Part shown: piece after piece, positions 1 through 64,000 of the stretch
Layout: each line of letters starts with the position of its first letter
How positions within the stretch are numbered: position 1 is the first letter of the stretch
Assembly (NCBI RefSeq): GCF_030540835.1
Contig: NZ_JAUOEK010000134.1
Span: 1-64,000, forward strand
Length of the DNA stretch: 64,000 bases
Direction of reading: 5' to 3'
Source: Flavivirga aquimarina
GTDB lineage: Bacteria; Bacteroidota; Bacteroidia; Flavobacteriales; Flavobacteriaceae
Made by a program: the position numbers and the translations under genes
Notes under the pieces: model-generated
What the model was told of the DNA's origin: nothing
What the model saw: the letters and a program-made list of their open reading frames with translations, nothing else
Databases searched by the model: none

Positions 1-58
1 TTTTGAAGCATTTTTTAACTTCATATATAAGCCCATATCAAAAAATTACACAAAACAT

Positions 59-99
59 AAAAGCGATTAAGAAATATTACCTTTTTCTTAATCGCTTTT
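59..99. terminator. Rho-independent terminator, bidirectional form
   Basis: A 16-bp perfect stem (59-74 with 84-99) closes a 9-nt loop and has A and T runs at its ends, so it could stop transcripts from either side. It probably ends the gene left of the window. Confidence 0.75.
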
Positions 100-134
100 A
101 AAATTACATTTGAAAAAGAACTACCTTTTTCAGT

Positions 135-162
135 GGCCTCGTATAAAGCGGGGCTTTTTTTA
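135..162 (+). terminator. Probable rho-independent terminator
   Basis: GCCTCG at 136-141 pairs with CGGGGC at 149-154 (one G-U pair) around a 7-nt loop, followed directly by a run of seven T. It lies just after a stronger hairpin and may act as a back-up. Confidence 0.55.
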
Positions 163-443
163 ATTTATATACCTGCAAGAACAATTAATTTCAAGCATTA
201 AATTAATAAAATCATTATGAAGCTACCGCAAAATTAAAAAAAGGTTTAATTTTGTGATCTGGATTTTGTTAATCGCTTTTCAATAAAATTGAACTAGTCT
301 TAACAAATACCTATGTACATAACACGAATGTTATTCCTGTAACATAAGCTGAACTTGTTTCAGTAAGGCAAGAATCCCAAAGTGTTAACTAACTAAATTT
401 AAAAGACGACCTTTTACAAGGGAACATAAAATAGCAAATCAGT

Positions 444-1301
444 ATGTCTTGGTTTAAAAGAAAAACAAAAGGAATCACCACAACAACTCAAGAGAAAAAA
501 GACACCCCTAAAGGTCTTTGGTATAAATCTCCCACTGGTAAAGTTGTAGATGCAGAAGAATTAGAGAAAAATTTCTATGTAAGTCCAGAGGACGGTTATC
601 ATGTAAGAATTGGTAGTAAAGAATATTTCGAAATCCTTTTTGATGACAATAAATTTAAAGAATTAGATACTAATTTAGAATCTAAAGATCCTTTAAAGTT
701 TGTTGATACTAAAAAATATCCGGAACGTTTAAAAACAGCACAAGATAAAACTAACTTAAAAGATGCCGTTCGTACAGCAGTTGGAAAGTCTAAAGGAAAA
801 GATTTAGTAGTTGCCTGTATGGATTTTGCATTTATAGGTGGTTCTATGGGAAGTGTTGTAGGCGAAAAAATTGCACGTGCTGCAGATTATTCATTAGAGA
901 ATAAAATTCCTTTAATGGTAATATCTAAATCTGGTGGCGCTAGAATGATGGAAGCAGCATTATCTTTAATGCAATTAGCTAAAACATCTGTAAAATTAGC
1001 GCAATTGGCAGACGCTCAAATTCCATATATCTCTTTATGTACAGATCCAACTACAGGAGGTACAACCGCATCATTTGCTATGTTAGGCGACATCAATATT
1101 AGTGAGCCAGGAGCTTTAATTGGATTTGCGGGACCGCGGATAGTAAGAGATACTACAGGAAAAGAATTACCTGAAGGTTTTCAAACTGCCGAGTTTTTAT
1201 TAGAACACGGTTTCTTAGATTTTATTACCGTAAGAAATGAATTAAAAAATAAGGTAAATAAATATCTCGATTTAATAACAAATCAGCCTTTAAGAGTATA
1301 A
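444..1301 (+). CDS. accD: Acetyl-CoA carboxylase carboxyltransferase subunit beta
   Basis: Beta subunit of the carboxyltransferase that moves CO2 from biotin carrier protein to acetyl-CoA, making malonyl-CoA for fatty acid synthesis. At 285 aa it has the usual length. The crotonase-like core is clear: [11 protein letters not shown] near residue 132, SGGARMMEA near 163, [16 protein letters not shown] near 201 and GFAGPR near 228. The N-terminal region aligns with the zinc-ribbon of E. coli AccD, but the four zinc-binding cysteines are absent (YKSP at 27-30 and VSPED at 46-50 stand in their place; the only cysteines are at 125 and 199). From memory this loss is shared by flavobacterial AccD proteins. 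The gene stands alone and is followed by a terminator. Confidence 0.96.
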
Positions 1302-1324
1302 ACATATTAAGACTATAACAGTTT

Positions 1325-1362
1325 AAGCCTGATAGATTTTTAAAACCTGTCAGGCCTTTTTT
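1325..1362 (+). terminator. Rho-independent terminator after accD
   Basis: GCCTGATAG (1327-1335) pairs with CTGTCAGGC (1347-1355) with one G-U pair, followed by a T-rich tract. Confidence 0.75.
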
Positions 1363-1412
1363 ATCCTATAATAAGTCTAAGTATAAACAATATCTTACTA
1401 GAATACAAAATA

Positions 1413-1444
1413 TTGTTAGTATCCATTAAAAATCACTATATTTG
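1413..1444 (+). promoter_or_regulatory. Bacteroidota-type promoter of rpsO
   Basis: TTG at 1413-1415 is followed after 21 bp by TATATTTG at 1437-1444, an exact match to the TAnnTTTG -7 element of Bacteroidota. It predicts a transcript start near 1451 and a leader of about 48 nt. Confidence 0.75.
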
Positions 1445-1498
1445 CCGCTCGAAAGAGAAACTTTCGTTTACATAACAATTATTTACAATAATATTAGC

Positions 1499-1768
1499 AT
1501 GTATTTAGATCAAAAAGAAAAAGAAGCCATCTTTAAAAAACACGGTAAAGATGCAAAAAACACAGGTTCTGCAGAAGGGCAAATTGCATTATTCACTTAC
1601 AGAATCAACCACTTAACAGAACATTTAAAAAATAATCGTAAAGATTTTAACACAGAGCGTTCTTTAGTGAAACTAGTAGGAAAGCGTCGTGCTTTACTAG
1701 ATTACTTAACTAAGAAAGATATCTTAAGATATCGTGCTATAGTAAAAGAATTAGGATTAAGAAAATAA
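1499..1768 (+). CDS. rpsO: 30S ribosomal protein S15
   Basis: Small-subunit protein that binds the 16S rRNA central domain early in 30S assembly. The ATG at 1499 gives 89 aa, the standard S15 length, beginning MYLDQKEKEAIF. A longer reading from TTG at 1442 is rejected because it would start inside the promoter. The conserved core is visible: TGSAEGQIALFTYRI near residues 20-34 and the basic LVKLVGKRRALLDYL stretch near 57-71. As in many bacteria it precedes pnp, but here a strong terminator and a repeat element separate the two. Confidence 0.97.
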   Translation: MYLDQKEKEAIFKKHGKDAKNTGSAEGQIALFTYRINHLTEHLKNNRKDFNTERSLVKLVGKRRALLDYLTKKDILRYRAIVKELGLRK

Positions 1769-1769
1769 G

Positions 1770-1797
1770 AAAAAGAGGCTTACTTGCCTCTTTTTTG
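1770..1797 (+). terminator. Rho-independent terminator after rpsO
   Basis: A 10-bp stem (1770-1779 with 1786-1795) around a 6-nt loop, with a T run forming its right arm, starts two bases after the rpsO stop. Confidence 0.85.
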
Positions 1798-1802
1798 TTT
1801 TT

Positions 1803-1906
1803 GCGTTAGGGATTGCAGCGGCATCCTTTTTATTTGTCTCTTTGAGCGCAGTCGAAAAGTTGTCAAATAAAAAGATATAGCGAAAAGCCCGACCTTTAGG
1901 TAACGC
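1803..1906. repeat. Nested structured repeat between rpsO and pnp
   Basis: The outer arms GCGTTA (1803-1808) and TAACGC (1901-1906) enclose a second pair, a T-rich 10-mer near 1827-1836 and CAAATAAAAA near 1864-1873. The apical part is a copy of the TGAGCGcAGTCGAA repeat (1843-1856) found elsewhere in this window. I believe similar elements are dispersed in Flavobacteriaceae genomes. It could be a REP-like mobile palindrome or a structured RNA; the sequence alone does not decide. Confidence 0.55.
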
Positions 1907-2062
1907 CCTATATAAAATAGAACTCTAGCGTAAGAGTTTAAACTACGTACTAGAAGAAGCTAGATCCTGAAATGAATTCGGGACAAAAGGTTTTTCATTG
2001 GTCACACAACAACTACACACAACAACACAACGACCATTGTTTAATTAGAATTAAAAAAATTT

Positions 2063-4321
2063 ATGATTCCACAAGTTTTTAAAGAGGTCATAGACCTAGG
2101 TGACGGTAGAGAAATTTCTATCGAAACCGGAAAATTAGCAAAACAAGCACATGGTAGCGTTGTTGTGCAGTCTGGAAAATGTATGCTTTTGTGTACAGTT
2201 GTTTCCAATTACAAACAAGCAGATGTTGATTTTTTACCATTAACAGTCGACTATAGAGAAAAATTTGCTGCGGCTGGACGTTATCCAGGAGGTTTCTTTA
2301 AAAGAGAAGCAAGACCAAGTGACGGTGAAGTTTTAACCATGCGCTTAGTAGACCGTGTTTTACGTCCGTTATTCCCAAAAGATTATCATAGTGAAACACA
2401 AGTGATGATTCAGTTAATGTCTCACGATGATGAAGTTATGCCAGATGCTATGGCAGGATTAGCTGCTTCGGCTGCAATCATGTTATCTGACTTTCCTTTT
2501 GAATGTGCTATTTCTGAAGCTAGAGTTGGTCGTGTAAATGGTGAATTCGTTATCAACCCAACAAGAGCTCAATTAGAAGAATCTGACATCGATATGATGA
2601 TTGGTGCTTCTGCAGACTCTGTAATGATGGTTGAAGGAGAAATGGATGAGATTTCTGAAGAAGAAATGACCGAAGCTATTAAGTTTGCGCACGAAGCTAT
2701 TAAAGTACAATGTGCTGCTCAATTAAAATTAGCCGAAGCATTTGGTAAAAAAGAAACTCGCGAGTACGAGCCAGAACGTGAAGATGAAGCATTAGCTCAG
2801 AAAATTCACGATATGGCTTATGATAAAGTATATGCTGTAGCAAAAGCAGGATCTTCTAAACATGAAAGAAGTGCTGCTTTCTCAGAAATTAAAGAAGAAA
2901 TTATTGCATCATTTTCTGAAGAAGAAGTTGAAGATTATGATGGATTAATATCAAAATATTACAGCAAAGCCGAAAAATCTGCAGTTCGCGACCTTACTTT
3001 AAATGAAGGTTTACGTTTAGATGGACGTAAAACGACTGATATTAGACCTATTTGGTGTGAGGTAGATTATTTACCATCAACACACGGTTCTGCGATCTTT
3101 ACTCGTGGAGAAACTCAAGCATTAGCAACAGTTACTTTAGGTACAAGTAGAGAGGCCAACCAAATAGACATGCCATCATACGAAGGTGAAGAACGTTTCT
3201 ATTTACACTATAACTTCCCGCCTTTCTCAACTGGAGAAGCAAGACCTATTAGAGGTACTTCGCGTCGTGAAGTAGGACATGGTAATTTAGCGCAAAGAGC
3301 TTTAAAAGGTATGGTTCCTGAGGATTGTCCTTATACTGTTCGTGTTGTAAGTGAAGTTTTAGAATCTAACGGTTCTTCTTCTATGGCAACTGTTTGTTCT
3401 GGTACTATGGCAATGATGGATGCTGGTGTACAACTTAAAAAACCTGTTTCTGGTATCGCTATGGGATTAATCTCTGATGCAGATTCTGGAAAATATGCTG
3501 TACTATCTGACATCTTAGGTGATGAAGATCACTTAGGTGATATGGACTTTAAAGTTACTGGTACTGCCGATGGTATCACAGCCTGCCAAATGGATATTAA
3601 AGTAAAAGGATTATCGTATGAAATTCTTGTAAATGCTTTACAACAAGCTCGTGAAGGTCGTTTGCATATCTTAACTAAGTTAACAGATACGATTGCTGCA
3701 CCTAATGATGATGTGAAATCTCATGCACCTAAAATGGTTACTCGTACCATTCCTAATGAATTTATTGGCGCTTTAATTGGCCCTGGAGGAAAAGTGATTC
3801 AGGAACTACAAAAAGAGACCAATACAACTATTGTTATTAACGAAGACCCAGTTACAGAAGAAGGTATCGTTGAAATTTTAGGAACAGGACAAGAAGGTAT
3901 CGATGCTGTTCTAGCAAAAATAGATTCTTTAATGTTTAAACCAGAAGTTGGCAGCGTTTACGAAGTAAAAGTTATTAAAATGCTTGACTTTGGTGCTGTT
4001 GTAGAATATATGGATGCACCTGGTAATGAAGTATTATTACATGTAAGCGAATTGGCTTGGGAACGTACAGAAAATGTATCTGACGTTGTAAACATGGGAG
4101 ATGTTTTTGATGTGAAGTATTTTGGTATAGATTCAAGAACTCGCAAAGAAAAAGTATCTCGTAAAGCTATTTTGCCAAAGCCAGAAGGTTATGTAGCAAG
4201 ACCACCAAGAGAAAGTAATGGTCGTGATAACCGTGGAAGAGATAACAGAGGTAGAGATAATCGTGGGCGCGATAACCGTCGTGACGATAGAAAACCTAGG
4301 GAAGAGAAGAAGGAAGATTAA
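2063..4321 (+). CDS. pnp: Polyribonucleotide nucleotidyltransferase (PNPase)
   Basis: Phosphorolytic 3'-to-5' exoribonuclease that degrades mRNA. The 752 residues show the two RNase PH-like repeats of PNPase ([20 protein letters not shown] in the first; [15 protein letters not shown] starting the second near residue 318), then a KH domain with [12 protein letters not shown] near 574 and an S1 domain near 630-700 ([16 protein letters not shown]). The C-terminal tail is a low-complexity run of four GRDNR-type units followed by a charged end, probably an added RNA-contacting tail. The start is the first ATG after a leader rich in ACA/CAAC repeats. A strong terminator follows. Confidence 0.97.
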
Positions 4322-4348
4322 TTTCTTTAAAAACTCTAATAAATTATT

Positions 4349-4386
4349 AAACCTGCTAGATACATGATATCTAGCAGGTTTTTTGT
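4349..4386. terminator. Strong rho-independent terminator between pnp and the convergent gene
   Basis: A perfect 13-bp stem (4350-4362 with 4368-4380) closes a 5-nt loop, followed by a T run on the plus strand. It lies between convergent genes and could serve both. Confidence 0.85.
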
Positions 4387-5091
4387 TCAGGCTTTAAACT
4401 GCCAATTAATAATTGGAAATGAACGTTTACCATTTTTATTCCAAATACCAAATTGAATACCTCTAAAATTTTCAGCTTTATTAAAAACGCCTATTTGTAT
4501 ACCACTTCCCTTCTTTAAAATATAGTTTTCAGCAGAAATTTGAATTCCATTAAAATAATTCGCTCCATTACCCCAAACAGTTGAAATCATAATACCATTA
4601 CCTTTAAATATAGCGTTACCCCCACAAGCTACAATTAATCCATTTGCACGTTCAATAGAATTAGTTAATCCAGATAGGGACAAACCATTATTCTTCCTAC
4701 TATAATGCATAAATCCTGTTATCGAAATTCCATAAGCATCTATAGTTTCAAATGTTCCCGTAGATAAATTCAGACCATAAATTTGTTGTGTTGCTGATTT
4801 TTTCATAGTCAAATTATAAGCATCTTCACTATTTGACAAAGGTGATCGCGGTGCCATAAAATAAAATGGAGACAAAGGGAAGACTTCTAAACGAACCCCA
4901 AACGTTCTAGTTATATGTAGGTCATTATTATAATCAGTTGGAAAAGCCCCTAAAGATAAACCTACAATATCAGTATTTTTACTATGTGTAGTCCAAACAG
5001 GAAAACGAAACTTCCTTTCTTCTACTTGTTCAGTTTGAGCAAATGTTTGAAAACTAAACAATAATGTGATAATCAAAATGTAATATTTCAT
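4387..5091 (-). CDS. Secreted or surface protein of the LA_2272-like repeat type
   Basis: The protein starts at ATG 5091 with a signal peptide (MKYYILIITLLFSFQTFAQ). A longer reading to 5187 would run through the regulatory region and is not used. The mature part of about 215 aa ends in short glycine-rich beta repeats of the pattern NGIQIS, SGIQIGVFNKAEN, RGIQFGIWNKNG, which resembles the LA_2272/LA_2273 surface-repeat family. The role is unknown. It is divergent from an HTH regulator gene, with dyad operators between the two, so that regulator probably controls it. Confidence 0.65.
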   Translation of the reverse strand: MKYYILIITLLFSFQTFAQTEQVEERKFRFPVWTTHSKNTDIVGLSLGAFPTDYNNDLHITRTFGVRLEVFPLSPFYFMAPRSPLSNSEDAYNLTMKKSATQQIYGLNLSTGTFETIDAYGISITGFMHYSRKNNGLSLSGLTNSIERANGLIVACGGNAIFKGNGIMISTVWGNGANYFNGIQISAENYILKKGSGIQIGVFNKAENFRGIQFGIWNKNGKRSFPIINWQFKA

Positions 5092-5122
5092 ATATTCAAT
5101 TTTTAAATTCAAATCAAAATTA

Positions 5123-5138
5123 TTGTTATAATCACATT
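5123..5138. promoter_or_regulatory. Imperfect operator-like dyad
   Basis: TTGTTAT-A-ATCACAT resembles the perfect dyad at 5174-5190 with a changed left half. A further ATCACA half-site lies at 5152-5157. These repeats sit between the divergent genes at 4387-5091 and 5209-6177. Confidence 0.4.
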
Positions 5139-5173
5139 TTAAAACAACAAAATCACATATTATTGAATTAATT

Positions 5174-5190
5174 TTTGTGATAATCACAAA
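5174..5190. promoter_or_regulatory. Operator-like perfect palindrome between divergent genes
   Basis: TTTGTGAT-A-ATCACAAA is a perfect 17-bp dyad lying 18 bp before the regulator gene start. The same ATAATCACA motif recurs near 5129-5136, and a TGTGATAATCA copy lies near 5065-5075 inside the start of the divergent gene. The likely binder is the HTH protein encoded at 5209-6177; this is inference. Confidence 0.5.
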
Positions 5191-5208
5191 TAATAAGTAA
5201 TTTTAATC

Positions 5209-6177
5209 ATGTTCCAAGCTACATTTCTTAGTTCCATAAAAGATGAACTCCCAGAGAACACTTCAACTATTGAAGCAGTCGCTACTGCTTTACAAATAAG
5301 TTATGATGCTGCACACAGACGGGTTAGTTTAAAAAGCAAATTTTCATTAGATGAAAGTATAACTTTAGCGAAGTATTATAATTTATCTTTAGATAAACTT
5401 TTTGGGATAGCCACAAGTGAATTTTTAAGCGTTGAAAAAACGAAACGTATAGAAAACGAAGATGAATTACAAACCTATTTTGAAGATTCTTATCAATCTC
5501 TTTATCCGCTTATAAAGCAAAAGAAAAGCAGGCTTTTTTATTCTGCAAAAGATATTCCGATCTTCTATAATTTAAATGGAGATACGTTAAGTCGATTTAA
5601 ATATTATGTATGGTTAAAACTTTTAAATCCACAATACGCTACTAAAAGCTTTGAATCTTTTGCTCCAAAGATTTCGTTAATTGAATCAGGAAAACGCTTA
5701 GGTGGACTATATAACAATTTGAATACATCTGAAATTTGGGATATTACCTCTATAAACAGTACTCTTAAACAAATTCATTTTTACTACAACGCAGGACAAA
5801 TTAACACAGAAACAGCTCTATTATTATGCGAATTATTAAAAACATTAATTAAAAGCATTTCATTAAAACTAGTATCCAATAATAATACATTTAATTTGTA
5901 TTATAACGAATTGCACTTAATGAATAATAATGTGTTAGTCAGCACTCAAAATTCACAGTTGCTTTATGTTCCCTTTACCTTATTATCATATTATAAAACG
6001 AGCGATAAATACACATGTAATGAAGCTGAATTATTTTTAAACAAACAATTACAAAACTCAAAATTATTAAATAGTGCTGGCGAAAAAGAACGAAACAGTT
6101 TTTTTAATAAACTGTATTCTAAAATTGATGCTTTACATAGTTTAATAGAAGCTACTCAAGTTTTAGGTTTTGAGTAA
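5209..6177 (+). CDS. Helix-turn-helix transcriptional regulator, uncharacterised
   Basis: A 322-aa protein. Residues about 17-65 form a helix-turn-helix (TIEAVATALQISYDAAHRRV, then LDESITLAKYYNLSLDKLFG), similar to Bacteroidota regulators with a Cro-like fold. The rest is a long, mainly helical region rich in Asn, Leu and Tyr with no recognised ligand domain and no membrane segment. It is transcribed away from the secreted-protein gene at 4387-5091, with palindromic sites between them, so autoregulation and control of that neighbour are likely. Confidence 0.6.
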   Translation: MFQATFLSSIKDELPENTSTIEAVATALQISYDAAHRRVSLKSKFSLDESITLAKYYNLSLDKLFGIATSEFLSVEKTKRIENEDELQTYFEDSYQSLYPLIKQKKSRLFYSAKDIPIFYNLNGDTLSRFKYYVWLKLLNPQYATKSFESFAPKISLIESGKRLGGLYNNLNTSEIWDITSINSTLKQIHFYYNAGQINTETALLLCELLKTLIKSISLKLVSNNNTFNLYYNELHLMNNNVLVSTQNSQLLYVPFTLLSYYKTSDKYTCNEAELFLNKQLQNSKLLNSAGEKERNSFFNKLYSKIDALHSLIEATQVLGFE

Positions 6178-6346
6178 ATCTATGAACAAAAGCAAGAATT
6201 TGACAAATAATGTGACTTTTCTAAGGTTTTTGGGTCTAATAAGGGAAAACGAAAAATAATTTGAAACTTTTTGTAACATTATACGACATATATACGTATA
6301 ACTACTGAATGCCCTAATATTCAATTAAATTACAAGAGAACTTTAG

Positions 6347-7210
6347 ATGAGACAACTTAAAATTACTAAGCAGGTTACCAATAGAGAAACTGCTTCGTTA
6401 GATAAATATTTACAGGAAATAGGTAAGGTTGATTTAATTACTGCTGATGAAGAAGTGGAATTAGCTCAACGTATTAAAGCTGGTGATCAGATAGCTTTAG
6501 AAAAGTTAACAAAAGCTAATTTACGTTTTGTTGTATCTGTAGCAAAGCAATACCAAAACCAAGGTTTAACCCTACCCGACTTAATTAATGAAGGTAATTT
6601 AGGTTTAATTAAAGCGGCACAACGTTTTGATGAAACTCGTGGTTTTAAATTTATATCCTATGCTGTTTGGTGGATTCGTCAATCGATTCTTCAAGCATTA
6701 GCTGAACAATCTCGTATTGTACGTTTACCATTAAACAAAATTGGATCTATTAATAAGATTAATAAAACATTTGCTTTTCTTGAACAAAGTCACGAACGTC
6801 CGCCAAGTGCTGAAGAAATCGCTAAGGAATTAGACATGACTATTAACGATGTTAAAGAGTCTATGAAAAATTCTGGTCGTCACGTAAGTATGGATGCTCC
6901 TTTAGTTGAAGGTGAAGATTCCAACTTGTACGATGTTCTTAACAGTGGTGAATCACCAAATCCTGATAAAGAATTATTGCACGAATCGTTACGTACTGAA
7001 ATTGAGCGTGCATTAGAAACTTTAACACCTCGTGAAGCCGATGTAATTCGCTTATACTTTGGTTTAGGAAATCAACATCCAATGACTTTAGAGGAAATTG
7101 GAGAAACATTTGATTTAACACGTGAGCGTGTAAGACAAATAAAAGAAAAGGCAATTAGAAGACTAAAACATACTTCTAGAAGTAAAATATTAAAAACATA
7201 TTTAGGATAG
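6347..7210 (+). CDS. rpoD: RNA polymerase primary sigma factor (sigma-70/SigA)
   Basis: The housekeeping sigma factor that recognises the TTG/TAnnTTTG promoters seen in this window. At 287 aa it is short because, as in other Bacteroidota, region 1.1 is missing. Region 1.2 is at residues 14-47 ([15 protein letters not shown]). Region 2 includes [31 protein letters not shown] and the region 2.4 helix [18 protein letters not shown]. Region 3 begins with [13 protein letters not shown], and the region 4.2 HTH ([20 protein letters not shown]) is near residues 243-262. The gene is monocistronic and ends at a clear terminator. Confidence 0.96.
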
Positions 7211-7279
7211 TAATTTTTTTACGACTAAATAACAGTAACAAACAGTTACACATAACTGTTCGTTTTTTGATTGATGAAA

Positions 7280-7313
7280 GAACCCTCGGCTGATTACCGA
7301 GGGTTCACTTTTA
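7280..7313 (+). terminator. Rho-independent terminator after rpoD
   Basis: GAACCCTCGG (7280-7289) pairs perfectly with CCGAGGGTTC (7297-7306) around a 7-nt loop, followed by a T-rich tract. Confidence 0.85.
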
Positions 7314-7371
7314 TATACACCTCCATTATTAAATCTCTTATTAAAGTGAAGACTCTTCATAAAGACTTTTC

Positions 7372-7379
7372 TATATTTG
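7372..7379 (+). promoter_or_regulatory. -7 promoter element of rpe
   Basis: TATATTTG matches the Bacteroidota -7 consensus exactly, 25 bp before the rpe ATG. No TTG is seen at the expected -33 spacing. Confidence 0.55.
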
Positions 7380-7404
7380 CAAAAAACTTTACAAAAGCAT
7401 TACA

Positions 7405-8067
7405 ATGAGTTCTAAACTAATTGCACCATCAATTCTGGCAGCAGATTTTGCAAACCTTCAACGTGATATAGAAATGGTTAATAAAAGTGATGCCGATTGG
7501 TTTCACATTGATATTATGGATGGTGTGTTTGTTCCAAATATCTCTTTTGGAATGCCTGTTTTACAAGCCATTGCTAAACATGCAAAAAAAACCATTGACG
7601 TGCATTTAATGATTGTTGACCCAGATAGATATATTAAAACTTTTGCCGAATTAGGTAGTGATGTTCTTACTGTTCATTATGAAGCTTGTACACATTTGCA
7701 TCGTACACTTCAGGCTATTAAAAATGAAGGTATGAAAGCTGGTGTAGCATTAAATCCACACACAAATATTAGTCTTTTAGAAGACACCATTAATGACATT
7801 GATTTAGTGTGTATTATGAGTGTAAACCCTGGGTTTGGTGGACAAAGTTTTATTGAAAACACGTATAATAAAGTATCGCAATTAAAAGAATTAATTACAC
7901 GTAAAGGTGCTTCTACAATTATAGAAATTGATGGTGGTGTTACTAATAAAAATGCAAAAGCGCTTGTTGATGCTGGGGCAGATGTACTAGTAGCAGGAAG
8001 CTATGTGTTTAAAAGCAACGACCAGGTTAAGACTATTAAAGACTTAAAAGGATTGGCCAATTCTTAA
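7405..8067 (+). CDS. rpe: Ribulose-phosphate 3-epimerase
   Basis: Interconverts ribulose 5-phosphate and xylulose 5-phosphate in the pentose phosphate pathway. The 220 residues form a single TIM barrel of normal length. Signature segments are SILAADFANL at the start, WFHIDIMDGVFVPNISFG near 32-49 with metal-binding His and Asp, DVHLMI near 67, VNPGFGGQSF near 141 and EIDGGV near 175. Its stop overlaps the stop of the convergent CBS gene by 4 bp. Confidence 0.96.
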   Translation: MSSKLIAPSILAADFANLQRDIEMVNKSDADWFHIDIMDGVFVPNISFGMPVLQAIAKHAKKTIDVHLMIVDPDRYIKTFAELGSDVLTVHYEACTHLHRTLQAIKNEGMKAGVALNPHTNISLLEDTINDIDLVCIMSVNPGFGGQSFIENTYNKVSQLKELITRKGASTIIEIDGGVTNKNAKALVDAGADVLVAGSYVFKSNDQVKTIKDLKGLANS

Positions 8068-8480
8068 TATTGCTTTAGTAAATAGTTTATTAAATCTGTA
8101 GTTGTTACTATACCTACAAGAACCGAGTCGTCAACAATTGGTAATGCGTGAAACTCATTTTTTGCTAAAATTTCAGCTACTTCTTTAATTGTTGTGTCAC
8201 TTGAAACGCTTATCAAGTTTTTTGTCATAACCTGCTCAATAGTAAACATATTGTAAACAATCGCATCGACACTGTGCTCATCTTCAGTCGCATCAGCGAA
8301 ACTAATTCTTAGCAAATCCGTATAGCTTAACATACCAATTATAGCTTCACCACAAACTACGGGAATATGTCTAATATTATATCTTTTAAAAAGCAACTCA
8401 GCTCTCTCCAAATCATCCGATCTCCTTAAAGCTATAATATCCTTGCTCATTATTTCTGAAACTGGAGTTCTTCTTCTCAT
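8064..8480 (-). CDS. CBS-domain protein
   Basis: A 138-aa protein made almost wholly of two CBS motifs: MSKDIIALRRSDDLERAE to GMLSYTDLLRI (residues about 10-60) and VMTKNLISVSSDTTIKEVA to GIVTTTDLINYLL (about 82-135). A tandem CBS pair usually forms a Bateman module that binds adenine nucleotides and senses energy state. No effector domain is attached, so its partner is unknown. It converges on rpe with a 4-bp overlap. Confidence 0.8.
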   Translation of the reverse strand: MRRRTPVSEIMSKDIIALRRSDDLERAELLFKRYNIRHIPVVCGEAIIGMLSYTDLLRISFADATEDEHSVDAIVYNMFTIEQVMTKNLISVSSDTTIKEVAEILAKNEFHALPIVDDSVLVGIVTTTDLINYLLKQY

Positions 8481-8636
8481 CTTAATGGGTTTTAAATTCT
8501 ATAACTAAAATTAGGCATCAAAATGGAAATAAAGTATGATAAAAGTCATATCATAAATACAAAACAAAAGAACATATCCTAGATTATGCTAGTATTCTCT
8601 AGGGCTACCTAAGTGTAAAATTACACTCATAAAAAT

Positions 8637-9485
8637 CTAATAACCGCTAACTTTAAAATTAAGCATTTGCCTAATTTTATTATAAATTTCTGGAAACTGA
8701 GATCTAAACTCCTGTGGTGTTTCAATAAAATTCTCAATAGTAACCGCTAAAAATTCAAACTGATTTGTGTAGGCATATTTTCTAAAGTAATTAGAAGCTT
8801 TTAATTCCTCACGTAGTCCTTCATTTTCTGAGAATAATGTAGATAACTCTTTAAAGGAATCGTTAAAAATGATAGAACTTACATCGCGCTCTTTCATGCT
8901 ATTAATATGGATGGCATGTGTAAGTTCATGTATGCCCAAATTTAAATTATCGTTTTCATCATCAAAGCCTTGTACAAAATCTTCCCAAGACAACACTAAA
9001 GCTTTCAATTTAGGGTTAAACTCTCCTTTATGATATGTTTTGTTAATATTAGAATAATATTTACTAGGATATATTACTATCTTAGAAATAATACCAATAT
9101 AAAAATCACGAAAACCAAAAGTTAACATTGCTGCTGTTGAAGCTATTAAAACTTTCATTTCGTCGCTTACTACAATATCTCTACCTATAAAATCCTTATC
9201 TTTTATAAAGGATGCTACACGATGCTCAAAATATTTTTTCTCTTTAGTCGTAAGTTTTTTATAAAAAGAAAATTGGTGTGTTAAAATAGATTTTTGATTT
9301 TTATTTAACCGCCTTAGATAAAAGTAAAAATGATTATATAATGGTCGTTTATTTTTAAGCACATACCCCATTTCTATCATTCTTATAGCATAGTTTAAAA
9401 GTATACATGCTAGAACAACAAAGAGAATTCCTAGAATTATTTTACTGCCCAAAGTGTACTTTTCTATAACAAGGATTAGAAACAT
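8637..9485 (-). CDS. MtfA-like zinc metallopeptidase, membrane-anchored
   Basis: A 282-aa protein with two hydrophobic segments at residues 1-33, then a soluble domain like the MtfA (DgsA anti-repressor) family. HELTHAIH near residue 187 carries the HExxH zinc-peptidase motif, preceded by KALVLSWEDFVQGFDDENDN and followed by NQFEFLAVTIENFIETPQEF, which supplies the glutamate-rich third-ligand region typical of the family. MtfA proteins act as aminopeptidases in E. coli; the target here is unknown. The gene stands alone. Confidence 0.75.
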   Translation of the reverse strand: MFLILVIEKYTLGSKIILGILFVVLACILLNYAIRMIEMGYVLKNKRPLYNHFYFYLRRLNKNQKSILTHQFSFYKKLTTKEKKYFEHRVASFIKDKDFIGRDIVVSDEMKVLIASTAAMLTFGFRDFYIGIISKIVIYPSKYYSNINKTYHKGEFNPKLKALVLSWEDFVQGFDDENDNLNLGIHELTHAIHINSMKERDVSSIIFNDSFKELSTLFSENEGLREELKASNYFRKYAYTNQFEFLAVTIENFIETPQEFRSQFPEIYNKIRQMLNFKVSGY

Positions 9486-10035
9486 AGTTAGCTTAACGTA
9501 TTAAAATATAATATATTTTAATTAATTATTTTGAACATAATAATTAATTAAATGCATAGATATGAAACAAAATACGTTTAAAACTCAAATTAACTGATAA
9601 AATGAAATTACTTATACATAAAACAGGGCTTCTCTCCTTCTCCTGCAAAAAAACTCTAGAAGATAGTTTTTATTCAAAAAATTAATGTTTTCCTCTTGAT
9701 CCTTTTGTAAAAAAATTGTCCATCTAAATAATAAATTTGATTATCACATCTATTCATGCCACTGGTGAAACAAATAGATATAAAAATCTCAAATTGCTAA
9801 TAAAATATTGATTCAGAGCCTAGTAACCCGGTACTATAAAAAGCCCAATCCGGTTCTCTAAATTTTATATTATTTTATCAATCATGATAACGGTCTTGAA
9901 ATGCTAAAACATTATATAACTTACTCCACTTCTTATTTGTCATCCATTCAACAACTAGAACGCTAAAATTAAAAAAAAGTTAAAGTTTTTTTATTGCTAA
10001 CCAATTGTTTAGTTTTGTATCGAATTTAAAAATTC
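9486..10035. other. 550-bp gap with possible coding remnants and the TetR operator
   Basis: No intact gene. On the minus strand two protein-like fragments in different frames (9878-9960, with VEWMTNKKWSKLYNVLAF, and 9797-9864, with FREPDWAFYSTGLLG) suggest a decayed gene, but I cannot identify it. The right end holds the promoter and operator of the TetR gene. Confidence 0.35.
9997..10017 (+). promoter_or_regulatory. Promoter -7 element inside a TetR operator
   Basis: CTAACCAATTGTTTAG (9997-10012) is a near-palindrome with one mismatched pair. It overlaps TAGTTTTG (10010-10017), an exact TAnnTTTG -7 element. A very similar site lies at 10616-10635 before the next gene. Overlap of operator and promoter suggests autorepression by the TetR protein encoded at 10036. 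Confidence 0.6.
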
Positions 10036-10599
10036 ATGGCCAGAAAGAAGCAATATATAGAAGAAGAAGTTATAGACAAAGCAATGCAATTGTTTTGGAG
10101 AAATGGTTATAAAAATACGTCTATAAAAATGCTTGAAAGAGAAATGAATATCAATAAATTCTCAATATATTCTAGTTTTGGAAGTAAACATGGCATTTTT
10201 ATTGAAAGTTTAAAATGCTACAAAGAAAAGACAAATGCAATGTTTAAAAAACTCGAAAAAGCTACTAATGGTGTTGAAGGTATTAAAGAGTTTTTCTATG
10301 AATCTGTTAATTTTTGCTATCAAAAAGGAAATCAAAAAGGCTGTTTAGTAACCAGTACTTATAATGAATTTTCAGAGAGCGAAGATAAATTAGTAAAAGA
10401 TCAAATGGAGGAATTTATGGAAACCCTTAAAAGTATATTTATTAAAAAATTAAAGATGGATGGCACCAAAGATGATGAGACCATACAAAAACAGGCTAAT
10501 TTTTTATTATTAGCAAAACATGGTTTAGCTACAGCTACTAGGGTTAATAACCAAAAAGAAATACAAGACTATATTGACATGACATTTAATAATATTTAA
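10036..10599 (+). CDS. TetR/AcrR-family transcriptional repressor
   Basis: A 187-aa regulator with the N-terminal TetR helix-turn-helix at residues about 9-55: VIDKAMQLFWRNGYKNTSI, then MNINKFSIYSSFGSKHGIFIES, which is the DNA-recognition part. The helical C-terminal domain (KGCLVTSTYNEFSE, TATRVNNQKEIQDYID) is the ligand and dimer region; no inducer can be predicted. Matching near-palindromes lie in front of this gene and of the lipoprotein gene at 10710, so it probably represses both. Confidence 0.88.
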   Translation: MARKKQYIEEEVIDKAMQLFWRNGYKNTSIKMLEREMNINKFSIYSSFGSKHGIFIESLKCYKEKTNAMFKKLEKATNGVEGIKEFFYESVNFCYQKGNQKGCLVTSTYNEFSESEDKLVKDQMEEFMETLKSIFIKKLKMDGTKDDETIQKQANFLLLAKHGLATATRVNNQKEIQDYIDMTFNNI

Positions 10600-10615
10600 T
10601 ATTTTTTTACTCTAT

Positions 10616-10635
10616 AACTAACCGATTGTTTAGTT
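10616..10635. promoter_or_regulatory. Second TetR-type operator, before the lipoprotein gene
   Basis: AACTAACCGATTGTTTAGTT shares AACTAA/TTAGTT outer arms and nearly the same core as the site at 9997-10012. It lies 17 bp after the TetR stop and 75 bp before the start at 10710. Confidence 0.55.
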
Positions 10636-10709
10636 ATTGACAACAATTATAATAATAAATTCAATAGACTAAAAAAACTTATAGAATATAACATAAAAAA
10701 TAAAACAAT

Positions 10710-11540
10710 ATGAAATTTAGTATAACATCAATCATTATTTTAAGTACACTTCTTTTTGCTTGCAATAATAAAAGTAAAACAGAACCTAAACAAGAACAAA
10801 AACAAGAGCAAACAATCCAAGTTTTTAAAAACAAAGGGCATGAATTAATTTATAAAATGTCGCAAAAAGTAGGTGATTATAATTCCCTTAGTAAAAATAA
10901 GGACGTCATCTATACTTATACCTATCGCACTCCTGATGGCAAGGCTGATATTTCTACAGAAAAATACATATTTAATGGAGAATTATCATATGGATTATAC
11001 GACCAACACCAACGCACTTTTCCTGATTTAGAAGGGCAAATCGAGCAAGGTTATGACGGCAGTGAATATTGGCTCAAACACAATGGGGAGACCCTAGATG
11101 ATACAAAACGATTGAAAAGAGTTGCATTTAATAGGCCTACAAATTTTTATTGGTTCACAATGTTTCAAAAATTATTAGATCCTGGAGTGAATTACGAATA
11201 TATCGGAGAAAAAACGTTAAATAATATAAAATATGACGTAGTTAAAATCACCTTTAATTCAAACGAAGAAAAACCTACAGACATTTATCAACTTTATTTA
11301 AATAAGAATACATTATTAGTAGATCAGTTTCTTTTTACTGTGGCAGATTTTGGAGTCATGGAAACACCTTTTTTAATGAAACTTCAATATGAAAAAATAG
11401 AGAATTTAATGATTCCTACAAAACGTCTGTACAAAAAATCAACATGGCATGCAGATGTAAGTGATGCCCCTTGGATAGAGGTGACTTGGTCTAATATTGT
11501 ATTTAATAATAATCTAAATATAAAGGATTTTAAAAAATAA
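10710..11540 (+). CDS. Lipoprotein of the DUF6503 type
   Basis: The 276-aa product begins with a lipoprotein signal peptide and lipobox (LLFAC, cysteine at residue 18) followed by a Lys/Gln-rich tether. The main domain (from KNKGHELIYKMSQKVGDYN near residue 41) resembles the DUF6503 family, with TPDGKADISTEKYIFNGELS, AFNRPTNFYWFTMFQKLLD and DQFLFTVADFGV. The function of the family is not known to me; the fold may resemble lipoprotein-carrier (LolA-like) beta sheets. It is probably controlled by the adjacent TetR protein. Confidence 0.7.
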   Translation: MKFSITSIIILSTLLFACNNKSKTEPKQEQKQEQTIQVFKNKGHELIYKMSQKVGDYNSLSKNKDVIYTYTYRTPDGKADISTEKYIFNGELSYGLYDQHQRTFPDLEGQIEQGYDGSEYWLKHNGETLDDTKRLKRVAFNRPTNFYWFTMFQKLLDPGVNYEYIGEKTLNNIKYDVVKITFNSNEEKPTDIYQLYLNKNTLLVDQFLFTVADFGVMETPFLMKLQYEKIENLMIPTKRLYKKSTWHADVSDAPWIEVTWSNIVFNNNLNIKDFKK

Positions 11541-11586
11541 ATAACAACAGCATAGAACAGAGCCTTTATTTGAAATAAACACATAA

Positions 11587-11621
11587 AAAAGCAGGTGAAT
11601 TAATCTTCCACCTGCTTTAAT
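11587..11621 (+). terminator. Rho-independent terminator
   Basis: AAAGCAGGTG (11588-11597) pairs perfectly with CACCTGCTTT (11609-11618) around an 11-nt loop. It follows the lipoprotein gene, though the T run after it is short. Confidence 0.7.
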
Positions 11622-11735
11622 AATATAGAAATGGTTTAAATTTTTTTCAATTGAGTAAAAGAGCTATTTCTTGCTTCAATCAAAAAAGTTTAAATCACTT
11701 CATAATTAATTATTATTTTTTGATAATGCGTTTAT

Positions 11736-12057
11736 TAATTAACCCGAGTTTCCTAAAAAAATAGGAGCATAATAAGTTTTAGTATTTTAGAATTGGAAGA
11801 TTTATTTAAAGAAACAGAGCAAGTTCGCTTACAAATAGCAAGAAAAACCAATTCTAAAAGAAAGGACAAGCCTTATGTAGCTTACATAAAAGAAGCCATG
11901 AGGAAAATTATTGAAACTTCCATTAGTCAAATTTGCAGCTTAATGCCCAGACACATTAATGCTGTAACTACTAATGGTTTTATTATAAAACTAATGCTGG
12001 TTGTGATGGCTTTTCAAATCAAACAGATAATTTAAAATTGGAAACTCGAGTTAATTA
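11736..12057. mobile_element. MITE-like insertion-sequence remnant with terminal inverted repeats
   Basis: Eighteen-base ends at 11736-11753 and 12040-12057 are inverted copies differing at one position (core CCGAGTTTCC). The 322-bp element encloses only the C-terminal part of a transposase. TAATTA at both outer edges could belong to the repeats or be a target duplication, leaving 12-bp ends. The right end truncates a minus-strand secreted-protein gene (12051-12155). It looks like an internally deleted IS that may once have been moved by a full-length relative. Confidence 0.65.
11757..12035 (+). pseudogene. Transposase C-terminal fragment, IS982-like (uncertain)
   Basis: The frame opens after a stop at 11754-11756 and has no ATG near its beginning; a TTG at 11793 gives 80 aa. 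The text YIKEAMRKIIETSISQICSL and PRHINAVTTNGFIIKLML resembles the end of DDE transposases of the IS982 kind (basic stretch, IET, then a hydrophobic helix), but I cannot fix the family by eye. It lies between the inverted repeats of the MITE-like element and lacks the catalytic DDE region. Confidence 0.5.
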
Positions 12058-12155
12058 GGTATATAGGTTTGAGCTTTTGTAGATAATGTGAAGTTTATTA
12101 ACAATAAAACTAAAACGTAATGTGTTGCTTTTGTAATGTTTTGTTTTGTTTTCAT
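12051..12155 (-). pseudogene. 5' remnant of a secreted-protein gene cut by the IS remnant
   Basis: From ATG 12155 the frame encodes 34 residues: a clear signal peptide (VLVLLLINFTLSTKAQ) followed by TYIPN, then a stop formed by the inverted-repeat end of the inserted element. AQTYIPN or AQTYVPD is a common mature N-terminus of large leucine-rich-repeat secreted proteins in Bacteroidota, so the lost gene was probably one of these (inference). No matching continuation is visible beyond the left end of the element. Confidence 0.6.
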
Positions 12156-12868
12156 AATTTTTAATGTTTATTCGGGTTAAACTTTACTTAATCTTTTAAA
12201 TATGTACATATACCCGTAAAACGTTCTGTTTTTTTTAAACCCTAACCTTTTTAATGTTACCAAAATGCTAACATTTTTTATAGCTTAATATAAACCTGTC
12301 ACACAAACCCCCATAACATATTGTTTTTAAGGTTTTTACACAAAACATGAGTTTGTAATACTTTTGCGACATGAAGTGAATGACTTTGTTGACCTACTTT
12401 AAGTCTATGTGTAGCTTGTACCATTTTGTAACTTTCTCTCAATAGCAGACAGGGATATTAGTCTTATAATACCTTTTTTTATCAAAAAAATTGAAACCAG
12501 AAAAAAATTCGACGAAAGGCGAAAAAAAAATAAATCGACTATTATACTGATTAGCAACAAGTAAAATACCCAACAAAACTTTGTGTGCATTGCTTCTAAT
12601 TTTTCTTTCGGAAAACCCTAGTTCTTTTTGCTATATTCACCCCAAAATCTGAAAACTCTGGTAGATTTTCACGCAAAAAATCATATACAAATCGTCAAAT
12701 GATTTTAAGCAAATTAGTAATCTATTAGATATTAGGTTTACTAATGAAAATACATGGAATAAGTCAACTGTGAACACTACCATCAGTTATACAGAATAAG
12801 AAATGACAAGAAACAACCCTTTATTTAGAATATTGACAAACATTAAATAATAAAAAACCCAAAACAAC
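12156..12868. other. 713-bp AT-rich gap without an intact gene
   Basis: No convincing gene on either strand. A TACTTTTG motif at 12359-12366 matches the -7 promoter consensus, but the ATG after it at 12371 meets a stop after two codons. The 61-aa minus-strand frame at 12405-12590 is AT-driven hydrophobic text. The left part probably carried the promoter of the broken gene at 12051-12155; the right part should hold that of the gene at 12869. Confidence 0.4.
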
Positions 12869-13954
12869 ATGAAAAAATTAACAATGATTTTAGGAATCAC
12901 AACGCTTGTTCTAGTAGGCACTACAGCAAACGCTCAATTAGGAAGGTTAAAAAACCTGACCAAGAAAAAGGAAAGAAAAGAAAAAACAACATCGGAGGGT
13001 AAGGATAAAAAAGCATTGGAATTGGACTATACTACTTTTAAATTTACTCCAGCCATTACTATGAGCTCTTTGCTGTATGCAACAGAAATTTCCGAAAAAG
13101 GATCAACACGTCTTCAAAACTATACGGCCTCTTTTGTTCCTTATAAAAAGAAAGATGGGTCGAGTGTAAGCAATCTCAATGATCAATCGCAATACTTAAT
13201 AATAAAAGTTTTTAAAGGTACCGAATTCATCGACTATTTTGAGTATGATGGTGATCAAACTTTTGACAATAAAAAACTAAGAAAACTTAATGCTCCATCT
13301 AGCCGATACCAAAAAAATGGAGAATGGGCTGATGGAACAAATGTTGACCTTAAAAAATGGGGAGAAGGAATGTATCGCCTAGAGTTTTATGCAGGAAACA
13401 AATTGTTCTACAACTTTGATTTTGAAGTATATAAAGTAACAAATGACGATCCATATGCTGAACTTAATGAGATGTATTTAAGCCGTGGTGCATGGAATAA
13501 ATACGCTTATATGGAACACCAAAAATCTGGCAACATGGTATTTGGGTTCTACATGCAACATGAAGAATTTCAACCGAATCCATCTGATCCAAATAAAACG
13601 TTAAAAGACGTAAAATGGACACTTAACATGACCAAAGACGGTAAGCCTTTTGCTACCAACTACAATGGCTTAAGCAAACCAGTTAAGGGTAAAGTTAATC
13701 GTGCTAAATGGACTGAAATGAATACAGCAATGAAGTCTTCAGACGGTAAGCAAGTTATTAAACTATCCAGCCTTACTGATGGTGCTTATAAAATAGAGGT
13801 GAAAGTAGATATTGAAGCCAAACCTAGGGTTTACAATTTTTCTGTAGCTAACAACAAAATTGTTTTAATGGATGAACAAGACAGAAGCAAGAATACTGAT
13901 CCTACCAGATTAGTTGAAGGTTGGAATAACTTTTATTGGTTTAAACTGGAGTGA
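12869..13954 (+). CDS. Secreted protein of unknown function
   Basis: A 361-aa protein with a signal peptide ending NANA-Q at residue 23, then a lysine-rich linker of about 25 residues and a beta-rich domain. Recognisable stretches include YLIIKVFKGTEFIDYFEYDG, LKKWGEGMYRLEFYAGNKLF, YNFDFEVYKVTNDDPYAE and a C-terminal repeat of the same kind (LSSLTDGAYKIEVKVDIEAK). The alternating pattern looks like two immunoglobulin-like beta domains. No catalytic motif is seen and I do not recognise the family. It stands alone, with a terminator after it. Confidence 0.6.
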   Translation: MKKLTMILGITTLVLVGTTANAQLGRLKNLTKKKERKEKTTSEGKDKKALELDYTTFKFTPAITMSSLLYATEISEKGSTRLQNYTASFVPYKKKDGSSVSNLNDQSQYLIIKVFKGTEFIDYFEYDGDQTFDNKKLRKLNAPSSRYQKNGEWADGTNVDLKKWGEGMYRLEFYAGNKLFYNFDFEVYKVTNDDPYAELNEMYLSRGAWNKYAYMEHQKSGNMVFGFYMQHEEFQPNPSDPNKTLKDVKWTLNMTKDGKPFATNYNGLSKPVKGKVNRAKWTEMNTAMKSSDGKQVIKLSSLTDGAYKIEVKVDIEAKPRVYNFSVANNKIVLMDEQDRSKNTDPTRLVEGWNNFYWFKLE

Positions 13955-14052
13955 TAACTAAATGAGTTGAGTCTAAGTCTTTCAAATAATGGTATCATAA
14001 AAATTAGGAGCTATGATTCGACTATTAAATAAATAATCGATTGCCAACAAAA

Positions 14053-14098
14053 AAAGAGGTCGTCTAAAAAATAATTTTTAGGCGATTTTCTTTTTTTG
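14053..14098 (+). terminator. Rho-independent terminator
   Basis: CGTCTAAAAA (14061-14070) pairs with TTTTTAGGCG (14075-14084) with one G-U pair, followed by a T-rich tract. It ends the gene at 12869-13954. Confidence 0.75.
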
Positions 14099-14109
14099 TT
14101 ATCTTTTGA

Positions 14110-14442
14110 TTTTTCATTATTCTAGGATTAAATTATGTTTCTAATAATCATGGTAAATCTTATTTTAGAGGAATTGCATTTACAATGTTAATATGGTGGC
14201 TATTCTTCTATTTCGCTTTAATGACTACTGAAGAATACTCATTTGGTATTGAAAAATTTTGGACATCAACACAAAATAGTGTGAAGTATTTTTTTAATTT
14301 TATTATTCCTACTCATAAAACCAACTATATGGATGAGCTCAAACCTAATAACTGGTTTTATCTATGGGATTTTATCGGTAGAGCATTAGTCGCATTTGGA
14401 ATATACCAAACAATTCAAGCATTTAGAAAATATAAGAAATAA
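14110..14442 (+). pseudogene. 3' remnant of a membrane-protein gene
   Basis: The frame is open from a stop at 14107-14109, and coding-like sequence (NNHGKSYFRGIAF) precedes the first ATG at 14185, which would give 85 aa. The product has two hydrophobic segments (MLIWWLFFYFALM; LWDFIGRALVAFGIYQTIQAF) separated by NFIIPTHKTNYMDELKP, a layout I associate with the C-terminal membrane part of larger Bacteroidota proteins, some with pentapeptide-like repeats. The 5' part is missing, so I read it as a truncated gene. A short intact membrane protein from 14185 is the alternative. Confidence 0.5.
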
Positions 14443-14480
14443 ACCAGATACAGTGACACAAAAAGTGACACAGCAACAAA

Positions 14481-14522
14481 ATAAAAAATCGCAATAATCT
14501 AAAAATTAGCTTATTACGATTT
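14481..14522 (-). terminator. Terminator of tRNA-Arg
   Basis: An 18-bp stem with two mismatches (14484-14501 with 14505-14522) is followed on the minus strand by a T-rich tract, 8 bp after the tRNA end. Confidence 0.65.
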
Positions 14523-14529
14523 TATTTTG

Positions 14530-14603
14530 TGACCGCGAAGGGATTCGAACCCCCAACCCTCAGAGCCGAAATCTGATATTCTATCCAGTTGAACTACGCA
14601 GCC
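14530..14603 (-). tRNA. tRNA-Arg (anticodon UCG)
   Basis: The minus strand folds as a full cloverleaf. The acceptor arms GGCTGCG and CGCGGTC pair with two G-U pairs. The anticodon stem TCAGA/TCTGA closes the loop TTTCGGC, giving anticodon TCG. The T arm GGGGG-TTCGAAT-CCCTT is regular. It decodes CGA and other CGN codons. The 5' end abuts a 7-bp tandem repeat. Confidence 0.92.
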
Positions 14604-14606
14604 TTT

Positions 14607-14694
14607 TTCAGTATTCAGTATTCAGTATTCAGTATTCAGTATTCAGTATTCAGTATTCAGTATTCAGTATTCAGTATTCAGTATTCAGTATTCA
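14607..14694. repeat. Heptanucleotide tandem repeat (TTCAGTA)12.6
   Basis: Twelve exact copies of TTCAGTA plus TTCA fill 14607-14694 without an error. The array begins four bases from the 5' end of tRNA-Arg, where its promoter or leader would be. Perfect short units of this kind change copy number by slipped-strand replication. Confidence 0.95.
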
Positions 14695-14742
14695 AAATTA
14701 ATTTTTACTTTATTAAAAAACTAATAAATACCAAGATTCATA

Positions 14743-15192
14743 CTAAGACAATTTAGACCTTACAATATTAGAAATCGTTTTTCCGTCTGCTTGTCCAGCT
14801 AACTCTTTACTAACAATGCCCATTACTTTACCCATATCTTTCATACCCTCTGCTCCTATGCTATCTATAGTCATAACAACTACTTTCTCAATTTCTTCAT
14901 CACTTAATGCTTCTGGTAAAAATTGTGCAATAACATCTGCTTCTGCTAATTCTGGAGCAGCTAAATCTTCACGTCCTTGCTCTATATAAATAGCAGCACT
15001 GTCTCTTCGTTGTTTTACTTGCTTTTGAAGGATTTTAAGCTCTTGTTCTTCTGTTAAATCTTCCTTTGCACCACTTTCTGTCTGCGCTAATAAAATAGCA
15101 GATTTTATGGCACGTAAAGCTGTTAAAGCTGTTTGATTTTTAGCTTTCATAGCTTCTTTTAAAGCAGACATAACATCTTGTTGTAAACTCAT
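14743..15192 (-). CDS. YqeY/GatB-C-terminal-domain protein
   Basis: A 149-aa helical protein of the YqeY family, related to the tRNA-binding tail domain of the GatB amidotransferase subunit. Typical text includes LQQDVMSALKEAMKAKN, TALRAIKSAILLAQTE, QVKQRRDSAAIYIEQGREDLA and MGKVMGIVSKELAGQADGK. The cellular role is not settled; it may act with tRNA-linked aminoacylation. It follows ftsZ after a terminator, so it is probably a separate transcription unit. Confidence 0.85.
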   Translation of the reverse strand: MSLQQDVMSALKEAMKAKNQTALTALRAIKSAILLAQTESGAKEDLTEEQELKILQKQVKQRRDSAAIYIEQGREDLAAPELAEADVIAQFLPEALSDEEIEKVVVMTIDSIGAEGMKDMGKVMGIVSKELAGQADGKTISNIVRSKLS

Positions 15193-15265
15193 TATAACAT
15201 TTTTATTTAAACGCGAAGATATAAAAAAGTTGGAAGCATGAAGTGTGAAGTACGAAGAAAAAATG

Positions 15266-15285
15266 ATTCCCTCCTTCGAGGGAAT
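15266..15285. repeat. Small palindromic hairpin between yqeY and ftsZ
   Basis: ATTCCCTC-CTTC-GAGGGAAT is a perfect 8-bp hairpin with a tetraloop, of the same general type as the REP-like palindromes at dcw junctions. Confidence 0.45.
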
Positions 15286-15304
15286 AACAAAATTTCAATT
15301 AAAT

Positions 15305-15343
15305 AAAAAACCCGAAAAGTTGAGGGATACTTTTCGGGTTCAT
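15305..15343 (-). terminator. Terminator of the dcw cluster after ftsZ
   Basis: AACCCGAAAAGT (15309-15320) pairs perfectly with ACTTTTCGGGTT (15329-15340) around an 8-nt loop. On the minus strand it is followed by a T-rich tract. Confidence 0.85.
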
Positions 15344-15368
15344 AACACAAATAAGGTCAGTGTGCTTT

Positions 15369-17378
15369 TTAATCTACATTATCATGTAAAAACGAGTTAT
15401 TACTTCGCAATTGTATATCATCATTATCATCAAACCCAATACTGGTTCTAGACATATCTGTTTCGGACGAATGTTTAGCTTCATCTAAATTAACGCCTTG
15501 ACGTTTATATGCAGGAACCTTTTCTATGTCATCGATTTTTGCATTGTTGAATTTATAATTAAAATCTTTCATTTTACGCCTGCGCTCTTCTGCTCTCTCT
15601 TTAAGCAACTCAGATATTGGGCTATTCATTGGGTCGACTTCCTGTACCTCTTCTTCTTTTAAATCAGACTCTTCTGGCTTGGTTTTCTTTTCAAATACAA
15701 TATCATTATCTACTTCTTCTAAAACCTCATTAGGTGCCGGTTGCTTTTTATTCATTGAAGATTCAACCTCAACATAATCATCTAAAGCATAACGAATATC
15801 GCCATCTTCATTTGTTTCTGTAACTGGTATGAGCTCTACATAGTCATTTACCGGTATATCTTTAACTTCATCATCTGTTAATTCATAAGAAGTAACTGCT
15901 TCTGCTACTTCTTTTTCAGGCTCTTCATTATTATCTGAAAGAGGCAAATCGAAGGTTAAAGTTATTTGCTGTTCTTCTTCAATATAATCTGAAATAATTT
16001 CTACATCTGTAATTTCTTCAACATCGTCAGACATTCTTGTAACTGGCTTAATGATAAAATCTTCTTCCTCTTCTTCTATATCTGCTTTTACCTCATCATA
16101 TACTACGTTAATGTTTTTAATAATTTCAGATGTTGGTATTAAATCTATATTTTCTTCTGTTTTTGGTTTAACCAGATTTTGCTTATTAATGAAACTCTTT
16201 TCTAAATTGCTAAGAGTATCTTCATCGGTTTCTAAATCTAAAGTATGGCGAACTATAGGTGTCTCCTTTTTTTCTTCTAGTTCAATTGTTGGAGCTATAA
16301 TTACAGGTTCTTTTTCTTTAGGGTTTAAATCTTGATCTTCACTAAGTGAATGCACTACTTTTTTAGTTTCCGTATTAGAAATTTCGTCCTGTTGTTCAAG
16401 ATTAAAACCTGTGGCAATAATGGTTACTGCTATAGATTCTTCTAGCGATTCATCTTCACCAACACCCATAATAATATTTGCACCATACCCTGCTTCTGTT
16501 TGAATGTGATCGTTAATTTCTCCTATTTCATCAATAGTAATTTCTTGAGAACCTGAAACGATTAATAATAAGACATTCTTGGCCCCAGTAATTTTATTAT
16601 CGTTTAATAATGGTGAATCTAAAGCTTTTCGAATAGCATCTTGAGCGCGATTTTGTCCTGATGCTAAAGCAGATCCCATAATTGCAGTTCCGCTATTACT
16701 CAGTACCGTTTTAGCATCACGTAAATCAATATTTTGTGTGTAGTGGTGTGTAATAACTTCAGCTATACCACGAGCAGCAGTTGATAGCACTTCGTCTGCT
16801 TTAGAGAACCCTGCTTTAAAACCAAGATTACCATAAACCTCACGAAGTTTATTATTATTTATTACAATTAAAGAATCTACAACGTCTCTTAACTTTTCAA
16901 TCCCTTTTTGAGATTGCTCAATACGCATTCTACCTTCAAACTGAAACGGCATGGTTACAATACCTACTGTTAAAATATCTAGCTCTCTAGCCATTTTAGC
17001 AATAATAGGAGCAGCTCCGGTTCCCGTACCACCGCCCATTCCTGCTGTAATGAACACCATTTTGGTATTGGAATCTAACATTTGTGAAATATCATCAAAA
17101 CTTTCAACGGCAGATTGCTCACCAATATCTGGATTTGCACCCGCACCCAACCCTTCGGTTAAATTAACGCCTAATTGGATTTTGTTTGGAACACCACTAT
17201 TCTGAAGTGCTTGGGCATCGGTATTACATATGTAAAAATCAACACCTTTAATACCTTGTTGGAACATGTGATTAATGGCATTACTACCTCCTCCTCCAAC
17301 ACCAATAACTTTAATAACATTTGACTGATTCTTTGGTAAATCAAATGCAATGCTTTCGAATTCTTCTTTGCTGCTCAT
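15369..17378 (-). CDS. ftsZ: Cell-division GTPase FtsZ, long linker form
   Basis: Tubulin-like GTPase that polymerises into the Z ring. The globular part covers residues about 15-320: GVGGGGSNAINHM near 26, the tubulin signature GGGTGTGAAPIIAKMA near 116 and the T7-region text NLTEGLGAGANPDIG near 72. It is followed by about 320 residues of acidic low-complexity linker and a conserved tail ending IQLRSNNSFLHDNVD. At 669 aa it is much longer than E. coli FtsZ (383 aa), but long linkers are usual in Bacteroidota. Last gene of the dcw cluster, after ftsA. Confidence 0.96.
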   Translation of the reverse strand: MSSKEEFESIAFDLPKNQSNVIKVIGVGGGGSNAINHMFQQGIKGVDFYICNTDAQALQNSGVPNKIQLGVNLTEGLGAGANPDIGEQSAVESFDDISQMLDSNTKMVFITAGMGGGTGTGAAPIIAKMARELDILTVGIVTMPFQFEGRMRIEQSQKGIEKLRDVVDSLIVINNNKLREVYGNLGFKAGFSKADEVLSTAARGIAEVITHHYTQNIDLRDAKTVLSNSGTAIMGSALASGQNRAQDAIRKALDSPLLNDNKITGAKNVLLLIVSGSQEITIDEIGEINDHIQTEAGYGANIIMGVGEDESLEESIAVTIIATGFNLEQQDEISNTETKKVVHSLSEDQDLNPKEKEPVIIAPTIELEEKKETPIVRHTLDLETDEDTLSNLEKSFINKQNLVKPKTEENIDLIPTSEIIKNINVVYDEVKADIEEEEEDFIIKPVTRMSDDVEEITDVEIISDYIEEEQQITLTFDLPLSDNNEEPEKEVAEAVTSYELTDDEVKDIPVNDYVELIPVTETNEDGDIRYALDDYVEVESSMNKKQPAPNEVLEEVDNDIVFEKKTKPEESDLKEEEVQEVDPMNSPISELLKERAEERRRKMKDFNYKFNNAKIDDIEKVPAYKRQGVNLDEAKHSSETDMSRTSIGFDDNDDIQLRSNNSFLHDNVD

Positions 17379-17499
17379 AGATTCTATTTTACTGAGGTTC
17401 TATATTTTATTTTTTTATTCAATGGATATTTTTTTCCTTATACCATCATCTGATAGCTTCGTTAAAATTGTTATCTGAACAATTTTATTACGTTTATTT

Positions 17500-18813
17500 C
17501 TACTCTGCGTTATCTAAAAAATCTTTAACGCGTTCGGTTAATTTATCTAAAAAAGAACGTCGTTCTTTTATCGGTTTTTCTGCAACTTCTTCACTAGGTG
17601 TTTCTTCTTCATTTTCAATATTAAAAGCCTCTTTTTGCTCTAACTTCTTTCTTTCTTGACGCATTAGTCCATCTAAAACCAATCCTACTGCTGTTGCATA
17701 CAAAGGGCTAGTTATATCTCCATCACTATCTCCTGCCAAATGTTCATTTGGATACCCTATTCTAGTATCCATACCTGTTATATATTCTACTAACTGCTTT
17801 AAATGTTTTAACTGACTACCTCCTCCTGTTAATACAATACCTGCAATTAATTTTTTCTTTTGCTCTTCGTGTCCGTAATTTTTAATTTCTACATAAACTT
17901 GTTCAATAATTTCAACAACACGGGCATGAATTATTTTTGAAAGATTTTTTAATGTAATCTCTTTTGGCTCTCTACCTCGTAAACCTGGTATAGATACTAT
18001 TTCGTTGTCTTTATTTTCTCCTGGCCACGCAGAACCAAATTTTATTTTTAGTAATTCGGCTTGCTTTTCAATAATGGAACAACCTTCTTTAATATCTTCA
18101 GTAATCACATTGCCTCCAAAAGGAATAACTGCTGTATGGCGAATAATACCATCTCTAAAAATGGCTAAATCAGTAGTACCACCTCCTATATCGATAAGTG
18201 CAACACCTGCTTCTTTTTCTTCTTGACTTAAAACCGCATTTGCAGAAGCTAATGGCTCTAATGTGATACCTTCTAAATTTAAACCGGCACTTTGCACGCA
18301 ACGCCCAATATTTCTAATAGAAGACACCTGACCCACAACTACATGAAAATTAGCTTCTAAACGGCCACCATACATACCTATTGGTTCCTTAATTTCTGCT
18401 TGCCCGTCTACTTTATATTCTTGAGGTAATACATGAATAATTTCTTCCCCGGGAAGCATTACCAATTTATGTACTTGATTTATTAATCTATCTATATCCT
18501 CTTCGTCTATAACATGCTCTGAATTGGGTCTTGTTATATAATCACTATGTTGTAAGCTTCTTATGTGTTGTCCGGCAATACCAACAGTAACGCCTTCAAT
18601 TTTCATTTCGGCAGAAACTTCCGCTTCTTGAACTGCTTGCTGTATAGATTGAATCGTTTGCGTAATATTATTTACAACACCACGGTGCACCCCTAAACTT
18701 TTAGATTTACCTATTCCTAAAATTTCAACTTTATCGTATTCATTTTTACGACCAATCATTGCCACAATCTTTGTGGTTCCTATATCTAATCCTACTGCTA
18801 AATTATGCTCCAT
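17500..18813 (-). CDS. ftsA: Cell-division protein FtsA
   Basis: Actin-like ATPase that tethers FtsZ to the membrane and recruits late division proteins. The 437 residues show the actin-fold phosphate motifs (GLDIGTTKIVAMIG at 8-21; ALIDIGGGTTDLAIF near 206) and the adenosine motif IVLTGGGSQLKHL near 330. The C-terminus ends in an amphipathic-looking helix (SFLDKLTERVKDFLDN), the expected membrane anchor. It starts 3 bp after the ftsQ stop and precedes ftsZ. Confidence 0.95.
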   Translation of the reverse strand: MEHNLAVGLDIGTTKIVAMIGRKNEYDKVEILGIGKSKSLGVHRGVVNNITQTIQSIQQAVQEAEVSAEMKIEGVTVGIAGQHIRSLQHSDYITRPNSEHVIDEEDIDRLINQVHKLVMLPGEEIIHVLPQEYKVDGQAEIKEPIGMYGGRLEANFHVVVGQVSSIRNIGRCVQSAGLNLEGITLEPLASANAVLSQEEKEAGVALIDIGGGTTDLAIFRDGIIRHTAVIPFGGNVITEDIKEGCSIIEKQAELLKIKFGSAWPGENKDNEIVSIPGLRGREPKEITLKNLSKIIHARVVEIIEQVYVEIKNYGHEEQKKKLIAGIVLTGGGSQLKHLKQLVEYITGMDTRIGYPNEHLAGDSDGDITSPLYATAVGLVLDGLMRQERKKLEQKEAFNIENEEETPSEEVAEKPIKERRSFLDKLTERVKDFLDNAE

Positions 18814-18816
18814 GAC

Positions 18817-19536
18817 TTATATTTTGGTACATATAACTTGGTTGTCAAACTGTAAATTGACTTTACTATAATTATTAAGTGTTTTTTCTTTTAGGTTTTT
18901 TTGATAAAACGCTTTTAAATTATTAATCTTTTTATCTAAAAAATTCACATCGCCTAATTGTACTGTAAAATGGCACTGTCTCAATTTTAAATAAATATTT
19001 TTATTCCTACTTTGATGAATCTCTATAACATTCTTTTTTAAGAATTCATCGTTGGTAATTTTATTTGCAATCGTATAAATACTTTTTAAATTATTCTTTT
19101 CAACCAATCCTGTAACCAATGGTACCCTAGCCGAATAATTGGTAGACAATGGCATATAAGAACCTTCGTCATCAATATAATAAGACGCATTTGTACTCAC
19201 TCGCGCTATAGGTGTTTTTTGTTCTATTTCAGCATTAAGTGTACCATTTACAGCAACATACACTTCTGCCGCTTTTATCATTGAATTAGATTTTAAGGTA
19301 TTTTCTAGGCTATTCAAATCTAAAGTTTCTTTGGGTACATTTTTAACACCATCATATTTTTGTATTAACAATTTACTAACAGTCTCATTTGTAACAAAAA
19401 GGTTATTATCTCCAATAAATTTCACATGAGGATCTGAAACCTTTCTAACAGCATTTTTCTTTGATGCAAAAACGAATAAGAAAGCCACCAGTGTCACTAA
19501 AACAAACATCTTTATGTAATTCCAATTAACTCGCAA
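18817..19536 (-). CDS. ftsQ: Cell-division protein FtsQ
   Basis: A 239-aa inner-membrane protein with one N-terminal membrane segment (residues about 8-24, MFVLVTLVAFLFVFA) and an extracytoplasmic part containing a POTRA-like region (HVKFIGDNNLFVTNETVSKLL) and an FtsQ beta domain (INVEQKTPIAR-like text and YIDDEGSYMPLS). It links the early and late division complexes. It overlaps murC by 11 bp and is followed closely by ftsA, the usual order. Confidence 0.88.
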   Translation of the reverse strand: MRVNWNYIKMFVLVTLVAFLFVFASKKNAVRKVSDPHVKFIGDNNLFVTNETVSKLLIQKYDGVKNVPKETLDLNSLENTLKSNSMIKAAEVYVAVNGTLNAEIEQKTPIARVSTNASYYIDDEGSYMPLSTNYSARVPLVTGLVEKNNLKSIYTIANKITNDEFLKKNVIEIHQSRNKNIYLKLRQCHFTVQLGDVNFLDKKINNLKAFYQKNLKEKTLNNYSKVNLQFDNQVICTKI

Positions 19537-20878
19537 TGCTTAATTCTTTTTTTATATGTTCTACTTGTTCTCCAATATCACCTGCACCAATAGTCAATAT
19601 AATTTTTGCATGACTACGGTGTATCGTTGGCAATAACTCTTTTTTACTTACCAACTGTTTATTTTTATTCTTTATTTTATTTAATAACCATGTTGATGTT
19701 ACTCCTTCTATAGGCAATTCTCTGGCAGGGTATATATCTAATAGTATCAACTCATCAAACTGCGATAAACTTTTAGCAAAATCATCTATAAAATCGCGGG
19801 TTCTACTATATAAATGAGGTTGAAAAATAGCCAATACTGTTTCGTTAGGATACATTTCTCTAACGGCTTGGTGTACGGCATTAATTTCTTCCGGATGATG
19901 TGCATAGTCATCAATAAAAACCAGATTATCCGTTTTTATATGGTAGGTAAATCTACGCTTAACACCTTTATAGGATACCAAAGCTTTAGTAAGCTGCTCG
20001 TAAGAACAACCATATTCGATGGCCATTGCCAAGGCAATTAGTGCATTCAACAAATTATGCCTACCAGGTAAATTAAACTGCAAACTTTCAAGTACTGTTT
20101 TAGGGGTTTTTACATCAAAAACATACGTACCATTTTCTATTCTTATATTTTGGATTGAATAATCTGAATCATCTTCTATACCATAAGTAATACCCTGTAA
20201 TGGCAATCCATTTTTAACAAATAATTTCCCATTAGGTTTGAGCCTTTTTGAAAAACCTTCAAATGATTTCTTTAATTCTGAAACTTCTCCATAAATATCT
20301 AAATGATCTGCATCCATGGATGTGACACAGGCCATATCTGGAGACAATGCTAAAAAAGAACGATCAAACTCATCTGCTTCAACTACCGAAACTTCTGTGC
20401 CGTTTAATATTAAATTAGAATTATAATTTTCACTGATTCCCCCAAGAAATGCTGTTAAAGGCACATCGCATTTATTCATTAAATGCCCTAAAATACTTGT
20501 TGTGGTTGTTTTTCCATGCGTACCTGCAACTGCCAAGCAAAACGTGTTTTCGGTTATTAAGCCTAAAATTTGAGAACGTTTTAAAACCTGATATTCATTC
20601 GTATTAAAATACGTTAGTTCTAAATGATCCTTAGGTATTGCCGGTGTGTAAACCACCAGAGTCTTTTCTTTATTTAAAAAGGGTGATGGAATATTATCTA
20701 CCAAATCCTCGAAATGAACCGCAATGCCCATAGTCTCTAAACTGTCTGTTATTTCTGTTTGCGTTTTGTCATACCCAGCAACACATTTATTGTTTTCGTG
20801 AAAATAGCGCGCCAAAGCACTCATACCAATGCCTCCTATACCTACAAAATATATATTATGTATATTGTTTAAATTCAT
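19526..20878 (-). CDS. murC: UDP-N-acetylmuramate--L-alanine ligase
   Basis: Adds L-alanine to UDP-MurNAc, the first peptide step of peptidoglycan synthesis. The start is set at ATG 20878 (MNLNNIHNIYFVGIGGIGMS), which gives 450 aa and the Rossmann motif at the family position. A frame open to 20980 would add 34 residues (VTERSRS and YIPACAGMT text) that are translations of REP-like palindromes and are rejected. The ATP-binding GTHGKTTTT motif, the VVEADEFDRSF segment and the FQPHLYSRTRDF segment identify MurC. It lies between murG and ftsQ and overlaps ftsQ by 11 bp. Confidence 0.95.
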   Translation of the reverse strand: MNLNNIHNIYFVGIGGIGMSALARYFHENNKCVAGYDKTQTEITDSLETMGIAVHFEDLVDNIPSPFLNKEKTLVVYTPAIPKDHLELTYFNTNEYQVLKRSQILGLITENTFCLAVAGTHGKTTTTSILGHLMNKCDVPLTAFLGGISENYNSNLILNGTEVSVVEADEFDRSFLALSPDMACVTSMDADHLDIYGEVSELKKSFEGFSKRLKPNGKLFVKNGLPLQGITYGIEDDSDYSIQNIRIENGTYVFDVKTPKTVLESLQFNLPGRHNLLNALIALAMAIEYGCSYEQLTKALVSYKGVKRRFTYHIKTDNLVFIDDYAHHPEEINAVHQAVREMYPNETVLAIFQPHLYSRTRDFIDDFAKSLSQFDELILLDIYPARELPIEGVTSTWLLNKIKNKNKQLVSKKELLPTIHRSHAKIILTIGAGDIGEQVEHIKKELSIAS

Positions 20879-20882
20879 TTTT

Positions 20883-20905
20883 GTCATTCCTGCGCAAGCA
20901 GGTAT
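20883..20905. repeat. REP-like palindrome before murC
   Basis: CCTGC (20889-20893), GCAA, GCAGG (20898-20902) form a perfect hairpin within ATTCCTGCGCAAGCAGG, a widespread type of intergenic palindrome. It lies immediately before the murC start. Confidence 0.6.
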
Positions 20906-20932
20906 ATAATCTTTATTATTTCTCTTTTGTGG

Positions 20933-20975
20933 ATTCCTGCCTTCACTTCGACTACGCTCAGTGACCATCAGGAAT
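20933..20975. repeat. Composite palindromic repeat at the murG/murC junction
   Basis: The outer arms ATTCCTG (20933-20939) and CAGGAAT (20969-20975) enclose CTTCGACTACGCTCAG (20946-20961), the repeat core also found at 51413-51489 and 51808-51889. Diverged copies of the same composite lie at 23460-23504 and 24958-25007. Confidence 0.7.
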
Positions 20976-20999
20976 GACAAACAGATTTAATTTATATTT

Positions 21000-22145
21000 C
21001 TATTTCAGAAGTTTTTCTACTTCATCTACTATTTCTTTGGTAGCATTTTCCAATGCCATTTTCTTCATATTTACTCCCAACTCCTTCTGTTTTTCCGGAG
21101 ACGCTATTAGCTGTGAAAATTTGTTTTCAAAATCCACATCTAAATCAGCCTCTTTAATTATCATAGCCGCATTATTATTCACAATTGCCATCGCATTTTT
21201 TGTTTGATGATCTTCTGCCACATTTGGAGACGGAATAAAAATTACCGGCTTACCTACTATACATAACTCCGAAACAGAACTTGCTCCTGCTCTGGATATT
21301 ATAATATCTGCTGCTGCATAAGCAAAATCCATATCATTTAAAAACTCATGGACCTGTACATTCTTTGTATTATTATAAATTTTGTATTGCTGATAATACA
21401 ACTTTCCACATTGCCATATAATTTGAACGTTTAACGTGTCTAAAAAATCCAACTCATCCTCAATCAACTCGTTTATTCTTTTAGCTCCTAAGCTCCCTCC
21501 TAACACCAAAAGCGTATACTTTCCATGTTTCAGATTAAAGAAGTTTTTTGCTTCTACTGCTTTACTATCAATTTCTAATAAATCTTGACGTACCGGGTTT
21601 CCTGTTTTTATAATTTTTTCTTTAGGAAAAAACTGTTCTAAACCATCATAAGCCACACATATTTTTTTCGCTTTTTTTGATAACAACTTATTAGTAATAC
21701 CAGGATACGAATTTTGCTCTTGTATTAAACTCGGAATTTTTTTTGATGCTGCAACATATAATAATGGCCCACTGGCAAAACCTCCTGTTCCTATAGCAAC
21801 GTCTGGCTTAAATGCATTTATTATGCTTCGTGCTTTCCAAAGACTGCTTATTAGCTTAAAAGGAAATGCTAGATTTTTTAAGGTTAGCTTTCGCTGAATT
21901 CCCGAAATACAAAGCCCTTCAATAGCATATCCTGCTTGCGGCACTTTTTCCATCTCCATTCTGTCTTTCGCTCCTACAAATAAAAACTTAGCATCTGGAA
22001 AACGAGATTTTAGCTCATTTGCAATAGCAATGGCTGGATAAATATGCCCTCCTGTTCCTCCTCCAGATAGTATGATTTTATATGTTTCTTTTTTTGCCAC
22101 TAATTCACTAATATTTATTAAAAAATCCCATAAATTAAATTTCAA
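21000..22145 (-). CDS. murG: UDP-GlcNAc transferase MurG (lipid II synthesis)
   Basis: Transfers GlcNAc to lipid I on the inner face of the membrane, making lipid II. The glycosyltransferase-28 motifs are clear: [20 protein letters not shown] near residue 23, [11 protein letters not shown] near 120, [14 protein letters not shown] near 214 and [20 protein letters not shown] near 291. The ATG at 22145 gives 381 aa with about 17 residues more before the first motif than usual. A GTG at 22100 ([10 protein letters not shown]) would match the family length better, so the start is open. It lies between ftsW and murC. Confidence 0.93.
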
Positions 22146-22191
22146 ATTACATCCTTAAACCTGCTTTGTCTTTTCTTTATTTTTCAACTTT

Positions 22192-23385
22192 TTAAATGGT
22201 TTCACTTAAAATTTCTAACGGGTTATCTTCTTTTATTTCTTGTTCTTTTATTTCTTCTCGTTTTGCACTTACACTTAGAATAATTCCTATGGCTAAACAT
22301 GTCATCCATATAGAGGTTCCTCCACTACTTATTAATGGTAATGTTTGCCCCGTTACCGGAAATAACTCTACAGCCACAGCCATATTAATAAGTGCTTGAA
22401 ATACTATTGGTACACCTACACCTAGTACTAAAAGCTTCCCGAATATGGTGTCGGATTTTTGAGATACAATAACAATCCTAAATAACAACCACATGTAAAG
22501 TGTCAGGATTATAAAACCTCCTATTAAGCCATATTCTTCTATGATAATAGCAAAAATGAAATCTGAAGACGATTGCGGTAAAGCATGTTTTTGAATACTC
22601 TTACCTGGACCAACACCAAATACTCTACCTGATGCTATAGCTACTTTTGCTTTTTCTATCTGGTAATCTGCTTCTGTATCTTTACTATTTGAATAATTTT
22701 TAATTCTATTTTCCCAAGTCGTTACTTTAACATGTAATGGTCCTGTTGTTAATTTCGCAAACATTACAAAAAACACTAAAGCCAACAAGCCCGATCCTAA
22801 TATAACTACCAAATAGCGTACAGGATATCCTCCTAAAAAAACCAAGAATATCACCATTGAAAAGATAATGGCAGTCGTTGAAAAGTTTGACGGCAGTATT
22901 AAGGCCAGTACTAAAAAAACAGGCAACCAAAGTGGCAGGATAGACTTTTTTAATGTAATATTGGTGTCTTTCATTTTTGACATATATCGCGCCACATACA
23001 CCATAAGTACAACAGAAGCCAAAGCTGATGTTTGAAAAGACATCCCTACAATTGGTATTTTAATCCATCTACTGGCACTAGCTCCTCCAACAACGGTTCC
23101 TTGTAACATGGTAACAACTAACAATACTAAAACTATTGGAATAGTTACTAAAGACAAACCTCTAAAGTATCTGTACGGAATTTTATGCACTCCATACATA
23201 ATAACAAACCCTAAAAACAAATGCATAAAATGCTTTACAAACGAGATAAACGTATTCCCATTATACTTATCGTATGCTAAATCACTGGCTGCACTGTAAA
23301 CCGGCAAAAATGATGCTATAGCCAACAACGCTACTATAGCCCAAATTAACCTGTCTCCTTTTATGTTTTTAAATACTGTTTGCAT
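22192..23385 (-). CDS. ftsW: FtsW/RodA-family peptidoglycan polymerase (FtsW)
   Basis: Membrane-embedded SEDS glycosyltransferase that polymerises lipid II at the septum. The sequence shows about ten hydrophobic segments, the GPGKSIQKHALPQSSSDFIF loop and the C-terminal TGQTLPLISSGGTS motif, the SEDS signature. The start is placed at ATG 23385 (MQTVFKNIKGDRL), giving 397 aa. An ATG at 23406 would add MSERTDG, which derives from a palindromic repeat directly upstream. It lies between murD and murG as in other dcw clusters. Confidence 0.93.
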   Translation of the reverse strand: MQTVFKNIKGDRLIWAIVALLAIASFLPVYSAASDLAYDKYNGNTFISFVKHFMHLFLGFVIMYGVHKIPYRYFRGLSLVTIPIVLVLLVVTMLQGTVVGGASASRWIKIPIVGMSFQTSALASVVLMVYVARYMSKMKDTNITLKKSILPLWLPVFLVLALILPSNFSTTAIIFSMVIFLVFLGGYPVRYLVVILGSGLLALVFFVMFAKLTTGPLHVKVTTWENRIKNYSNSKDTEADYQIEKAKVAIASGRVFGVGPGKSIQKHALPQSSSDFIFAIIIEEYGLIGGFIILTLYMWLLFRIVIVSQKSDTIFGKLLVLGVGVPIVFQALINMAVAVELFPVTGQTLPLISSGGTSIWMTCLAIGIILSVSAKREEIKEQEIKEDNPLEILSETI

Positions 23386-23406
23386 CCCATCTGTCCTTTC
23401 GGACAT

Positions 23407-23421
23407 CTTCCCAAAGGGAAG
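23407..23421. repeat. Small palindrome before ftsW
   Basis: CTTCCC-AAA-GGGAAG is a perfect 6-bp hairpin just upstream of the ftsW start. Related hairpins lie before murD (24852-24870), before ftsL (30085-30101) and at 32573-32589. Confidence 0.55.
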
Positions 23422-23459
23422 AAATTGTTATTTAATTATACTTCTATATTTTGTTGTGG

Positions 23460-23504
23460 ATTCCTGCTTTCACTTTGACTCCGCTCAATGTGACACACAG
23501 GAAT
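23460..23504. repeat. Diverged composite palindrome at the murD/ftsW junction
   Basis: ATTCCTG (23460-23466) and CAGGAAT (23498-23504) enclose a degenerate copy of the TTCGACTACGCTCA core (TTTGACTCCGCTCA). Same architecture as 20933-20975. Confidence 0.6.
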
Positions 23505-23512
23505 GACAATAA

Positions 23513-24844
23513 TTATAAATTTCTAACGGCATTTTTAAATTGACGCCCTCTATCTTCATAGTTTTCAAACAAGTCAAAACTTGCACATGCCGGCGATAAT
23601 AGCACACTATCTCCCGCTTCAGTAATTTTATAAGCAATTTTTACTGCTTCGCTCATAAATTGTGTTTCAACAATAATATCAACCATACCACTAAACGTTT
23701 TCATCAGCTTTTCGTTATCAACTCCCAAACAAATAATAGCTTTCACTTTTTCGTTTACAAAAGAAAATAATTCTTCATAGTTGTTCCCTTTGTCTTCTCC
23801 TCCAACAATCCAGACCGTAGGTGTATCTAAACTCTCTAAAGCATAATAGGTAGCATTTACATTAGTTGCTTTAGAATCGTTTATGTATTGAACTTTATTA
23901 ATTTTTAAAACATGTTCTAAACGATGCTCAACACCCTGAAAATTCTCTAAACTTTCTCTTATAGTTTGCTTCCTAATCTTCAATAAATGAGAGACTGTCG
24001 AGGCAGCCATAGCATTTTTTATATTGTGTTTCCCTTCTAACGTTAAATTTGTTGTTGGCATAATTATTTGGTTGTTGTTGATTGTTATTATTATATTATT
24101 ATCGTCTAAATACGCACCTTTTTCAATCCTTTTTGTTAATGAAAATGGTAGTAATGTAGATTGAACTGGATTATTTTTTAGATGATTTACTATAACCTCA
24201 TCATCTGCGTCATAAATCAAATAATCCTCTTTAGTTTGATTTAATGCTATTCTGAATTTTGAAGCGATATACTTTTCAAATTGATAGTTATATCTATCTA
24301 AATGATCGGGTGTTATATTTGTAATAACTGCGATATGCGGTTTAAAACTAGCGATATCGTCTAATTGAAAACTACTAATTTCTAATACGTAATTTTCAAA
24401 ACCCTCTTCTAAAACCTGTTTAGCAAAGCTATCGCCTATGTTACCCGCTAAGCCCACATTTAATTCTTGTTTTAAAATATGATGCGTTAAAGAGGCCGTA
24501 GTCGTTTTACCATTGCTTCCTGTAATTCCAACTATGGTCGCTTGAGTAAACATTGATGCAAATTCAATTTCAGATATTATTAATATGTCCTTATCTCGAA
24601 TTTGCTTTACTAAAGGCACTTTATCAGGAATACCAGGACTTTTCATGACGATATCTGCATTCAGAATTTTCTCTTCAGAATGTTTTTCATCTTCCCATTC
24701 AATCTCATTATGTATAAGAACTTGTTTATATTTTTCTTTAATGGCTCCTTTATCGGAAACAAAAACATCATATCCTTTTTCTTTTCCTAGAAGCGCCGTA
24801 CCTATGCCGCTTTCTCCACCTCCTAATATGACTAAACGCCCCAT
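23513..24844 (-). CDS. murD: UDP-N-acetylmuramoyl-L-alanine--D-glutamate ligase
   Basis: Adds D-glutamate to UDP-MurNAc-L-Ala. The 443 residues contain the Rossmann-like start RLVILGGGESGIGTALLG, the ATP site GITGSNGKTTTASL near residue 107, the HxxH-type NITPDHLDRY and the C-terminal LLSPACASFDLFENYEDRG, which is specific to MurD. The start at 24844 (MGRLVIL) lies just after a small palindromic repeat, so the second residue may be repeat-derived. It sits between mraY and ftsW. Confidence 0.95.
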   Translation of the reverse strand: MGRLVILGGGESGIGTALLGKEKGYDVFVSDKGAIKEKYKQVLIHNEIEWEDEKHSEEKILNADIVMKSPGIPDKVPLVKQIRDKDILIISEIEFASMFTQATIVGITGSNGKTTTASLTHHILKQELNVGLAGNIGDSFAKQVLEEGFENYVLEISSFQLDDIASFKPHIAVITNITPDHLDRYNYQFEKYIASKFRIALNQTKEDYLIYDADDEVIVNHLKNNPVQSTLLPFSLTKRIEKGAYLDDNNIIITINNNQIIMPTTNLTLEGKHNIKNAMAASTVSHLLKIRKQTIRESLENFQGVEHRLEHVLKINKVQYINDSKATNVNATYYALESLDTPTVWIVGGEDKGNNYEELFSFVNEKVKAIICLGVDNEKLMKTFSGMVDIIVETQFMSEAVKIAYKITEAGDSVLLSPACASFDLFENYEDRGRQFKNAVRNL

Positions 24845-24851
24845 CCTAAAT

Positions 24852-24870
24852 CCTTCCCCAAAGGGTAAGG
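24852..24870. repeat. Small palindrome before murD
   Basis: CCTTCCCC-AA-AGGGTAAGG is a near-perfect hairpin immediately upstream of murD, of the same type as 23407-23421 and 30085-30101. Confidence 0.5.
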
Positions 24871-24957
24871 ACTTACCACTCTGCTTTTATCAATTGTTTT
24901 TATATAAATTCCTTTTATCACTTTTATTAACGCTATGTCTCTTTTTCACGATTATGA

Positions 24958-25007
24958 GGTTCCTGTCTTTACTTCTACTATACTCAGCAGTATAAACACT
25001 CCGGAAT
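24958..25007. repeat. Decayed composite palindrome at the mraY/murD junction
   Basis: TTCCTG near 24960 and CGGAAT near 25002 flank a worn copy of the cttcgactacgctcag core (acttctactatactcag). Position and order match the copies at 20933 and 23460. Confidence 0.45.
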
Positions 25008-25013
25008 GACGCA

Positions 25014-26255
25014 CTATCTTATTTTCAATGTTACAATTGAAAGGATAGCCAACAGAATGCCTATAATCCAAAATCGGGTTACAATTTTACTCTCATGATA
25101 TCCTTTCATTTGATAGTGATGATGCAACGGCGACATTTTAAAAATGCGACGTCCTTCCCCAAATTTTTTCTTGGTATATTTAAACCAACTCACTTGCATA
25201 ATTACCGATAAATTTTCTGCAACAAAGACACCACACAGCACCGGAATTAGCCACTCCTTACGAACAGCTATAGCTATAACCGCAATAACACCCCCAATAG
25301 TCAAACTTCCTGTATCTCCCATAAAAACTTGTGCGGGATAAGTGTTATACCATAGAAACCCTATTAAAGCTCCAACGAAAGCTGAAATATAAATAGTGAT
25401 TTCACCCACTCTAGGGATATACATAATGTTGAGATAATCTGAAAAATCGAAACGCCCAGAAATAAATGCAAAAATCCCTAACGTGAGCACTATTATAGCT
25501 GACGTTCCTGCTGCTAAACCATCTATCCCATCTGTAAGATTAGCTCCGTTTGAAACTGCTGTAATAATAATAATAACCGCGAGCACAAATATTATCCACG
25601 CATATTTTGCCCATTCTGGATTAATCCAAGTAATTAAATTTGCGTAATCAAACTCATTTGATTTCACAAAAGGAATGGTTGTTTTTGTTGATTTATTTTC
25701 AATTTTGAATAGTTCGATTTCCTCAATATTTGGGTTTTCAGCCAACAAAACTTGTTGTTCAACTAAAGGCAATTTTTCTTTTATAGTCACATCTTTATGA
25801 AAATATAAAGTCACTCCTACTATAATACCAAGCCCTACTTGCCCAAGAATTTTAAATCGTCCTTTTAAACCTTCTTTGTCATTTTTGAATTTTTTAATGT
25901 AATCATCAATAAAACCAATGGCTCCCATCCAAAGGGTGGTTACTATTAATAAAATGATGTAAATATTTTCTAGCTCAGACAATAACAGCACAGGAATTAA
26001 TGTTGCCAGAATAATAATAATTCCGCCCATAGTTGGTGTTCCTGCTTTTTCACTCTGCCCCGCTAACCCTAAATCTCTAATCGTTTCACCGACTTGTTGT
26101 CTTTGCAAAAAGCGTATAATTCGCTTCCCATATATGGTTGAAATAAGCAAAGACAGAATCATCGCCGATGCAGCTCTAAAGGTTATAAACCCAAATAGAG
26201 ATGCTCCTGGAAATTGAAATTGTTTTTCTAAATAATCAAATAAGTAATACAACAT
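25014..26255 (-). CDS. mraY: Phospho-N-acetylmuramoyl-pentapeptide transferase
   Basis: Membrane enzyme that moves phospho-MurNAc-pentapeptide to undecaprenyl phosphate, making lipid I. The 413-aa protein has about ten membrane segments and the MraY signatures: [12 protein letters not shown] near residue 71, [16 protein letters not shown] near 115, [15 protein letters not shown] near 237, [12 protein letters not shown] near 313 and the cytoplasmic [11 protein letters not shown] near 376. A loop of about 60 residues after the fourth segment is typical for Bacteroidota. It follows murE after 4 bp. Confidence 0.96.
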
Positions 26256-26259
26256 ATTG

Positions 26260-27723
26260 CTATTTTTGCATTTGCTTTAAAAATTCCTGTACTATTTTAT
26301 AATCATCAAAATCAAAGCGCTTTCCTTTAACTTCCTGATAGGCTTCATGACCTTTTCCTGCTATTAGAATAATATCATTAGGTTGCGCTAACTGACAAGC
26401 TGTTTTTATAGCTTGTTTTCTATCAACAATGGTTAATGTTTTTTTATAATTTTGAGGCTCTACGCCTTCTTCAATATCTTTTAGAATCTCTTCTGGAACT
26501 TCACTTCGAGGGTTATCACTTGTAAAAATGACCTTGGTACTTAAAGCCGAAGCTATATGTCCCATTTTTGGACGTTTGGTTTTATCTCTATCGCCACCAC
26601 AACCTACTACTGTTATTAACTCTTCATTTTTAGTTCTAATACTGTTAACAGTTTCTAATACATTTTTTAATGCATCTGGTGTATGTGCATAATCTATTAT
26701 TGCAGTGATTTTTTCATCAGAAATAACATATTGGAATCGTCCGCTTACATTATCTAATTCGCTAACTAAACGTAATATTTCTACTTTTTCTAAACCTAAC
26801 AACTCTGCCGTAGCATAAATTGCCAATACATTATATGCATTAAAACTCCCAATGAGTCGTGTCCAAACTTCGCTATCATTTACTTTAAGTAGTAATCCCC
26901 CAAATTGGTTTTCTAAAATTTGAGCTTTATAATCGGCATAGCCCTTTAAAGCATAAGTAAACTTTCGGGCTCTGGTATTTTGCAACATTACGAGACCATT
27001 TTTATCGTCTACATTTACTAATGCGAAAGCTTTCTCTGAAAGTCCATCAAAAAACACTTTCTTAACATCCCTATATTCTGCAAACGTTTTATGATAATCC
27101 AGATGGTCGTGAGATAAATTGGTAAATATGCCTCCCTCAAAATGCAAGCCTTCTGTTCTATATTGATGAATACCATGTGAACTCACCTCCATAAAGCAAA
27201 ATTCAACACCCACACTATTCATTTCCTTTAAATATTTATTTATGGTTAATGAATCCGGAGTGGTATGTGTCGCTTTATATTCTGTATTATCAACCATTAT
27301 TTTAACTGTTGACAATAAACCTACTTTGTAACCTGCTTTTTTAAATAACTGATATAACAAACTTGCAACCGTAGTTTTTCCGTTGGTTCCTGTTACGCCT
27401 ACCAGTTTTAAATTTTCAGATGGTGTGCCGTAATAATTAGACCCCATAACTGCTAAAGCTCTACTGGAATTATCAACCTCTACATAAGTAACCCCTTCAA
27501 CTAAATTTTTCGGCAACACTTCGCATATTACTCCTATAGCACCATTCTTTATAGCTGCATCAATAAAATGATGTCCATTGGCAACATGTCCACTAATAGC
27601 AACAAACAAATCTCCTTTGATAATGTTTCGAGAATCAAAATCAATAGCACCTATATCTATATTCGTACTGCCCACTACAGCATTAATAGTTACTTTATAT
27701 AATATGTCCTTTAATACAATCAT
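26260..27723 (-). CDS. murE: UDP-MurNAc-L-Ala-D-Glu:meso-diaminopimelate ligase
   Basis: Adds the third stem-peptide residue. The 487 residues hold the ATP motif [15 protein letters not shown] near 109, the substrate segment [19 protein letters not shown] and the motif DNPRSE near 408, which points to meso-diaminopimelate rather than lysine as substrate. The C-terminal GKGHEAYQ is typical. It overlaps the 3' end of the ftsI gene by 4 bp, suggesting coupled translation. Confidence 0.96.
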
Positions 27724-29735
27724 GAAGCGTTTAAAACAACTGTTTGATTATTTTTTAATTTCTCATTTTTATTAACAGATTGTGCTGTTATAACACCGTT
27801 TCCATTAAGTTTTACTTTTACTTCCACATCCATATTTTCCAAAAGCGCCAAAGCATCCATAGCTGGTAGCCCTATAACATTTGGCATAATGGTTTTATAT
27901 GTTCTTGCTGTTTTATAAAAGGTCTCGTATTCTTCTTCTATTGCCGGAACCTTGACATCAAGTGAATTAATCTCGTCTATTAGTGGTGTGTCTATAAATA
28001 TTTTTTGAGCAATTTTTTTAAAAACCGGCCCTGACACATCGGCTCCATAATACCCAATTTCTCTATCAGGTTCATGAATAACCACAATGCATGAGTACTT
28101 AGGATTATCTGCCGGAAAATAACCAGCGAATGACGAAATATAATTTAGCTTTTCTTTATCTCTATAATCTTTTTGACAAGTACCTGTTTTACCAGCCATT
28201 GAGAAATTTTTAGAATATAATTTATGTCCCGTTCCGTGTTTTTTATCTACTACATTCCTCAACAATTGACGCAACTTAGCAATGGTTTCTTTAGAACATA
28301 TTTGCTTATTAATTACTTCCTTTTCATAAGGCTTAATCACTTTATCAAACTCCTTAACTTCTTTTAAAAATTTAGGCTTCACCATTTCACCACCATTAGC
28401 AACCGCATTATAGAATGTTAATGTTTGTAGTGGCGTAAATGATACACCATAACCAAATGCCATCCACGGCAATGCAATACCACTCCAACGTCCATTTTTA
28501 ATTCTGGGGTCTGGAATTATCGGATTTGGCTCTCCTATAATAGACAGATCTAAACTGTCATCTAAATTCATATCATATAGTCTATCAACAAACTTGCTTG
28601 GCTTTTTCTTATAAGCTTGATGTATCGCTTTAACAATACCTGTATTTGATGATAACTCAAAAGCTTCTGAAACAGATATTTTCCCATAACCTCTATGATT
28701 AGAATCTTCTACATGTTTTCCGTAAAAGGTTAACCTTCCCTTTTCAGTATCAACGACATCACTAGTATCAATTACTTTATCTTCTAAAGCAGCAGCTAAA
28801 GCCATTAACTTAAAAGTAGAACCCGGCTCATGACTTTCTCCTACTGCATAATTTAATCGCTCATAATACAAGCCTTTACTATTTCTTCCCAAATTAGAAA
28901 TAGCTTTCACTTCCCCCGTTTTAGTTTCCATAACCACCACACAACCATGATCTGCTTTATATTTATCTAACTGCTCCCAAAGTGCATGATGCGCAATATC
29001 TTGTATGTTTACATCTATAGTTGTATATACATCGAATCCATCTTTTGGCTCTACTTGATTAAAATCGGTTAGTGGCTTCCACTTATTATTCCCTATTTTC
29101 TGTTTTTTTCTTAATCCGTCGGTCCCTCTTAAGTATTTTACTCCAAAAGCTCCATCTATACCTGGCCTTGTTACATTTCCTTTTTTATCAATATGCTCGT
29201 AACCAATCGTTCTTCTTGCAATACTCCCCATAGGAAACTCTCGTTTTGTGGTTTGCTCTACAATTAGCCCTCCTGAAATTGCGCCAAGTTTTAAAAGAGG
29301 AAAATTTCTAAATCGGATATAATCCGTGTAAGTAATATTTTTAACCAATAAGTAATATTGATTCTTATTTAACCGTGCTTTCCTTATTTCTTTTTCATAA
29401 TAACTCGAAGATTTACTTAAATACCCCGAAAGCGAGTCACATAAGGGCTTTATATATTCTTCGAAAGTCTTACGTTTAGATGTTACTGCATCTATAGCTA
29501 TATTATATTTAGGTATTGAGGTTGCCAACAAACTACCATCATCTGCATACACATTTCCTCTATTGGCCGGAATAGTTACATATTTAACGCTTCGTTTTTC
29601 AGCCAATGCCCTGTACTCATCTCCTTGAATATATTGAATACTAAACAGCTTTAACAAAACTGCAAGCCCAAAGACGAACATACATCCTGCTATAAAATAC
29701 AATCGGTTTAATATGCCTTTTTCGTTTACTGCCAA
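27720..29735 (-). CDS. ftsI: Division-specific penicillin-binding protein (FtsI/PBP) with a PASTA domain
   Basis: Transpeptidase that cross-links septal peptidoglycan. The 671 residues comprise one N-terminal membrane segment (about 11-30), a PBP dimerisation domain (about 50-215) and a transpeptidase domain with the three active-site motifs: EPGSTFKLM (SxxK), ELSSNTG (SxN) and AGKTGTCQ (KTG). The last 60 residues (MPNVIGLPAMDALALLEN) form a single PASTA domain, seen in many Bacteroidota FtsI-like PBPs. It overlaps murE by 4 bp. Confidence 0.93.
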   Translation of the reverse strand: MAVNEKGILNRLYFIAGCMFVFGLAVLLKLFSIQYIQGDEYRALAEKRSVKYVTIPANRGNVYADDGSLLATSIPKYNIAIDAVTSKRKTFEEYIKPLCDSLSGYLSKSSSYYEKEIRKARLNKNQYYLLVKNITYTDYIRFRNFPLLKLGAISGGLIVEQTTKREFPMGSIARRTIGYEHIDKKGNVTRPGIDGAFGVKYLRGTDGLRKKQKIGNNKWKPLTDFNQVEPKDGFDVYTTIDVNIQDIAHHALWEQLDKYKADHGCVVVMETKTGEVKAISNLGRNSKGLYYERLNYAVGESHEPGSTFKLMALAAALEDKVIDTSDVVDTEKGRLTFYGKHVEDSNHRGYGKISVSEAFELSSNTGIVKAIHQAYKKKPSKFVDRLYDMNLDDSLDLSIIGEPNPIIPDPRIKNGRWSGIALPWMAFGYGVSFTPLQTLTFYNAVANGGEMVKPKFLKEVKEFDKVIKPYEKEVINKQICSKETIAKLRQLLRNVVDKKHGTGHKLYSKNFSMAGKTGTCQKDYRDKEKLNYISSFAGYFPADNPKYSCIVVIHEPDREIGYYGADVSGPVFKKIAQKIFIDTPLIDEINSLDVKVPAIEEEYETFYKTARTYKTIMPNVIGLPAMDALALLENMDVEVKVKLNGNGVITAQSVNKNEKLKNNQTVVLNAS

Positions 29736-29744
29736 GGGCTTTGT

Positions 29745-30062
29745 TTATTTTTGGGATTTAACTTTTATTTTTTTAGGCGGAATCACCGAAGGCGACAAGC
29801 CTTTTTCTTTCATTTTCCCTATAACTGTCGACTCCATTTTAAGCCTCATGAGTCGGGAACGACCATCTACAAAAGCCGAGCGCATTTCTTTAACTTCATT
29901 TTTTAATCGGGCAATTTCATATACTTTTTTATCTGCACTATGCGAACTCGCTATCATTATAATTGCCAAAACAGAAATAAAAATGATGAATCTCCAATTC
30001 TTAAAAGAGTCGTCGCTAACTAAAAAAGTCCCTTTTAATATGTTGTAAATGTTTTTTTCCAT
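29745..30062 (-). CDS. ftsL: FtsL-like division protein
   Basis: A 105-aa protein with one membrane segment (residues about 25-41, FIIFISVLAIIMIASS) followed by a coiled-coil stretch (KKVYEIARLKNEVKEMRSAF, then SRLMRLKMESTVIGKM). Size, topology and position between rsmH and ftsI fit FtsL, which is poorly conserved in sequence. In Bacteroidota it is usually annotated as an FtsL-like S-adenosylmethionine-methyltransferase neighbour. The start lies 9 bp after a palindromic repeat. Confidence 0.8.
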   Translation of the reverse strand: MEKNIYNILKGTFLVSDDSFKNWRFIIFISVLAIIMIASSHSADKKVYEIARLKNEVKEMRSAFVDGRSRLMRLKMESTVIGKMKEKGLSPSVIPPKKIKVKSQK

Positions 30063-30070
30063 TCCTATCT

Positions 30071-30101
30071 GTCTCTTTGAGACACCTCTCCAAAGGAGAG
30101 G
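30071..30101. repeat. Two palindromes at the rsmH/ftsL junction
   Basis: GTCTC-TTT-GAGAC (30071-30083) and CCTCTCC-AAA-GGAGAGG (30085-30101) are adjacent perfect hairpins. The second resembles those before ftsW and murD and at 32573-32589. Confidence 0.6.
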
Positions 30102-30127
30102 CCTTATATTATTCTTATTTATAATTT

Positions 30128-31036
30128 TTAGAGCTTCTCTGCAATTCGCAGCTTAGCACTTCTAGCTCTATTATTAGCTTTTATTTCTTCTTTCGAAGGG
30201 ACAATCAAACCATTCACTTTTTTTAATGGCACTTCAAAATTCCCAAACATATCTCGCTCCGGCTCTCCTTCAAACATGCCATTTCTAATAAAACGCTTTA
30301 CCAACCTATCTTCTAGTGAGTGATATGATATAAAGCTTAACCGCCCTCCTTTAAACAAAAGTTCAGGTGTTTGTTCTAAAAATTCCTTTAAAACCTCAAT
30401 TTCCTGGTTCACTTCTATTCGAATCGCTTGATAAATTTGAGCCAGCACTTTATTTTCATGCCGTGGTGGTAAAAACTTTCTCAATACACTTTTCAACTGC
30501 ACGCCTGTTATTATAGGTTCTGTTTTCCTATACTCAACTATGAGTCGTGCCATAGCTGGTGCTGCGCGTAATTCACCATATTCTAAAAACACTTGCTTTA
30601 ATTGATGTTCCTCATAATTATTTATCACATGAAATGCCGATAGTTCATTTTGCTGATTCATCCGCATATCCAGATCTGCCTCAAAACGTGTTGAAAACCC
30701 ACGTTCTGCAACATCAAATTGATGTGAAGAAACGCCAAAATCTGCCAAAACACCATCAACTTGCTTCACGCCATGAAATCGCAAAAACCGCTTTATATAC
30801 CTGAAGTTTTCGTGAATCAATGTCAATCGAGGATCATTAATTTTATTTTTAAGAGCGTCTTCATCTTGATCGAAAGCAAACAACCTTCCTTTTTCACCAA
30901 GCCTACTTAATATTTCTTTACTATGGCCTCCTCCTCCAAATGTGACATCTACATAAACACCATCTGCTTTAACATCTAAACCATCAACGGTTTCTTTTAA
31001 CAATACCGGATTATGATATACCATTGTCGTCTTCAT
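30128..31036 (-). CDS. rsmH: 16S rRNA (cytosine-1402-N4)-methyltransferase
   Basis: Methylates C1402 in the ribosomal decoding site. The 302 residues match the MraW/RsmH fold: HNPVLLKETVDGL at the start, VDVTFGGGGHSKEIL near 29 as the SAM-binding loop, DGVLADFGVSSHQFD near 95, RGFSTRFEADLDMRM and the C-terminal SYHSLEDRLVKRFI. A second ATG four codons later (31024) is also possible. It overlaps mraZ by 26 bp. Confidence 0.95.
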   Translation of the reverse strand: MKTTMVYHNPVLLKETVDGLDVKADGVYVDVTFGGGGHSKEILSRLGEKGRLFAFDQDEDALKNKINDPRLTLIHENFRYIKRFLRFHGVKQVDGVLADFGVSSHQFDVAERGFSTRFEADLDMRMNQQNELSAFHVINNYEEHQLKQVFLEYGELRAAPAMARLIVEYRKTEPIITGVQLKSVLRKFLPPRHENKVLAQIYQAIRIEVNQEIEVLKEFLEQTPELLFKGGRLSFISYHSLEDRLVKRFIRNGMFEGEPERDMFGNFEVPLKKVNGLIVPSKEEIKANNRARSAKLRIAEKL

Positions 31037-31481
31037 CTTGTCCCATTACTTCTTCAGCTAAATCTGCAAAATCTATAGCCGCATCGTCAATAGCTTGTTC
31101 ATATAAATCTTTATCCCAAATCTCAATAATATTGATAGCCGAAGCCACAACTATATTTTTCGAAATACCGGCAAATACTGTTAAGTCTTTCGGAACTAAC
31201 AAACGCCCATTAACATCTACATCAACCATTTTTGCACCCGCAGTAAACCTGCGAATAAAATCGTTGTTTTTCTTTTTAAACTTATTGAGCTTATTCATTT
31301 TTTGCATTACAACCTGCCACTCACTCATAGGGTATAATTCCAAACACTTTTGAAATACAGAACGACGCAACACAAAACCATCAGACAAAACAGAGGACAA
31401 CTGCTTTTTTAAAGCAGCCGGCATCATTAACCTACCCTTAGCATCTACTTTGCAATCGTATGTCCCTGTTAGTAAGTCCAA
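31011..31481 (-). CDS. mraZ: Transcriptional regulator MraZ
   Basis: First gene of the dcw cluster and its likely repressor. The 156 residues carry two SpoVT/AbrB-like beta domains, each with the family motif: GTYDCKVDAKGRLMMPAALK near 6 and MVDVDVNGRLLVPKDL near 85. The start codon is TTG at 31481: an in-frame TAA lies three codons upstream and no ATG comes before the first conserved domain. Three direct repeats of a GTGG box lie 50-80 bp upstream, where MraZ is known to bind its own promoter in other bacteria. Confidence 0.92.
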   Translation of the reverse strand: MDLLTGTYDCKVDAKGRLMMPAALKKQLSSVLSDGFVLRRSVFQKCLELYPMSEWQVVMQKMNKLNKFKKKNNDFIRRFTAGAKMVDVDVNGRLLVPKDLTVFAGISKNIVVASAINIIEIWDKDLYEQAIDDAAIDFADLAEEVMGQDEDDNGIS

Positions 31482-31513
31482 AACGGTTTATTGAAATTTT
31501 AACGTTTAAGTTT

Positions 31514-31521
31514 CAAATATA
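31514..31521 (-). promoter_or_regulatory. -7 promoter element of the dcw cluster
   Basis: On the minus strand this reads TATATTTG, an exact TAnnTTTG match, 33 bp before the mraZ TTG start. The -33 region falls within the MraZ boxes at 31531-31560 and lacks a TTG. Confidence 0.6.
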
Positions 31522-31530
31522 TTGAAAAAT

Positions 31531-31560
31531 ATACCACTTTTTACCACTTTATACCACTTT
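31531..31560 (-). promoter_or_regulatory. Three MraZ-binding boxes (10-bp direct repeats)
   Basis: Three consecutive 10-mers ending TACCACTTT begin at 31531, 31541 and 31551; on the minus strand this reads GTGG spaced every 10 bp. MraZ in other bacteria binds tandem TGGG/GTGG repeats with one-turn spacing before mraZ. The boxes overlap the expected -33 region, so binding should repress the cluster. Confidence 0.8.
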
Positions 31561-31741
31561 GTTGATAATTTTTCAGTTAAATGGAAGTTAAACGTGATTT
31601 TTATCTTAAAAAAAAGAGCTTAGAGGTTACTATCAACATGTTAAAGAGAAAAAATTAATAACATAGATTTTATTAACATTTCGTACGGAAAGCTTTATTT
31701 TTGGCAAATAATTTAAATAGTTAAAATATGAATGAATTAAC

Positions 31742-31749
31742 TATATTTG
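31742..31749 (+). promoter_or_regulatory. -7 promoter element of the alpha/beta hydrolase gene
   Basis: TATATTTG is an exact TAnnTTTG match 19 bp before the ATG at 31769. No TTG is seen at the -33 position. Confidence 0.5.
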
Positions 31750-31768
31750 TTTTCAATGCAATGACCAA

Positions 31769-32539
31769 ATGATTAAGATGTATCGTTTAAAAAAGGAAAA
31801 AGAATATAGTTACTTAGAAGCCGGAGAAGGCACACCAATTGTGGTATTACATGGACTTATGGGCGGGCTAAGTAATTTTAATGCCGTATCGGATTTTTTT
31901 AGCATAAAGGGGTATCAAATCATTATCCCTGAGTTACCTATATACACCATGTCTTTGTTAAAAACCAATGTAAAAAGCTTTGCTAAGTATTTACATGATT
32001 TCATTGAATTTAAAGGTCTTAAAGAAGTTATATTATTAGGCAACTCACTTGGTGGACACATCGGTCTATATCACACCAAATTATATCCAGAAAAAGTAAA
32101 AGCACTTATTATAACAGGTAGTTCAGGGCTTTACGAAAACGCTATGGGTGGTGGTTATACAAAACGTAGCGATTACGAAGTCATTAAAAAGAAAGCCCAA
32201 GATGTTTTTTACGACCCGGAAGTTGCAACTAAAGAGATTGTTGATGAAGTTTACGAAACTGTAAATGATCGTAATAAACTTGTAAAAACACTGGCCATTG
32301 CCAAAAGTGCCATAAGGCATAATATGGCCAAAGATTTGCCTAATATAAAAACACCTACTTGCATTATTTGGGGTAAGAATGATACGGTTACTCCTCCTGA
32401 AGTTGCCGAAGAATTTAACGAACTCTTACCGGATTCTGATTTATTTTGGATAGACAAATGTGGTCATGCTGCTATGATGGAGCACCCTGAAGAATTTAAT
32501 AAAATTCTTGATAAGTGGTTGAACAAAAGAGATTTTTAA
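31769..32539 (+). CDS. Alpha/beta-fold hydrolase
   Basis: A 256-aa soluble hydrolase. It shows the oxyanion region VVLHGLMGGLSNF near 27, the nucleophile elbow LLGNSLGGHIGL (Ser near residue 93), an acidic site in IIWGKNDTVTP near 205 and the catalytic His in CGHAAMMEHPEEF near 235. Substrate unknown; esterase or hydrolase acting on small acyl compounds is likely. It is divergent from the dcw cluster. In Flavobacteriaceae such a gene is often near mraZ and engB. ATG 31778 (MYRLKKEKEY) is an alternative start. Confidence 0.85.
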   Translation: MIKMYRLKKEKEYSYLEAGEGTPIVVLHGLMGGLSNFNAVSDFFSIKGYQIIIPELPIYTMSLLKTNVKSFAKYLHDFIEFKGLKEVILLGNSLGGHIGLYHTKLYPEKVKALIITGSSGLYENAMGGGYTKRSDYEVIKKKAQDVFYDPEVATKEIVDEVYETVNDRNKLVKTLAIAKSAIRHNMAKDLPNIKTPTCIIWGKNDTVTPPEVAEEFNELLPDSDLFWIDKCGHAAMMEHPEEFNKILDKWLNKRDF

Positions 32540-32548
32540 AGCCTCACC

Positions 32549-32589
32549 CGAAACTGGAAAAATCAGTTTCGACCTCTCCAAAGGAAAGG
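32549..32589. repeat. Two palindromes between the hydrolase and engB
   Basis: CGAAACTG-GAAAAAT-CAGTTTCG (32549-32571) is a perfect hairpin and may end the hydrolase transcript. CCTCTCC-AAA-GGAAAGG (32573-32589) is a worn copy of the hairpin at 30085-30101. Confidence 0.55.
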
Positions 32590-32658
32590 TAAAACAGAAC
32601 CCTAAATACAAACTAAGTTCAATTAATGAAATTCTCGACGTCTCGGGAATAATAAACT

Positions 32659-33270
32659 ATGAAGATTAAGTCTGCTGAATTTGTAATGAGTAATTCCGAT
32701 GTTGCTAAATGCCCAAAAAGCATGCTACCCGAATATGCTTTTATTGGCAGAAGTAATGTTGGTAAATCGTCGCTCATTAATATGCTAACCAGTCGAAAAA
32801 GTTTAGCAAAAACGTCTGGCAGACCAGGAAAAACACAACTTATAAACCATTTTTTAATTAATAAAAACTGGCATTTGGTTGACTTACCTGGCTATGGTTA
32901 TGCGCGCGTTTCTAAAAGTTCTAAAAAAGTATTTCAAAAATTTATAACACAATATTTTGGATTACGCGAGCAACTTGTTACTGCTTTTGTTTTAGTGGAT
33001 ATTAGGCATACGCCTCAACCTATAGATTTAGAGTTTATGCAATGGCTGGGAGAACATGGTATTCCATTTTCTATTATTTTTACTAAAGCTGATAAGCTAA
33101 AACCCAAGGCTATTGAAAATTATGTAGAAGCTTATAAAGCTATTCTTTTGGAAACCTGGGAAGAGATACCGAATTACTTTATTACCTCGTCTTCTAAGGA
33201 TATTGGGAAAGAGGATGTTTTGGAGTATATAGATACTTTGAATAGTAATATGGATTTGAGGTCTAATTAA
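32659..33270 (+). CDS. engB: Ribosome-biogenesis GTPase YihA/YsxC
   Basis: GTPase needed for large-subunit assembly. The 203 residues show the G motifs in order: GRSNVGKSSLIN (G1, near 30), TSGRPGKTQ (G2), LVDLPGYGYA (G3, near 77), TKADKL (G4, near 147) and TSSSKD (G5, near 178). Length is normal for the family. Confidence 0.95.
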   Translation: MKIKSAEFVMSNSDVAKCPKSMLPEYAFIGRSNVGKSSLINMLTSRKSLAKTSGRPGKTQLINHFLINKNWHLVDLPGYGYARVSKSSKKVFQKFITQYFGLREQLVTAFVLVDIRHTPQPIDLEFMQWLGEHGIPFSIIFTKADKLKPKAIENYVEAYKAILLETWEEIPNYFITSSSKDIGKEDVLEYIDTLNSNMDLRSN

Positions 33271-33401
33271 TTAGCTTTCAATACACTACTTTGGTTTTGT
33301 AGAAATTTTCAACTACTTTCGTTTGATTTTGAATATAATTTACCAAAACACAATCTTATTTTACTATTCATTGTAAATAATACAAAAAACAACCCAATTC
33401 A

Positions 33402-34526
33402 ATGTTTCTAATAAACAAAAACAATAACCGAATAGAAAAAATATCTGAAAAAACTTTTACAGAATTAGGCTTTAAAGAAAGAGAAAATCTTCAAGAATGG
33501 CTCGCAGACAACCCCACAGCATTAGGTGAGGAATTATTGATTATACAGAAAGAGTTCAGTGGATTTAGCGATACAAATGAAAGACTGGATTTACTTGCTT
33601 TAGACAAACAAGGAAATTTAGTTATTATCGAAAACAAACTAGACGATAGCGGAAAAAATGTTACTTGGCAATGCTTAAAGTATGCATCTTATTGTTCAAG
33701 TCTAAAAAAATCCCAAATCATAAAGATTTACCAAGAGTTTCTTAACAAATCTGATTCTGCTTTAAAAGCTGAAGAATCAATTAGTGATTTTTTAGACGGA
33801 TTAGAAATAGAAGAAATCACACTGAATTCAGGTCTTACTCAAAGACTTATGTTAGTTTCAGGCTCATTTAGAAAAGAAGTTACTTCAACCGTAATTTGGC
33901 TACTTAATTATGGCATAAGACTGCAATGTTTTCAAGCAACACCTTATGCTTTAGAAGAACAGCTTTTTTTAAATGTAGAACAAATCATCCCAATGAAAGA
34001 AGCTGAAGAGTTCTCAATAAGCATGGCTGAAAAAACTCAAGAAGATATAGCGTCTCAAAAAGAAATAAAAAATCGCCACATTGTCAGAAAAAAATTCTGG
34101 AATCAAGTTATTAATCGAATGAACAGTAAGTCTGACTTATACCAAAACATAAGCCCTAGTAGATACAACTGGATTGGTGCAGGATCTGGGGTTAGAGGTG
34201 TAGGATACAACTTTACAGCTTCTAAGAATTATGGAAGAGCGGAATTATATATTGACCGAGGAGACAAAACAGAAAACGAATTTGTATTTGACTCGTTATT
34301 AAGTAAAAAAGAAACCATCGAATCTAAATTTGGAGAAAAATTAGAATGGGAGAGGTTAAACAATAAAAGGGCATGTCGAATAAAATACGAAGATACTAAC
34401 TTCAATATTTTCGAACCAGATACCTGGGAACTTACTATCGAAAAAATCACAACAGGCATGGTGAATTTAGAAAAAGCCATAAAACCTCATCTTAATGAAA
34501 TAAACAGAAAAGTAAAAGCACTGTAA
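33402..34526 (+). CDS. PD-(D/E)XK nuclease-like protein with a DUF4268-like domain
   Basis: A 374-aa protein in two parts. Residues about 15-120 contain ERLDLLALDKQGNLVIIENK, which has the spacing of a PD-(D/E)XK nuclease active site (D...ExK) like the C-terminal domain of NucS. The C-terminal part from about 225 (FWNQVINRMNSKSDLYQNIS, NYGRAELYIDRGDKTEN) resembles DUF4268, often found with restriction-type nucleases. It could be a DNA-repair or phage-defence protein. No methylase or partner gene is adjacent. It lies between engB and a transporter permease gene. Confidence 0.6.
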   Translation: MFLINKNNNRIEKISEKTFTELGFKERENLQEWLADNPTALGEELLIIQKEFSGFSDTNERLDLLALDKQGNLVIIENKLDDSGKNVTWQCLKYASYCSSLKKSQIIKIYQEFLNKSDSALKAEESISDFLDGLEIEEITLNSGLTQRLMLVSGSFRKEVTSTVIWLLNYGIRLQCFQATPYALEEQLFLNVEQIIPMKEAEEFSISMAEKTQEDIASQKEIKNRHIVRKKFWNQVINRMNSKSDLYQNISPSRYNWIGAGSGVRGVGYNFTASKNYGRAELYIDRGDKTENEFVFDSLLSKKETIESKFGEKLEWERLNNKRACRIKYEDTNFNIFEPDTWELTIEKITTGMVNLEKAIKPHLNEINRKVKAL

Positions 34527-34603
34527 ATACAATACACAATTAATAGTGACGATATATTTTAGCAGAAACTCTAGTAGTTCATTATAACTGGTTTTAAATA
34601 ACT

Positions 34604-35698
34604 CTAACTCTTCACATCCAAAGCATCCCTAAGCGCATTCCCAATAAGCATAAACGCCATAACCAAGCTCATAATACAAAGTCCTGGTATAACTGCTAAA
34701 TATGGCTTACCTAGTATAATATAATTATAATGGTCTTTTATCATAGCACCCCAACTTGCCATAGGAGGTTGCGCCCCAATACCTAAAAAGCTAAGCCCAC
34801 TTTCTATTAAAATAGCTCCTGCAAAATTAGCTGCCGAAATCACTATAACCGGTGCCATTATATTAGGTAAAATATGTTTGGTTATAATCCTAAAGTCATT
34901 AAACCCTAAAGCTCTGGCTGCGGTTACATATTGCATTTCTTTGGCACTAATTATTTGCCCACGAACCACTCTAGCCACTTCAACCCACATGGTAAGTCCT
35001 ACTGCTATAAAAACTTGCCAAAAGCCTTTCCCCAAAGCTAAGGTAATAGCAATAACAAGTAATAAGGTTGGAATGGACCACGTTACATTAATAATCCACA
35101 TAATAACAGCATCTACCTTTCCTCCAAAATATCCAGCGACGCTACCCATAAAAACACCTATGAGCAACGAAATAAAAACGGCCACAAATCCTATAAAAAA
35201 GGATATTCTAGCTCCTACCAATATGCGGCTTAATAAATCTCTTCCGTACTTATCGGTACCAAAAAGAAAGGTCTTTTCTTTTATATAATTATCTACTTTA
35301 TTATTTGGAAAAGCACTTACCAAAATGGTCTTTTCTACACCTTCTAAATCATCAGACGTAAATTCTTTATAAGTTAACTTACCATCTTCTATGTTATATT
35401 CTGAAATAGGAATTTCGGTATCTGCATTTTTCTTTCCAAAGAAAACTTTATGCATCCAACTTTGATTTGTCTTTAATTGTGACGGAATCGTTAATATTTC
35501 AACTTTAAATCCGGGCTTTTTTGAATGTATTGACAAATGCATTTGGTTAGCAAACTGTGAGTTATCGGGTGCAAAAGCATAAGCAAACACAGAAACCAGA
35601 CCAACTAAAACAATAAAGTAAAAACTAAAAACGCCCCAAAAGTTCTTTTTAAACTTTTGGAGCGCTAATTGTTTTAGTGAGTTTGATTTATGACTCAT
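34604..35698 (-). CDS. Oligopeptide-type ABC transporter permease (OppC-like)
   Basis: Inner-membrane permease subunit of an Opp/Dpp-type importer. The 364 residues include an N-terminal membrane segment (about 20-42), a long extracytoplasmic loop of about 100 residues, the motif FLFGTDKYGRDLLSRILVGARISF that opens the OppC-type domain, and the ATPase-contact loop EMQYVTAARALGFNDFRIITKHILPN near 258. No ATPase, binding-protein or second permease gene is adjacent, so partners must be encoded elsewhere. It lies 9 bp after the protease gene on the same strand and may be cotranscribed. Confidence 0.88.
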   Translation of the reverse strand: MSHKSNSLKQLALQKFKKNFWGVFSFYFIVLVGLVSVFAYAFAPDNSQFANQMHLSIHSKKPGFKVEILTIPSQLKTNQSWMHKVFFGKKNADTEIPISEYNIEDGKLTYKEFTSDDLEGVEKTILVSAFPNNKVDNYIKEKTFLFGTDKYGRDLLSRILVGARISFFIGFVAVFISLLIGVFMGSVAGYFGGKVDAVIMWIINVTWSIPTLLLVIAITLALGKGFWQVFIAVGLTMWVEVARVVRGQIISAKEMQYVTAARALGFNDFRIITKHILPNIMAPVIVISAANFAGAILIESGLSFLGIGAQPPMASWGAMIKDHYNYIILGKPYLAVIPGLCIMSLVMAFMLIGNALRDALDVKS

Positions 35699-35706
35699 AC
35701 ATAAAC

Positions 35707-37845
35707 TTATTTTCTAACTTTTGCTACCGCTTTTTTTATAGGATACGACATTTTTAAATCTTCTAATACATTAAGAGCTTCTTCAATATAAACATCCTGA
35801 CTTAAACTCTTGTGCCAACGTTCTCTTTTCTCTTTTAAGTCTGTAGTATCTTTACTGAAAAGTGATTTCTCGTAACTATGCGATTGAAACGCTAGGTTTG
35901 TTTGATAATTATTTATAGCATCAAATTGCTTAGATTCTTCTTCATTTAAATCTAACCGTGCTTTATATGTATCATAATTTAATGAAAAAACTGTCTCGTC
36001 TATTTTAGTCTTTACCCATTTAGCATTCTCTTCAATAAGCTTTAGTTGCTCATTATTAGCCATACGTTCTTTACTCTTTCTTACTGTTTCATTGTAATCA
36101 AAATAATATTCCCAAGGCGTATATTCTGCAGCATCAATTTCATCCCATGGTAATGGATTTTCCTTATCTTTTTCACCAACATCAATAAAACTAAAGCGTC
36201 CAGGCACTTTTACATCACTTTTAACACCTTCTAATTGTACCGATCCTCCATTAATTCTATAATACTTTTGAGTCGTTAATGCTAAAGCACCTAAATCACC
36301 ACTTGTATTACTTTTTAACATGCTATTTAAATTAATAACATTTTGAACGGTTCCTTTTCCATAGGTTTGCTTACTACCTATTATTATAGCTCGTTTATAA
36401 TCTTGCATAGCTGCTGCCATAATTTCGGAAGCAGACGCGGATATTTCGTTAACCAAAACAACTAAAGGTCCATCCCAAGAAATAGATTTATCTACATCTT
36501 TTAAAACTTCTTTATTTTCACCAGTAGAACGGACTTGTACTACAGGACCTTCCTTTATAAATAAACCGGCCATATCTACAACTGCTGGTAATGAACCACC
36601 TCCGTTATTTCGTAAATCTAAAACCAAGCCTTCCATTCCTTCAGATTTCAAGCGTTCGATTTCTTTTTTTACATCTTTAGCAGCATTTACATTTTTATAA
36701 TCTTTAAAATCTACATAAAAAGCAGGTAAGTTAATCACTCCGAATTTCCTATTGCCCTTTTCTACTATTGAAGATTTTGCATAGGTCTCAACTAGCTCTA
36801 CAATATCTCTTACAATTTCAACATCTTTAATAGTACCATCTACTTTTTTTATAGTTAATGTCACTTTAGTTCCCTTTGGCCCTTTTATATATTTAATAGC
36901 ATCGTTTATACGCATGCCTACTATATTTACAGGGTATTCTTCATCTTCTTGTTTTACTTTTAATATAACATCTTCTACTTCAAGTTCTTTTCCTCTCCAA
37001 GCTGGACCACCAGAAATAAGCTCTACTATTTTTATATAGTCCATTCTTTTTTGCAACTTAGCCCCTATACCTTCTAATTTACCAGACATACGCTGATCGA
37101 AGTCCTCTTTGCCTCTAGGTGCTAGATAATAAGTATGTGGATCGAACTCTTCTACTATGGTATTAACATAAATAGCGAACCAATCTTCACGTTGTAAATC
37201 GTCAATATTATCATTAAAATAAACATCAATAGATTTTAAAGTTGCTTCTCTAGCTTCTTTTTCGATTTCCTCATCTGTCTTCATTACATATGATGCATCT
37301 TTTTCTTTTACCAACTTTTCTTGTTCTTTTAAATCATCATAATTAGATAAGGTTGAGAATTTAAGTTGTATTCTCCAACGCTCTTTCATTTCTCTTTTGT
37401 TTTTGGCAAACTCACTGTTTTCGTAATTTGTATCAAACACCTCATCTATTGAATAATCAAAAGGCTCGGATAAAACTTCTTTATAAATTTTCTTCGCTTC
37501 CTCTATGCGTTTTAGCATACGCTCGTGCACGACATTAAAGAATGTCACCTCTGTAGCTTTTAGTTGATTATCAAGAAAAAATTTATATTTCTCAAAATCT
37601 TTATAATCTGACTCATAAAAATAACGCTTCACAGGGTCCAGAACTTCAATATAGTCTGAAAACAATTCGGCAGAAAAAGCATCGTTCATAGCTATAGGGT
37701 CAAAATGACCTTGTTCTAAAACAAATGTTATAATTTGCACCAGTAATTTATCTTTATCTGGATTGCTAAATTTTTTTGTTGTAAAACTGCATGAACCAAA
37801 CGCCAATAGCAACAAAAGCGATAAAATTTTATAATTCCTTTTCAT
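35707..37845 (-). CDS. prc: Tail-specific (carboxy-terminal) protease, S41 family, lipoprotein
   Basis: Periplasmic serine protease of the Prc/Tsp type. The start is placed at ATG 37845, giving a lipoprotein signal peptide with lipobox LAFGSC; a start four codons earlier (37857) is possible. The 712 residues have a Prc N-terminal helical region, a PDZ domain (DVILKVKQEDEEYPVNIVGM, then AIKYIKGPKGTKVTLTI), the S41 core (LVLDLRNNGGGSL; Ser in NEISASASEIMAAAMQ; Lys in GSKQTYGKGTVQ) and the C-terminal domain of Tsp. It probably degrades misfolded or tagged envelope proteins and may trim cell-wall enzymes. The permease gene follows after 9 bp. Confidence 0.9.
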   Translation of the reverse strand: MKRNYKILSLLLLLAFGSCSFTTKKFSNPDKDKLLVQIITFVLEQGHFDPIAMNDAFSAELFSDYIEVLDPVKRYFYESDYKDFEKYKFFLDNQLKATEVTFFNVVHERMLKRIEEAKKIYKEVLSEPFDYSIDEVFDTNYENSEFAKNKREMKERWRIQLKFSTLSNYDDLKEQEKLVKEKDASYVMKTDEEIEKEAREATLKSIDVYFNDNIDDLQREDWFAIYVNTIVEEFDPHTYYLAPRGKEDFDQRMSGKLEGIGAKLQKRMDYIKIVELISGGPAWRGKELEVEDVILKVKQEDEEYPVNIVGMRINDAIKYIKGPKGTKVTLTIKKVDGTIKDVEIVRDIVELVETYAKSSIVEKGNRKFGVINLPAFYVDFKDYKNVNAAKDVKKEIERLKSEGMEGLVLDLRNNGGGSLPAVVDMAGLFIKEGPVVQVRSTGENKEVLKDVDKSISWDGPLVVLVNEISASASEIMAAAMQDYKRAIIIGSKQTYGKGTVQNVINLNSMLKSNTSGDLGALALTTQKYYRINGGSVQLEGVKSDVKVPGRFSFIDVGEKDKENPLPWDEIDAAEYTPWEYYFDYNETVRKSKERMANNEQLKLIEENAKWVKTKIDETVFSLNYDTYKARLDLNEEESKQFDAINNYQTNLAFQSHSYEKSLFSKDTTDLKEKRERWHKSLSQDVYIEEALNVLEDLKMSYPIKKAVAKVRK

Positions 37846-38019
37846 AATATGTCTCATCTATTAATATTTTATTACTTATTTAAAGCCAAATATATTTCAC
37901 TAAAATAAATAAAAAATTGTGCCAAAATAGACAATTGCCCCTAATTTTTTGTTAAACCAAAGAAATTAACCGTTTACTGACGAAATTATGTATTTTAGCG
38001 ATATCGTTTTAAAGATTAA

Positions 38020-38796
38020 ATGACAGAAAAACCGCTTATATTAGTAACAAATGATGACGGCATTAGCGCACCTGGTCTAAGAACATTAATTTCTGTTATG
38101 AATTCTATTGGTGAGGTTGTAGTCGTTGCTCCAGACAGTCCACAAAGTGGTATGGGGCATGCCATAACTCTAGATTCTACACTTTACGCCGAACGTGTTT
38201 ATATGGATGATGGTCCTCAAATTGAATACAGTTGTTCCGGTACACCTGCCGATTGTGTAAAATTAGCTATTAGAGAGTTGTTAGACCGAAAACCAGATCT
38301 TTGCGTTTCTGGGATTAATCATGGCTCAAATTCATCTATAAATGTTATTTATTCCGGTACTATGAGTGCTGCTATTGAAGCTGGTATTGAGGGTATTCCT
38401 GCTATTGGTTTCTCTTTACTTGATTATAAGTGGCATGCTCATTTTGACGCTTCTAAAAAATATGTAAAAACTATTACCAAACAGGTTTTAAAAAATAGTT
38501 TACCAAATGGTATTGTTTTAAACGTTAATATCCCCAATATTTCTGAAGAACATGTGAAAGGCGTTAAAATTTGCAGACAAGCTAAAGCGAATTGGGTAGA
38601 AGAATTTGATAAACGTAAAACCCCACAAGGCAAAGATTATTATTGGCTTTCTGGAAAATTTGTTAATTTAGATGATGGTAAAGACACAGACGAATGGGCT
38701 CTGGAACAAGGCTATGTTTCTGTAGTACCTATTCAATTTGATTTAACAGCCCATCAATTCATTAAAAACTTAAATACATGGAATTTAAATGATTAA
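38020..38796 (+). CDS. surE: 5'/3'-nucleotidase SurE
   Basis: Metal-dependent phosphatase for nucleoside monophosphates, linked to stationary-phase survival. The 258 residues begin LILVTNDDGISAPGLRTL, with the metal-binding Asp pair, followed by VVVAPDSPQSGMGHAIT near 34-50, SCSGTPADCVKLA near 73 and CVSGINHGSNSSINVIYSGT near 94. Length fits the family. The last 8 bp overlap the start of a small membrane-protein gene. Confidence 0.95.
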   Translation: MTEKPLILVTNDDGISAPGLRTLISVMNSIGEVVVVAPDSPQSGMGHAITLDSTLYAERVYMDDGPQIEYSCSGTPADCVKLAIRELLDRKPDLCVSGINHGSNSSINVIYSGTMSAAIEAGIEGIPAIGFSLLDYKWHAHFDASKKYVKTITKQVLKNSLPNGIVLNVNIPNISEEHVKGVKICRQAKANWVEEFDKRKTPQGKDYYWLSGKFVNLDDGKDTDEWALEQGYVSVVPIQFDLTAHQFIKNLNTWNLND

Positions 38797-39073
38797 AAAA
38801 GATATTTTTATTGGAATATTTGTCGGCTTAATAGCTAATGCTATTGGTCTATTTTTTTCAGCCACCTTTTTAGGACGGGGTGATGATTTCGTAATGGTTA
38901 TCAAAGCCGCTGCAAATGAAGGTTTTTTAGGGAAATTAATAAGCTTGGGTGCTATTTTAAATTTAATTGCCTTCTTTATTTTTATAAGAAAAAAGCAGGA
39001 TTATAGAGCTAGAGGTGTTTTATTGATCACTGTTTTTATTGCCGTTTTTACATTTGTTTTTAAACTTTTTTAA
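38789..39073 (+). CDS. Small membrane protein of unknown function
   Basis: A 94-aa protein with three hydrophobic segments (residues about 6-27, 48-66 and 74-93) joined by short charged loops. I do not recognise the family. It overlaps surE by 8 bp, so the two are translationally coupled; proteins like it follow surE in related genomes, from memory. Confidence 0.65.
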   Translation: MIKKDIFIGIFVGLIANAIGLFFSATFLGRGDDFVMVIKAAANEGFLGKLISLGAILNLIAFFIFIRKKQDYRARGVLLITVFIAVFTFVFKLF

Positions 39074-39177
39074 TAATATTCTGTATCTCCTTGGGTTTTA
39101 TCAAAAATGAAACTATATTTTTGTTTAAGAGAAAAATGTAGCTCAATGTCATTAAGTTTGATAACTAAAATGTCAAT

Positions 39178-39240
39178 CTGAGCGCAGTCGAAGACATTTA
39201 AACCTTTGTTCTTAATGGCATTTCGATGTGCTCAATATGT
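39178..39240. repeat. REP-like hairpin copy before lpxB
   Basis: TGAGCGCAGTCGAA (39179-39192) is a copy of the repeat core seen at 1843, 20948 and 51413-51889. A worn inverted copy (TTTCGATGTGCTCAAT) lies near 39220-39235, so the pair can form a long imperfect hairpin in the gap between the small membrane protein and lpxB. Confidence 0.6.
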
Positions 39241-39338
39241 AAACAAAACAATTTATCTTCACTTAATCACATTATGTGGGAAGCACTTATAAACCTTAAG
39301 AAAAGGTATCGACTTAGTTCGACCTTACCTATTAGAAA

Positions 39339-40448
39339 ATGAAATATTACATATTAGCGGGAGAAGCATCAGGCGATTTACATGGTTCTAACCTCATGAA
39401 AGCATTACTTAAAGAAGACATTAATGCAGACATTAGGTTTTGGGGTGGTGACCTTATGCAGGCAGCTGGAGGTACTTTAGTAAAGCACTACAAAGAACGT
39501 GCATTTATGGGATTCACCGAAATTATCATGAATCTTGCTAAAATTTTCAAACTTATTTCTTTTTGTAAAAGTGATATTAAAGCTTTCAATCCAGATGTTG
39601 TTGTTTTTATTGATAACTCAGGTTTTAATTTACGCATTGCTAAATGGGCCAAACAGCACCATTTTAGAACTAATTATTATATCTCTCCCCAAGTTTGGGC
39701 ATCAAGATCCAGTAGAGTAAAAGCTATAAAACGGGATATTGATGCCATGTATGTTATTCTTCCTTTTGTAAAACCTTTTTATAAAAAATATGACTATAAT
39801 GTTACGTTTGTTGGTCACCCTTTAATTGATGCCATTACAAACCGTGAACAGGTTGACGAATTTAAATTTAGAGAAACACACAACCTGAGCAACAAACCAA
39901 TTATTGCATTACTACCAGGAAGTAGAAAGCAAGAAATAACTAAGATGCTTTCTGTTATGCTGAGTCTGGTTGGTGACTATCCAGATTATCAGTTTGTAAT
40001 TGCCGGAGCACCAAGTCAGGATTATTGTTTTTATGAAACTTTTATAAAATCTCATGATGTTAAATTCATTTCTAATAAAACGTATGATCTACTTAGTGTT
40101 TCAAATGCTGCACTGGTAACATCTGGGACAGCGACTTTAGAAACCGCTTTGTTTAAAGTACCTCAAGTGGTTTGCTATAAAGGAAGCAACCTTTCTTATC
40201 AAATTGCGAAAAGAATTATCACCTTAAAATTTATTTCGTTAGTTAATTTGGTCATGGATAAAGAAGTAGTTACCGAACTTATTCAAAATGATTTTAATAA
40301 AAAAAGACTTAAACGGGAACTAGACAAGATTTTAGACCCTGATGCCCGCCATAAACTATTTATTGAATATTATGAACTGGAACAGGCTTTAGGTGGAAAG
40401 GGAGCCAGTGAAAAAACGGCTAAACTGATTTATAATGGTTTAAGTTAA
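39339..40448 (+). CDS. lpxB: Lipid-A-disaccharide synthase
   Basis: Joins UDP-diacylglucosamine and lipid X to form the lipid A disaccharide in the cytoplasm. The 369 residues start YYILAGEASGDLHGSNLMKAL and contain RFWGGDLMQAAGG near 31, VVVFIDNSGFNLRIAKWAK near 88, YISPQVWASRSSRVKAIKRD near 110, FVGHPLIDAI near 157, ALLPGSRKQEI near 190 and SGTATLETALF near 262. These are the family landmarks and the length is normal. Confidence 0.96.
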   Translation: MKYYILAGEASGDLHGSNLMKALLKEDINADIRFWGGDLMQAAGGTLVKHYKERAFMGFTEIIMNLAKIFKLISFCKSDIKAFNPDVVVFIDNSGFNLRIAKWAKQHHFRTNYYISPQVWASRSSRVKAIKRDIDAMYVILPFVKPFYKKYDYNVTFVGHPLIDAITNREQVDEFKFRETHNLSNKPIIALLPGSRKQEITKMLSVMLSLVGDYPDYQFVIAGAPSQDYCFYETFIKSHDVKFISNKTYDLLSVSNAALVTSGTATLETALFKVPQVVCYKGSNLSYQIAKRIITLKFISLVNLVMDKEVVTELIQNDFNKKRLKRELDKILDPDARHKLFIEYYELEQALGGKGASEKTAKLIYNGLS

Positions 40449-40671
40449 AGGCTTAAGACCGCTTCTTTTTTAGAAACCAGACTTGGTTCAAACTATTCGA
40501 CAAACAGGATTATAGATAAAAAACGAATTGACTATTTATTCCCCAGTAAATCAACTACAAATAAGAACAAAACTAAAGTTGGTAAGGTATGCTATCAAAA
40601 ATAAAGAACATTTGTATCTTTTTTTGTTATAAATTTACATCTAGTAACCTTAACCTACTTTATTTAAATAC

Positions 40672-41196
40672 ATGCAAAGAACAATTATTATTCTTTTAGT
40701 TATTATAAGCTTGGCCGGCTGTAAATCTTCTAAGCGGGCTAAAAGCAAAAAAGAGCCCTCTACTGAAATCACCACTAAAAAAGGTATCGCTAAAAAAAAC
40801 AAAAAGACTTCTAAATCAGATCAAATAATAAACTACGCAAAACAATTTAAAGGTGTTCGCTACAAATGGGGAGGTACTACAAAATCGGGTATGGACTGTT
40901 CTGGTTTAGTTTTTGAGTCTTTTAGAGCTCATGATATTACATTACCCAGAATATCTAGAGATATGGCAAAAAAGGGTGATAAAATTTCATTAAAAAAAGC
41001 ACAGGAAGGTGATTTACTTTTCTTTAGAACCAGTAAAAACAGAAGGCACCGTATTAATCATGTTGGTTTGATTATAAAATCTAAAGCTGGAGATATTACT
41101 TTTATACATGCGACTACCAGCAAAGGGGTTATTGTTTCAAAACTTTCTGAAAGTTATTGGAAATCGGCATTTGTTGAAGCACGTAAAATTTTGTAA
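40672..41196 (+). CDS. NlpC/P60 (C40) peptidase, lipoprotein
   Basis: A 174-aa exported cell-wall hydrolase. The N-terminus has a lipobox (ISLAGC, Cys near 17) followed by a Lys/Ser-rich linker. The NlpC/P60 domain spans about 55-170, with catalytic Cys in GGTTKSGMDCSGLVF and His in INHVGLII near 124 and in FIHATTSKGV. It probably cleaves D-Glu-meso-DAP bonds in stem peptides. It lies just before comEC. Confidence 0.9.
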   Translation: MQRTIIILLVIISLAGCKSSKRAKSKKEPSTEITTKKGIAKKNKKTSKSDQIINYAKQFKGVRYKWGGTTKSGMDCSGLVFESFRAHDITLPRISRDMAKKGDKISLKKAQEGDLLFFRTSKNRRHRINHVGLIIKSKAGDITFIHATTSKGVIVSKLSESYWKSAFVEARKIL

Positions 41197-41219
41197 GGTA
41201 TTTCATATATTGCAGTGAC

Positions 41220-43259
41220 ATGCAATTACTGAATTTTACAATAATTAAATTAACAGTTTGTCTTATTATAGGTATTGTCGCTGGGCATTTGTTTAGTGTT
41301 CCTTTAAATATCTCTTTATATGTAACAGCTCCTCTTTTTGTTATCTTATTACTGTTTTATTTCATTGCTAAAAAGCAATTTACTAAAACCTGCTGGTTTG
41401 GTGTTTTCTCCTTTTTTGTGATGATTTGTATTGGCATTTTAACCGTGAATCTTCATAATGAAAAAAACGCTTCTACTCATTATACAAAATCAACTTCGAT
41501 AAAAAATGATTCTTTAAAAGCAATAACTTTTAGAGTTAGAGATGTTTTAAAATCAGGTAAATTTCATGATAAGTATGTTATAGACCTTTTAGAAATTGAT
41601 AGCAACAAAGTAACTGGAAAATCTCTTTTAAACATTCAAAAAGATTCGTTGCAAACGACTTTACAGGTGGACGATATATGTGTAGGCAAAACAACCTTAA
41701 AAAATGTAACGCCTCCATTAAACCCTTATCAATTTGATAATAAAAACTATTTAGAGAAAAAATATATTTACCACCAATTATATATTTCTAATCTTTCTCT
41801 TTTAAAAATAAGTTCGAACACACATACTTTATACGGATTTGCTAATAACATACGCAACTTTATCAATTCAAAATTAAAACGATATAACTTTAAATCGGAT
41901 GAACTTGCCATAATTAATGCCTTATTATTAGGGCAACGACAAAACATTAGCGAAACCATTTATTCAAGTTATGTAAATGCTGGCGCTATACATATTCTAG
42001 CTGTATCCGGGTTGCATGTAGGTATTATTCTAATTATTTTAAGTTTTGTATTTAAACCTATTGAAAAATTTAAACATGGAAAACTTATAAAAACCATCTT
42101 GCTTGTAGCTATTTTATGGTGCTTTGCTCTTATTGCCGGGTTATCAGCTTCTGTTACTAGGGCTGTTACTATGTTTAGTATTATGGCTATTGCTATAAAC
42201 TTAAAAAGACCCACTAACATATATAATACTTTAGCTATATCTATGTTTATAATATTGCTTTTTAAACCCTTGTTTTTGTTCGATGTCGGTTTTCAATTAA
42301 GTTACTTAGCCGTTTTTTATATTGTTACTGTAGACCCTCTTATATATAAATGGTGGAAACCAAAATCTAAAATCATTGATTTTTATTGGCATACATTCAC
42401 TGTTACGTTTTCTGCTCAATTAGGGATTATTCCAATAAGCTTATATTATTTTCATCAATTTCCTAGTTTGTTTTTTATATCTAATCTAGTTATTATTCCT
42501 TTTTTAGGATTTATTCTGGGCTTCGGAATACTTATTATTGTTTTGGCTGTTTTAAATTTACTTCCACAGTTTATAACTAATATCTATGGACATATTATTG
42601 GTTTGATGAATGATTTTGTTAATTGGATTTCAAGACAAGAATCCTTTTTATTAAAAGATATTGCCTTCAATTTTTTATACGTTTTGGTTTCTTATCTGGT
42701 GATTCTTTATCTCATAAAACTTCTAAAAAAGTGGCAATATTCCAATTTGAAACATCTATTAATTGCTATTATAATGTTTCAGAGTGCTGTTATTTATACC
42801 AACTATAATAAGCGTGAAAATGAATTTATCATTTTTCATAAAAACAGACATAGTCTTATTGGAAACACGACATATAATAAAATAACAGTGGCACACGATT
42901 TTGATAGTTTATCGAAGACAACAAACAACACTATTAGGAATTATACTATTGCTAACCATATTAATACGATTCAAAAAGATTCATTACTGCCTATTTATCT
43001 TTTAAAAAAGAAAAAACTTTTAGTAATTGATAGTTTAGGAATTTATACTATAAAATCCTTTAAACCAGATTACCTGTTACTAAGACAATCTCCCAAAATA
43101 AACTTGAACAGGGTGATTGATTCTATAAAACCAAAATACATCATTGCAGATGGTAGTAATTATAGGTCTTATATAAAAGCATGGGAAATTATTTGTAAAA
43201 AAAGGAAACTCCCTTTTCATCAAACTGGTAAAAAAGGCGCTTTTGTTATAGAATATTAG
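41220..43259 (+). CDS. comEC: ComEC/Rec2-family DNA-uptake channel protein
   Basis: A 679-aa membrane protein of the ComEC family, which moves single-stranded DNA through the inner membrane during natural transformation. After three N-terminal membrane segments and a DUF4131-like beta domain (residues about 95-185), the competence domain begins with ALLLGQRQNISETIYSSYVN near 233. It carries GAIHILAVSGLHVGIILIIL near 253 and further membrane helices up to about 505. The last part (YKIITVAHDF-like text onward) is shorter than a full metallo-beta-lactamase domain, which is usual in Bacteroidota. It ends 81 bp from the convergent thioredoxin gene. Confidence 0.92.
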   Translation: MQLLNFTIIKLTVCLIIGIVAGHLFSVPLNISLYVTAPLFVILLLFYFIAKKQFTKTCWFGVFSFFVMICIGILTVNLHNEKNASTHYTKSTSIKNDSLKAITFRVRDVLKSGKFHDKYVIDLLEIDSNKVTGKSLLNIQKDSLQTTLQVDDICVGKTTLKNVTPPLNPYQFDNKNYLEKKYIYHQLYISNLSLLKISSNTHTLYGFANNIRNFINSKLKRYNFKSDELAIINALLLGQRQNISETIYSSYVNAGAIHILAVSGLHVGIILIILSFVFKPIEKFKHGKLIKTILLVAILWCFALIAGLSASVTRAVTMFSIMAIAINLKRPTNIYNTLAISMFIILLFKPLFLFDVGFQLSYLAVFYIVTVDPLIYKWWKPKSKIIDFYWHTFTVTFSAQLGIIPISLYYFHQFPSLFFISNLVIIPFLGFILGFGILIIVLAVLNLLPQFITNIYGHIIGLMNDFVNWISRQESFLLKDIAFNFLYVLVSYLVILYLIKLLKKWQYSNLKHLLIAIIMFQSAVIYTNYNKRENEFIIFHKNRHSLIGNTTYNKITVAHDFDSLSKTTNNTIRNYTIANHINTIQKDSLLPIYLLKKKKLLVIDSLGIYTIKSFKPDYLLLRQSPKINLNRVIDSIKPKYIIADGSNYRSYIKAWEIICKKRKLPFHQTGKKGAFVIEY

Positions 43260-43340
43260 ATTTCTTTTTTAGGACTCCAATCGCCTTGGAATCTCAATTT
43301 TATTAGAAACCTTGAAAATCTTATTTCAAAGAGTCATTTT

Positions 43341-43883
43341 TCAACCCTTAAATTCGGGTTTAAAGGCTTTATAATACACATTAAATTTTTCCTGTGTATC
43401 TATTTCTATATGTTCGTCTTTTTTAAACATTTTTAGATACAATTCTAATTCTTGCGGCTTTTTATAATCTCTAATTGGAGCAATCACATCACCTTTTTCA
43501 TCTAAAAACACAATGGTTGGATATGCTTGTATCTGAAAATACCTAGATAACTCATGCGCAGAATTACGTCTATTAGCGTTTGCTGGATTATAATTGGGAT
43601 TCGTAAATGTCTTTCCTTTATAATCAATTTTGTCATTACCTTCTGCATTAAACTTAACAGCATAGTAATGTTCATTGACATAGTTAACGACATCTTCATT
43701 GTGGAATGTATTTTTATCTAGTGCTTTACATGGCCCACACCAATTAGTATAAACATCTATCATTATTTTTTTAGGTGCTTTCTTTTGAAGTGTTACTGCT
43801 TCTTCTAAAGTGACCCATTTAATCTCTTGTGCATTTGTTAAAACTGTTACAAAAACAGCTAATAATAACAGTATCTTTTTCAT
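43341..43883 (-). CDS. Exported thioredoxin-fold protein (WCGPCK)
   Basis: The start is set at ATG 43883 to give a signal peptide (MKKILLLLAVFVTVLTNAQ); a frame open to 43904 is longer but would precede it. The 180-aa product has a thioredoxin fold with the active site TNWCGPCKALDKNTF near residue 44 and a cis-Pro in QAYPTIVFLDEKG near 110. It probably acts as a periplasmic disulfide reductase. It follows the other thioredoxin-like gene after 21 bp and faces comEC. Confidence 0.85.
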   Translation of the reverse strand: MKKILLLLAVFVTVLTNAQEIKWVTLEEAVTLQKKAPKKIMIDVYTNWCGPCKALDKNTFHNEDVVNYVNEHYYAVKFNAEGNDKIDYKGKTFTNPNYNPANANRRNSAHELSRYFQIQAYPTIVFLDEKGDVIAPIRDYKKPQELELYLKMFKKDEHIEIDTQEKFNVYYKAFKPEFKG

Positions 43884-43904
43884 CTGTTTAAATTTTATTT
43901 TCAA

Positions 43905-44363
43905 CTACAGTATTGATGCTACTGCTCCTATCCATTTAGTTGGACCTCCAGCCACATATCCTGTACTTCCCAGTTTTTTTAAACTTATTTTTTTTTCAGA
44001 ATTCATTTCTGGATTAACAAACCAAATTGTAGGATAACCTCTTACCTGAAACATACTTTGTAACTGGTAATTTTGGGCTTTAATCTTATCTTCTTGGGGC
44101 GTCCTTCTTGGAAAATCTAATTCTACAAGTACGACATTTTCGTTAGCCCATTTTCTAAATTCGTCGGTTTTAAAAACTTCATTTTGTAAACGGATGCACC
44201 AACCACACCAATCGGATCCTGTAAAGAACATTAGCAATGGTTTTTTTTCTTTTATGGCAAATTCTGATGCTTGCCCCATATCTGTATGCCAAGTTAATTC
44301 TTGAGCACTAACAGATACTGTTGTTAACATACTTATTAAAAATATATAAATTGCTTTCTTCAT
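43905..44363 (-). CDS. Exported thioredoxin-fold protein (WCGWC)
   Basis: The start at ATG 44363 gives a signal peptide ending VSVSA-Q. An open frame to 44423 would run into a terminator hairpin and is rejected; ATG 44369 is a close alternative. The 152-aa product has the active site GSDWCGWCIRLQNEVF, a CxxC motif typical of DUF255-like thioredoxins, and cis-Pro in VRGYPTIWFVNPE. It lies 21 bp before the other thioredoxin-like gene. Confidence 0.82.
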   Translation of the reverse strand: MKKAIYIFLISMLTTVSVSAQELTWHTDMGQASEFAIKEKKPLLMFFTGSDWCGWCIRLQNEVFKTDEFRKWANENVVLVELDFPRRTPQEDKIKAQNYQLQSMFQVRGYPTIWFVNPEMNSEKKISLKKLGSTGYVAGGPTKWIGAVASIL

Positions 44364-44396
44364 ACCCATGTTTGTTGCAAAACTTATACCGAACTT

Positions 44397-44430
44397 ACAA
44401 AAAATGCCCCAAATTAGGAGCATTTTGAAT
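44397..44430 (-). terminator. Terminator after the POT transporter gene
   Basis: AAAATGCCCC (44401-44410) pairs with GGAGCATTTT (44417-44426) with one mismatch; on the minus strand a T run follows. It separates the transporter gene from the thioredoxin pair. Confidence 0.7.
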
Positions 44431-44452
44431 ATTATTTAACGCAGTTTTTCGA

Positions 44453-46237
44453 TTAACGGACACCGTGCATTAGTTTTTTTAATACAGGATTAAGTATTAT
44501 AGATATCAAACCAACACCTACTGGTATTAATGTAAATATTAAAAAGAATGTACCTAATGAGTATTGCCCAGAAATTTTGTCAATCATGCCTCCCATCGTT
44601 CCAGCTGCTTTTTGCCCAACGGCTATAGCTAAATACCAAACTCCAAACATAAAACCAATCATTCTAGGTGGCACTAATTTACTCAAATATGACAAACCTA
44701 CAGGTGATAAACATAACTCTCCCATAGTATGAAACAAATACGCCAAAATTAAGAATATTATACTTACAGAAGCTGTTTTAGCTCCCGAAGGAATATCTGA
44801 AGCACCATAAGACAACACTGCAAAACCTATACCTAATAGGATTAAACCAATTCCGTATTTCATAGCTGCACTTGGATTATATTTACTTTCCCACCACCTT
44901 GAGAACAATGGTGCTAGTGTAATAATAAAGAACGAATTTAGAATTCCAAACCAAGTGGCCTCAATCTCATTTCCTGGCTCAGAAAACTTATTTACCAATC
45001 TAAAAACTACCAAAAACCAAATACCAACAAATGCTATAGCAAGAACAATATTAGACAACCCTATTCTTGAAAATGTTTTTTTAGACAATAAAAAAAGGAC
45101 CCAAGTAATAATAATAAGTGGAATTGTAGTTAATAAAGCATCAACAATCTTAAAAACCATAGCTGAATTCCCAACAAGTACTCTATTAGTATAATCTCTA
45201 GCAAACAAGGTCATAGAACCTAGTGATTGTTCAAAAAAAGCAAAGAAAAACACTGTAAATACTCCAAAAATAGAAACTGCAATAATTCTATCTCTAACTA
45301 TCGGAATATATCTAGATATCCGAGTTACAAGTAATATTAGAAACAAGACCAATGCTACTAATACAATAATATTAGAACCATTCATACCTCCTATTTCAAA
45401 AGGCGCTAAACTCTTTCCTCCTATTTTCTCCAAAGGGTCATTGAATAAATATAATAACCCACCTATAGATGATAAAACGATTAATACCTTATCTAACATT
45501 GTAAAAGGGTTTAATTTATCGTCTACAGTCGTTTTTTGTTCTTCTGAAGGACTTTTTTCATTTATATTTTGAGGCAACTCAACTTCATAAACTTTCGAAG
45601 GTTTTGCTCCAATACTACCAAATAGACTCCCTGCCAACCAAAATTGAAGCATCCCTAAAAACATAAAGATCCCAGCTAAACCAAAACCCCAAGACCATCC
45701 ATAATTTTCTGCTAAATAACCACATAACATCATACCAAAGAAAGCACCAGCATTAACTCCCATATAAAAAATAGTATAAGCCCCATCTTTTTTAGATTCT
45801 TTCCCCTTATACATCTCAGAAATAATAGAGGTAATGTTTGGTTTAAAAAAACCTGTTCCAATGACTAATAAAGCTAAGCCTATATAAAAAGTCATAGTTG
45901 TTTCCAAAGCCATAGCTGCATGTCCCAAAGTCATAATTATACAGCCTATAACCACAGCAATACGGTAACCTGTAATCTTATCAGCAATCCATCCTCCTAT
46001 AATTGGAGTTAAATATAATAGTGATGCATAGGTACCTATTAAAGCTAAAGCATGCTCCCTTGGCCATTCCCATCCCGGATTATCACTCAAAATAGGAGCT
46101 GTTAAAAATAACACCAGAAGTATACGCATTCCATAAAATGAAAAGCGTTCCCACATTTCTGTAAAAAATAGTACAAATAACCCTGCAGGATGTCCAATAA
46201 CTTTGTCCTTAAACAGATTTTCAATATCAGTATTCAT
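44453..46237 (-). CDS. POT-family proton-dependent peptide transporter
   Basis: Inner-membrane importer for di- and tripeptides of the POT/PTR (MFS) type. The 594 residues start with the signature FFTEMWERFSFYGMR (ExxERFxYYG) near 25 and show GTGFFKPNITSIISEMY and FYMGVNAGAFFGMMLCGYLA. They have 14 or so membrane segments, and an inserted cytoplasmic region of about 60 residues near 220-260. It is the second of two adjacent POT genes. Confidence 0.92.
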   Translation of the reverse strand: MNTDIENLFKDKVIGHPAGLFVLFFTEMWERFSFYGMRILLVLFLTAPILSDNPGWEWPREHALALIGTYASLLYLTPIIGGWIADKITGYRIAVVIGCIIMTLGHAAMALETTMTFYIGLALLVIGTGFFKPNITSIISEMYKGKESKKDGAYTIFYMGVNAGAFFGMMLCGYLAENYGWSWGFGLAGIFMFLGMLQFWLAGSLFGSIGAKPSKVYEVELPQNINEKSPSEEQKTTVDDKLNPFTMLDKVLIVLSSIGGLLYLFNDPLEKIGGKSLAPFEIGGMNGSNIIVLVALVLFLILLVTRISRYIPIVRDRIIAVSIFGVFTVFFFAFFEQSLGSMTLFARDYTNRVLVGNSAMVFKIVDALLTTIPLIIITWVLFLLSKKTFSRIGLSNIVLAIAFVGIWFLVVFRLVNKFSEPGNEIEATWFGILNSFFIITLAPLFSRWWESKYNPSAAMKYGIGLILLGIGFAVLSYGASDIPSGAKTASVSIIFLILAYLFHTMGELCLSPVGLSYLSKLVPPRMIGFMFGVWYLAIAVGQKAAGTMGGMIDKISGQYSLGTFFLIFTLIPVGVGLISIILNPVLKKLMHGVR

Positions 46238-46262
46238 AAAAAAAATTTAGTTGGTTATAGAA

Positions 46263-46288
46263 GAAAACCCTCAAAAAGAGGGTTCTCA
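46263..46288 (-). terminator. Hairpin between the two POT transporter genes
   Basis: AACCCTC (46265-46271) pairs with GAGGGTT (46277-46283) around AAAAA. On the minus strand it is followed by TTTTC, so it may partially reduce transcription into the second transporter gene. Confidence 0.5.
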
Positions 46289-46296
46289 TATATTTA

Positions 46297-47682
46297 TTAA
46301 TTATCCGCTAATTCAAAGCCTTCTGCTTCATCATAAATTACACGTTCATTGTCTTCTGCACCATGCGTAAGTGTTTCTAATTTTTTACGCAATATCAATA
46401 CTAAGCCTCCAAATAAAACACAAAAAACAGCAATTCCTGTAAATACTGTAAACTCTCCTAAACCTTCAGCCGATTCACCTAAGAGCCCAGCCAACTTATT
46501 ACCAAAGCCTGTCATAGCAAAATAAACCCCCATCATTAATGATGCATATTTAATTGGTGCAAGTTTTGTGATATATGACAATGCCACCGGCGAAATACAC
46601 AGCTCTCCAACTGTATGAAACAAATATGCCAAAACCAACCAATACATAGCAGAAGCTCCTGTACTGTTAAATTCTGCGGCGGCAGCTGACATAAAGAAAA
46701 ACCCTGTTCCCATTATGATTAACCCAATTATCATTTTAAATAATGATGTTGACAATTTTCCTTTCAATTTTCTATTTGCCCAATATAGTGCCACAGATGT
46801 TCCTAAAAATATAATAAACATAGCATTTAAGGACTGAAACCAAGAAGCTGGTACTTCCCAGCCCATTAACATTCTATTGGTATTTTCCTTAGCATATATA
46901 TTCATTAAACCTCCGGCTTGTTCAAAAGCTCCCCAAAATACAATAACTAATAAAAAAGATACGAACAATACCACGACTCTATCTTTTTCTATTTTGGTTA
47001 AAGGTTTTTTCATAGCTTCTTTTTCTTTAACATTTTCTGAAGCTCCTAAAAAGTTACCTACATGTTTTAAATGTTTTTGTCCAACGATATATTGTATCAA
47101 TCCTAAAGCCATACCTATTCCTGCTAGTCCAAAACCATAATGCCACCCATGTACTTCACCTACATAACCAACTATTAAACTTGATAAAAATGCCCCTATA
47201 TTTATACCTATATAAAAAATAATAAACCCTTTGTCTCTTCTTATATCTCCTTGCTTATACAAACCTCCAACCATCGTTGAAATATTTGGTTTTAACATAC
47301 CTACCCCAGCAATAATTAAACCTAAGCCAGTATAAAATGCCCACATTTCTTCTACTGCCAATATACTATGACCGGCAACGAGAAGCAAGCCTCCATAAAG
47401 CACAGATTTTTTTTGACCTAAAAATTTATCAGCAATCCACCCTCCAGGTATGGACATAACATAAACTAACATGGTGTAGGTTCCATAAAGCGATAGTGCG
47501 TCTCCATTTGTCCATCCTAATCCAGCATTTTCTGTTTGAGTTTTTGCTACTAAATATAATACTAATATGGCCCGCATCCCATAATATGAAAAGCGCTCCC
47601 ACATTTCTGTAAAAAATAGTACATACAACCCTACCGGATGCCCAAATAATTCTTTTTGCTTTATTGTGTTTGTATTTGACAT
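46297..47682 (-). CDS. POT-family proton-dependent peptide transporter
   Basis: A second POT/PTR importer, 461 aa and of ordinary length for the family. It has FFTEMWERFSYYGMRAILVLYL near residue 25 (the ExxERFxYYG motif), GVGMLKPNISTMVGGLY near 125, FYIGINIGAFLSSLIVGYVG near 155 and a C-terminal half with FHTVGELCISPVALSYITKL, close to the same segment in its neighbour. It lies 17 bp after the DPP-IV gene and is probably cotranscribed with it. Confidence 0.93.
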   Translation of the reverse strand: MSNTNTIKQKELFGHPVGLYVLFFTEMWERFSYYGMRAILVLYLVAKTQTENAGLGWTNGDALSLYGTYTMLVYVMSIPGGWIADKFLGQKKSVLYGGLLLVAGHSILAVEEMWAFYTGLGLIIAGVGMLKPNISTMVGGLYKQGDIRRDKGFIIFYIGINIGAFLSSLIVGYVGEVHGWHYGFGLAGIGMALGLIQYIVGQKHLKHVGNFLGASENVKEKEAMKKPLTKIEKDRVVVLFVSFLLVIVFWGAFEQAGGLMNIYAKENTNRMLMGWEVPASWFQSLNAMFIIFLGTSVALYWANRKLKGKLSTSLFKMIIGLIIMGTGFFFMSAAAAEFNSTGASAMYWLVLAYLFHTVGELCISPVALSYITKLAPIKYASLMMGVYFAMTGFGNKLAGLLGESAEGLGEFTVFTGIAVFCVLFGGLVLILRKKLETLTHGAEDNERVIYDEAEGFELADN

Positions 47683-47699
47683 AAATTTCTATTTAGTTA

Positions 47700-49931
47700 T
47701 TATCCTTTAATCTCTATTTCTTTTACTTTACTTTCTTTTTGCTTTTCTATTTTATCACCTAATGTTCTATTGATAAAATGTGTCATTTTTTTATATAGAT
47801 GAAGTCTCGTATTCCCTCCATAAATGCCATGGTTCTTATCCGGGTAAATGGCCCAATCAAATTGTTTATCGGCTTGAATTAAAGCCTCTGCTAAACGCAT
47901 GGTATTTTGTAAGTGTACATTATCATCGCCAGATCCGTGTACCAATAAAAAATCCCCTTTTAACTTATCTACATGATTTATTGGTGAATTATCATCATAA
48001 CCACTGGCATTTTCCTGAGGTGTTGTCATATAACGCTCTGTATAAATAGTATCGTAAAAACGCCAACTACTTACCGGGGCTACCGCAATGGCCATTTTAA
48101 ATACATCGTTTCCTTTAAAGAGACAATTACTACTCATAAAACCTCCGTAGCTCCATCCCCAGATTCCTATTCTAGAAGCGTCAATATATGGTAATTCACC
48201 TAATTGTTTTGCAGCTGCTATTTGGTCTTCTACTTCATACTTTCCTAGCTCGTTTTGAGTTACTTTTTTAAATGCAGCACCTTTAAATCCTGTTCCACGC
48301 CCATCTACACATACCACAATATAACCTTCTTGTGCTAGGTGTTGAAACCAATAATCATTAGCACTATTCCATTTATTTGAAACAGACTGTGAACCTGGTC
48401 CTGAATATTGCGTTATAAATAAGGGGTACTGCTTTGAGTCATCAAAATCTGCCGGTTTAATCATCCACATATTGAGATCATTTCCATTTATATGAATAGT
48501 GCTAAATTCTTTTTTTGATGTTTTATAGTCTGAAAGATTTTGTGACAATACATCATTATCTTTTATACTTTTTATTAAATTTCCAGACGTGGCACTGTTC
48601 AAAGTATATTCCGGTGGTGTAGAAGCACTAGAAAAAGTATTAATGAAGTAAGAAAAATCAGCACTAAAAGAGGCTTCGTTGGTACCTTCACTTTTTGTCA
48701 ATCTTGTTTTATTACGTCCATTCAATTTAATGGAATATACGTCTCGATTGATAGAACTGTTTTCAACCGATTGATAGAAAATTCTGTTCGTCTTTTCATC
48801 ATAACCATAATAATCGGTGACTTCCCAGTTCCCCATGGTTATTTGGTTAATAAGCTCACCATCTTTATCATAGTGATAAATATGGTTAAATCCATCTGTT
48901 TCACTTGTCCAGATAAAGCTATTGTCTTTTAAAAAAGTTAGGTTATCGGTAACATCTATATAGGCCGCATCTTTTTCTGCCAAAACTAAATTTGATGTGT
49001 TCGTTTTAGCGTTTATCATCCACAAGTCCAATTCGTTTTGGTGCCTGTTCATATAATGCGCACTTAAAATATCTGAATGGTTGGTCCATTTTATACGTGG
49101 AATATAAAAATCGCTATAAGTTTTGCCTACTTTTACTTCTTCAGTTTCTTTTGTATCTATATTATGAATGTGCAACGAAACGATAGAATTCGCTTCTCCT
49201 GCTTTTGGGTATTTAAAAACTTGCTGTGTTTGGTAAAGTGCTTCTCCATAAACATCCATAGAGAATTCGGGGACTTTAGTCTCATCAAATCGTATAAATG
49301 CTATTTTATTACTTGCAGTATTCCACTCAAAAGCGCGAACAAACGAAAACTCTTCCTCATAAACCCAATCTGTAATACCATTAATAATTGCATTCTTTTT
49401 TCCATCCTGAGTTATTTGAGTCGTTTCACCAGATTGTAAATCTTTGACATATAAATTATTGTCTTTTGCAAAAGCTACTTTATTCCCGTCTGGCGAGAAT
49501 GTTGGTTCTTGAATTTTATCATCGTCAATTAAAGTCAAAGAGGCATTATCTACATGGTACACATAATAATTTCCTAAGGTAGAACGCCGATAAATAGATG
49601 TCTCATTAGTTGCCAATATTACTTTACTTTCGTCTTTACTAAAGGTGTAATCTGTAAAATACTTTAATGCATTAAGTGAACCTGAACTCACTAACGTTTT
49701 AACCTTTTTTAAAGTTTTATAATCGTAAATATCTATGGATGTCGTTCGCGACTGTCTGTTAAAGTTTAAGATAGAGTATTGTTGCCCATTTGCCATAGAA
49801 TGCAAAGCATCCATTCTTTCTATTCTAAATGTACCATTCCAAATGGATTCAAGAGTAATATCTTCTGTTTGAGCTGATAAAAAAAATGTGATAAAAAAAC
49901 AAACACAAAAAGATAATTTTAGGTATTTCAT
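47700..49931 (-). CDS. Dipeptidyl peptidase IV-like S9 peptidase
   Basis: Exported serine peptidase that releases Xaa-Pro and related dipeptides. The 743 residues have a signal peptide (ending FFLSA-Q), a DPP-IV N-terminal beta-propeller (about 90-500) with the substrate-binding region WVYEEEFSFVRAFEWN, and an alpha/beta-hydrolase domain. In it, Ser594 lies in GWSYGGFMSS, the acid in GSGDDNVH near 669 and His701 in PDKNHGIYGG. Together with the two POT genes after it, it forms a unit that cuts and then imports peptides. Confidence 0.93.
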   Translation of the reverse strand: MKYLKLSFCVCFFITFFLSAQTEDITLESIWNGTFRIERMDALHSMANGQQYSILNFNRQSRTTSIDIYDYKTLKKVKTLVSSGSLNALKYFTDYTFSKDESKVILATNETSIYRRSTLGNYYVYHVDNASLTLIDDDKIQEPTFSPDGNKVAFAKDNNLYVKDLQSGETTQITQDGKKNAIINGITDWVYEEEFSFVRAFEWNTASNKIAFIRFDETKVPEFSMDVYGEALYQTQQVFKYPKAGEANSIVSLHIHNIDTKETEEVKVGKTYSDFYIPRIKWTNHSDILSAHYMNRHQNELDLWMINAKTNTSNLVLAEKDAAYIDVTDNLTFLKDNSFIWTSETDGFNHIYHYDKDGELINQITMGNWEVTDYYGYDEKTNRIFYQSVENSSINRDVYSIKLNGRNKTRLTKSEGTNEASFSADFSYFINTFSSASTPPEYTLNSATSGNLIKSIKDNDVLSQNLSDYKTSKKEFSTIHINGNDLNMWMIKPADFDDSKQYPLFITQYSGPGSQSVSNKWNSANDYWFQHLAQEGYIVVCVDGRGTGFKGAAFKKVTQNELGKYEVEDQIAAAKQLGELPYIDASRIGIWGWSYGGFMSSNCLFKGNDVFKMAIAVAPVSSWRFYDTIYTERYMTTPQENASGYDDNSPINHVDKLKGDFLLVHGSGDDNVHLQNTMRLAEALIQADKQFDWAIYPDKNHGIYGGNTRLHLYKKMTHFINRTLGDKIEKQKESKVKEIEIKG

Positions 49932-50055
49932 TAAAAAAACTATTTATTTCATAAAATGATGTCAAGTTTACTAAAAATTACGCAAAAAACCGCCATTATT
50001 AACACTTAAATAACCTCGAATAAATCAAGATATTCAATATTCATACCAAGAGTAG

Positions 50056-50063
50056 TATCTTTG
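50056..50063 (+). promoter_or_regulatory. -7 promoter element of the HMG-CoA reductase gene
   Basis: TATCTTTG is an exact TAnnTTTG match 19 bp before the ATG at 50083. A TTC rather than TTG lies at about the -33 position. Confidence 0.5.
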
Positions 50064-50082
50064 TATAGTAAATTAACATTTT

Positions 50083-51405
50083 ATGAGTAGATCTATTGCT
50101 GGTTTTTCTAAGCTATCTAAATCTAAAAAAATCGATTGGATTGTCGAAACTTATTTTTCTAATACAGAAGATGCTAAACGTGTTTTAAAACAATATTGGA
50201 ATACCGATGAAAAATTACAACAACTTCATGACGAGTTTATTGAAAACACCATAACTAATTATTATTTACCACTTGGTGTGGCTCCTAATTTTTTAATAAA
50301 CGATAAGCTCTACACAATTCCTATGGCTATAGAAGAAAGCTCGGTGGTAGCAGCAGCTAGTAAATCGGCCAAGTTTTGGTTAGAGCGAGGCGGATTTAAA
50401 ACAAGTGTTATTTCTACAACTAAAATTGGCCAGGTTCACTTTATTTACAAAGGTAATTTTTCGATATTAAAACAGTTTTTTAATAAAACAAAATCTAAAC
50501 TCATACAAGACTCTAAAGCTATTACTGCAAACATGGAAAAACGTGGTGGTGGTATTATTGATATTGAGTTACGTGACAAAACTGATGCCATCAACAATTA
50601 TTATCAGCTCCATGTGTCTTTCGAAACGCTCGATGCCATGGGTGCTAATTTTATAAATTCCTGTTTGGAACAATTTGCCAAAACTTTAAAAAATGAAGCT
50701 TTACTGTTTGATGCTTTTTCTGAAGAAGAAAAACAAATAGATATTGTTATGAGCATTTTATCTAATTATGTTCCTAATTGTTTAGTACGTGCAGAAGTAA
50801 GTTGTAAGGTTGAAGATTTAAGTGAAAACGATACGGTTTCTGGAGATGCTTTTGCTAATAAATTTATACAAGCTGTTAATATTGCTGAAGTAGAACCTTA
50901 TCGTGCTGTGACACACAACAAAGGTGTTATGAATGGTATAGATGCTGTCGTTCTGGCTACCGGTAACGATTTTAGAGCTGTTGAAGCCGGTGTGCATGCA
51001 TACGCAGCAAGACATGGTGCATATAGTAGTTTAACGCATGCTAAAATTGAAAATGGCATCTTTACTTTTTGGATGGAAATTCCATTGGCTTTGGGAACTG
51101 TTGGCGGACTTACCGGTTTACACCCTTTGGTTAAATTATCGTTAGAGTTATTGCATAAACCATCTGCCAAAGAACTTATGCAAATTGTAGCTGTTGCAGG
51201 TTTAGCTCAAAATTTCGCAGCACTACGTTCACTTACAACAACCGGTATTCAACAAGGGCATATGAAAATGCATTTAATGAATATTCTTAATCAGTTTGAA
51301 GCTAATAATGAAGAGAAGCATACCATAACTGAATATTTTAAAACGAATACTGTGACTCATAGTGCGGTGGTTGAAGCTATACACAAATTGAGAGTAAAGA
51401 ATTGA
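50083..51405 (+). CDS. mvaA: Hydroxymethylglutaryl-CoA reductase, class II
   Basis: Reduces HMG-CoA to mevalonate, the committed step of the mevalonate route to isoprenoids. The 440-aa size, without membrane anchor, is that of the class II enzymes. The catalytic landmarks are AIEESSVVAAASKSAKFW near 84, DAMGANFINSCLE near 183, HNKGVMNGIDAVVLATGND near 281, GTVGGLTGLHP near 347 and QGHMKMH near 388, which holds the catalytic His. The gene is followed by the GYDIA-type kinase, with a GIY-YIG nuclease and hairpin repeats inserted between them. Confidence 0.95.
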   Translation: MSRSIAGFSKLSKSKKIDWIVETYFSNTEDAKRVLKQYWNTDEKLQQLHDEFIENTITNYYLPLGVAPNFLINDKLYTIPMAIEESSVVAAASKSAKFWLERGGFKTSVISTTKIGQVHFIYKGNFSILKQFFNKTKSKLIQDSKAITANMEKRGGGIIDIELRDKTDAINNYYQLHVSFETLDAMGANFINSCLEQFAKTLKNEALLFDAFSEEEKQIDIVMSILSNYVPNCLVRAEVSCKVEDLSENDTVSGDAFANKFIQAVNIAEVEPYRAVTHNKGVMNGIDAVVLATGNDFRAVEAGVHAYAARHGAYSSLTHAKIENGIFTFWMEIPLALGTVGGLTGLHPLVKLSLELLHKPSAKELMQIVAVAGLAQNFAALRSLTTTGIQQGHMKMHLMNILNQFEANNEEKHTITEYFKTNTVTHSAVVEAIHKLRVKN

Positions 51406-51412
51406 AGATTAT

Positions 51413-51489
51413 GACTTCGACTACGCTCAATCACCAAATATAGTAAGATGATTATGTCGCCTCATCGGTGACTGAGCGTAGTCGAAGTC
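51413..51489. repeat. Long hairpin repeat before the GIY-YIG gene
   Basis: Arms of 23 bp (51413-51435 and 51467-51489) pair with one mismatch around a 31-nt loop. The arm core is TTCGACTACGCTCA, the same as in the dcw-junction repeats. It begins 8 bp after the mvaA stop and ends 19 bp before the GIY-YIG start. Confidence 0.85.
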
Positions 51490-51508
51490 ACATTAATAAA
51501 CAAATATT

Positions 51509-52792
51509 ATGCCTAATGGTTTTGTATACATATTGGAATGTTCTGATGGTACTTTTTACACGGGTAGTACAATAGATTTGGATAAAAGGTTACATGAACA
51601 TCAAAATGGTAACGGTGCAAATCATACAAAAAAAAGACTTCCGGTAAAGTTGGTATATGTTCAGGAATTTCTAAGAATAGATGATGCTTTTTATAGGGAA
51701 AAACAGATTCAGGGGTGGAGTAGGAAAAAAAAGCTATCTCTAATTGAAGGTCATTTTGATGAGTTAAAAAAATATGCTGAATGCATGAATGATAGTCATT
51801 ATAAAGAGTGGCTTCGACTACGCTCAGCCACCGGAAACGATAATAAAAAAGAACTTAATCAACTGGTGACTGAGCGTAGTCGAAGCCACGGAAAACTTTT
51901 GCTTACAGGGGAATATGTCGTTCTTGACGGTGCTATATCTTTAGCTATTCCTACAAAATATGGGCAGTCTTTAGAGGTTGAAACTATTACTGAACCTAAA
52001 CTCGTTTGGAAGAGTTTGGATGAAAATGAAGTTATTTGGTTTGAATCTACTTTTGAAATTAATAATAAGGTTTCTCACCCTGTTCGCAATGACAATTCTA
52101 TCCAAAATGATCTTAATGTTTCTGATAGGCTTATTCAAATTTTAAATGCTGCAAAACAGCTTAATACTAATTTTTTAAATACTAATAACGGTTTTAAAGT
52201 CACTACTAAATTAGACTTTCCTAGGCATTGGGGATTGGGGACCTCATCTACTTTAATAAATAACATAGCACAATGGGCAGATATTGATGCTTATAGATTG
52301 TTAGAAACAACTTTTGGTGGTAGCGGGTATGATATTGCTTGTGCGCAACATAGCTCACCTATTACTTATCAATTAGAAAATAATACCCCTATAGCTAAGC
52401 CCGTAGTCTTTAACCCTTCTTTTAAAGATCATTTATATTTTGTTTATTTAAATAAAAAGCAAAACAGCAGAGAAGGCATTAAGCATTATAATGCCAACAA
52501 AGGAGATTTAAATGTTATTAGGGATATTAATGATATTACTTCTCAAATAATAACCTCTGATTCTTTGGAAGGTTTTGAAGCCTTAATAATGCAACACGAA
52601 GCCATCATATCTAAATTAACTAAGCAAAAGGCTATTAAAGCCCTTATGTTTAGTGATTTTAACGGTAGTATTAAAAGTCTTGGAGCTTGGGGTGGTGACT
52701 TTATCTTAGTAAGCTCTAAAGAGAATCCAACCCCATATTTCAATAAAAAAGGTTTTAAAACTGTTATCCGTTACGCCGATATGGTTTTATAA
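51509..52792 (+). CDS. GIY-YIG nuclease domain fused to a GYDIA-type GHMP kinase
   Basis: A continuous 427-aa frame in three parts. Residues 1-95 are a single-domain GIY-YIG nuclease (FVYILECSDGTFYTGST; the catalytic Arg in DKRLHEHQ; Glu in FYREKQIQGW). Residues 100-127 are the translation of a hairpin repeat (LRLRSATG and VTERSRSHG). Residues 128-427 are a GHMP kinase (GKLLLTGEYVVLDGA; GLGTSSTLINNIA near 231; GGSGYDIACAQ near 268), probably a mevalonate-pathway kinase next to mvaA. The nuclease appears inserted at the 5' end of the kinase gene. The kinase may instead start at ATG 51785 or GTG 51866. Whether one protein or two are made is unknown. Confidence 0.8.
   Translation: MPNGFVYILECSDGTFYTGSTIDLDKRLHEHQNGNGANHTKKRLPVKLVYVQEFLRIDDAFYREKQIQGWSRKKKLSLIEGHFDELKKYAECMNDSHYKEWLRLRSATGNDNKKELNQLVTERSRSHGKLLLTGEYVVLDGAISLAIPTKYGQSLEVETITEPKLVWKSLDENEVIWFESTFEINNKVSHPVRNDNSIQNDLNVSDRLIQILNAAKQLNTNFLNTNNGFKVTTKLDFPRHWGLGTSSTLINNIAQWADIDAYRLLETTFGGSGYDIACAQHSSPITYQLENNTPIAKPVVFNPSFKDHLYFVYLNKKQNSREGIKHYNANKGDLNVIRDINDITSQIITSDSLEGFEALIMQHEAIISKLTKQKAIKALMFSDFNGSIKSLGAWGGDFILVSSKENPTPYFNKKGFKTVIRYADMVL
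51808..51889. repeat. Long hairpin repeat inside the GIY-YIG/GHMP reading frame
   Basis: Arms of 27 bp (51808-51834 and 51863-51889) pair with two mismatches around a 28-nt loop. The core TTCGACTACGCTCA is identical to that of the hairpin at 51413-51489, so the two hairpins bracket the nuclease coding region. Both arms are translated. Confidence 0.9.
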
Positions 52793-52800
52793 AAAATACT

Positions 52801-52826
52801 AAAGCCCCGCAAAACGAGGCTTATTA
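52801..52826. terminator. Hairpin between the convergent kinase and ppiD genes
   Basis: AAGCCCCG (52802-52809) pairs with CGAGGCTT (52815-52822) with one mismatch around CAAAA. It lies between convergent genes and may stop the kinase transcript. Confidence 0.5.
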
Positions 52827-52846
52827 TACTTTATCTTAATACTGTC

Positions 52847-54970
52847 CTATTGAACTTGAGTTTCAACTCTGTTATCTTCTATTTCTGCTACTTCTTTTAA
52901 AGCATTATATACTTTGGAGTTAACAGCATTCATTTTTTGTTGCTCTACTCTATTTGCAGCTGCCTGATAGCTATCAAGAGCAACAGCAGGTGTTACTTTA
53001 GTAACCTGAATCATATAAACACCATTTTCCCCATCAATTAATTTTGAGGTTTCTCCTTCATTTAATCCAAAAGCAGCACCAACAACTAAAGGTTCTCTTC
53101 CTGCTCCAGAAATAGTTGGGCTTTTCATATTTATTGCAGATGCAGATCTTACAGTTGTATTTTCGGCAGCAGCTAAATCTTCAAGTGTTTTAGCTGTTAC
53201 TCTATCTCTAATTATTTCTGCTTTCTTTTCTTTTCTAATAAGAGGCAATACTTTAACTGTAGCATCATCAACGGACATTAGTCCTTCTTCATGTTGAGCT
53301 ACTAACTGCGCTACTACATAGCCATTAGGAACATTAAAACGCTTTACATCTCCAACTTCTGCATCTTCTTCAAAAGCCCAACGTACTATTGGTCTTTGAC
53401 TTCCAACTCCTGGTATGTTTTCATCTAAAACTTTAATACCGTTTACAGGGCGCACAGTATAATTAGCTTCTTTTGCCAGTGCTTCAAAATCGCCTTTCCC
53501 TGCATTAATCTCAAAATTAGAAGCATCTCTAAATATCTTAGCTGTGGTTGTTTCAGATGGTTCTATTTCTCTGGCAATGGTTCCTACTTGTATGGCTTTG
53601 CTTTTATCTTTCTGACCTTCAATTTCGATTATATGGAATCCAAAAATTGTTTTAACAACACCTAAATCTCCTGTTTTACCTTCAAACTCAAAATCATTAA
53701 ATTCCGATACCATGGTATTATAAGGGTGCCAATCGTAACGCCCCTCTTTTTCAACACTTCCTTGATCTGATGAAAATTCTTTTACTAATTCTGGGAATTT
53801 TGAACGATTAGATTTAATAACCCCCAATAAGCTATCTGCAGTCGTTTTAGCTTCTGCCTCTGTTTGTGTTACTTCTGGAGCAGCACTTCTAGATCCTTTA
53901 AAAGGGATTAATATGTGTCTTACTTTTACTGAATCTGGAATTTGTTTAACAGCAACTACTTTAGAAACTTTAAAGTACCCATTATCTTTATAAGGTCCGT
54001 AAACACCACCTGCTTCAAGTTTGTAAATACTATCTGCTACAGCAGTTGGTAAACTTGACTTAAACACAAAACGACTATCGAATTTTATATCTGAATACGA
54101 GTTAATATAATCTTCGTCATTTTTAACTTGCGAAAAGGCTACTATAGTATCTTTTCTTCCGGTTTCATCAACAAATCTACCTTTTAAATAAATGTCAAGG
54201 TCTGCCTTAATTGCATTTTCATCTTCAACAGATGCTACCTCATCAAACTGTACAAATTTAATATCTCTGGAAGCTTCTACTTTATATGTTTCTTTATTTT
54301 TATTGATATAATCTGAAATATCAGATTTAGAAACTTTAACTAAACTATCTTTAATAGATGCATAGGATACTTGAACAAACTTAATATCTACTTTATTTCC
54401 TTCTAACTTATGCTCTAATTCTCCTTCTGCTAAAGTTCCTGTTAAACCTGCTTTTACTAAGTTGAAATAATTTTGTTGTAACCCATTTGCTGCAACAGAT
54501 TTTTCGTAATTAACCCAACTGACATAAGCTTGTTGAGACGTTTCTTTTAAATTGGCAATGTACTCGTTTAATTTATTCTCGTCAAAAAGTCCTGCTTCGT
54601 TTAAAAATTCCGGGCTTGTAGCCAAAGATGTTTTTAACAAGTCTCTCATCTGATCTTTTTCAACAGAAATACCCAGTTCATCATATTGCGTTTGCATTAC
54701 GATGCGTCTAACTTCTTGCTCCCACACTCTATTCATTACCTGAGTATTAGTAGCATTTGGACCTGCTTGTCTTTGTGCTGCTTCTACTTTTTGCATGAAG
54801 TCTTCACGTGTAATGTCTTTACCATTTATAGTAGCAACAATATTTTGTGATTTTGAAGTAAGTGCATCACTGTTTTTAAATAAATCTGCTAATACAAAAG
54901 AAAATAACGCCATTGCTATTATTAATATTAAAAATAGTGAACGTTGTCTAATCTTATTTAAAACTGCCAT
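52847..54970 (-). CDS. PpiD-like periplasmic folding chaperone (SurA-N / parvulin)
   Basis: A 707-aa membrane-anchored chaperone for exported proteins. Residues 10-30 (SLFLILIIAMALFSFVLADLF) form the anchor. The next part is a SurA-N/PpiD-type helical region with DITREDFMQKVEAAQRQ and SPEFLNEAGLFDENKLNEYI. A parvulin-type PPIase domain lies near 347-450, starting VKVRHILIPF and ending GFHIIEIEGQ. A further, degenerate parvulin-like region follows. It lies alone, with a terminator hairpin between it and the kinase gene. Confidence 0.9.
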   Translation of the reverse strand: MAVLNKIRQRSLFLILIIAMALFSFVLADLFKNSDALTSKSQNIVATINGKDITREDFMQKVEAAQRQAGPNATNTQVMNRVWEQEVRRIVMQTQYDELGISVEKDQMRDLLKTSLATSPEFLNEAGLFDENKLNEYIANLKETSQQAYVSWVNYEKSVAANGLQQNYFNLVKAGLTGTLAEGELEHKLEGNKVDIKFVQVSYASIKDSLVKVSKSDISDYINKNKETYKVEASRDIKFVQFDEVASVEDENAIKADLDIYLKGRFVDETGRKDTIVAFSQVKNDEDYINSYSDIKFDSRFVFKSSLPTAVADSIYKLEAGGVYGPYKDNGYFKVSKVVAVKQIPDSVKVRHILIPFKGSRSAAPEVTQTEAEAKTTADSLLGVIKSNRSKFPELVKEFSSDQGSVEKEGRYDWHPYNTMVSEFNDFEFEGKTGDLGVVKTIFGFHIIEIEGQKDKSKAIQVGTIAREIEPSETTTAKIFRDASNFEINAGKGDFEALAKEANYTVRPVNGIKVLDENIPGVGSQRPIVRWAFEEDAEVGDVKRFNVPNGYVVAQLVAQHEEGLMSVDDATVKVLPLIRKEKKAEIIRDRVTAKTLEDLAAAENTTVRSASAINMKSPTISGAGREPLVVGAAFGLNEGETSKLIDGENGVYMIQVTKVTPAVALDSYQAAANRVEQQKMNAVNSKVYNALKEVAEIEDNRVETQVQ

Positions 54971-55024
54971 TTGTAATTTAATTTTTTAAAACCCTTAGTC
55001 GGGATTTATAGCTTATTAAGTTGG

Positions 55025-55049
55025 TTGTCAATTTAATAATAATTGACAA
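55025..55049. promoter_or_regulatory. Dyad before ppiD
   Basis: TTGTCAATT (55025-55033) and AATTGACAA (55041-55049) are perfect inverted arms around a 7-nt A/T spacer, about 55-80 bp before the PpiD start. It could be an operator, but no regulator is implied by the context. Confidence 0.35.
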
Positions 55050-55196
55050 AATATCGTGCGCGAAAATACCATTTTCTATTTAATAATAAAAGCAGAAAGG
55101 CGCTTTAATTACATTACGCATATAGATTTCTTCTTTGATAAGAATATGTTGTTGTATGAAGCTTTTATCAAAAAACGTCATGTCATTTTTTTCAAA

Positions 55197-56486
55197 TCAA
55201 TCTTCTTCTAAACATTTAAGTTCTATCATATCAATTTTAGTGTTCGATACTTCTAAAATTGTAAATTGAAATGTGTCAATTTTCACAATATCACCTTGAG
55301 CCGGAATTTCTTCTGTATGATTAACGATAAGACCTCCTAATGTCTCGTAATTTTCACTTTCCGGCAGATTTATTTTATAATTTTCGTTAATATAATCAAC
55401 CTCTAAACGCGCAGAAAATTTATACATCATATCATCTACAACTTCTTCAATTAAATCTACCGTATCATGTTCATCTTCAATTTCCCCAAACAATTCTTCA
55501 ATAATGTCCTCTACAGTCATAATACCAGATGTCCCTCCGTATTCATCTAAAACTACAGCAATACTTCTTCGCTTTTTTGTAAGCACTCCCAACACATCTT
55601 TTATAAGCACTGTTTCTGGGACAAACTCAATAGGCAGCATCATGGACTTAATACTCTTGGGCTTTTTAAATAACTCGAAAGAATGTACATATCCTAAAAT
55701 ATCGTCTATGGTTTCTCTATAAACGAGTATTTTGGTACATCCGGTTTCTGTAAATAACGTACTTAATGATTTAATAGAATCGCTAATTTCTATAGCTATA
55801 ATTTCGGTGCGAGGCACCATAACTTCTCTTGCTTTTACTTCGGAAAATTCGAGAGCATTCTGAAAAATCTGAATTTCTGTATCCACCTCTTCATGTGCTT
55901 CTACAGATTCCATTTGTTCACTTATATAGTTACCTAGCTCTACTTTTGTAAATGCTAATTGTATTTGATCGCCTTCTGTTTTAAAAAAATGTTTAAGTAC
56001 AAAATCCGATATCCAAATAACAAAATCTGATATAAAAGTAAATAAAACATAGAACACATAAGCCGGAATCGCCAAGGCCTTAATTAAGGTGTTCGAATAA
56101 ATTTGAAAAAATACTTTAGGTAAAAATTCTGCCGTTATTAAAATAATACATGTCGATATTAAGGTTTGAGACAATAAACTCAAATCGGTTAACATGTAGT
56201 TAATAAAAGGATATGTTGTTGGGAGTATGGTTTGAAACCAATTCACCAATAAATCACCCATAAAAAGACCATAAATAACTAATGCTATATTATTACCTAT
56301 AAGCATGGTAGCTATAAACTTTGAAGGCTTAGCAGTAAGCTTTTTTAAAACTTTTGCAAATATGCCTTCTTGTTTTTTTTCAATCTCTATATGAATTTTA
56401 TTTGAAGACACGTAAGCGATCTCCATACCCGAAAAAAAGGCTGAAAGAATTAATGATGCAATTATAATAATGGCATAAATGCTCAT
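55197..56486 (-). CDS. CNNM/CorC-type membrane protein with CBS domains (hemolysin-like)
   Basis: A 429-aa protein with a DUF21 (CNNM) membrane domain (about 1-175; SAFFSGMEIAYVSSNKI and FIATMLIGNNIALVIYG), a CBS pair (VKAREVMVPRTEIIAIE near 209 and KRRSIAVVLDEYGGTSGIMT near 298) and a CorC/HlyC domain at the end (MYKFSARLEVDYINENY). Proteins of this type act in magnesium or cobalt efflux. In Flavobacteria the related GldE supports gliding motility, but which paralog this is cannot be settled by eye. It starts directly at the stop of the 64-aa gene before it. Confidence 0.88.
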   Translation of the reverse strand: MSIYAIIIIASLILSAFFSGMEIAYVSSNKIHIEIEKKQEGIFAKVLKKLTAKPSKFIATMLIGNNIALVIYGLFMGDLLVNWFQTILPTTYPFINYMLTDLSLLSQTLISTCIILITAEFLPKVFFQIYSNTLIKALAIPAYVFYVLFTFISDFVIWISDFVLKHFFKTEGDQIQLAFTKVELGNYISEQMESVEAHEEVDTEIQIFQNALEFSEVKAREVMVPRTEIIAIEISDSIKSLSTLFTETGCTKILVYRETIDDILGYVHSFELFKKPKSIKSMMLPIEFVPETVLIKDVLGVLTKKRRSIAVVLDEYGGTSGIMTVEDIIEELFGEIEDEHDTVDLIEEVVDDMMYKFSARLEVDYINENYKINLPESENYETLGGLIVNHTEEIPAQGDIVKIDTFQFTILEVSNTKIDMIELKCLEED

Positions 56487-56681
56487 TTAGTTTGATTTTC
56501 CTTTATTTTGAAGTTTATTGCTAAACCGCCTTCTAAAGAAAAACATAAAAATCGCTAAAGAGCCAAGCAATATGGAAGGGTAAGCGATTTCGCCTACATT
56601 TACATACTTTGCAATAGCATCGTATATGAACAAGGCGGCAAAAACCAAATAGGCATATTGAAAAATCTTAGAATATTTCAT
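56487..56681 (-). CDS. Small membrane protein of unknown function
   Basis: A 64-aa protein with two hydrophobic segments (residues about 9-24 and 33-50), ending in a basic tail (FRRRFSNKLQNKGKSN). No family is recognised. Its stop abuts the start of the CNNM gene, and it lies 65 bp after lptC. Confidence 0.6.
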   Translation of the reverse strand: MKYSKIFQYAYLVFAALFIYDAIAKYVNVGEIAYPSILLGSLAIFMFFFRRRFSNKLQNKGKSN

Positions 56682-56746
56682 AGACTATGAATCGTTAATT
56701 AAAACAAAGATAGTAAAATCGAAAAAGAAATTCTGGTGGAAAAAGA

Positions 56747-57304
56747 TTAATCGTCAAGTGAAATAATTCCCGTCACCTCAAGTACCTCGGCGTTGGTAAA
56801 TTCACGATTAGAGTCGAATCCATTGCCGTTAATAATGTCTTGTTTTGTAGTAAACGTAACAGGGACATTTGTAAAAACCCATGCCTTTTTTTGGTCGTAA
56901 TATAACTGCTCTGTTTTTAATACATTACCATCGTGCGTTGTAATAACCACGTGCCCTTGTAAATCAATTAGATTAGTATTATCGTATACAATAGCATAAT
57001 CTGAAATTATGGTGCTTTTCCTGTTTTCTTCATCAAATACGTACAATACAATACCATCTGTAAATTCTTTAAAAGGAAAGTCTCGATTGGTATAATCGAA
57101 CATTTTAGCACCAACAAGGTCAGCCTCGAGCCTACCTGAATCGGTATACTTTAGGTTAAACTTTTCCGCAATACCAATAGGCTCATTTTCTGAAATACCT
57201 ATTTTTTGAACCTGATTAAAACTGTCATTACACGAAAAAAACAAAGTCACAATAAAAATTACTGTGACTATGTTTAATATATTGTATGTGTGTTTTTTAT
57301 TCAT
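56747..57304 (-). CDS. lptC: LPS export protein LptC
   Basis: Bitopic or lipid-anchored protein that links the LptBFG extractor to the periplasmic LptA bridge. From ATG 57304 the 185-aa product has a hydrophobic segment ending in a cysteine (VTLFFSCN), then the LptC/OstA beta-jellyroll text: DSGRLEADLVGAKMFDY, IVYDNTNLIDLQGHVVITTH, TEQLYYDQKKAWVFTNVPV. The ATG overlaps the stop of the TPR gene by one base (TAATG), so translation is coupled. A start 13 codons upstream is rejected for that reason. Confidence 0.87.
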   Translation of the reverse strand: MNKKHTYNILNIVTVIFIVTLFFSCNDSFNQVQKIGISENEPIGIAEKFNLKYTDSGRLEADLVGAKMFDYTNRDFPFKEFTDGIVLYVFDEENRKSTIISDYAIVYDNTNLIDLQGHVVITTHDGNVLKTEQLYYDQKKAWVFTNVPVTFTTKQDIINGNGFDSNREFTNAEVLEVTGIISLDD

Positions 57305-58689
57305 TAAATCTTTGGTACTGTAACCGAAGCTCCAATCCAGCAAGCAATTTTAATGACTTGTCCAGATCTTCCTGAACTAAAAATCTCAGCTTTTTGTGGT
57401 GCTTTAGCTAAATAATTATTAACAGATTTAGAAGAGTTTTTCTTTTGGGTAGGATCTACGCGAGCCGCTTTTCTGGCTTCATCTGCAGCTAACCAATACA
57501 CAGCTCTTTTATCAAAATTAGTAGCCCCGCAATTATTTGCACTAGCAGCATACATAGCAGCTATCGATATATAAGGGCTACCATTAGATGGGTTTAACTT
57601 TAGTGCTTGTCTGAAATAATTTCTAGCTTTACCGTATCGTTTTTTCTTTTTAAGAATAAGTCCAATTCTGTTAGCTAATTTTGCTTTTTTAAATTTATCT
57701 GTTTCTAAATCAAAAGACTGTTGAAAATACTTTATAGCTTCATTTTCTTTGTGATTTTTAAATAAAATAGTTCCAACGAAGTATTTTGTATCTGCAGAAG
57801 GTGCAGTCTGATCATAAGACTTTACTAATTTCTCATATAAAGGATCATTAGTACATTCCTTATAATACATTTTACTTACGGCACGTTTTAACCAAACTAC
57901 ATTGTTTTTATTCTCTTCAAAATCTTTTCTGTATAAAGGAATTAAGTTTTCACAATTCGCTCTATCTCCTAATTTTTGATCGATACTTCCTGAAATTTGA
58001 TCGTATGCTCTTAAATAACTCTCATAAGAATTTTTATACCGTCCTTCTTTTTTAGTTATTTCAGTACCGGCATCTTCTTTCGCAATAAGCTTATTGAGTT
58101 TTTCTGAATAGTTTTTAACTTCTTCTTCTACCTTCTCTACAACATCATCATACTTATTAAATAAATCTTTAGCTGGTTTCTTTTTTGCATCATATAAATC
58201 TACCATTAAAGAAAAATACGTGTACAAACTTTTAGGGTTAGTAAAGGTAGCCTTATCTAATTTATAAGCGGCATCAAAACATTCGTAAAGCTCTTCTTTT
58301 GTCTTATTTAATACCTTTCTGTTATCGTACATTAATTGGCACGCTTTTGCTGCATATTCTCCTTTTTTGGTTTTACTTGCAAAATGTACTGCTCTTTCTT
58401 TCCACAACTTCAATAAATCATTAATATAATTTACTTTATCTGTATCTGATGTTGCTTGTTTAATTTTATGAGCCAAAATTTTATCACCATCTATATAAAT
58501 AGCAATATTAAATTTTGGACATTTATTTCTTACTATCATCCAAGGTTCATGAGCTGCATCATAATTTTTAGCTTTTACATACTCATGAAAAATAGACAAC
58601 TTAGTCATGCACTCTTCATCTTGTTGTGCAAAACCAGCATGTAAGCCAATAAATAATAATGTAAATAAAAATGTAATTTTTGTTTTCAT
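57304..58689 (-). CDS. Exported TPR-repeat protein, uncharacterised
   Basis: A 461-aa protein with a signal peptide (LFIGLHAGFA-Q) and a helical repeat body. Clear TPR-like units lie at about 290-410: DTKYFVGTILFKNHKENEAI, FDLETDKFKKAKLANRIGLI and YGKARNYFRQALKLNPSNGS. A C-terminal region follows (EARKAARVDPTQKKNSSKSV). It lies between an outer-membrane protein gene and lptC, coupled to the latter, so a role in outer-membrane assembly is likely but not shown. Confidence 0.7.
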   Translation of the reverse strand: MKTKITFLFTLLFIGLHAGFAQQDEECMTKLSIFHEYVKAKNYDAAHEPWMIVRNKCPKFNIAIYIDGDKILAHKIKQATSDTDKVNYINDLLKLWKERAVHFASKTKKGEYAAKACQLMYDNRKVLNKTKEELYECFDAAYKLDKATFTNPKSLYTYFSLMVDLYDAKKKPAKDLFNKYDDVVEKVEEEVKNYSEKLNKLIAKEDAGTEITKKEGRYKNSYESYLRAYDQISGSIDQKLGDRANCENLIPLYRKDFEENKNNVVWLKRAVSKMYYKECTNDPLYEKLVKSYDQTAPSADTKYFVGTILFKNHKENEAIKYFQQSFDLETDKFKKAKLANRIGLILKKKKRYGKARNYFRQALKLNPSNGSPYISIAAMYAASANNCGATNFDKRAVYWLAADEARKAARVDPTQKKNSSKSVNNYLAKAPQKAEIFSSGRSGQVIKIACWIGASVTVPKI

Positions 58690-58707
58690 AATAATAATTT
58701 TATGCTA

Positions 58708-60024
58708 TTAGTCATATTTTCTTTTCCTAAACCATCTATCATTCAAAGATAAACTTATTTGAAAATTAACAAAGTTCTCTTGAATCAAGCTACTGTTGGT
58801 AGTTCCTCTTTTACCAATTTCAAAACCTAAATTTGCATTAGATAAAAAACTCCCCATCGGTAATCCTACCCCAAAAGATATGCCAAACTCATTTATTGAT
58901 TCACTATTTATATTTAATCCTGTTTTTTCGTAACGTGCTCCTGCTCTATAAACAATACGTTTTATATAACTATAACTGTTAAAAGAATTATACTTTGGAA
59001 TATAGAAGCCTCCTAAAGAAAATGTTGTAGCATCTTCATACATTATAACAGTAGTATTACTAGTATATAAATCATTTGAAAAATCACTTGTTTTTTGTGC
59101 GGTATATTCGGCACCAACAAACCAGTTTCTTGGTTTACCAATCCCCGCTCCTATTGAAAACTTTGCAGGTAGTGTTAAATCGGTTTCTAACAATCCAAGA
59201 GCTTCCAAATCAACATCTATGGTATTAATTTCAAATTCACTTCCGCTAGTGTTTGTTGTTATAGTAGAAAATGATCTTGTGTTTTTAGACACTAAATTAC
59301 TCTCTGGCGTGTACGTTATTCCAGAAGAAAGTTCTAAATTTTCTGTTAACAACTTTTTAAAAGACAGCCCTATATTAAAGCTTAAACCACTTAAATCGGA
59401 TCTATTATTCTCACGTGACTGATTTTGAAGCGGTACGCCATCACTATCATACAAATATTCAACTGTACTATTTTGAATATTACCAAAATTATATTGAGCA
59501 TCAATACCAACACTTAACTCATCTGTTATTTGATACCCTAACCCTAGAAATGCTCTATTAAGCCCACCTTCTCCTCTAAACTTATTTTCAATATCTTCAT
59601 TATCGTTTAAGGATTCCAATTTATATCCAACTGATGTATACGGCATTAGCCCAAAACCAAAACCAAACTTACCCATTGGTATAGATAAAGCCAGATAATC
59701 GAACGTTGTTGAAGCTGTATTATCTGATCCGGTATCACTTTTTAAATTTATACTGGAATAGCTTGCTCCTACTGTAAACTTTACAGGTCTGCTTTCGTTA
59801 TTGAAACTTTCCAGGTTTTTTCCTGCATATGAAGCAGGGTTACGCAAATTAACATGAATACTATCATTATATATACTTAAACCTCCCATACTTCTATTTT
59901 CTACGGTACCTTTAAATTTAAGACTTCCAATACCATAAAAAGAATAAGGCGAAGCCGTCCCTTCTTGGCCGTAACTGTGAATTGCAAAAACTGCAATAAA
60001 AACTAATACAAGTTTTTTTATCAT
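58708..60024 (-). CDS. Outer-membrane beta-barrel protein, FadL/OmpP1-like
   Basis: A 438-aa protein with a signal peptide (AVFAIHSYG-Q) followed by alternating beta-strand text through the whole length, including GLSIYNDSIHVNLRNPASYA, FGFGLMPYTSVGYKLES and RAFLGLGYQITDELSVGIDA, ending in an aromatic strand (IQISLSLND-like end with Phe/Trp). The NPASYAGKN segment and the size resemble FadL/OmpP1-type barrels. Substrate unknown. It overlaps coaX by 4 bp and precedes the TPR gene by 18 bp. Confidence 0.7.
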   Translation of the reverse strand: MIKKLVLVFIAVFAIHSYGQEGTASPYSFYGIGSLKFKGTVENRSMGGLSIYNDSIHVNLRNPASYAGKNLESFNNESRPVKFTVGASYSSINLKSDTGSDNTASTTFDYLALSIPMGKFGFGFGLMPYTSVGYKLESLNDNEDIENKFRGEGGLNRAFLGLGYQITDELSVGIDAQYNFGNIQNSTVEYLYDSDGVPLQNQSRENNRSDLSGLSFNIGLSFKKLLTENLELSSGITYTPESNLVSKNTRSFSTITTNTSGSEFEINTIDVDLEALGLLETDLTLPAKFSIGAGIGKPRNWFVGAEYTAQKTSDFSNDLYTSNTTVIMYEDATTFSLGGFYIPKYNSFNSYSYIKRIVYRAGARYEKTGLNINSESINEFGISFGVGLPMGSFLSNANLGFEIGKRGTTNSSLIQENFVNFQISLSLNDRWFRKRKYD

Positions 60025-60752
60025 TCGTTTAAGTTAAATTGTAAAATATAATTTAATCCTTCTAAAAGAAAATTAGAATTGGCAAATATGCTACTTTTTA
60101 ATTGTTTTGACAAGAAATTAGCATCACCTCCTGTTAAAATTACTGTTAAATCTGAATATTTTCGATTATATTCTTCAATAATACCATCAATTTCTTTTAA
60201 AAGACCGTTTACTACTCCGGAATGAATTGACGCATTCGTTGAGTTTCCTATAATACTTTTCGGGGTTTCTGATTCTAATAACGGTAAATTGGCAGTTAAA
60301 TTATTTAATGATTTATAACGCATGCGAAGCCCTGGAGAAATAGCCCCTCCTATATATTCGTTCTTTGCTGTTACAAAATCGTAAGTAACACAGGTTCCTG
60401 AATCAATAATAAGTACATTGCTATTTGGAAACTGATCGACTGAAGCACAGACCAATGCTATTCTATCTACACCTAAAGTATTTGGCGTAGCATAAAGATT
60501 CTTAAACGGCAATTTTACATTGGAATCTAAAATCATGACATCAAAAGATTTACCTATAGCCTCTACATCTGACTTATTAAGTTTTCCAACTGAAGAAATA
60601 ATTGCTTTTTTTTTAGGGCCATGCGTCTCTTTTAAAATATTTATACTTTTTAAAACAAGTTTTAACGCCACTACTTCTTTATGCATAAGCATACTATTCT
60701 TAAAAATAGCCAGCTTAACAAAAGAATTGCCTACATCTATTATTAAATTCAT
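60021..60752 (-). CDS. coaX: Type III pantothenate kinase
   Basis: Phosphorylates pantothenate, the first step of coenzyme A synthesis. At 243 aa it has the size of CoaX rather than CoaA. The ASKHA-fold signatures are visible: IIDVGNSFVKLAIF at 4-17, NTLGVDRIALV near 91, IDSGTCVTYDFV near 115 and GGAISPGLRMRYKSL near 134. It is the first gene of the envelope group on the minus strand and overlaps the outer-membrane protein gene by 4 bp (ATGA). Confidence 0.94.
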   Translation of the reverse strand: MNLIIDVGNSFVKLAIFKNSMLMHKEVVALKLVLKSINILKETHGPKKKAIISSVGKLNKSDVEAIGKSFDVMILDSNVKLPFKNLYATPNTLGVDRIALVCASVDQFPNSNVLIIDSGTCVTYDFVTAKNEYIGGAISPGLRMRYKSLNNLTANLPLLESETPKSIIGNSTNASIHSGVVNGLLKEIDGIIEEYNRKYSDLTVILTGGDANFLSKQLKSSIFANSNFLLEGLNYILQFNLNE

Positions 60753-60887
60753 ACTTTTAAAAAAGTCTAAATTTACAAAATGGGTATCAATAATTATTCC
60801 ATTTCTGGGTATAATATTAATAACAAACTAGTTATAGCTATTTTGGTTTGAAATAAATAAAACTGATCGATTTTTTACAAATTTCTT

Positions 60888-60918
60888 TTGGGTAATAATA
60901 AAAATGAATATATATTTG
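60888..60918 (+). promoter_or_regulatory. Promoter of the tRNA-Phe transcript
   Basis: TTG at 60888-60890, then 20 bp, then TATATTTG at 60911-60918: a full match to the Bacteroidota -33/-7 pattern. The predicted start, near 60925, lies just before the broken tRNA copy and about 70 bp before the intact tRNA-Phe. Confidence 0.75.
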
Positions 60919-60933
60919 CATCCGCTTTGGCAA

Positions 60934-60988
60934 GCTACCTTAGCTCATCCCGATAGCTATCGGGAGGTAGAGCAAAGTCAAAATCGTC
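60934..60988 (+). pseudogene. Broken tRNA-Phe copy split by an 18-bp palindrome
   Basis: TACCTTAGCTCA (60936-60947) and GGTAGAGCAAAG (60966-60977) match the 5' half of the adjacent tRNA-Phe. Between them, in the D loop, the intact gene has GTT, whereas this copy has the perfect palindrome TCCCGATAGCTATCGGGA (60948-60965). The anticodon arm is worn and the 3' half is missing. Confidence 0.7.
60948..60965. repeat. Perfect 18-bp palindrome in the tRNA D loop
   Basis: TCCCGATAGCTATCGGGA is its own reverse complement. It sits in the D-loop position of the tRNA-Phe fragment and looks like an inserted short palindromic repeat. Confidence 0.85.
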
Positions 60989-60997
60989 AATTGCTGA

Positions 60998-61070
60998 GGT
61001 ACCTTAGCTCAGTTGGTAGAGCAAAGGACTGAAAATCCTTGTGTCCCTGGTTCGATTCCTGGAGGTACCA
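60998..61070 (+). tRNA. tRNA-Phe (anticodon GAA)
   Basis: Full cloverleaf: acceptor GGTACCT/AGGTACC, D arm with GTTGGTAGAGC, anticodon stem GGACT/AATCC region closing a loop with GAA, and a T loop TTCGATT. The T stem CCTGG/CCTGG has a U-U mismatch in its middle pair. The last 12 bases and the sequence after it recur at 62609. Confidence 0.92.
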
Positions 61071-61188
61071 CAAAAAAATCCCGAAACATTTGTTTACGGG
61101 ATTTTTTGTTTTTTTAGAATGCCGAAGGGTGTATCTCAATTATTATTCATCTCGCAAACTCTCCACCGGATTTCTAGTTGCCGCTTTA
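61059..61188. repeat. Left 130-bp direct repeat (tRNA-Phe 3' end, terminator, permease 3' remnant)
   Basis: Identical to 62609-62737 except for one T in a homopolymer. It holds the last 12 bases of tRNA-Phe, the terminator hairpin and 46 bp of permease 3' coding sequence on the minus strand. It marks the left edge of a 1.4-kb inserted segment. Confidence 0.92.
61072..61110 (+). terminator. Rho-independent terminator of tRNA-Phe
   Basis: AAAAAATCCCG (61073-61083) pairs perfectly with CGGGATTTTTT (61097-61107) around a 13-nt loop, followed by GTTTTTTT. The same hairpin recurs at 62623-62657. Confidence 0.88.
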
Positions 61189-61208
61189 ATACTTCCCAGA
61201 GATTGCCT
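61143..61208 (-). pseudogene. 3' remnant of an FtsX-like permease gene
   Basis: On the minus strand the last 21 codons of an ABC permease are readable (SIKAATRNPVESLRDE before the stop), the same end as the permease at 62692. The reading continues a few codons past the direct repeat with different text (RQSLG), so the source was probably a paralogous permease gene rather than a plain copy of the neighbour. Confidence 0.55.
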
Positions 61209-61367
61209 TTATTTTTAAACTAAAAAAACTTATGAATATCCGAATTACTTTTCACTTAATCTGTTACAAGGTATATATTACCAAATATTGACACGATTTT
61301 TCTTTATCTTAACAAAAAAAACAGTCAACTGCACATAGCTCAGCGTTCTACTTAATTTGATAAAAAT

Positions 61368-61913
61368 ATGGATATAAAAACCACAATTACAATAACAGCA
61401 TCGATACTAGCTTTATTAACATCTGTTTTCACTTCATATTTTTCTTGGATAAAAAATAAAGAAATTGAGAAATTGAGATTAAAATTAGAAAGTGAAAAGG
61501 AAAAAATCAAATTTCTTTTTCAGTATGAAACAGATAAATTAAGTCAATATTATGTTAGTTTAAAAGATTTTCTCACATTAACCCAAAAAATAAAAGATGA
61601 GATACGATTTTTAATAAATTCAAATATGTTTGATAAGGAAAAGAATACACTTTTGAATAATATTCAAGAAAAAATAATTAATCAATATTCAAAAGACATA
61701 GTGTTTTTTAAAAAATCAGAGCCCGATATCGCTCATCAAATAAAAAATAACGTTTTGTCAATAATTGAATTATTAAAGCGATCTAATTCGGAATCCATCG
61801 AAGTCAAGGAGCTTCTTGATAAAATATCATCAGATCAAAAATCGTTAAGGAAGCAAATGGATAAAGAAATTGATGAAATGCTAAAGTCAATTGAGAACAA
61901 CAACTATTCATGA
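61368..61913 (+). CDS. Membrane-anchored coiled-coil protein in the tRNA-Phe insert
   Basis: A 181-aa protein. Residues about 6-27 (ITITASILALLTSVFTSYF) form one membrane segment. Most of the rest is charged helix: KEIEKLRLKLESEKEKIKFL, then TQKIKDEIRFLINSN and SSDQKSLRKQMDKEIDEML, which reads as coiled coil. No known domain is recognised. Topology suggests a cytoplasmic coiled coil hung from the inner membrane. Its stop overlaps the next start as ATGA, so the two proteins are made together and may act as a pair. Confidence 0.6.
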   Translation: MDIKTTITITASILALLTSVFTSYFSWIKNKEIEKLRLKLESEKEKIKFLFQYETDKLSQYYVSLKDFLTLTQKIKDEIRFLINSNMFDKEKNTLLNNIQEKIINQYSKDIVFFKKSEPDIAHQIKNNVLSIIELLKRSNSESIEVKELLDKISSDQKSLRKQMDKEIDEMLKSIENNNYS

Positions 61914-62362
61914 AAATTCTTATTTATGCAAGAAATAAAATAAATGTTATTGTACATACAAAATGGTTTGAGAGGTTAAGTAATGAAGTCAAGTCTTCAG
62001 TTGATATAGAGATTATTGAAGAATTTTTATTTGATTTTCACCCTGACATTTTTATCACTCATCTTCATACATTTGAGGGACGTCAGTTCAAAAAAATAAG
62101 AAATTTAACAGCCCTTATAAGACAAAAAACCCCTAAATGCCTTATAGTTATTACGCTTCACAATGATGCTTTTTGGTATAAGGAATACCAAGATGAATAC
62201 TTTAATAATTATTCCTATGATTTGATTGGTAATGAATCTCTAACGTATCTAAAATTACATAAAAATTCTAAATCAGTCCATCCTAGTTCTTATTATGAAG
62301 AAGCGGTCTATGAATGTATTTTGGAATTAGCTAAAGAAAAAACTAAGTTCAACAATATATAA
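61910..62362 (+). CDS. Receiver-like alpha/beta protein in the tRNA-Phe insert
   Basis: A 150-aa protein with an alternating strand-helix pattern like a response-regulator receiver: strand MKILIYA, helix near 18-28, strand VDIEIIEEF, strand PDIFITHLHTF, helix with LTALIRQKTP, strand CLIVITLHND. The acidic pair expected after strand 1 and the phosphorylated Asp at the end of strand 3 are not evident, so it would be a pseudo-receiver. The family is not recognised. It is coupled by ATGA to the membrane coiled-coil gene before it. Confidence 0.55.
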   Translation: MKILIYARNKINVIVHTKWFERLSNEVKSSVDIEIIEEFLFDFHPDIFITHLHTFEGRQFKKIRNLTALIRQKTPKCLIVITLHNDAFWYKEYQDEYFNNYSYDLIGNESLTYLKLHKNSKSVHPSSYYEEAVYECILELAKEKTKFNNI

Positions 62363-62608
62363 CTTTACTATACACTACTGTAAAGCTATTTAATGAATTT
62401 TATCAAACTGCAATTATGACGGATTTGACTAAGTCAGAATCTACTCGGAATAGTCAAAGATCAATCAAAAATAATTCTACAATCTCAAATATGCTCTTGA
62501 ATACTCACTAGTACACAAATGCATACAGATTCATTTTAGAATTAAAGAATCTCATCAATTATATACGTAAATATACTGGTATTCATACAAGTGTAAAAGT
62601 ACAAGCTA

Positions 62609-62737
62609 CTGGAGGTACCACAAAAAAATCCCGAAACATTTGTTTACGGGATTTTTTGTTTTTTAGAATGCCGAAGGGTGTATCTCAATTATTATTCATC
62701 TCGCAAACTCTCCACCGGATTTCTAGTTGCCGCTTTA
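62609..62737. repeat. Right 129-bp direct repeat
   Basis: Copy of 61059-61188 with one T fewer near 62664. It begins with the last 12 bases of tRNA-Phe, without the rest of the tRNA, and runs through the terminator hairpin into the 3' end of the permease gene at 62692. Confidence 0.92.
62623..62658 (-). terminator. Terminator copy after the permease gene
   Basis: The same hairpin as at 61072-61110 (62623-62633 with 62647-62657). With A and T runs on both sides it can serve the minus-strand permease transcript as well. Confidence 0.75.
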
Positions 62738-64000
62738 TAGGTTTGCCAACTTACGGTTAGTAATGCAATAACTAATGTAAACACTCCTGCCAAAGCAAAC
62801 ACCCACCAGCTTAATTCTGTTTTATAAGCAAAATTCTCAAGCCATTTACTCATGGCGTAATAAGCTATGGGGCATGCTATAACAAAAGCTACGACTACCC
62901 ATTTTATAAAGTCTTTATTAAGCATAAACATAATTTCATTTATTGTTGCTCCATTTACTTTTCGTACACCTACTTCTTTAATACGGCGTTGTGTGTCGTA
63001 GAGCGCAACGGTAAACAAGCCTATTCCAGATATCAGTAAGGCAATAGCAGTAAATATTATGTATATGATACTTAAACGTTTTTCTTTTTTATAAAGTAAC
63101 TCAATTTCATCACTTAAGAAAGAGTACTGAAAAGTCTCTCTTGGGTTAACTTTTTTAAATACATCTTCAACAAATTGCAAGCCTTCTTTCTCTTTATCTT
63201 TTTGAAACTGTATATGAAAATCATTTTCCATAAATTCATTATAAAACATGATAAGAGGCTTAGGCTTAACAGACAATCTTTCATAATTAAAATCTTTAAC
63301 GACCCCTATAATTTCGTAGCCATTTTTTAATAAACCATAAGTCAATACTCTATGCTTAGAGATATCCCTTAAATTCCAAAATCGTTTGGCGGCTTCATTG
63401 ATAACCACTTTTTTGTTCTTAACCATAGGGTTATCTTTTTCAATATCAAAAAACCGTCCCTCAACGACTTCTATATCATAAATTTTTTCAAAGCCGGGTG
63501 TCACGGTGTAGAAGTTTAGTGTTGTAAAATCATTTTCGGTCTCCTTAATTTTGAATTCAATTGCATTCGGATTTAATAACGGGGATCCTTGAGAAAATTT
63601 AATAATCTTGGGGTTAGAGGATAATTCATTTTTAATATATTGATACTTAGTTTTCTTTTCCTGTTCTATTTTAGTTTTATTATTTCTATGCTCATCAGGA
63701 TTATGGAAAGATTCAAAATACATTTTAGATCTAATAATATTTTCACTTGTAAAACCTAAATCTTTGTTTAGCATTAAACGCAACTGGTTTGTTACTACTA
63801 AAGAAGATACTAAGAGAAGCATTGTTAATGTAAATTGAAAAATGATGATTAGTTTTTGCCCTATTAATCGATTTTCTATAAAGGATACTTTTTTTAAACT
63901 TTTAATTATAGAAGTTCGTATAATTATTATTAATGGATAAATTAATGCTAAGAATAGTATTAAAAATAAAACAACTCCGTTTATAAGAACTACTTTCCAC
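62692..64000 (-). CDS. FtsX-like ABC transporter permease (MacB type), partial
   Basis: C-terminal part of a large Bacteroidota ABC permease of the MacB/FtsX kind. The reading frame is open from the window edge (first codon at 63999), so the 5' end lies outside. It shows a MacB periplasmic core (about residues 80-300 of the visible part; TVTPGFEKIYDIEVVEGRFF and KKVVINEAAKRFWNL) and the FtsX permease domain (LSIIYIIFTAIALLISGIGL, RRIKEVGVRKVNGAT, ESLRDE end). Such proteins often export peptides or antibiotics. Part of the 3' end is duplicated at 61143-61208. Confidence 0.85.
   Translation of the reverse strand, partial: WKVVLINGVVLFLILFLALIYPLIIIIRTSIIKSLKKVSFIENRLIGQKLIIIFQFTLTMLLLVSSLVVTNQLRLMLNKDLGFTSENIIRSKMYFESFHNPDEHRNNKTKIEQEKKTKYQYIKNELSSNPKIIKFSQGSPLLNPNAIEFKIKETENDFTTLNFYTVTPGFEKIYDIEVVEGRFFDIEKDNPMVKNKKVVINEAAKRFWNLRDISKHRVLTYGLLKNGYEIIGVVKDFNYERLSVKPKPLIMFYNEFMENDFHIQFQKDKEKEGLQFVEDVFKKVNPRETFQYSFLSDEIELLYKKEKRLSIIYIIFTAIALLISGIGLFTVALYDTQRRIKEVGVRKVNGATINEIMFMLNKDFIKWVVVAFVIACPIAYYAMSKWLENFAYKTELSWWVFALAGVFTLVIALLTVSWQTYKAATRNPVESLRDE

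Follow-up and report, generated by a model that had tools for sequence, protein, structure and literature searches.

Single-domain GIY-YIG nuclease genes are paired with REP-like palindromes in Flavivirga aquimarina and other bacteria

Genes for small, single-domain GIY-YIG nucleases are generally paired with palindromic repeats. The case from which we started lies in a window of 64,000 nucleotides from Flavivirga aquimarina, where a GIY-YIG nuclease gene is inserted between an HMG-CoA reductase gene (hmgR) and a kinase gene and is bracketed by two hairpins. We give a probability of about 0.6 to the reading that this is a nuclease-REP pair, that is, a single-domain GIY-YIG endonuclease flanked by the palindrome that it recognizes, with workings like those of RAYT transposases and their REPs and with an unrelated enzyme.

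The window protein scored 61.8 bits against PF01541 (Pfam cut-off 22.6) and thus contains a GIY-YIG domain. The original prediction described a nuclease coding region bracketed by two hairpins. The domain is indeed encoded between them, but the open reading frame runs on through the right hairpin, which is translated in frame as about amino acids 100-127, and into a kinase that belongs to the GYDIA family of GHMP kinases (NF040656, 430 bits, cut-off 225). The kinase part of this reading frame is without the start codon found in relatives. The best explanation is that the kinase gene has the unit at its start and takes its start codon from it, leading to a read-through fusion. We rejected the kinase gene as a component of the mobile unit because relatives have the kinase without the nuclease. 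The features of the locus are given in Table 1.

Table 1. Positions of the nuclease, its repeats, the adjoining genes and dispersed core copies in the window.
Feature	Position	Strand	Basis
HMG-CoA reductase gene, upstream of the insertion	50083..51405	+	PF00368 1.7e-95; TIGR00532
REP copy 1, outer half of left head-to-head dimer	51412..51435	-	inverted repeat; fold z -9.27
REP copy 2, gene-proximal left; head outward, tail to nuclease gene	51467..51491	+	inverted repeat; fold
Complete fused ORF, 427 aa: nuclease, translated hairpin and kinase	51509..52792	+	single frame
GIY-YIG nuclease portion of fused ORF, between hairpins	51509..51811	+	PF01541 7.9e-17, aa 4-75
REP copy 3, gene-proximal right; translated in frame	51808..51832	-	inverted repeat; fold z -9.35
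REP copy 4, outer half of right dimer; translated in frame	51865..51889	+	inverted repeat; fold
GYDIA-family GHMP kinase portion of fused ORF	51881..52792	+	NF040656 4.3e-129, aa 125-426
Dispersed core copy, one mismatch	1843..1856	-	
Dispersed core copy	20947..20960	+	
Dispersed core copy, one mismatch	39179..39192	-	

Both hairpins are real and lie where they were predicted, but their arms are 24-25 bp long and each is a palindrome dimer rather than one simple hairpin. The left arms (51412-51435/51467-51490) are 24 nt and the right arms (51808-51832/51865-51889) 25 nt, in both cases with 96% complementarity. Each hairpin is a head-to-head pair of a ~26-nt imperfect palindrome (GGTGACTGAGCGTAGTCGAAGTCACC-like) in which a 5-bp outer stem is separated by a conserved GAG/TCGA internal loop from a small inner part, and the copies next to the gene have their heads outward and their tails toward the gene. 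When folded as single-stranded DNA, the hairpins had z-scores of -9.27 (left) and -9.35 (right) relative to shuffled sequences, and none of 200 shuffles was as good for either. The core shared by the hairpins is dispersed across the window as had been claimed, with five exact copies of TTCGACTACGCTCA and two copies with one mismatch where none are expected. These fold scores and the core count relative to expectation rule out chance hairpins. A second motif, TTCGACTNCGCTCA, has 63 copies in the genome compared with 0 in a reversed control, and some of these form tail-to-tail dimers with TGTC heads outward. Elsewhere, TTCGACTACGCTCA occurs in series spaced ~300-330 bases apart (G011:C7:9701-10353, G011:C8:86784-87403 and G010:C3:220645-221623), and no nuclease is among the matches listed there.

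We compared the hmgR-kinase junction across 12 genomes of the genus. The nuclease was present at this site in four (G000, G004, G010 and G011), and in the remaining eight the kinase's own start region comes straight after the end of hmgR, nuclease and repeats both being absent. All eight empty loci were free of any GIY-YIG motif within 800 bases and of any repeat of the window architecture in the 200 bases upstream, so that neither hairpin is retained where the gene is absent. Because these eight genomes join hmgR directly to the kinase start, nuclease and repeats together form a unit that has been added. In three of the four filled loci the kinase has lost its own start and reading begins in the nuclease ORF; G010 retains a separate kinase start, and the G011 unit is without the left hairpin. 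At 18 further loci from the family the nuclease was found in this stretch in none, and a repeat-like match in one (L079). At locus L340 of another genus (genome G311), an HMG-CoA reductase gene is likewise followed by a GIY-YIG nuclease whose frame continues into a GYDIA kinase. Its palindrome, GGTGTYTGAGGCTCTCGAARACAC, differs from that of the window, and its right repeat is also translated. The same junction has been hit, or retained, in two genera, whether by independent insertion, horizontal transfer or old inheritance.

The nuclease at the hmgR-kinase locus of the genus is under purifying selection, with dN of 0.04-0.08 and dS of about 1 or more (saturated in one pair). Since synonymous divergence is near saturation, residence at this site is old and there is no sign of recent movement there. 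The number of TTCGACTACGCTCA copies per genome was weakly higher in genomes with the unit at this junction (13, 21, 33 and 25) than in those without it (5, 7, 7, 24, 26, 12, 0 and 11; one-sided p of 0.037, with the locus's own copies counted).

Other GIY-YIG genes carry these repeats as well. Matches to the window nuclease at E of 1e-25 or better numbered 21 and were found in 18 of 199 genomes of the family. We scanned 19 of the 21, omitting the second copies L355 and L356, using as the criterion a GAG...TCGA palindrome with at least four of five outer pairs; several of these relatives resemble the own-genome copies L002 and L003 more than the window nuclease. The same repeat architecture was present on at least one side at all 19 scanned loci (the window plus 18 loci in 17 other genomes) and on both sides at 13, compared with both-sided repeats in 0 of 344 control slots. 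The scan filter demands pairing and therefore the variety of stems, rather than the pairing, is the evidence here: the 19 loci contained 31 distinct arm pairs, imperfect ones included. The 19 linked loci and the eight repeat-free empty loci answer the two refuting conditions set in the original prediction, neither of which came true, and give good support to the proposal that the nuclease is moved with the hairpin in a RAYT/REP-like way.

To examine the association more broadly, 80 named Bacteroidota loci were fetched by protein similarity alone. We initially scored 77 of these, three being without full flanks, against mispaired flanks, and only 10 of the 77 exceeded the 95% point of that null. 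Mispaired flanks are a poor null because the repeat is common to several species, and they were replaced by neighbouring genes of the same loci, a comparison that included 73 GIY-YIG genes (ORF of 80-130 aa, full flanks). Inverted flank similarity of at least 34 was reached by 49 of the 73 GIY-YIG genes versus 3 of 527 neighbouring genes (Fisher 8e-50), and matching in either orientation by 64 of 73 versus 12 of 527. UvrC, a housekeeping GIY-YIG protein, had flank matches in either orientation in 0 of 4 cases.

The genome of the window contains ten GIY-YIG matches to the window protein, and palindromes were seen by eye on both sides of all ten, although some are degenerate and the families differ. 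An inverted score of 32 was reached by five of the nine unbroken genes of this genome and by 17 of 45 class-A genes in a first family-level sample. Class B, a comparison set of GIY-YIG genes of ~82 aa (n = 14), had a median inverted score of 20.5, and four of its genes reached 32. One gene of the window's genome, L009, is frame-broken and still has degenerate repeats flanking it. Genes of a ~82-aa group (L107, L119, L120, L141 and L147) often form tandem pairs, and in some cases direct repeats or hairpins resembling terminators separate the copies; this arrangement is unlike that of the units reported here.

Across the phylum, an inverted score of 34 was reached in 9 of 29 cases versus 24 of 870 mispaired ones. 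Plasmid records of other groups (Alpha-, Beta- and Gammaproteobacteria and Spirosoma) supplied 15 more loci, of which 11 also reached it, a count without a neighbour control; these loci were chosen from 33 hits for breadth of organisms before their flanks were seen, and some of the records are chromosome-sized. The flanks from Planktothrix scored 33, and those from R. tumorigenes, Photobacterium and Sinorhizobium C101 scored 15-16, with no flank repeat. In Neisseria gonorrhoeae the heads of the matching pair face the gene and not outward. Among 198 Bacteroidota genomes, L008-like GIY-YIG genes (E of 1e-12 or better) occurred in 40 of 46 genomes with a GTCATTCC-type pattern versus 47 of 152 without it (p of 1e-11, which ignores phylogeny); this cut-off was picked after the table had been seen, and at E of 0.001 the counts are 43 of 46 versus 83 of 152. 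At one locus (G124:C86:45030-46188), three GIY-YIG genes are arranged in tandem ~420 bases apart with a GTCATTCC-type repeat after each.

The sequence of the nuclease corresponds to that of its repeat. For 96 genes, protein identity in non-syntenic pairs was correlated with flank similarity (rho of 0.483, compared with at most 0.147 in 200 permutations), and the share of pairs with matching flanks rose from 0.5% at 30-40% protein identity to 81% above 80%. Of the 80 loci, every second usable one was included; genes that had a stop codon before codon 90 and pairs with related outer flanks were excluded. Host relatedness could be a partial cause of this correlation. When the host was held constant by comparing nine genes of one genome with genes that, by their records, come from other genera, 25 of the 32 outside genes matched in flank their best protein partner (permutation mean of 3.5, with 7 of 20000 permutations as high), in a comparison drawn mostly from one clade (L008).

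The repeat stems covary. Among 45 unfiltered copies from the window's genome, at least four of the five outer-stem pairs formed in 67%, compared with a shuffled maximum of 29%, and the third pair was G-C in 11, C-G in 10, A-T in 9 and T-A in 2. On the protein side, Y17, R27, H31 and E64 were invariant in all 96 aligned genes, and Y7 was present in 93 with gaps in the other three (early-stop genes having been excluded beforehand). We take these Tyr, Tyr, Arg, His and Glu residues to be catalytic from work on I-TevI and UvrC. The eight other own-genome copies are 29-50% identical to the window nuclease, and one pair among three compared was 72% identical.

Units without the gene, or with part of it, were also found. 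At the 80 loci, tail-to-tail repeat pairs less than 300 nt apart held the nuclease gene in 0 of 34 cases, and those 300-600 nt apart held the matched nuclease gene in 39 of 43. Of the 80 loci, just 3 contributed spacers of 91-94 nt and 2 contributed those of 55-58 nt; with so few contributing loci, these lengths reflect local clustering and not a size class of general occurrence. Loci L172 and L165 have gene-less dimers with 91-94 nt spacers, alike within each locus, which surround the nuclease gene or lie no more than a few kb from it. Comparison of gene-less dimer spacers with the nuclease gene of the same locus gave no convincing similarity except for one allele, in G005 between bioD and bioA. 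The left half of this dimer matches the left end of a nuclease unit with scores of 44 and 41, compared with a maximum of 34 from 300 shuffles, and on sequence grounds it looks as though the dimer keeps the left end of that unit. In Sinorhizobium meliloti Ak57, an internally deleted unit that keeps the last 24 codons lies beside an intact one, and at the corresponding site a relative has a single palindrome with a head at either end.

At dut, 4 of 12 genomes of the genus have the nuclease. In Sphingobium, seven records cover the whole unit and four are without it; of the four empty alleles, one has a perfect symmetric palindrome, one an imperfect symmetric palindrome, one another palindrome and one none. 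The symmetric alleles of Sphingobium and Sinorhizobium may be a target or a scar. The 242 canonical copies at the 80 Bacteroidota loci included no symmetric two-headed palindrome, which argues against such alleles being common. In Azospirillum lipoferum (L248, AZO_p3), the unit lies between sufB and sufC of the Fe-S cluster assembly operon, genes that adjoin each other in the three relatives that were read. Those three Azospirillum empties, read out of 10 hits that covered some two thirds of the query in two pieces, contained no palindrome.

At bioD-bioA the nuclease is present in 2 of 12 genomes of the genus, and the 10 GIY-less alleles all contain a repeat dimer that is degenerate in some and, by eye, mostly of another family. 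At L005, where the unit lies between bioD and bioA, the right repeat codes for an N-terminal extension of the listed bioA ORF. These 10 alleles argue against a simple version of the idea that gene and repeats move together. The dimers in these 10 alleles are what would be seen if selfish GIY-YIG genes landed in or beside existing repeat dimers that had been spread by a RAYT or by the host. Gene-less copies are numerous, and identical symmetric flanks would result if the gene entered the spacer of a tail-to-tail dimer. We nonetheless consider this explanation unlikely. There is no repeat at the eight empty hmgR-kinase loci or at the three Azospirillum empties, and because these are repeat-free, the repeats came, or went, with the gene at those sites. 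Moreover, the sequence of the repeat tracks that of the nuclease, and the motifs of the GIY-YIG flanks were absent from all ten Y1_Tnp (RAYT/IS200-type) matches in the window's genome. The flanks of those matches never scored above 30 to any GIY-YIG flank; two of the ten are at contig edges and have short flanks. Because the motifs were drawn from GIY-YIG flanks, their presence at GIY-YIG genes (on one side in 10 of 10, on both sides in 5 of 10) follows from the way they were chosen.

Its long residence under strong purifying selection could instead mean that the nuclease has been domesticated for a housekeeping task, the resolution of cruciforms at its palindromes, in which case the pairing would reflect upkeep and any spread would be incidental. 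Identities of only 29-50% between own-genome copies and the window nuclease mean that this is no recently proliferating transposon, and one of the closest matches among solved sequences is the structure-specific nuclease SLX1 (E of 0.006). We regard this as quite improbable: the presence or absence of whole units among relatives, frame-broken copies such as L009 and the internally deleted unit look like the work of a mobile element. RAYTs are likewise kept under selection, and the domestication and mobile-element views are therefore compatible. It is very unlikely that the palindromes serve the nuclease gene simply as terminators or as elements of mRNA stability, without being linked to the enzyme as its substrate, for although they are hairpins and often lie just beyond the coding region, the repeat is commonly upstream as well in mirror orientation, occurs dispersed without the gene, is translated on the right side in the window and in L340 (and hence marks no 3' end there) and matches the nuclease in sequence between non-syntenic genes.

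Under the nuclease-REP reading, we infer from the anatomy of the units that the nuclease binds, cuts and moves. The nuclease would bind its cognate palindrome as a hairpin or cruciform and would nick or cut it. Repair of the break from another palindrome, or from a palindrome-flanked copy, could then spread palindromes without the gene in trans and, on occasion, the gene too. Such homing-like repair is a tentative choice of route, somewhat short of an even bet, with excision and reinsertion or other routes making up the remainder.

According to sections of Di Nocera et al. 2013 (PMC3733652), most REPs can be split into GTAG and CGTC classes, of which the GTAG class is tied to RAYTs; the CGTC repeats, among which the neisserial dRS3 is placed, are described there as not associated with transposase genes and as apparently lacking a dedicated transposase. 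Section 6 of the same source defines CGTC repeats by a CGTC/TGTC head, a stem of 8-9 bp, a loop of 4-5 nt and a CCA tail. By eye, L008-type flanks (TGTC-ATTCCTGC-loop-GCAGGAAT-CCA) fit the published tag, stem and tail, and rhizobial flanks (CGTCATCC...GGATCCA) and those of several Alphaproteobacteria fit the definition. The repeats of the window differ in being without this tag and in having a GGTGA head and the conserved GAG/TCGA internal loop. Among the records listed from open-licence PubMed Central there was no paper linking GIY-YIG proteins to REPs, and a term search of the main text of the 2025 RepRanger paper (PMC12306157) did not find GIY.

These comparisons suggest a wider proposal, for and against which we see the odds as evenly balanced: single-domain GIY-YIG nucleases may supply the dedicated enzyme that has been missing for CGTC-type REPs and related repeats in several phyla. 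They would then define a second, RAYT-independent class of REPs in which each lineage recognizes one palindrome family and spreads it by homing-like repair, and the symmetric Sphingobium and Sinorhizobium alleles would be the empty target or an excision scar. REP-like palindromes are common repeats of bacterial genomes, and the GIY-YIG nuclease is a candidate for what spreads one common class of them. Because the sequence of the nuclease predicts the flanking palindrome, the question of a CGTC-class enzyme can be tested with one small protein and one oligonucleotide. If the proposal is true, it assigns a function to small GIY-YIG genes, a large family annotated merely as nuclease family proteins or as excinuclease-like, accounts for hairpin-coded tails and fusions to host proteins such as the window kinase, and provides a second, independent example of coevolution between an enzyme and a palindrome.

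Several known GIY-YIG proteins and palindromic elements resemble the unit in part. We know of no repeat association or DNA substrate for UPF0213/single-domain GIY-YIG proteins, which have the same single-domain size and include the best solved relatives (PDB 1ZG2, 4.5e-18, and 1YWL, 2.6e-15, with a profile of nine own-genome copies). GIY-YIG homing endonucleases such as I-TevI and Seg share the nuclease domain and, if the homing-like model holds, would also share spread via repair of a cut empty site; by contrast, the proteins here are ~100 aa long with no separate DNA-binding domain seen, and are flanked by dispersed palindromes. An intron-type homing endonuclease was rejected with TIGR01453 at 22.3 bits, under the cut-off of 56.05. 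SLX1, which has a C-terminal RING/PHD domain, was rejected since its E of 0.006 covers just 42 profile positions and the window protein has no further Pfam domain. We also rejected an anti-phage defence gene, as the window protein gave nothing with PADLOC and L008 gave two weak hits (0.0024 and 0.0044). Rickettsial palindromic elements, for which we draw partly on PMC3733652, are similar in that a palindrome is translated in frame inside a host protein; here, in contrast, the palindrome accompanies a nuclease gene and fuses that gene to a host gene.

In organization the unit is like RAYTs and REPtrons (TnpA-REP): a small nuclease gene is flanked by copies of a short palindrome, the palindrome is also dispersed through the genome without the gene, and the sequences of nuclease and repeat correspond (for RAYTs, this is based partly on section 16 of PMC3733652 and partly on general knowledge). 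RAYT repeats are GTAG-tagged, whereas the heads here are CGTC/TGTC or GGTGA. A RAYT-type enzyme was ruled out, as PF01541 is the sole Pfam domain of the window protein, Y1_Tnp (PF01797) is absent from it and the genome's 10 Y1_Tnp matches are other genes. The analogy to RAYTs drawn in the original prediction thus stands for the kind of linkage between enzyme and repeat, but not for the enzyme itself: the catalytic domain of RAYTs is an HUH tyrosine domain (Y1_Tnp) and that of the present proteins is GIY-YIG, making this a functional parallel and not membership of one family.
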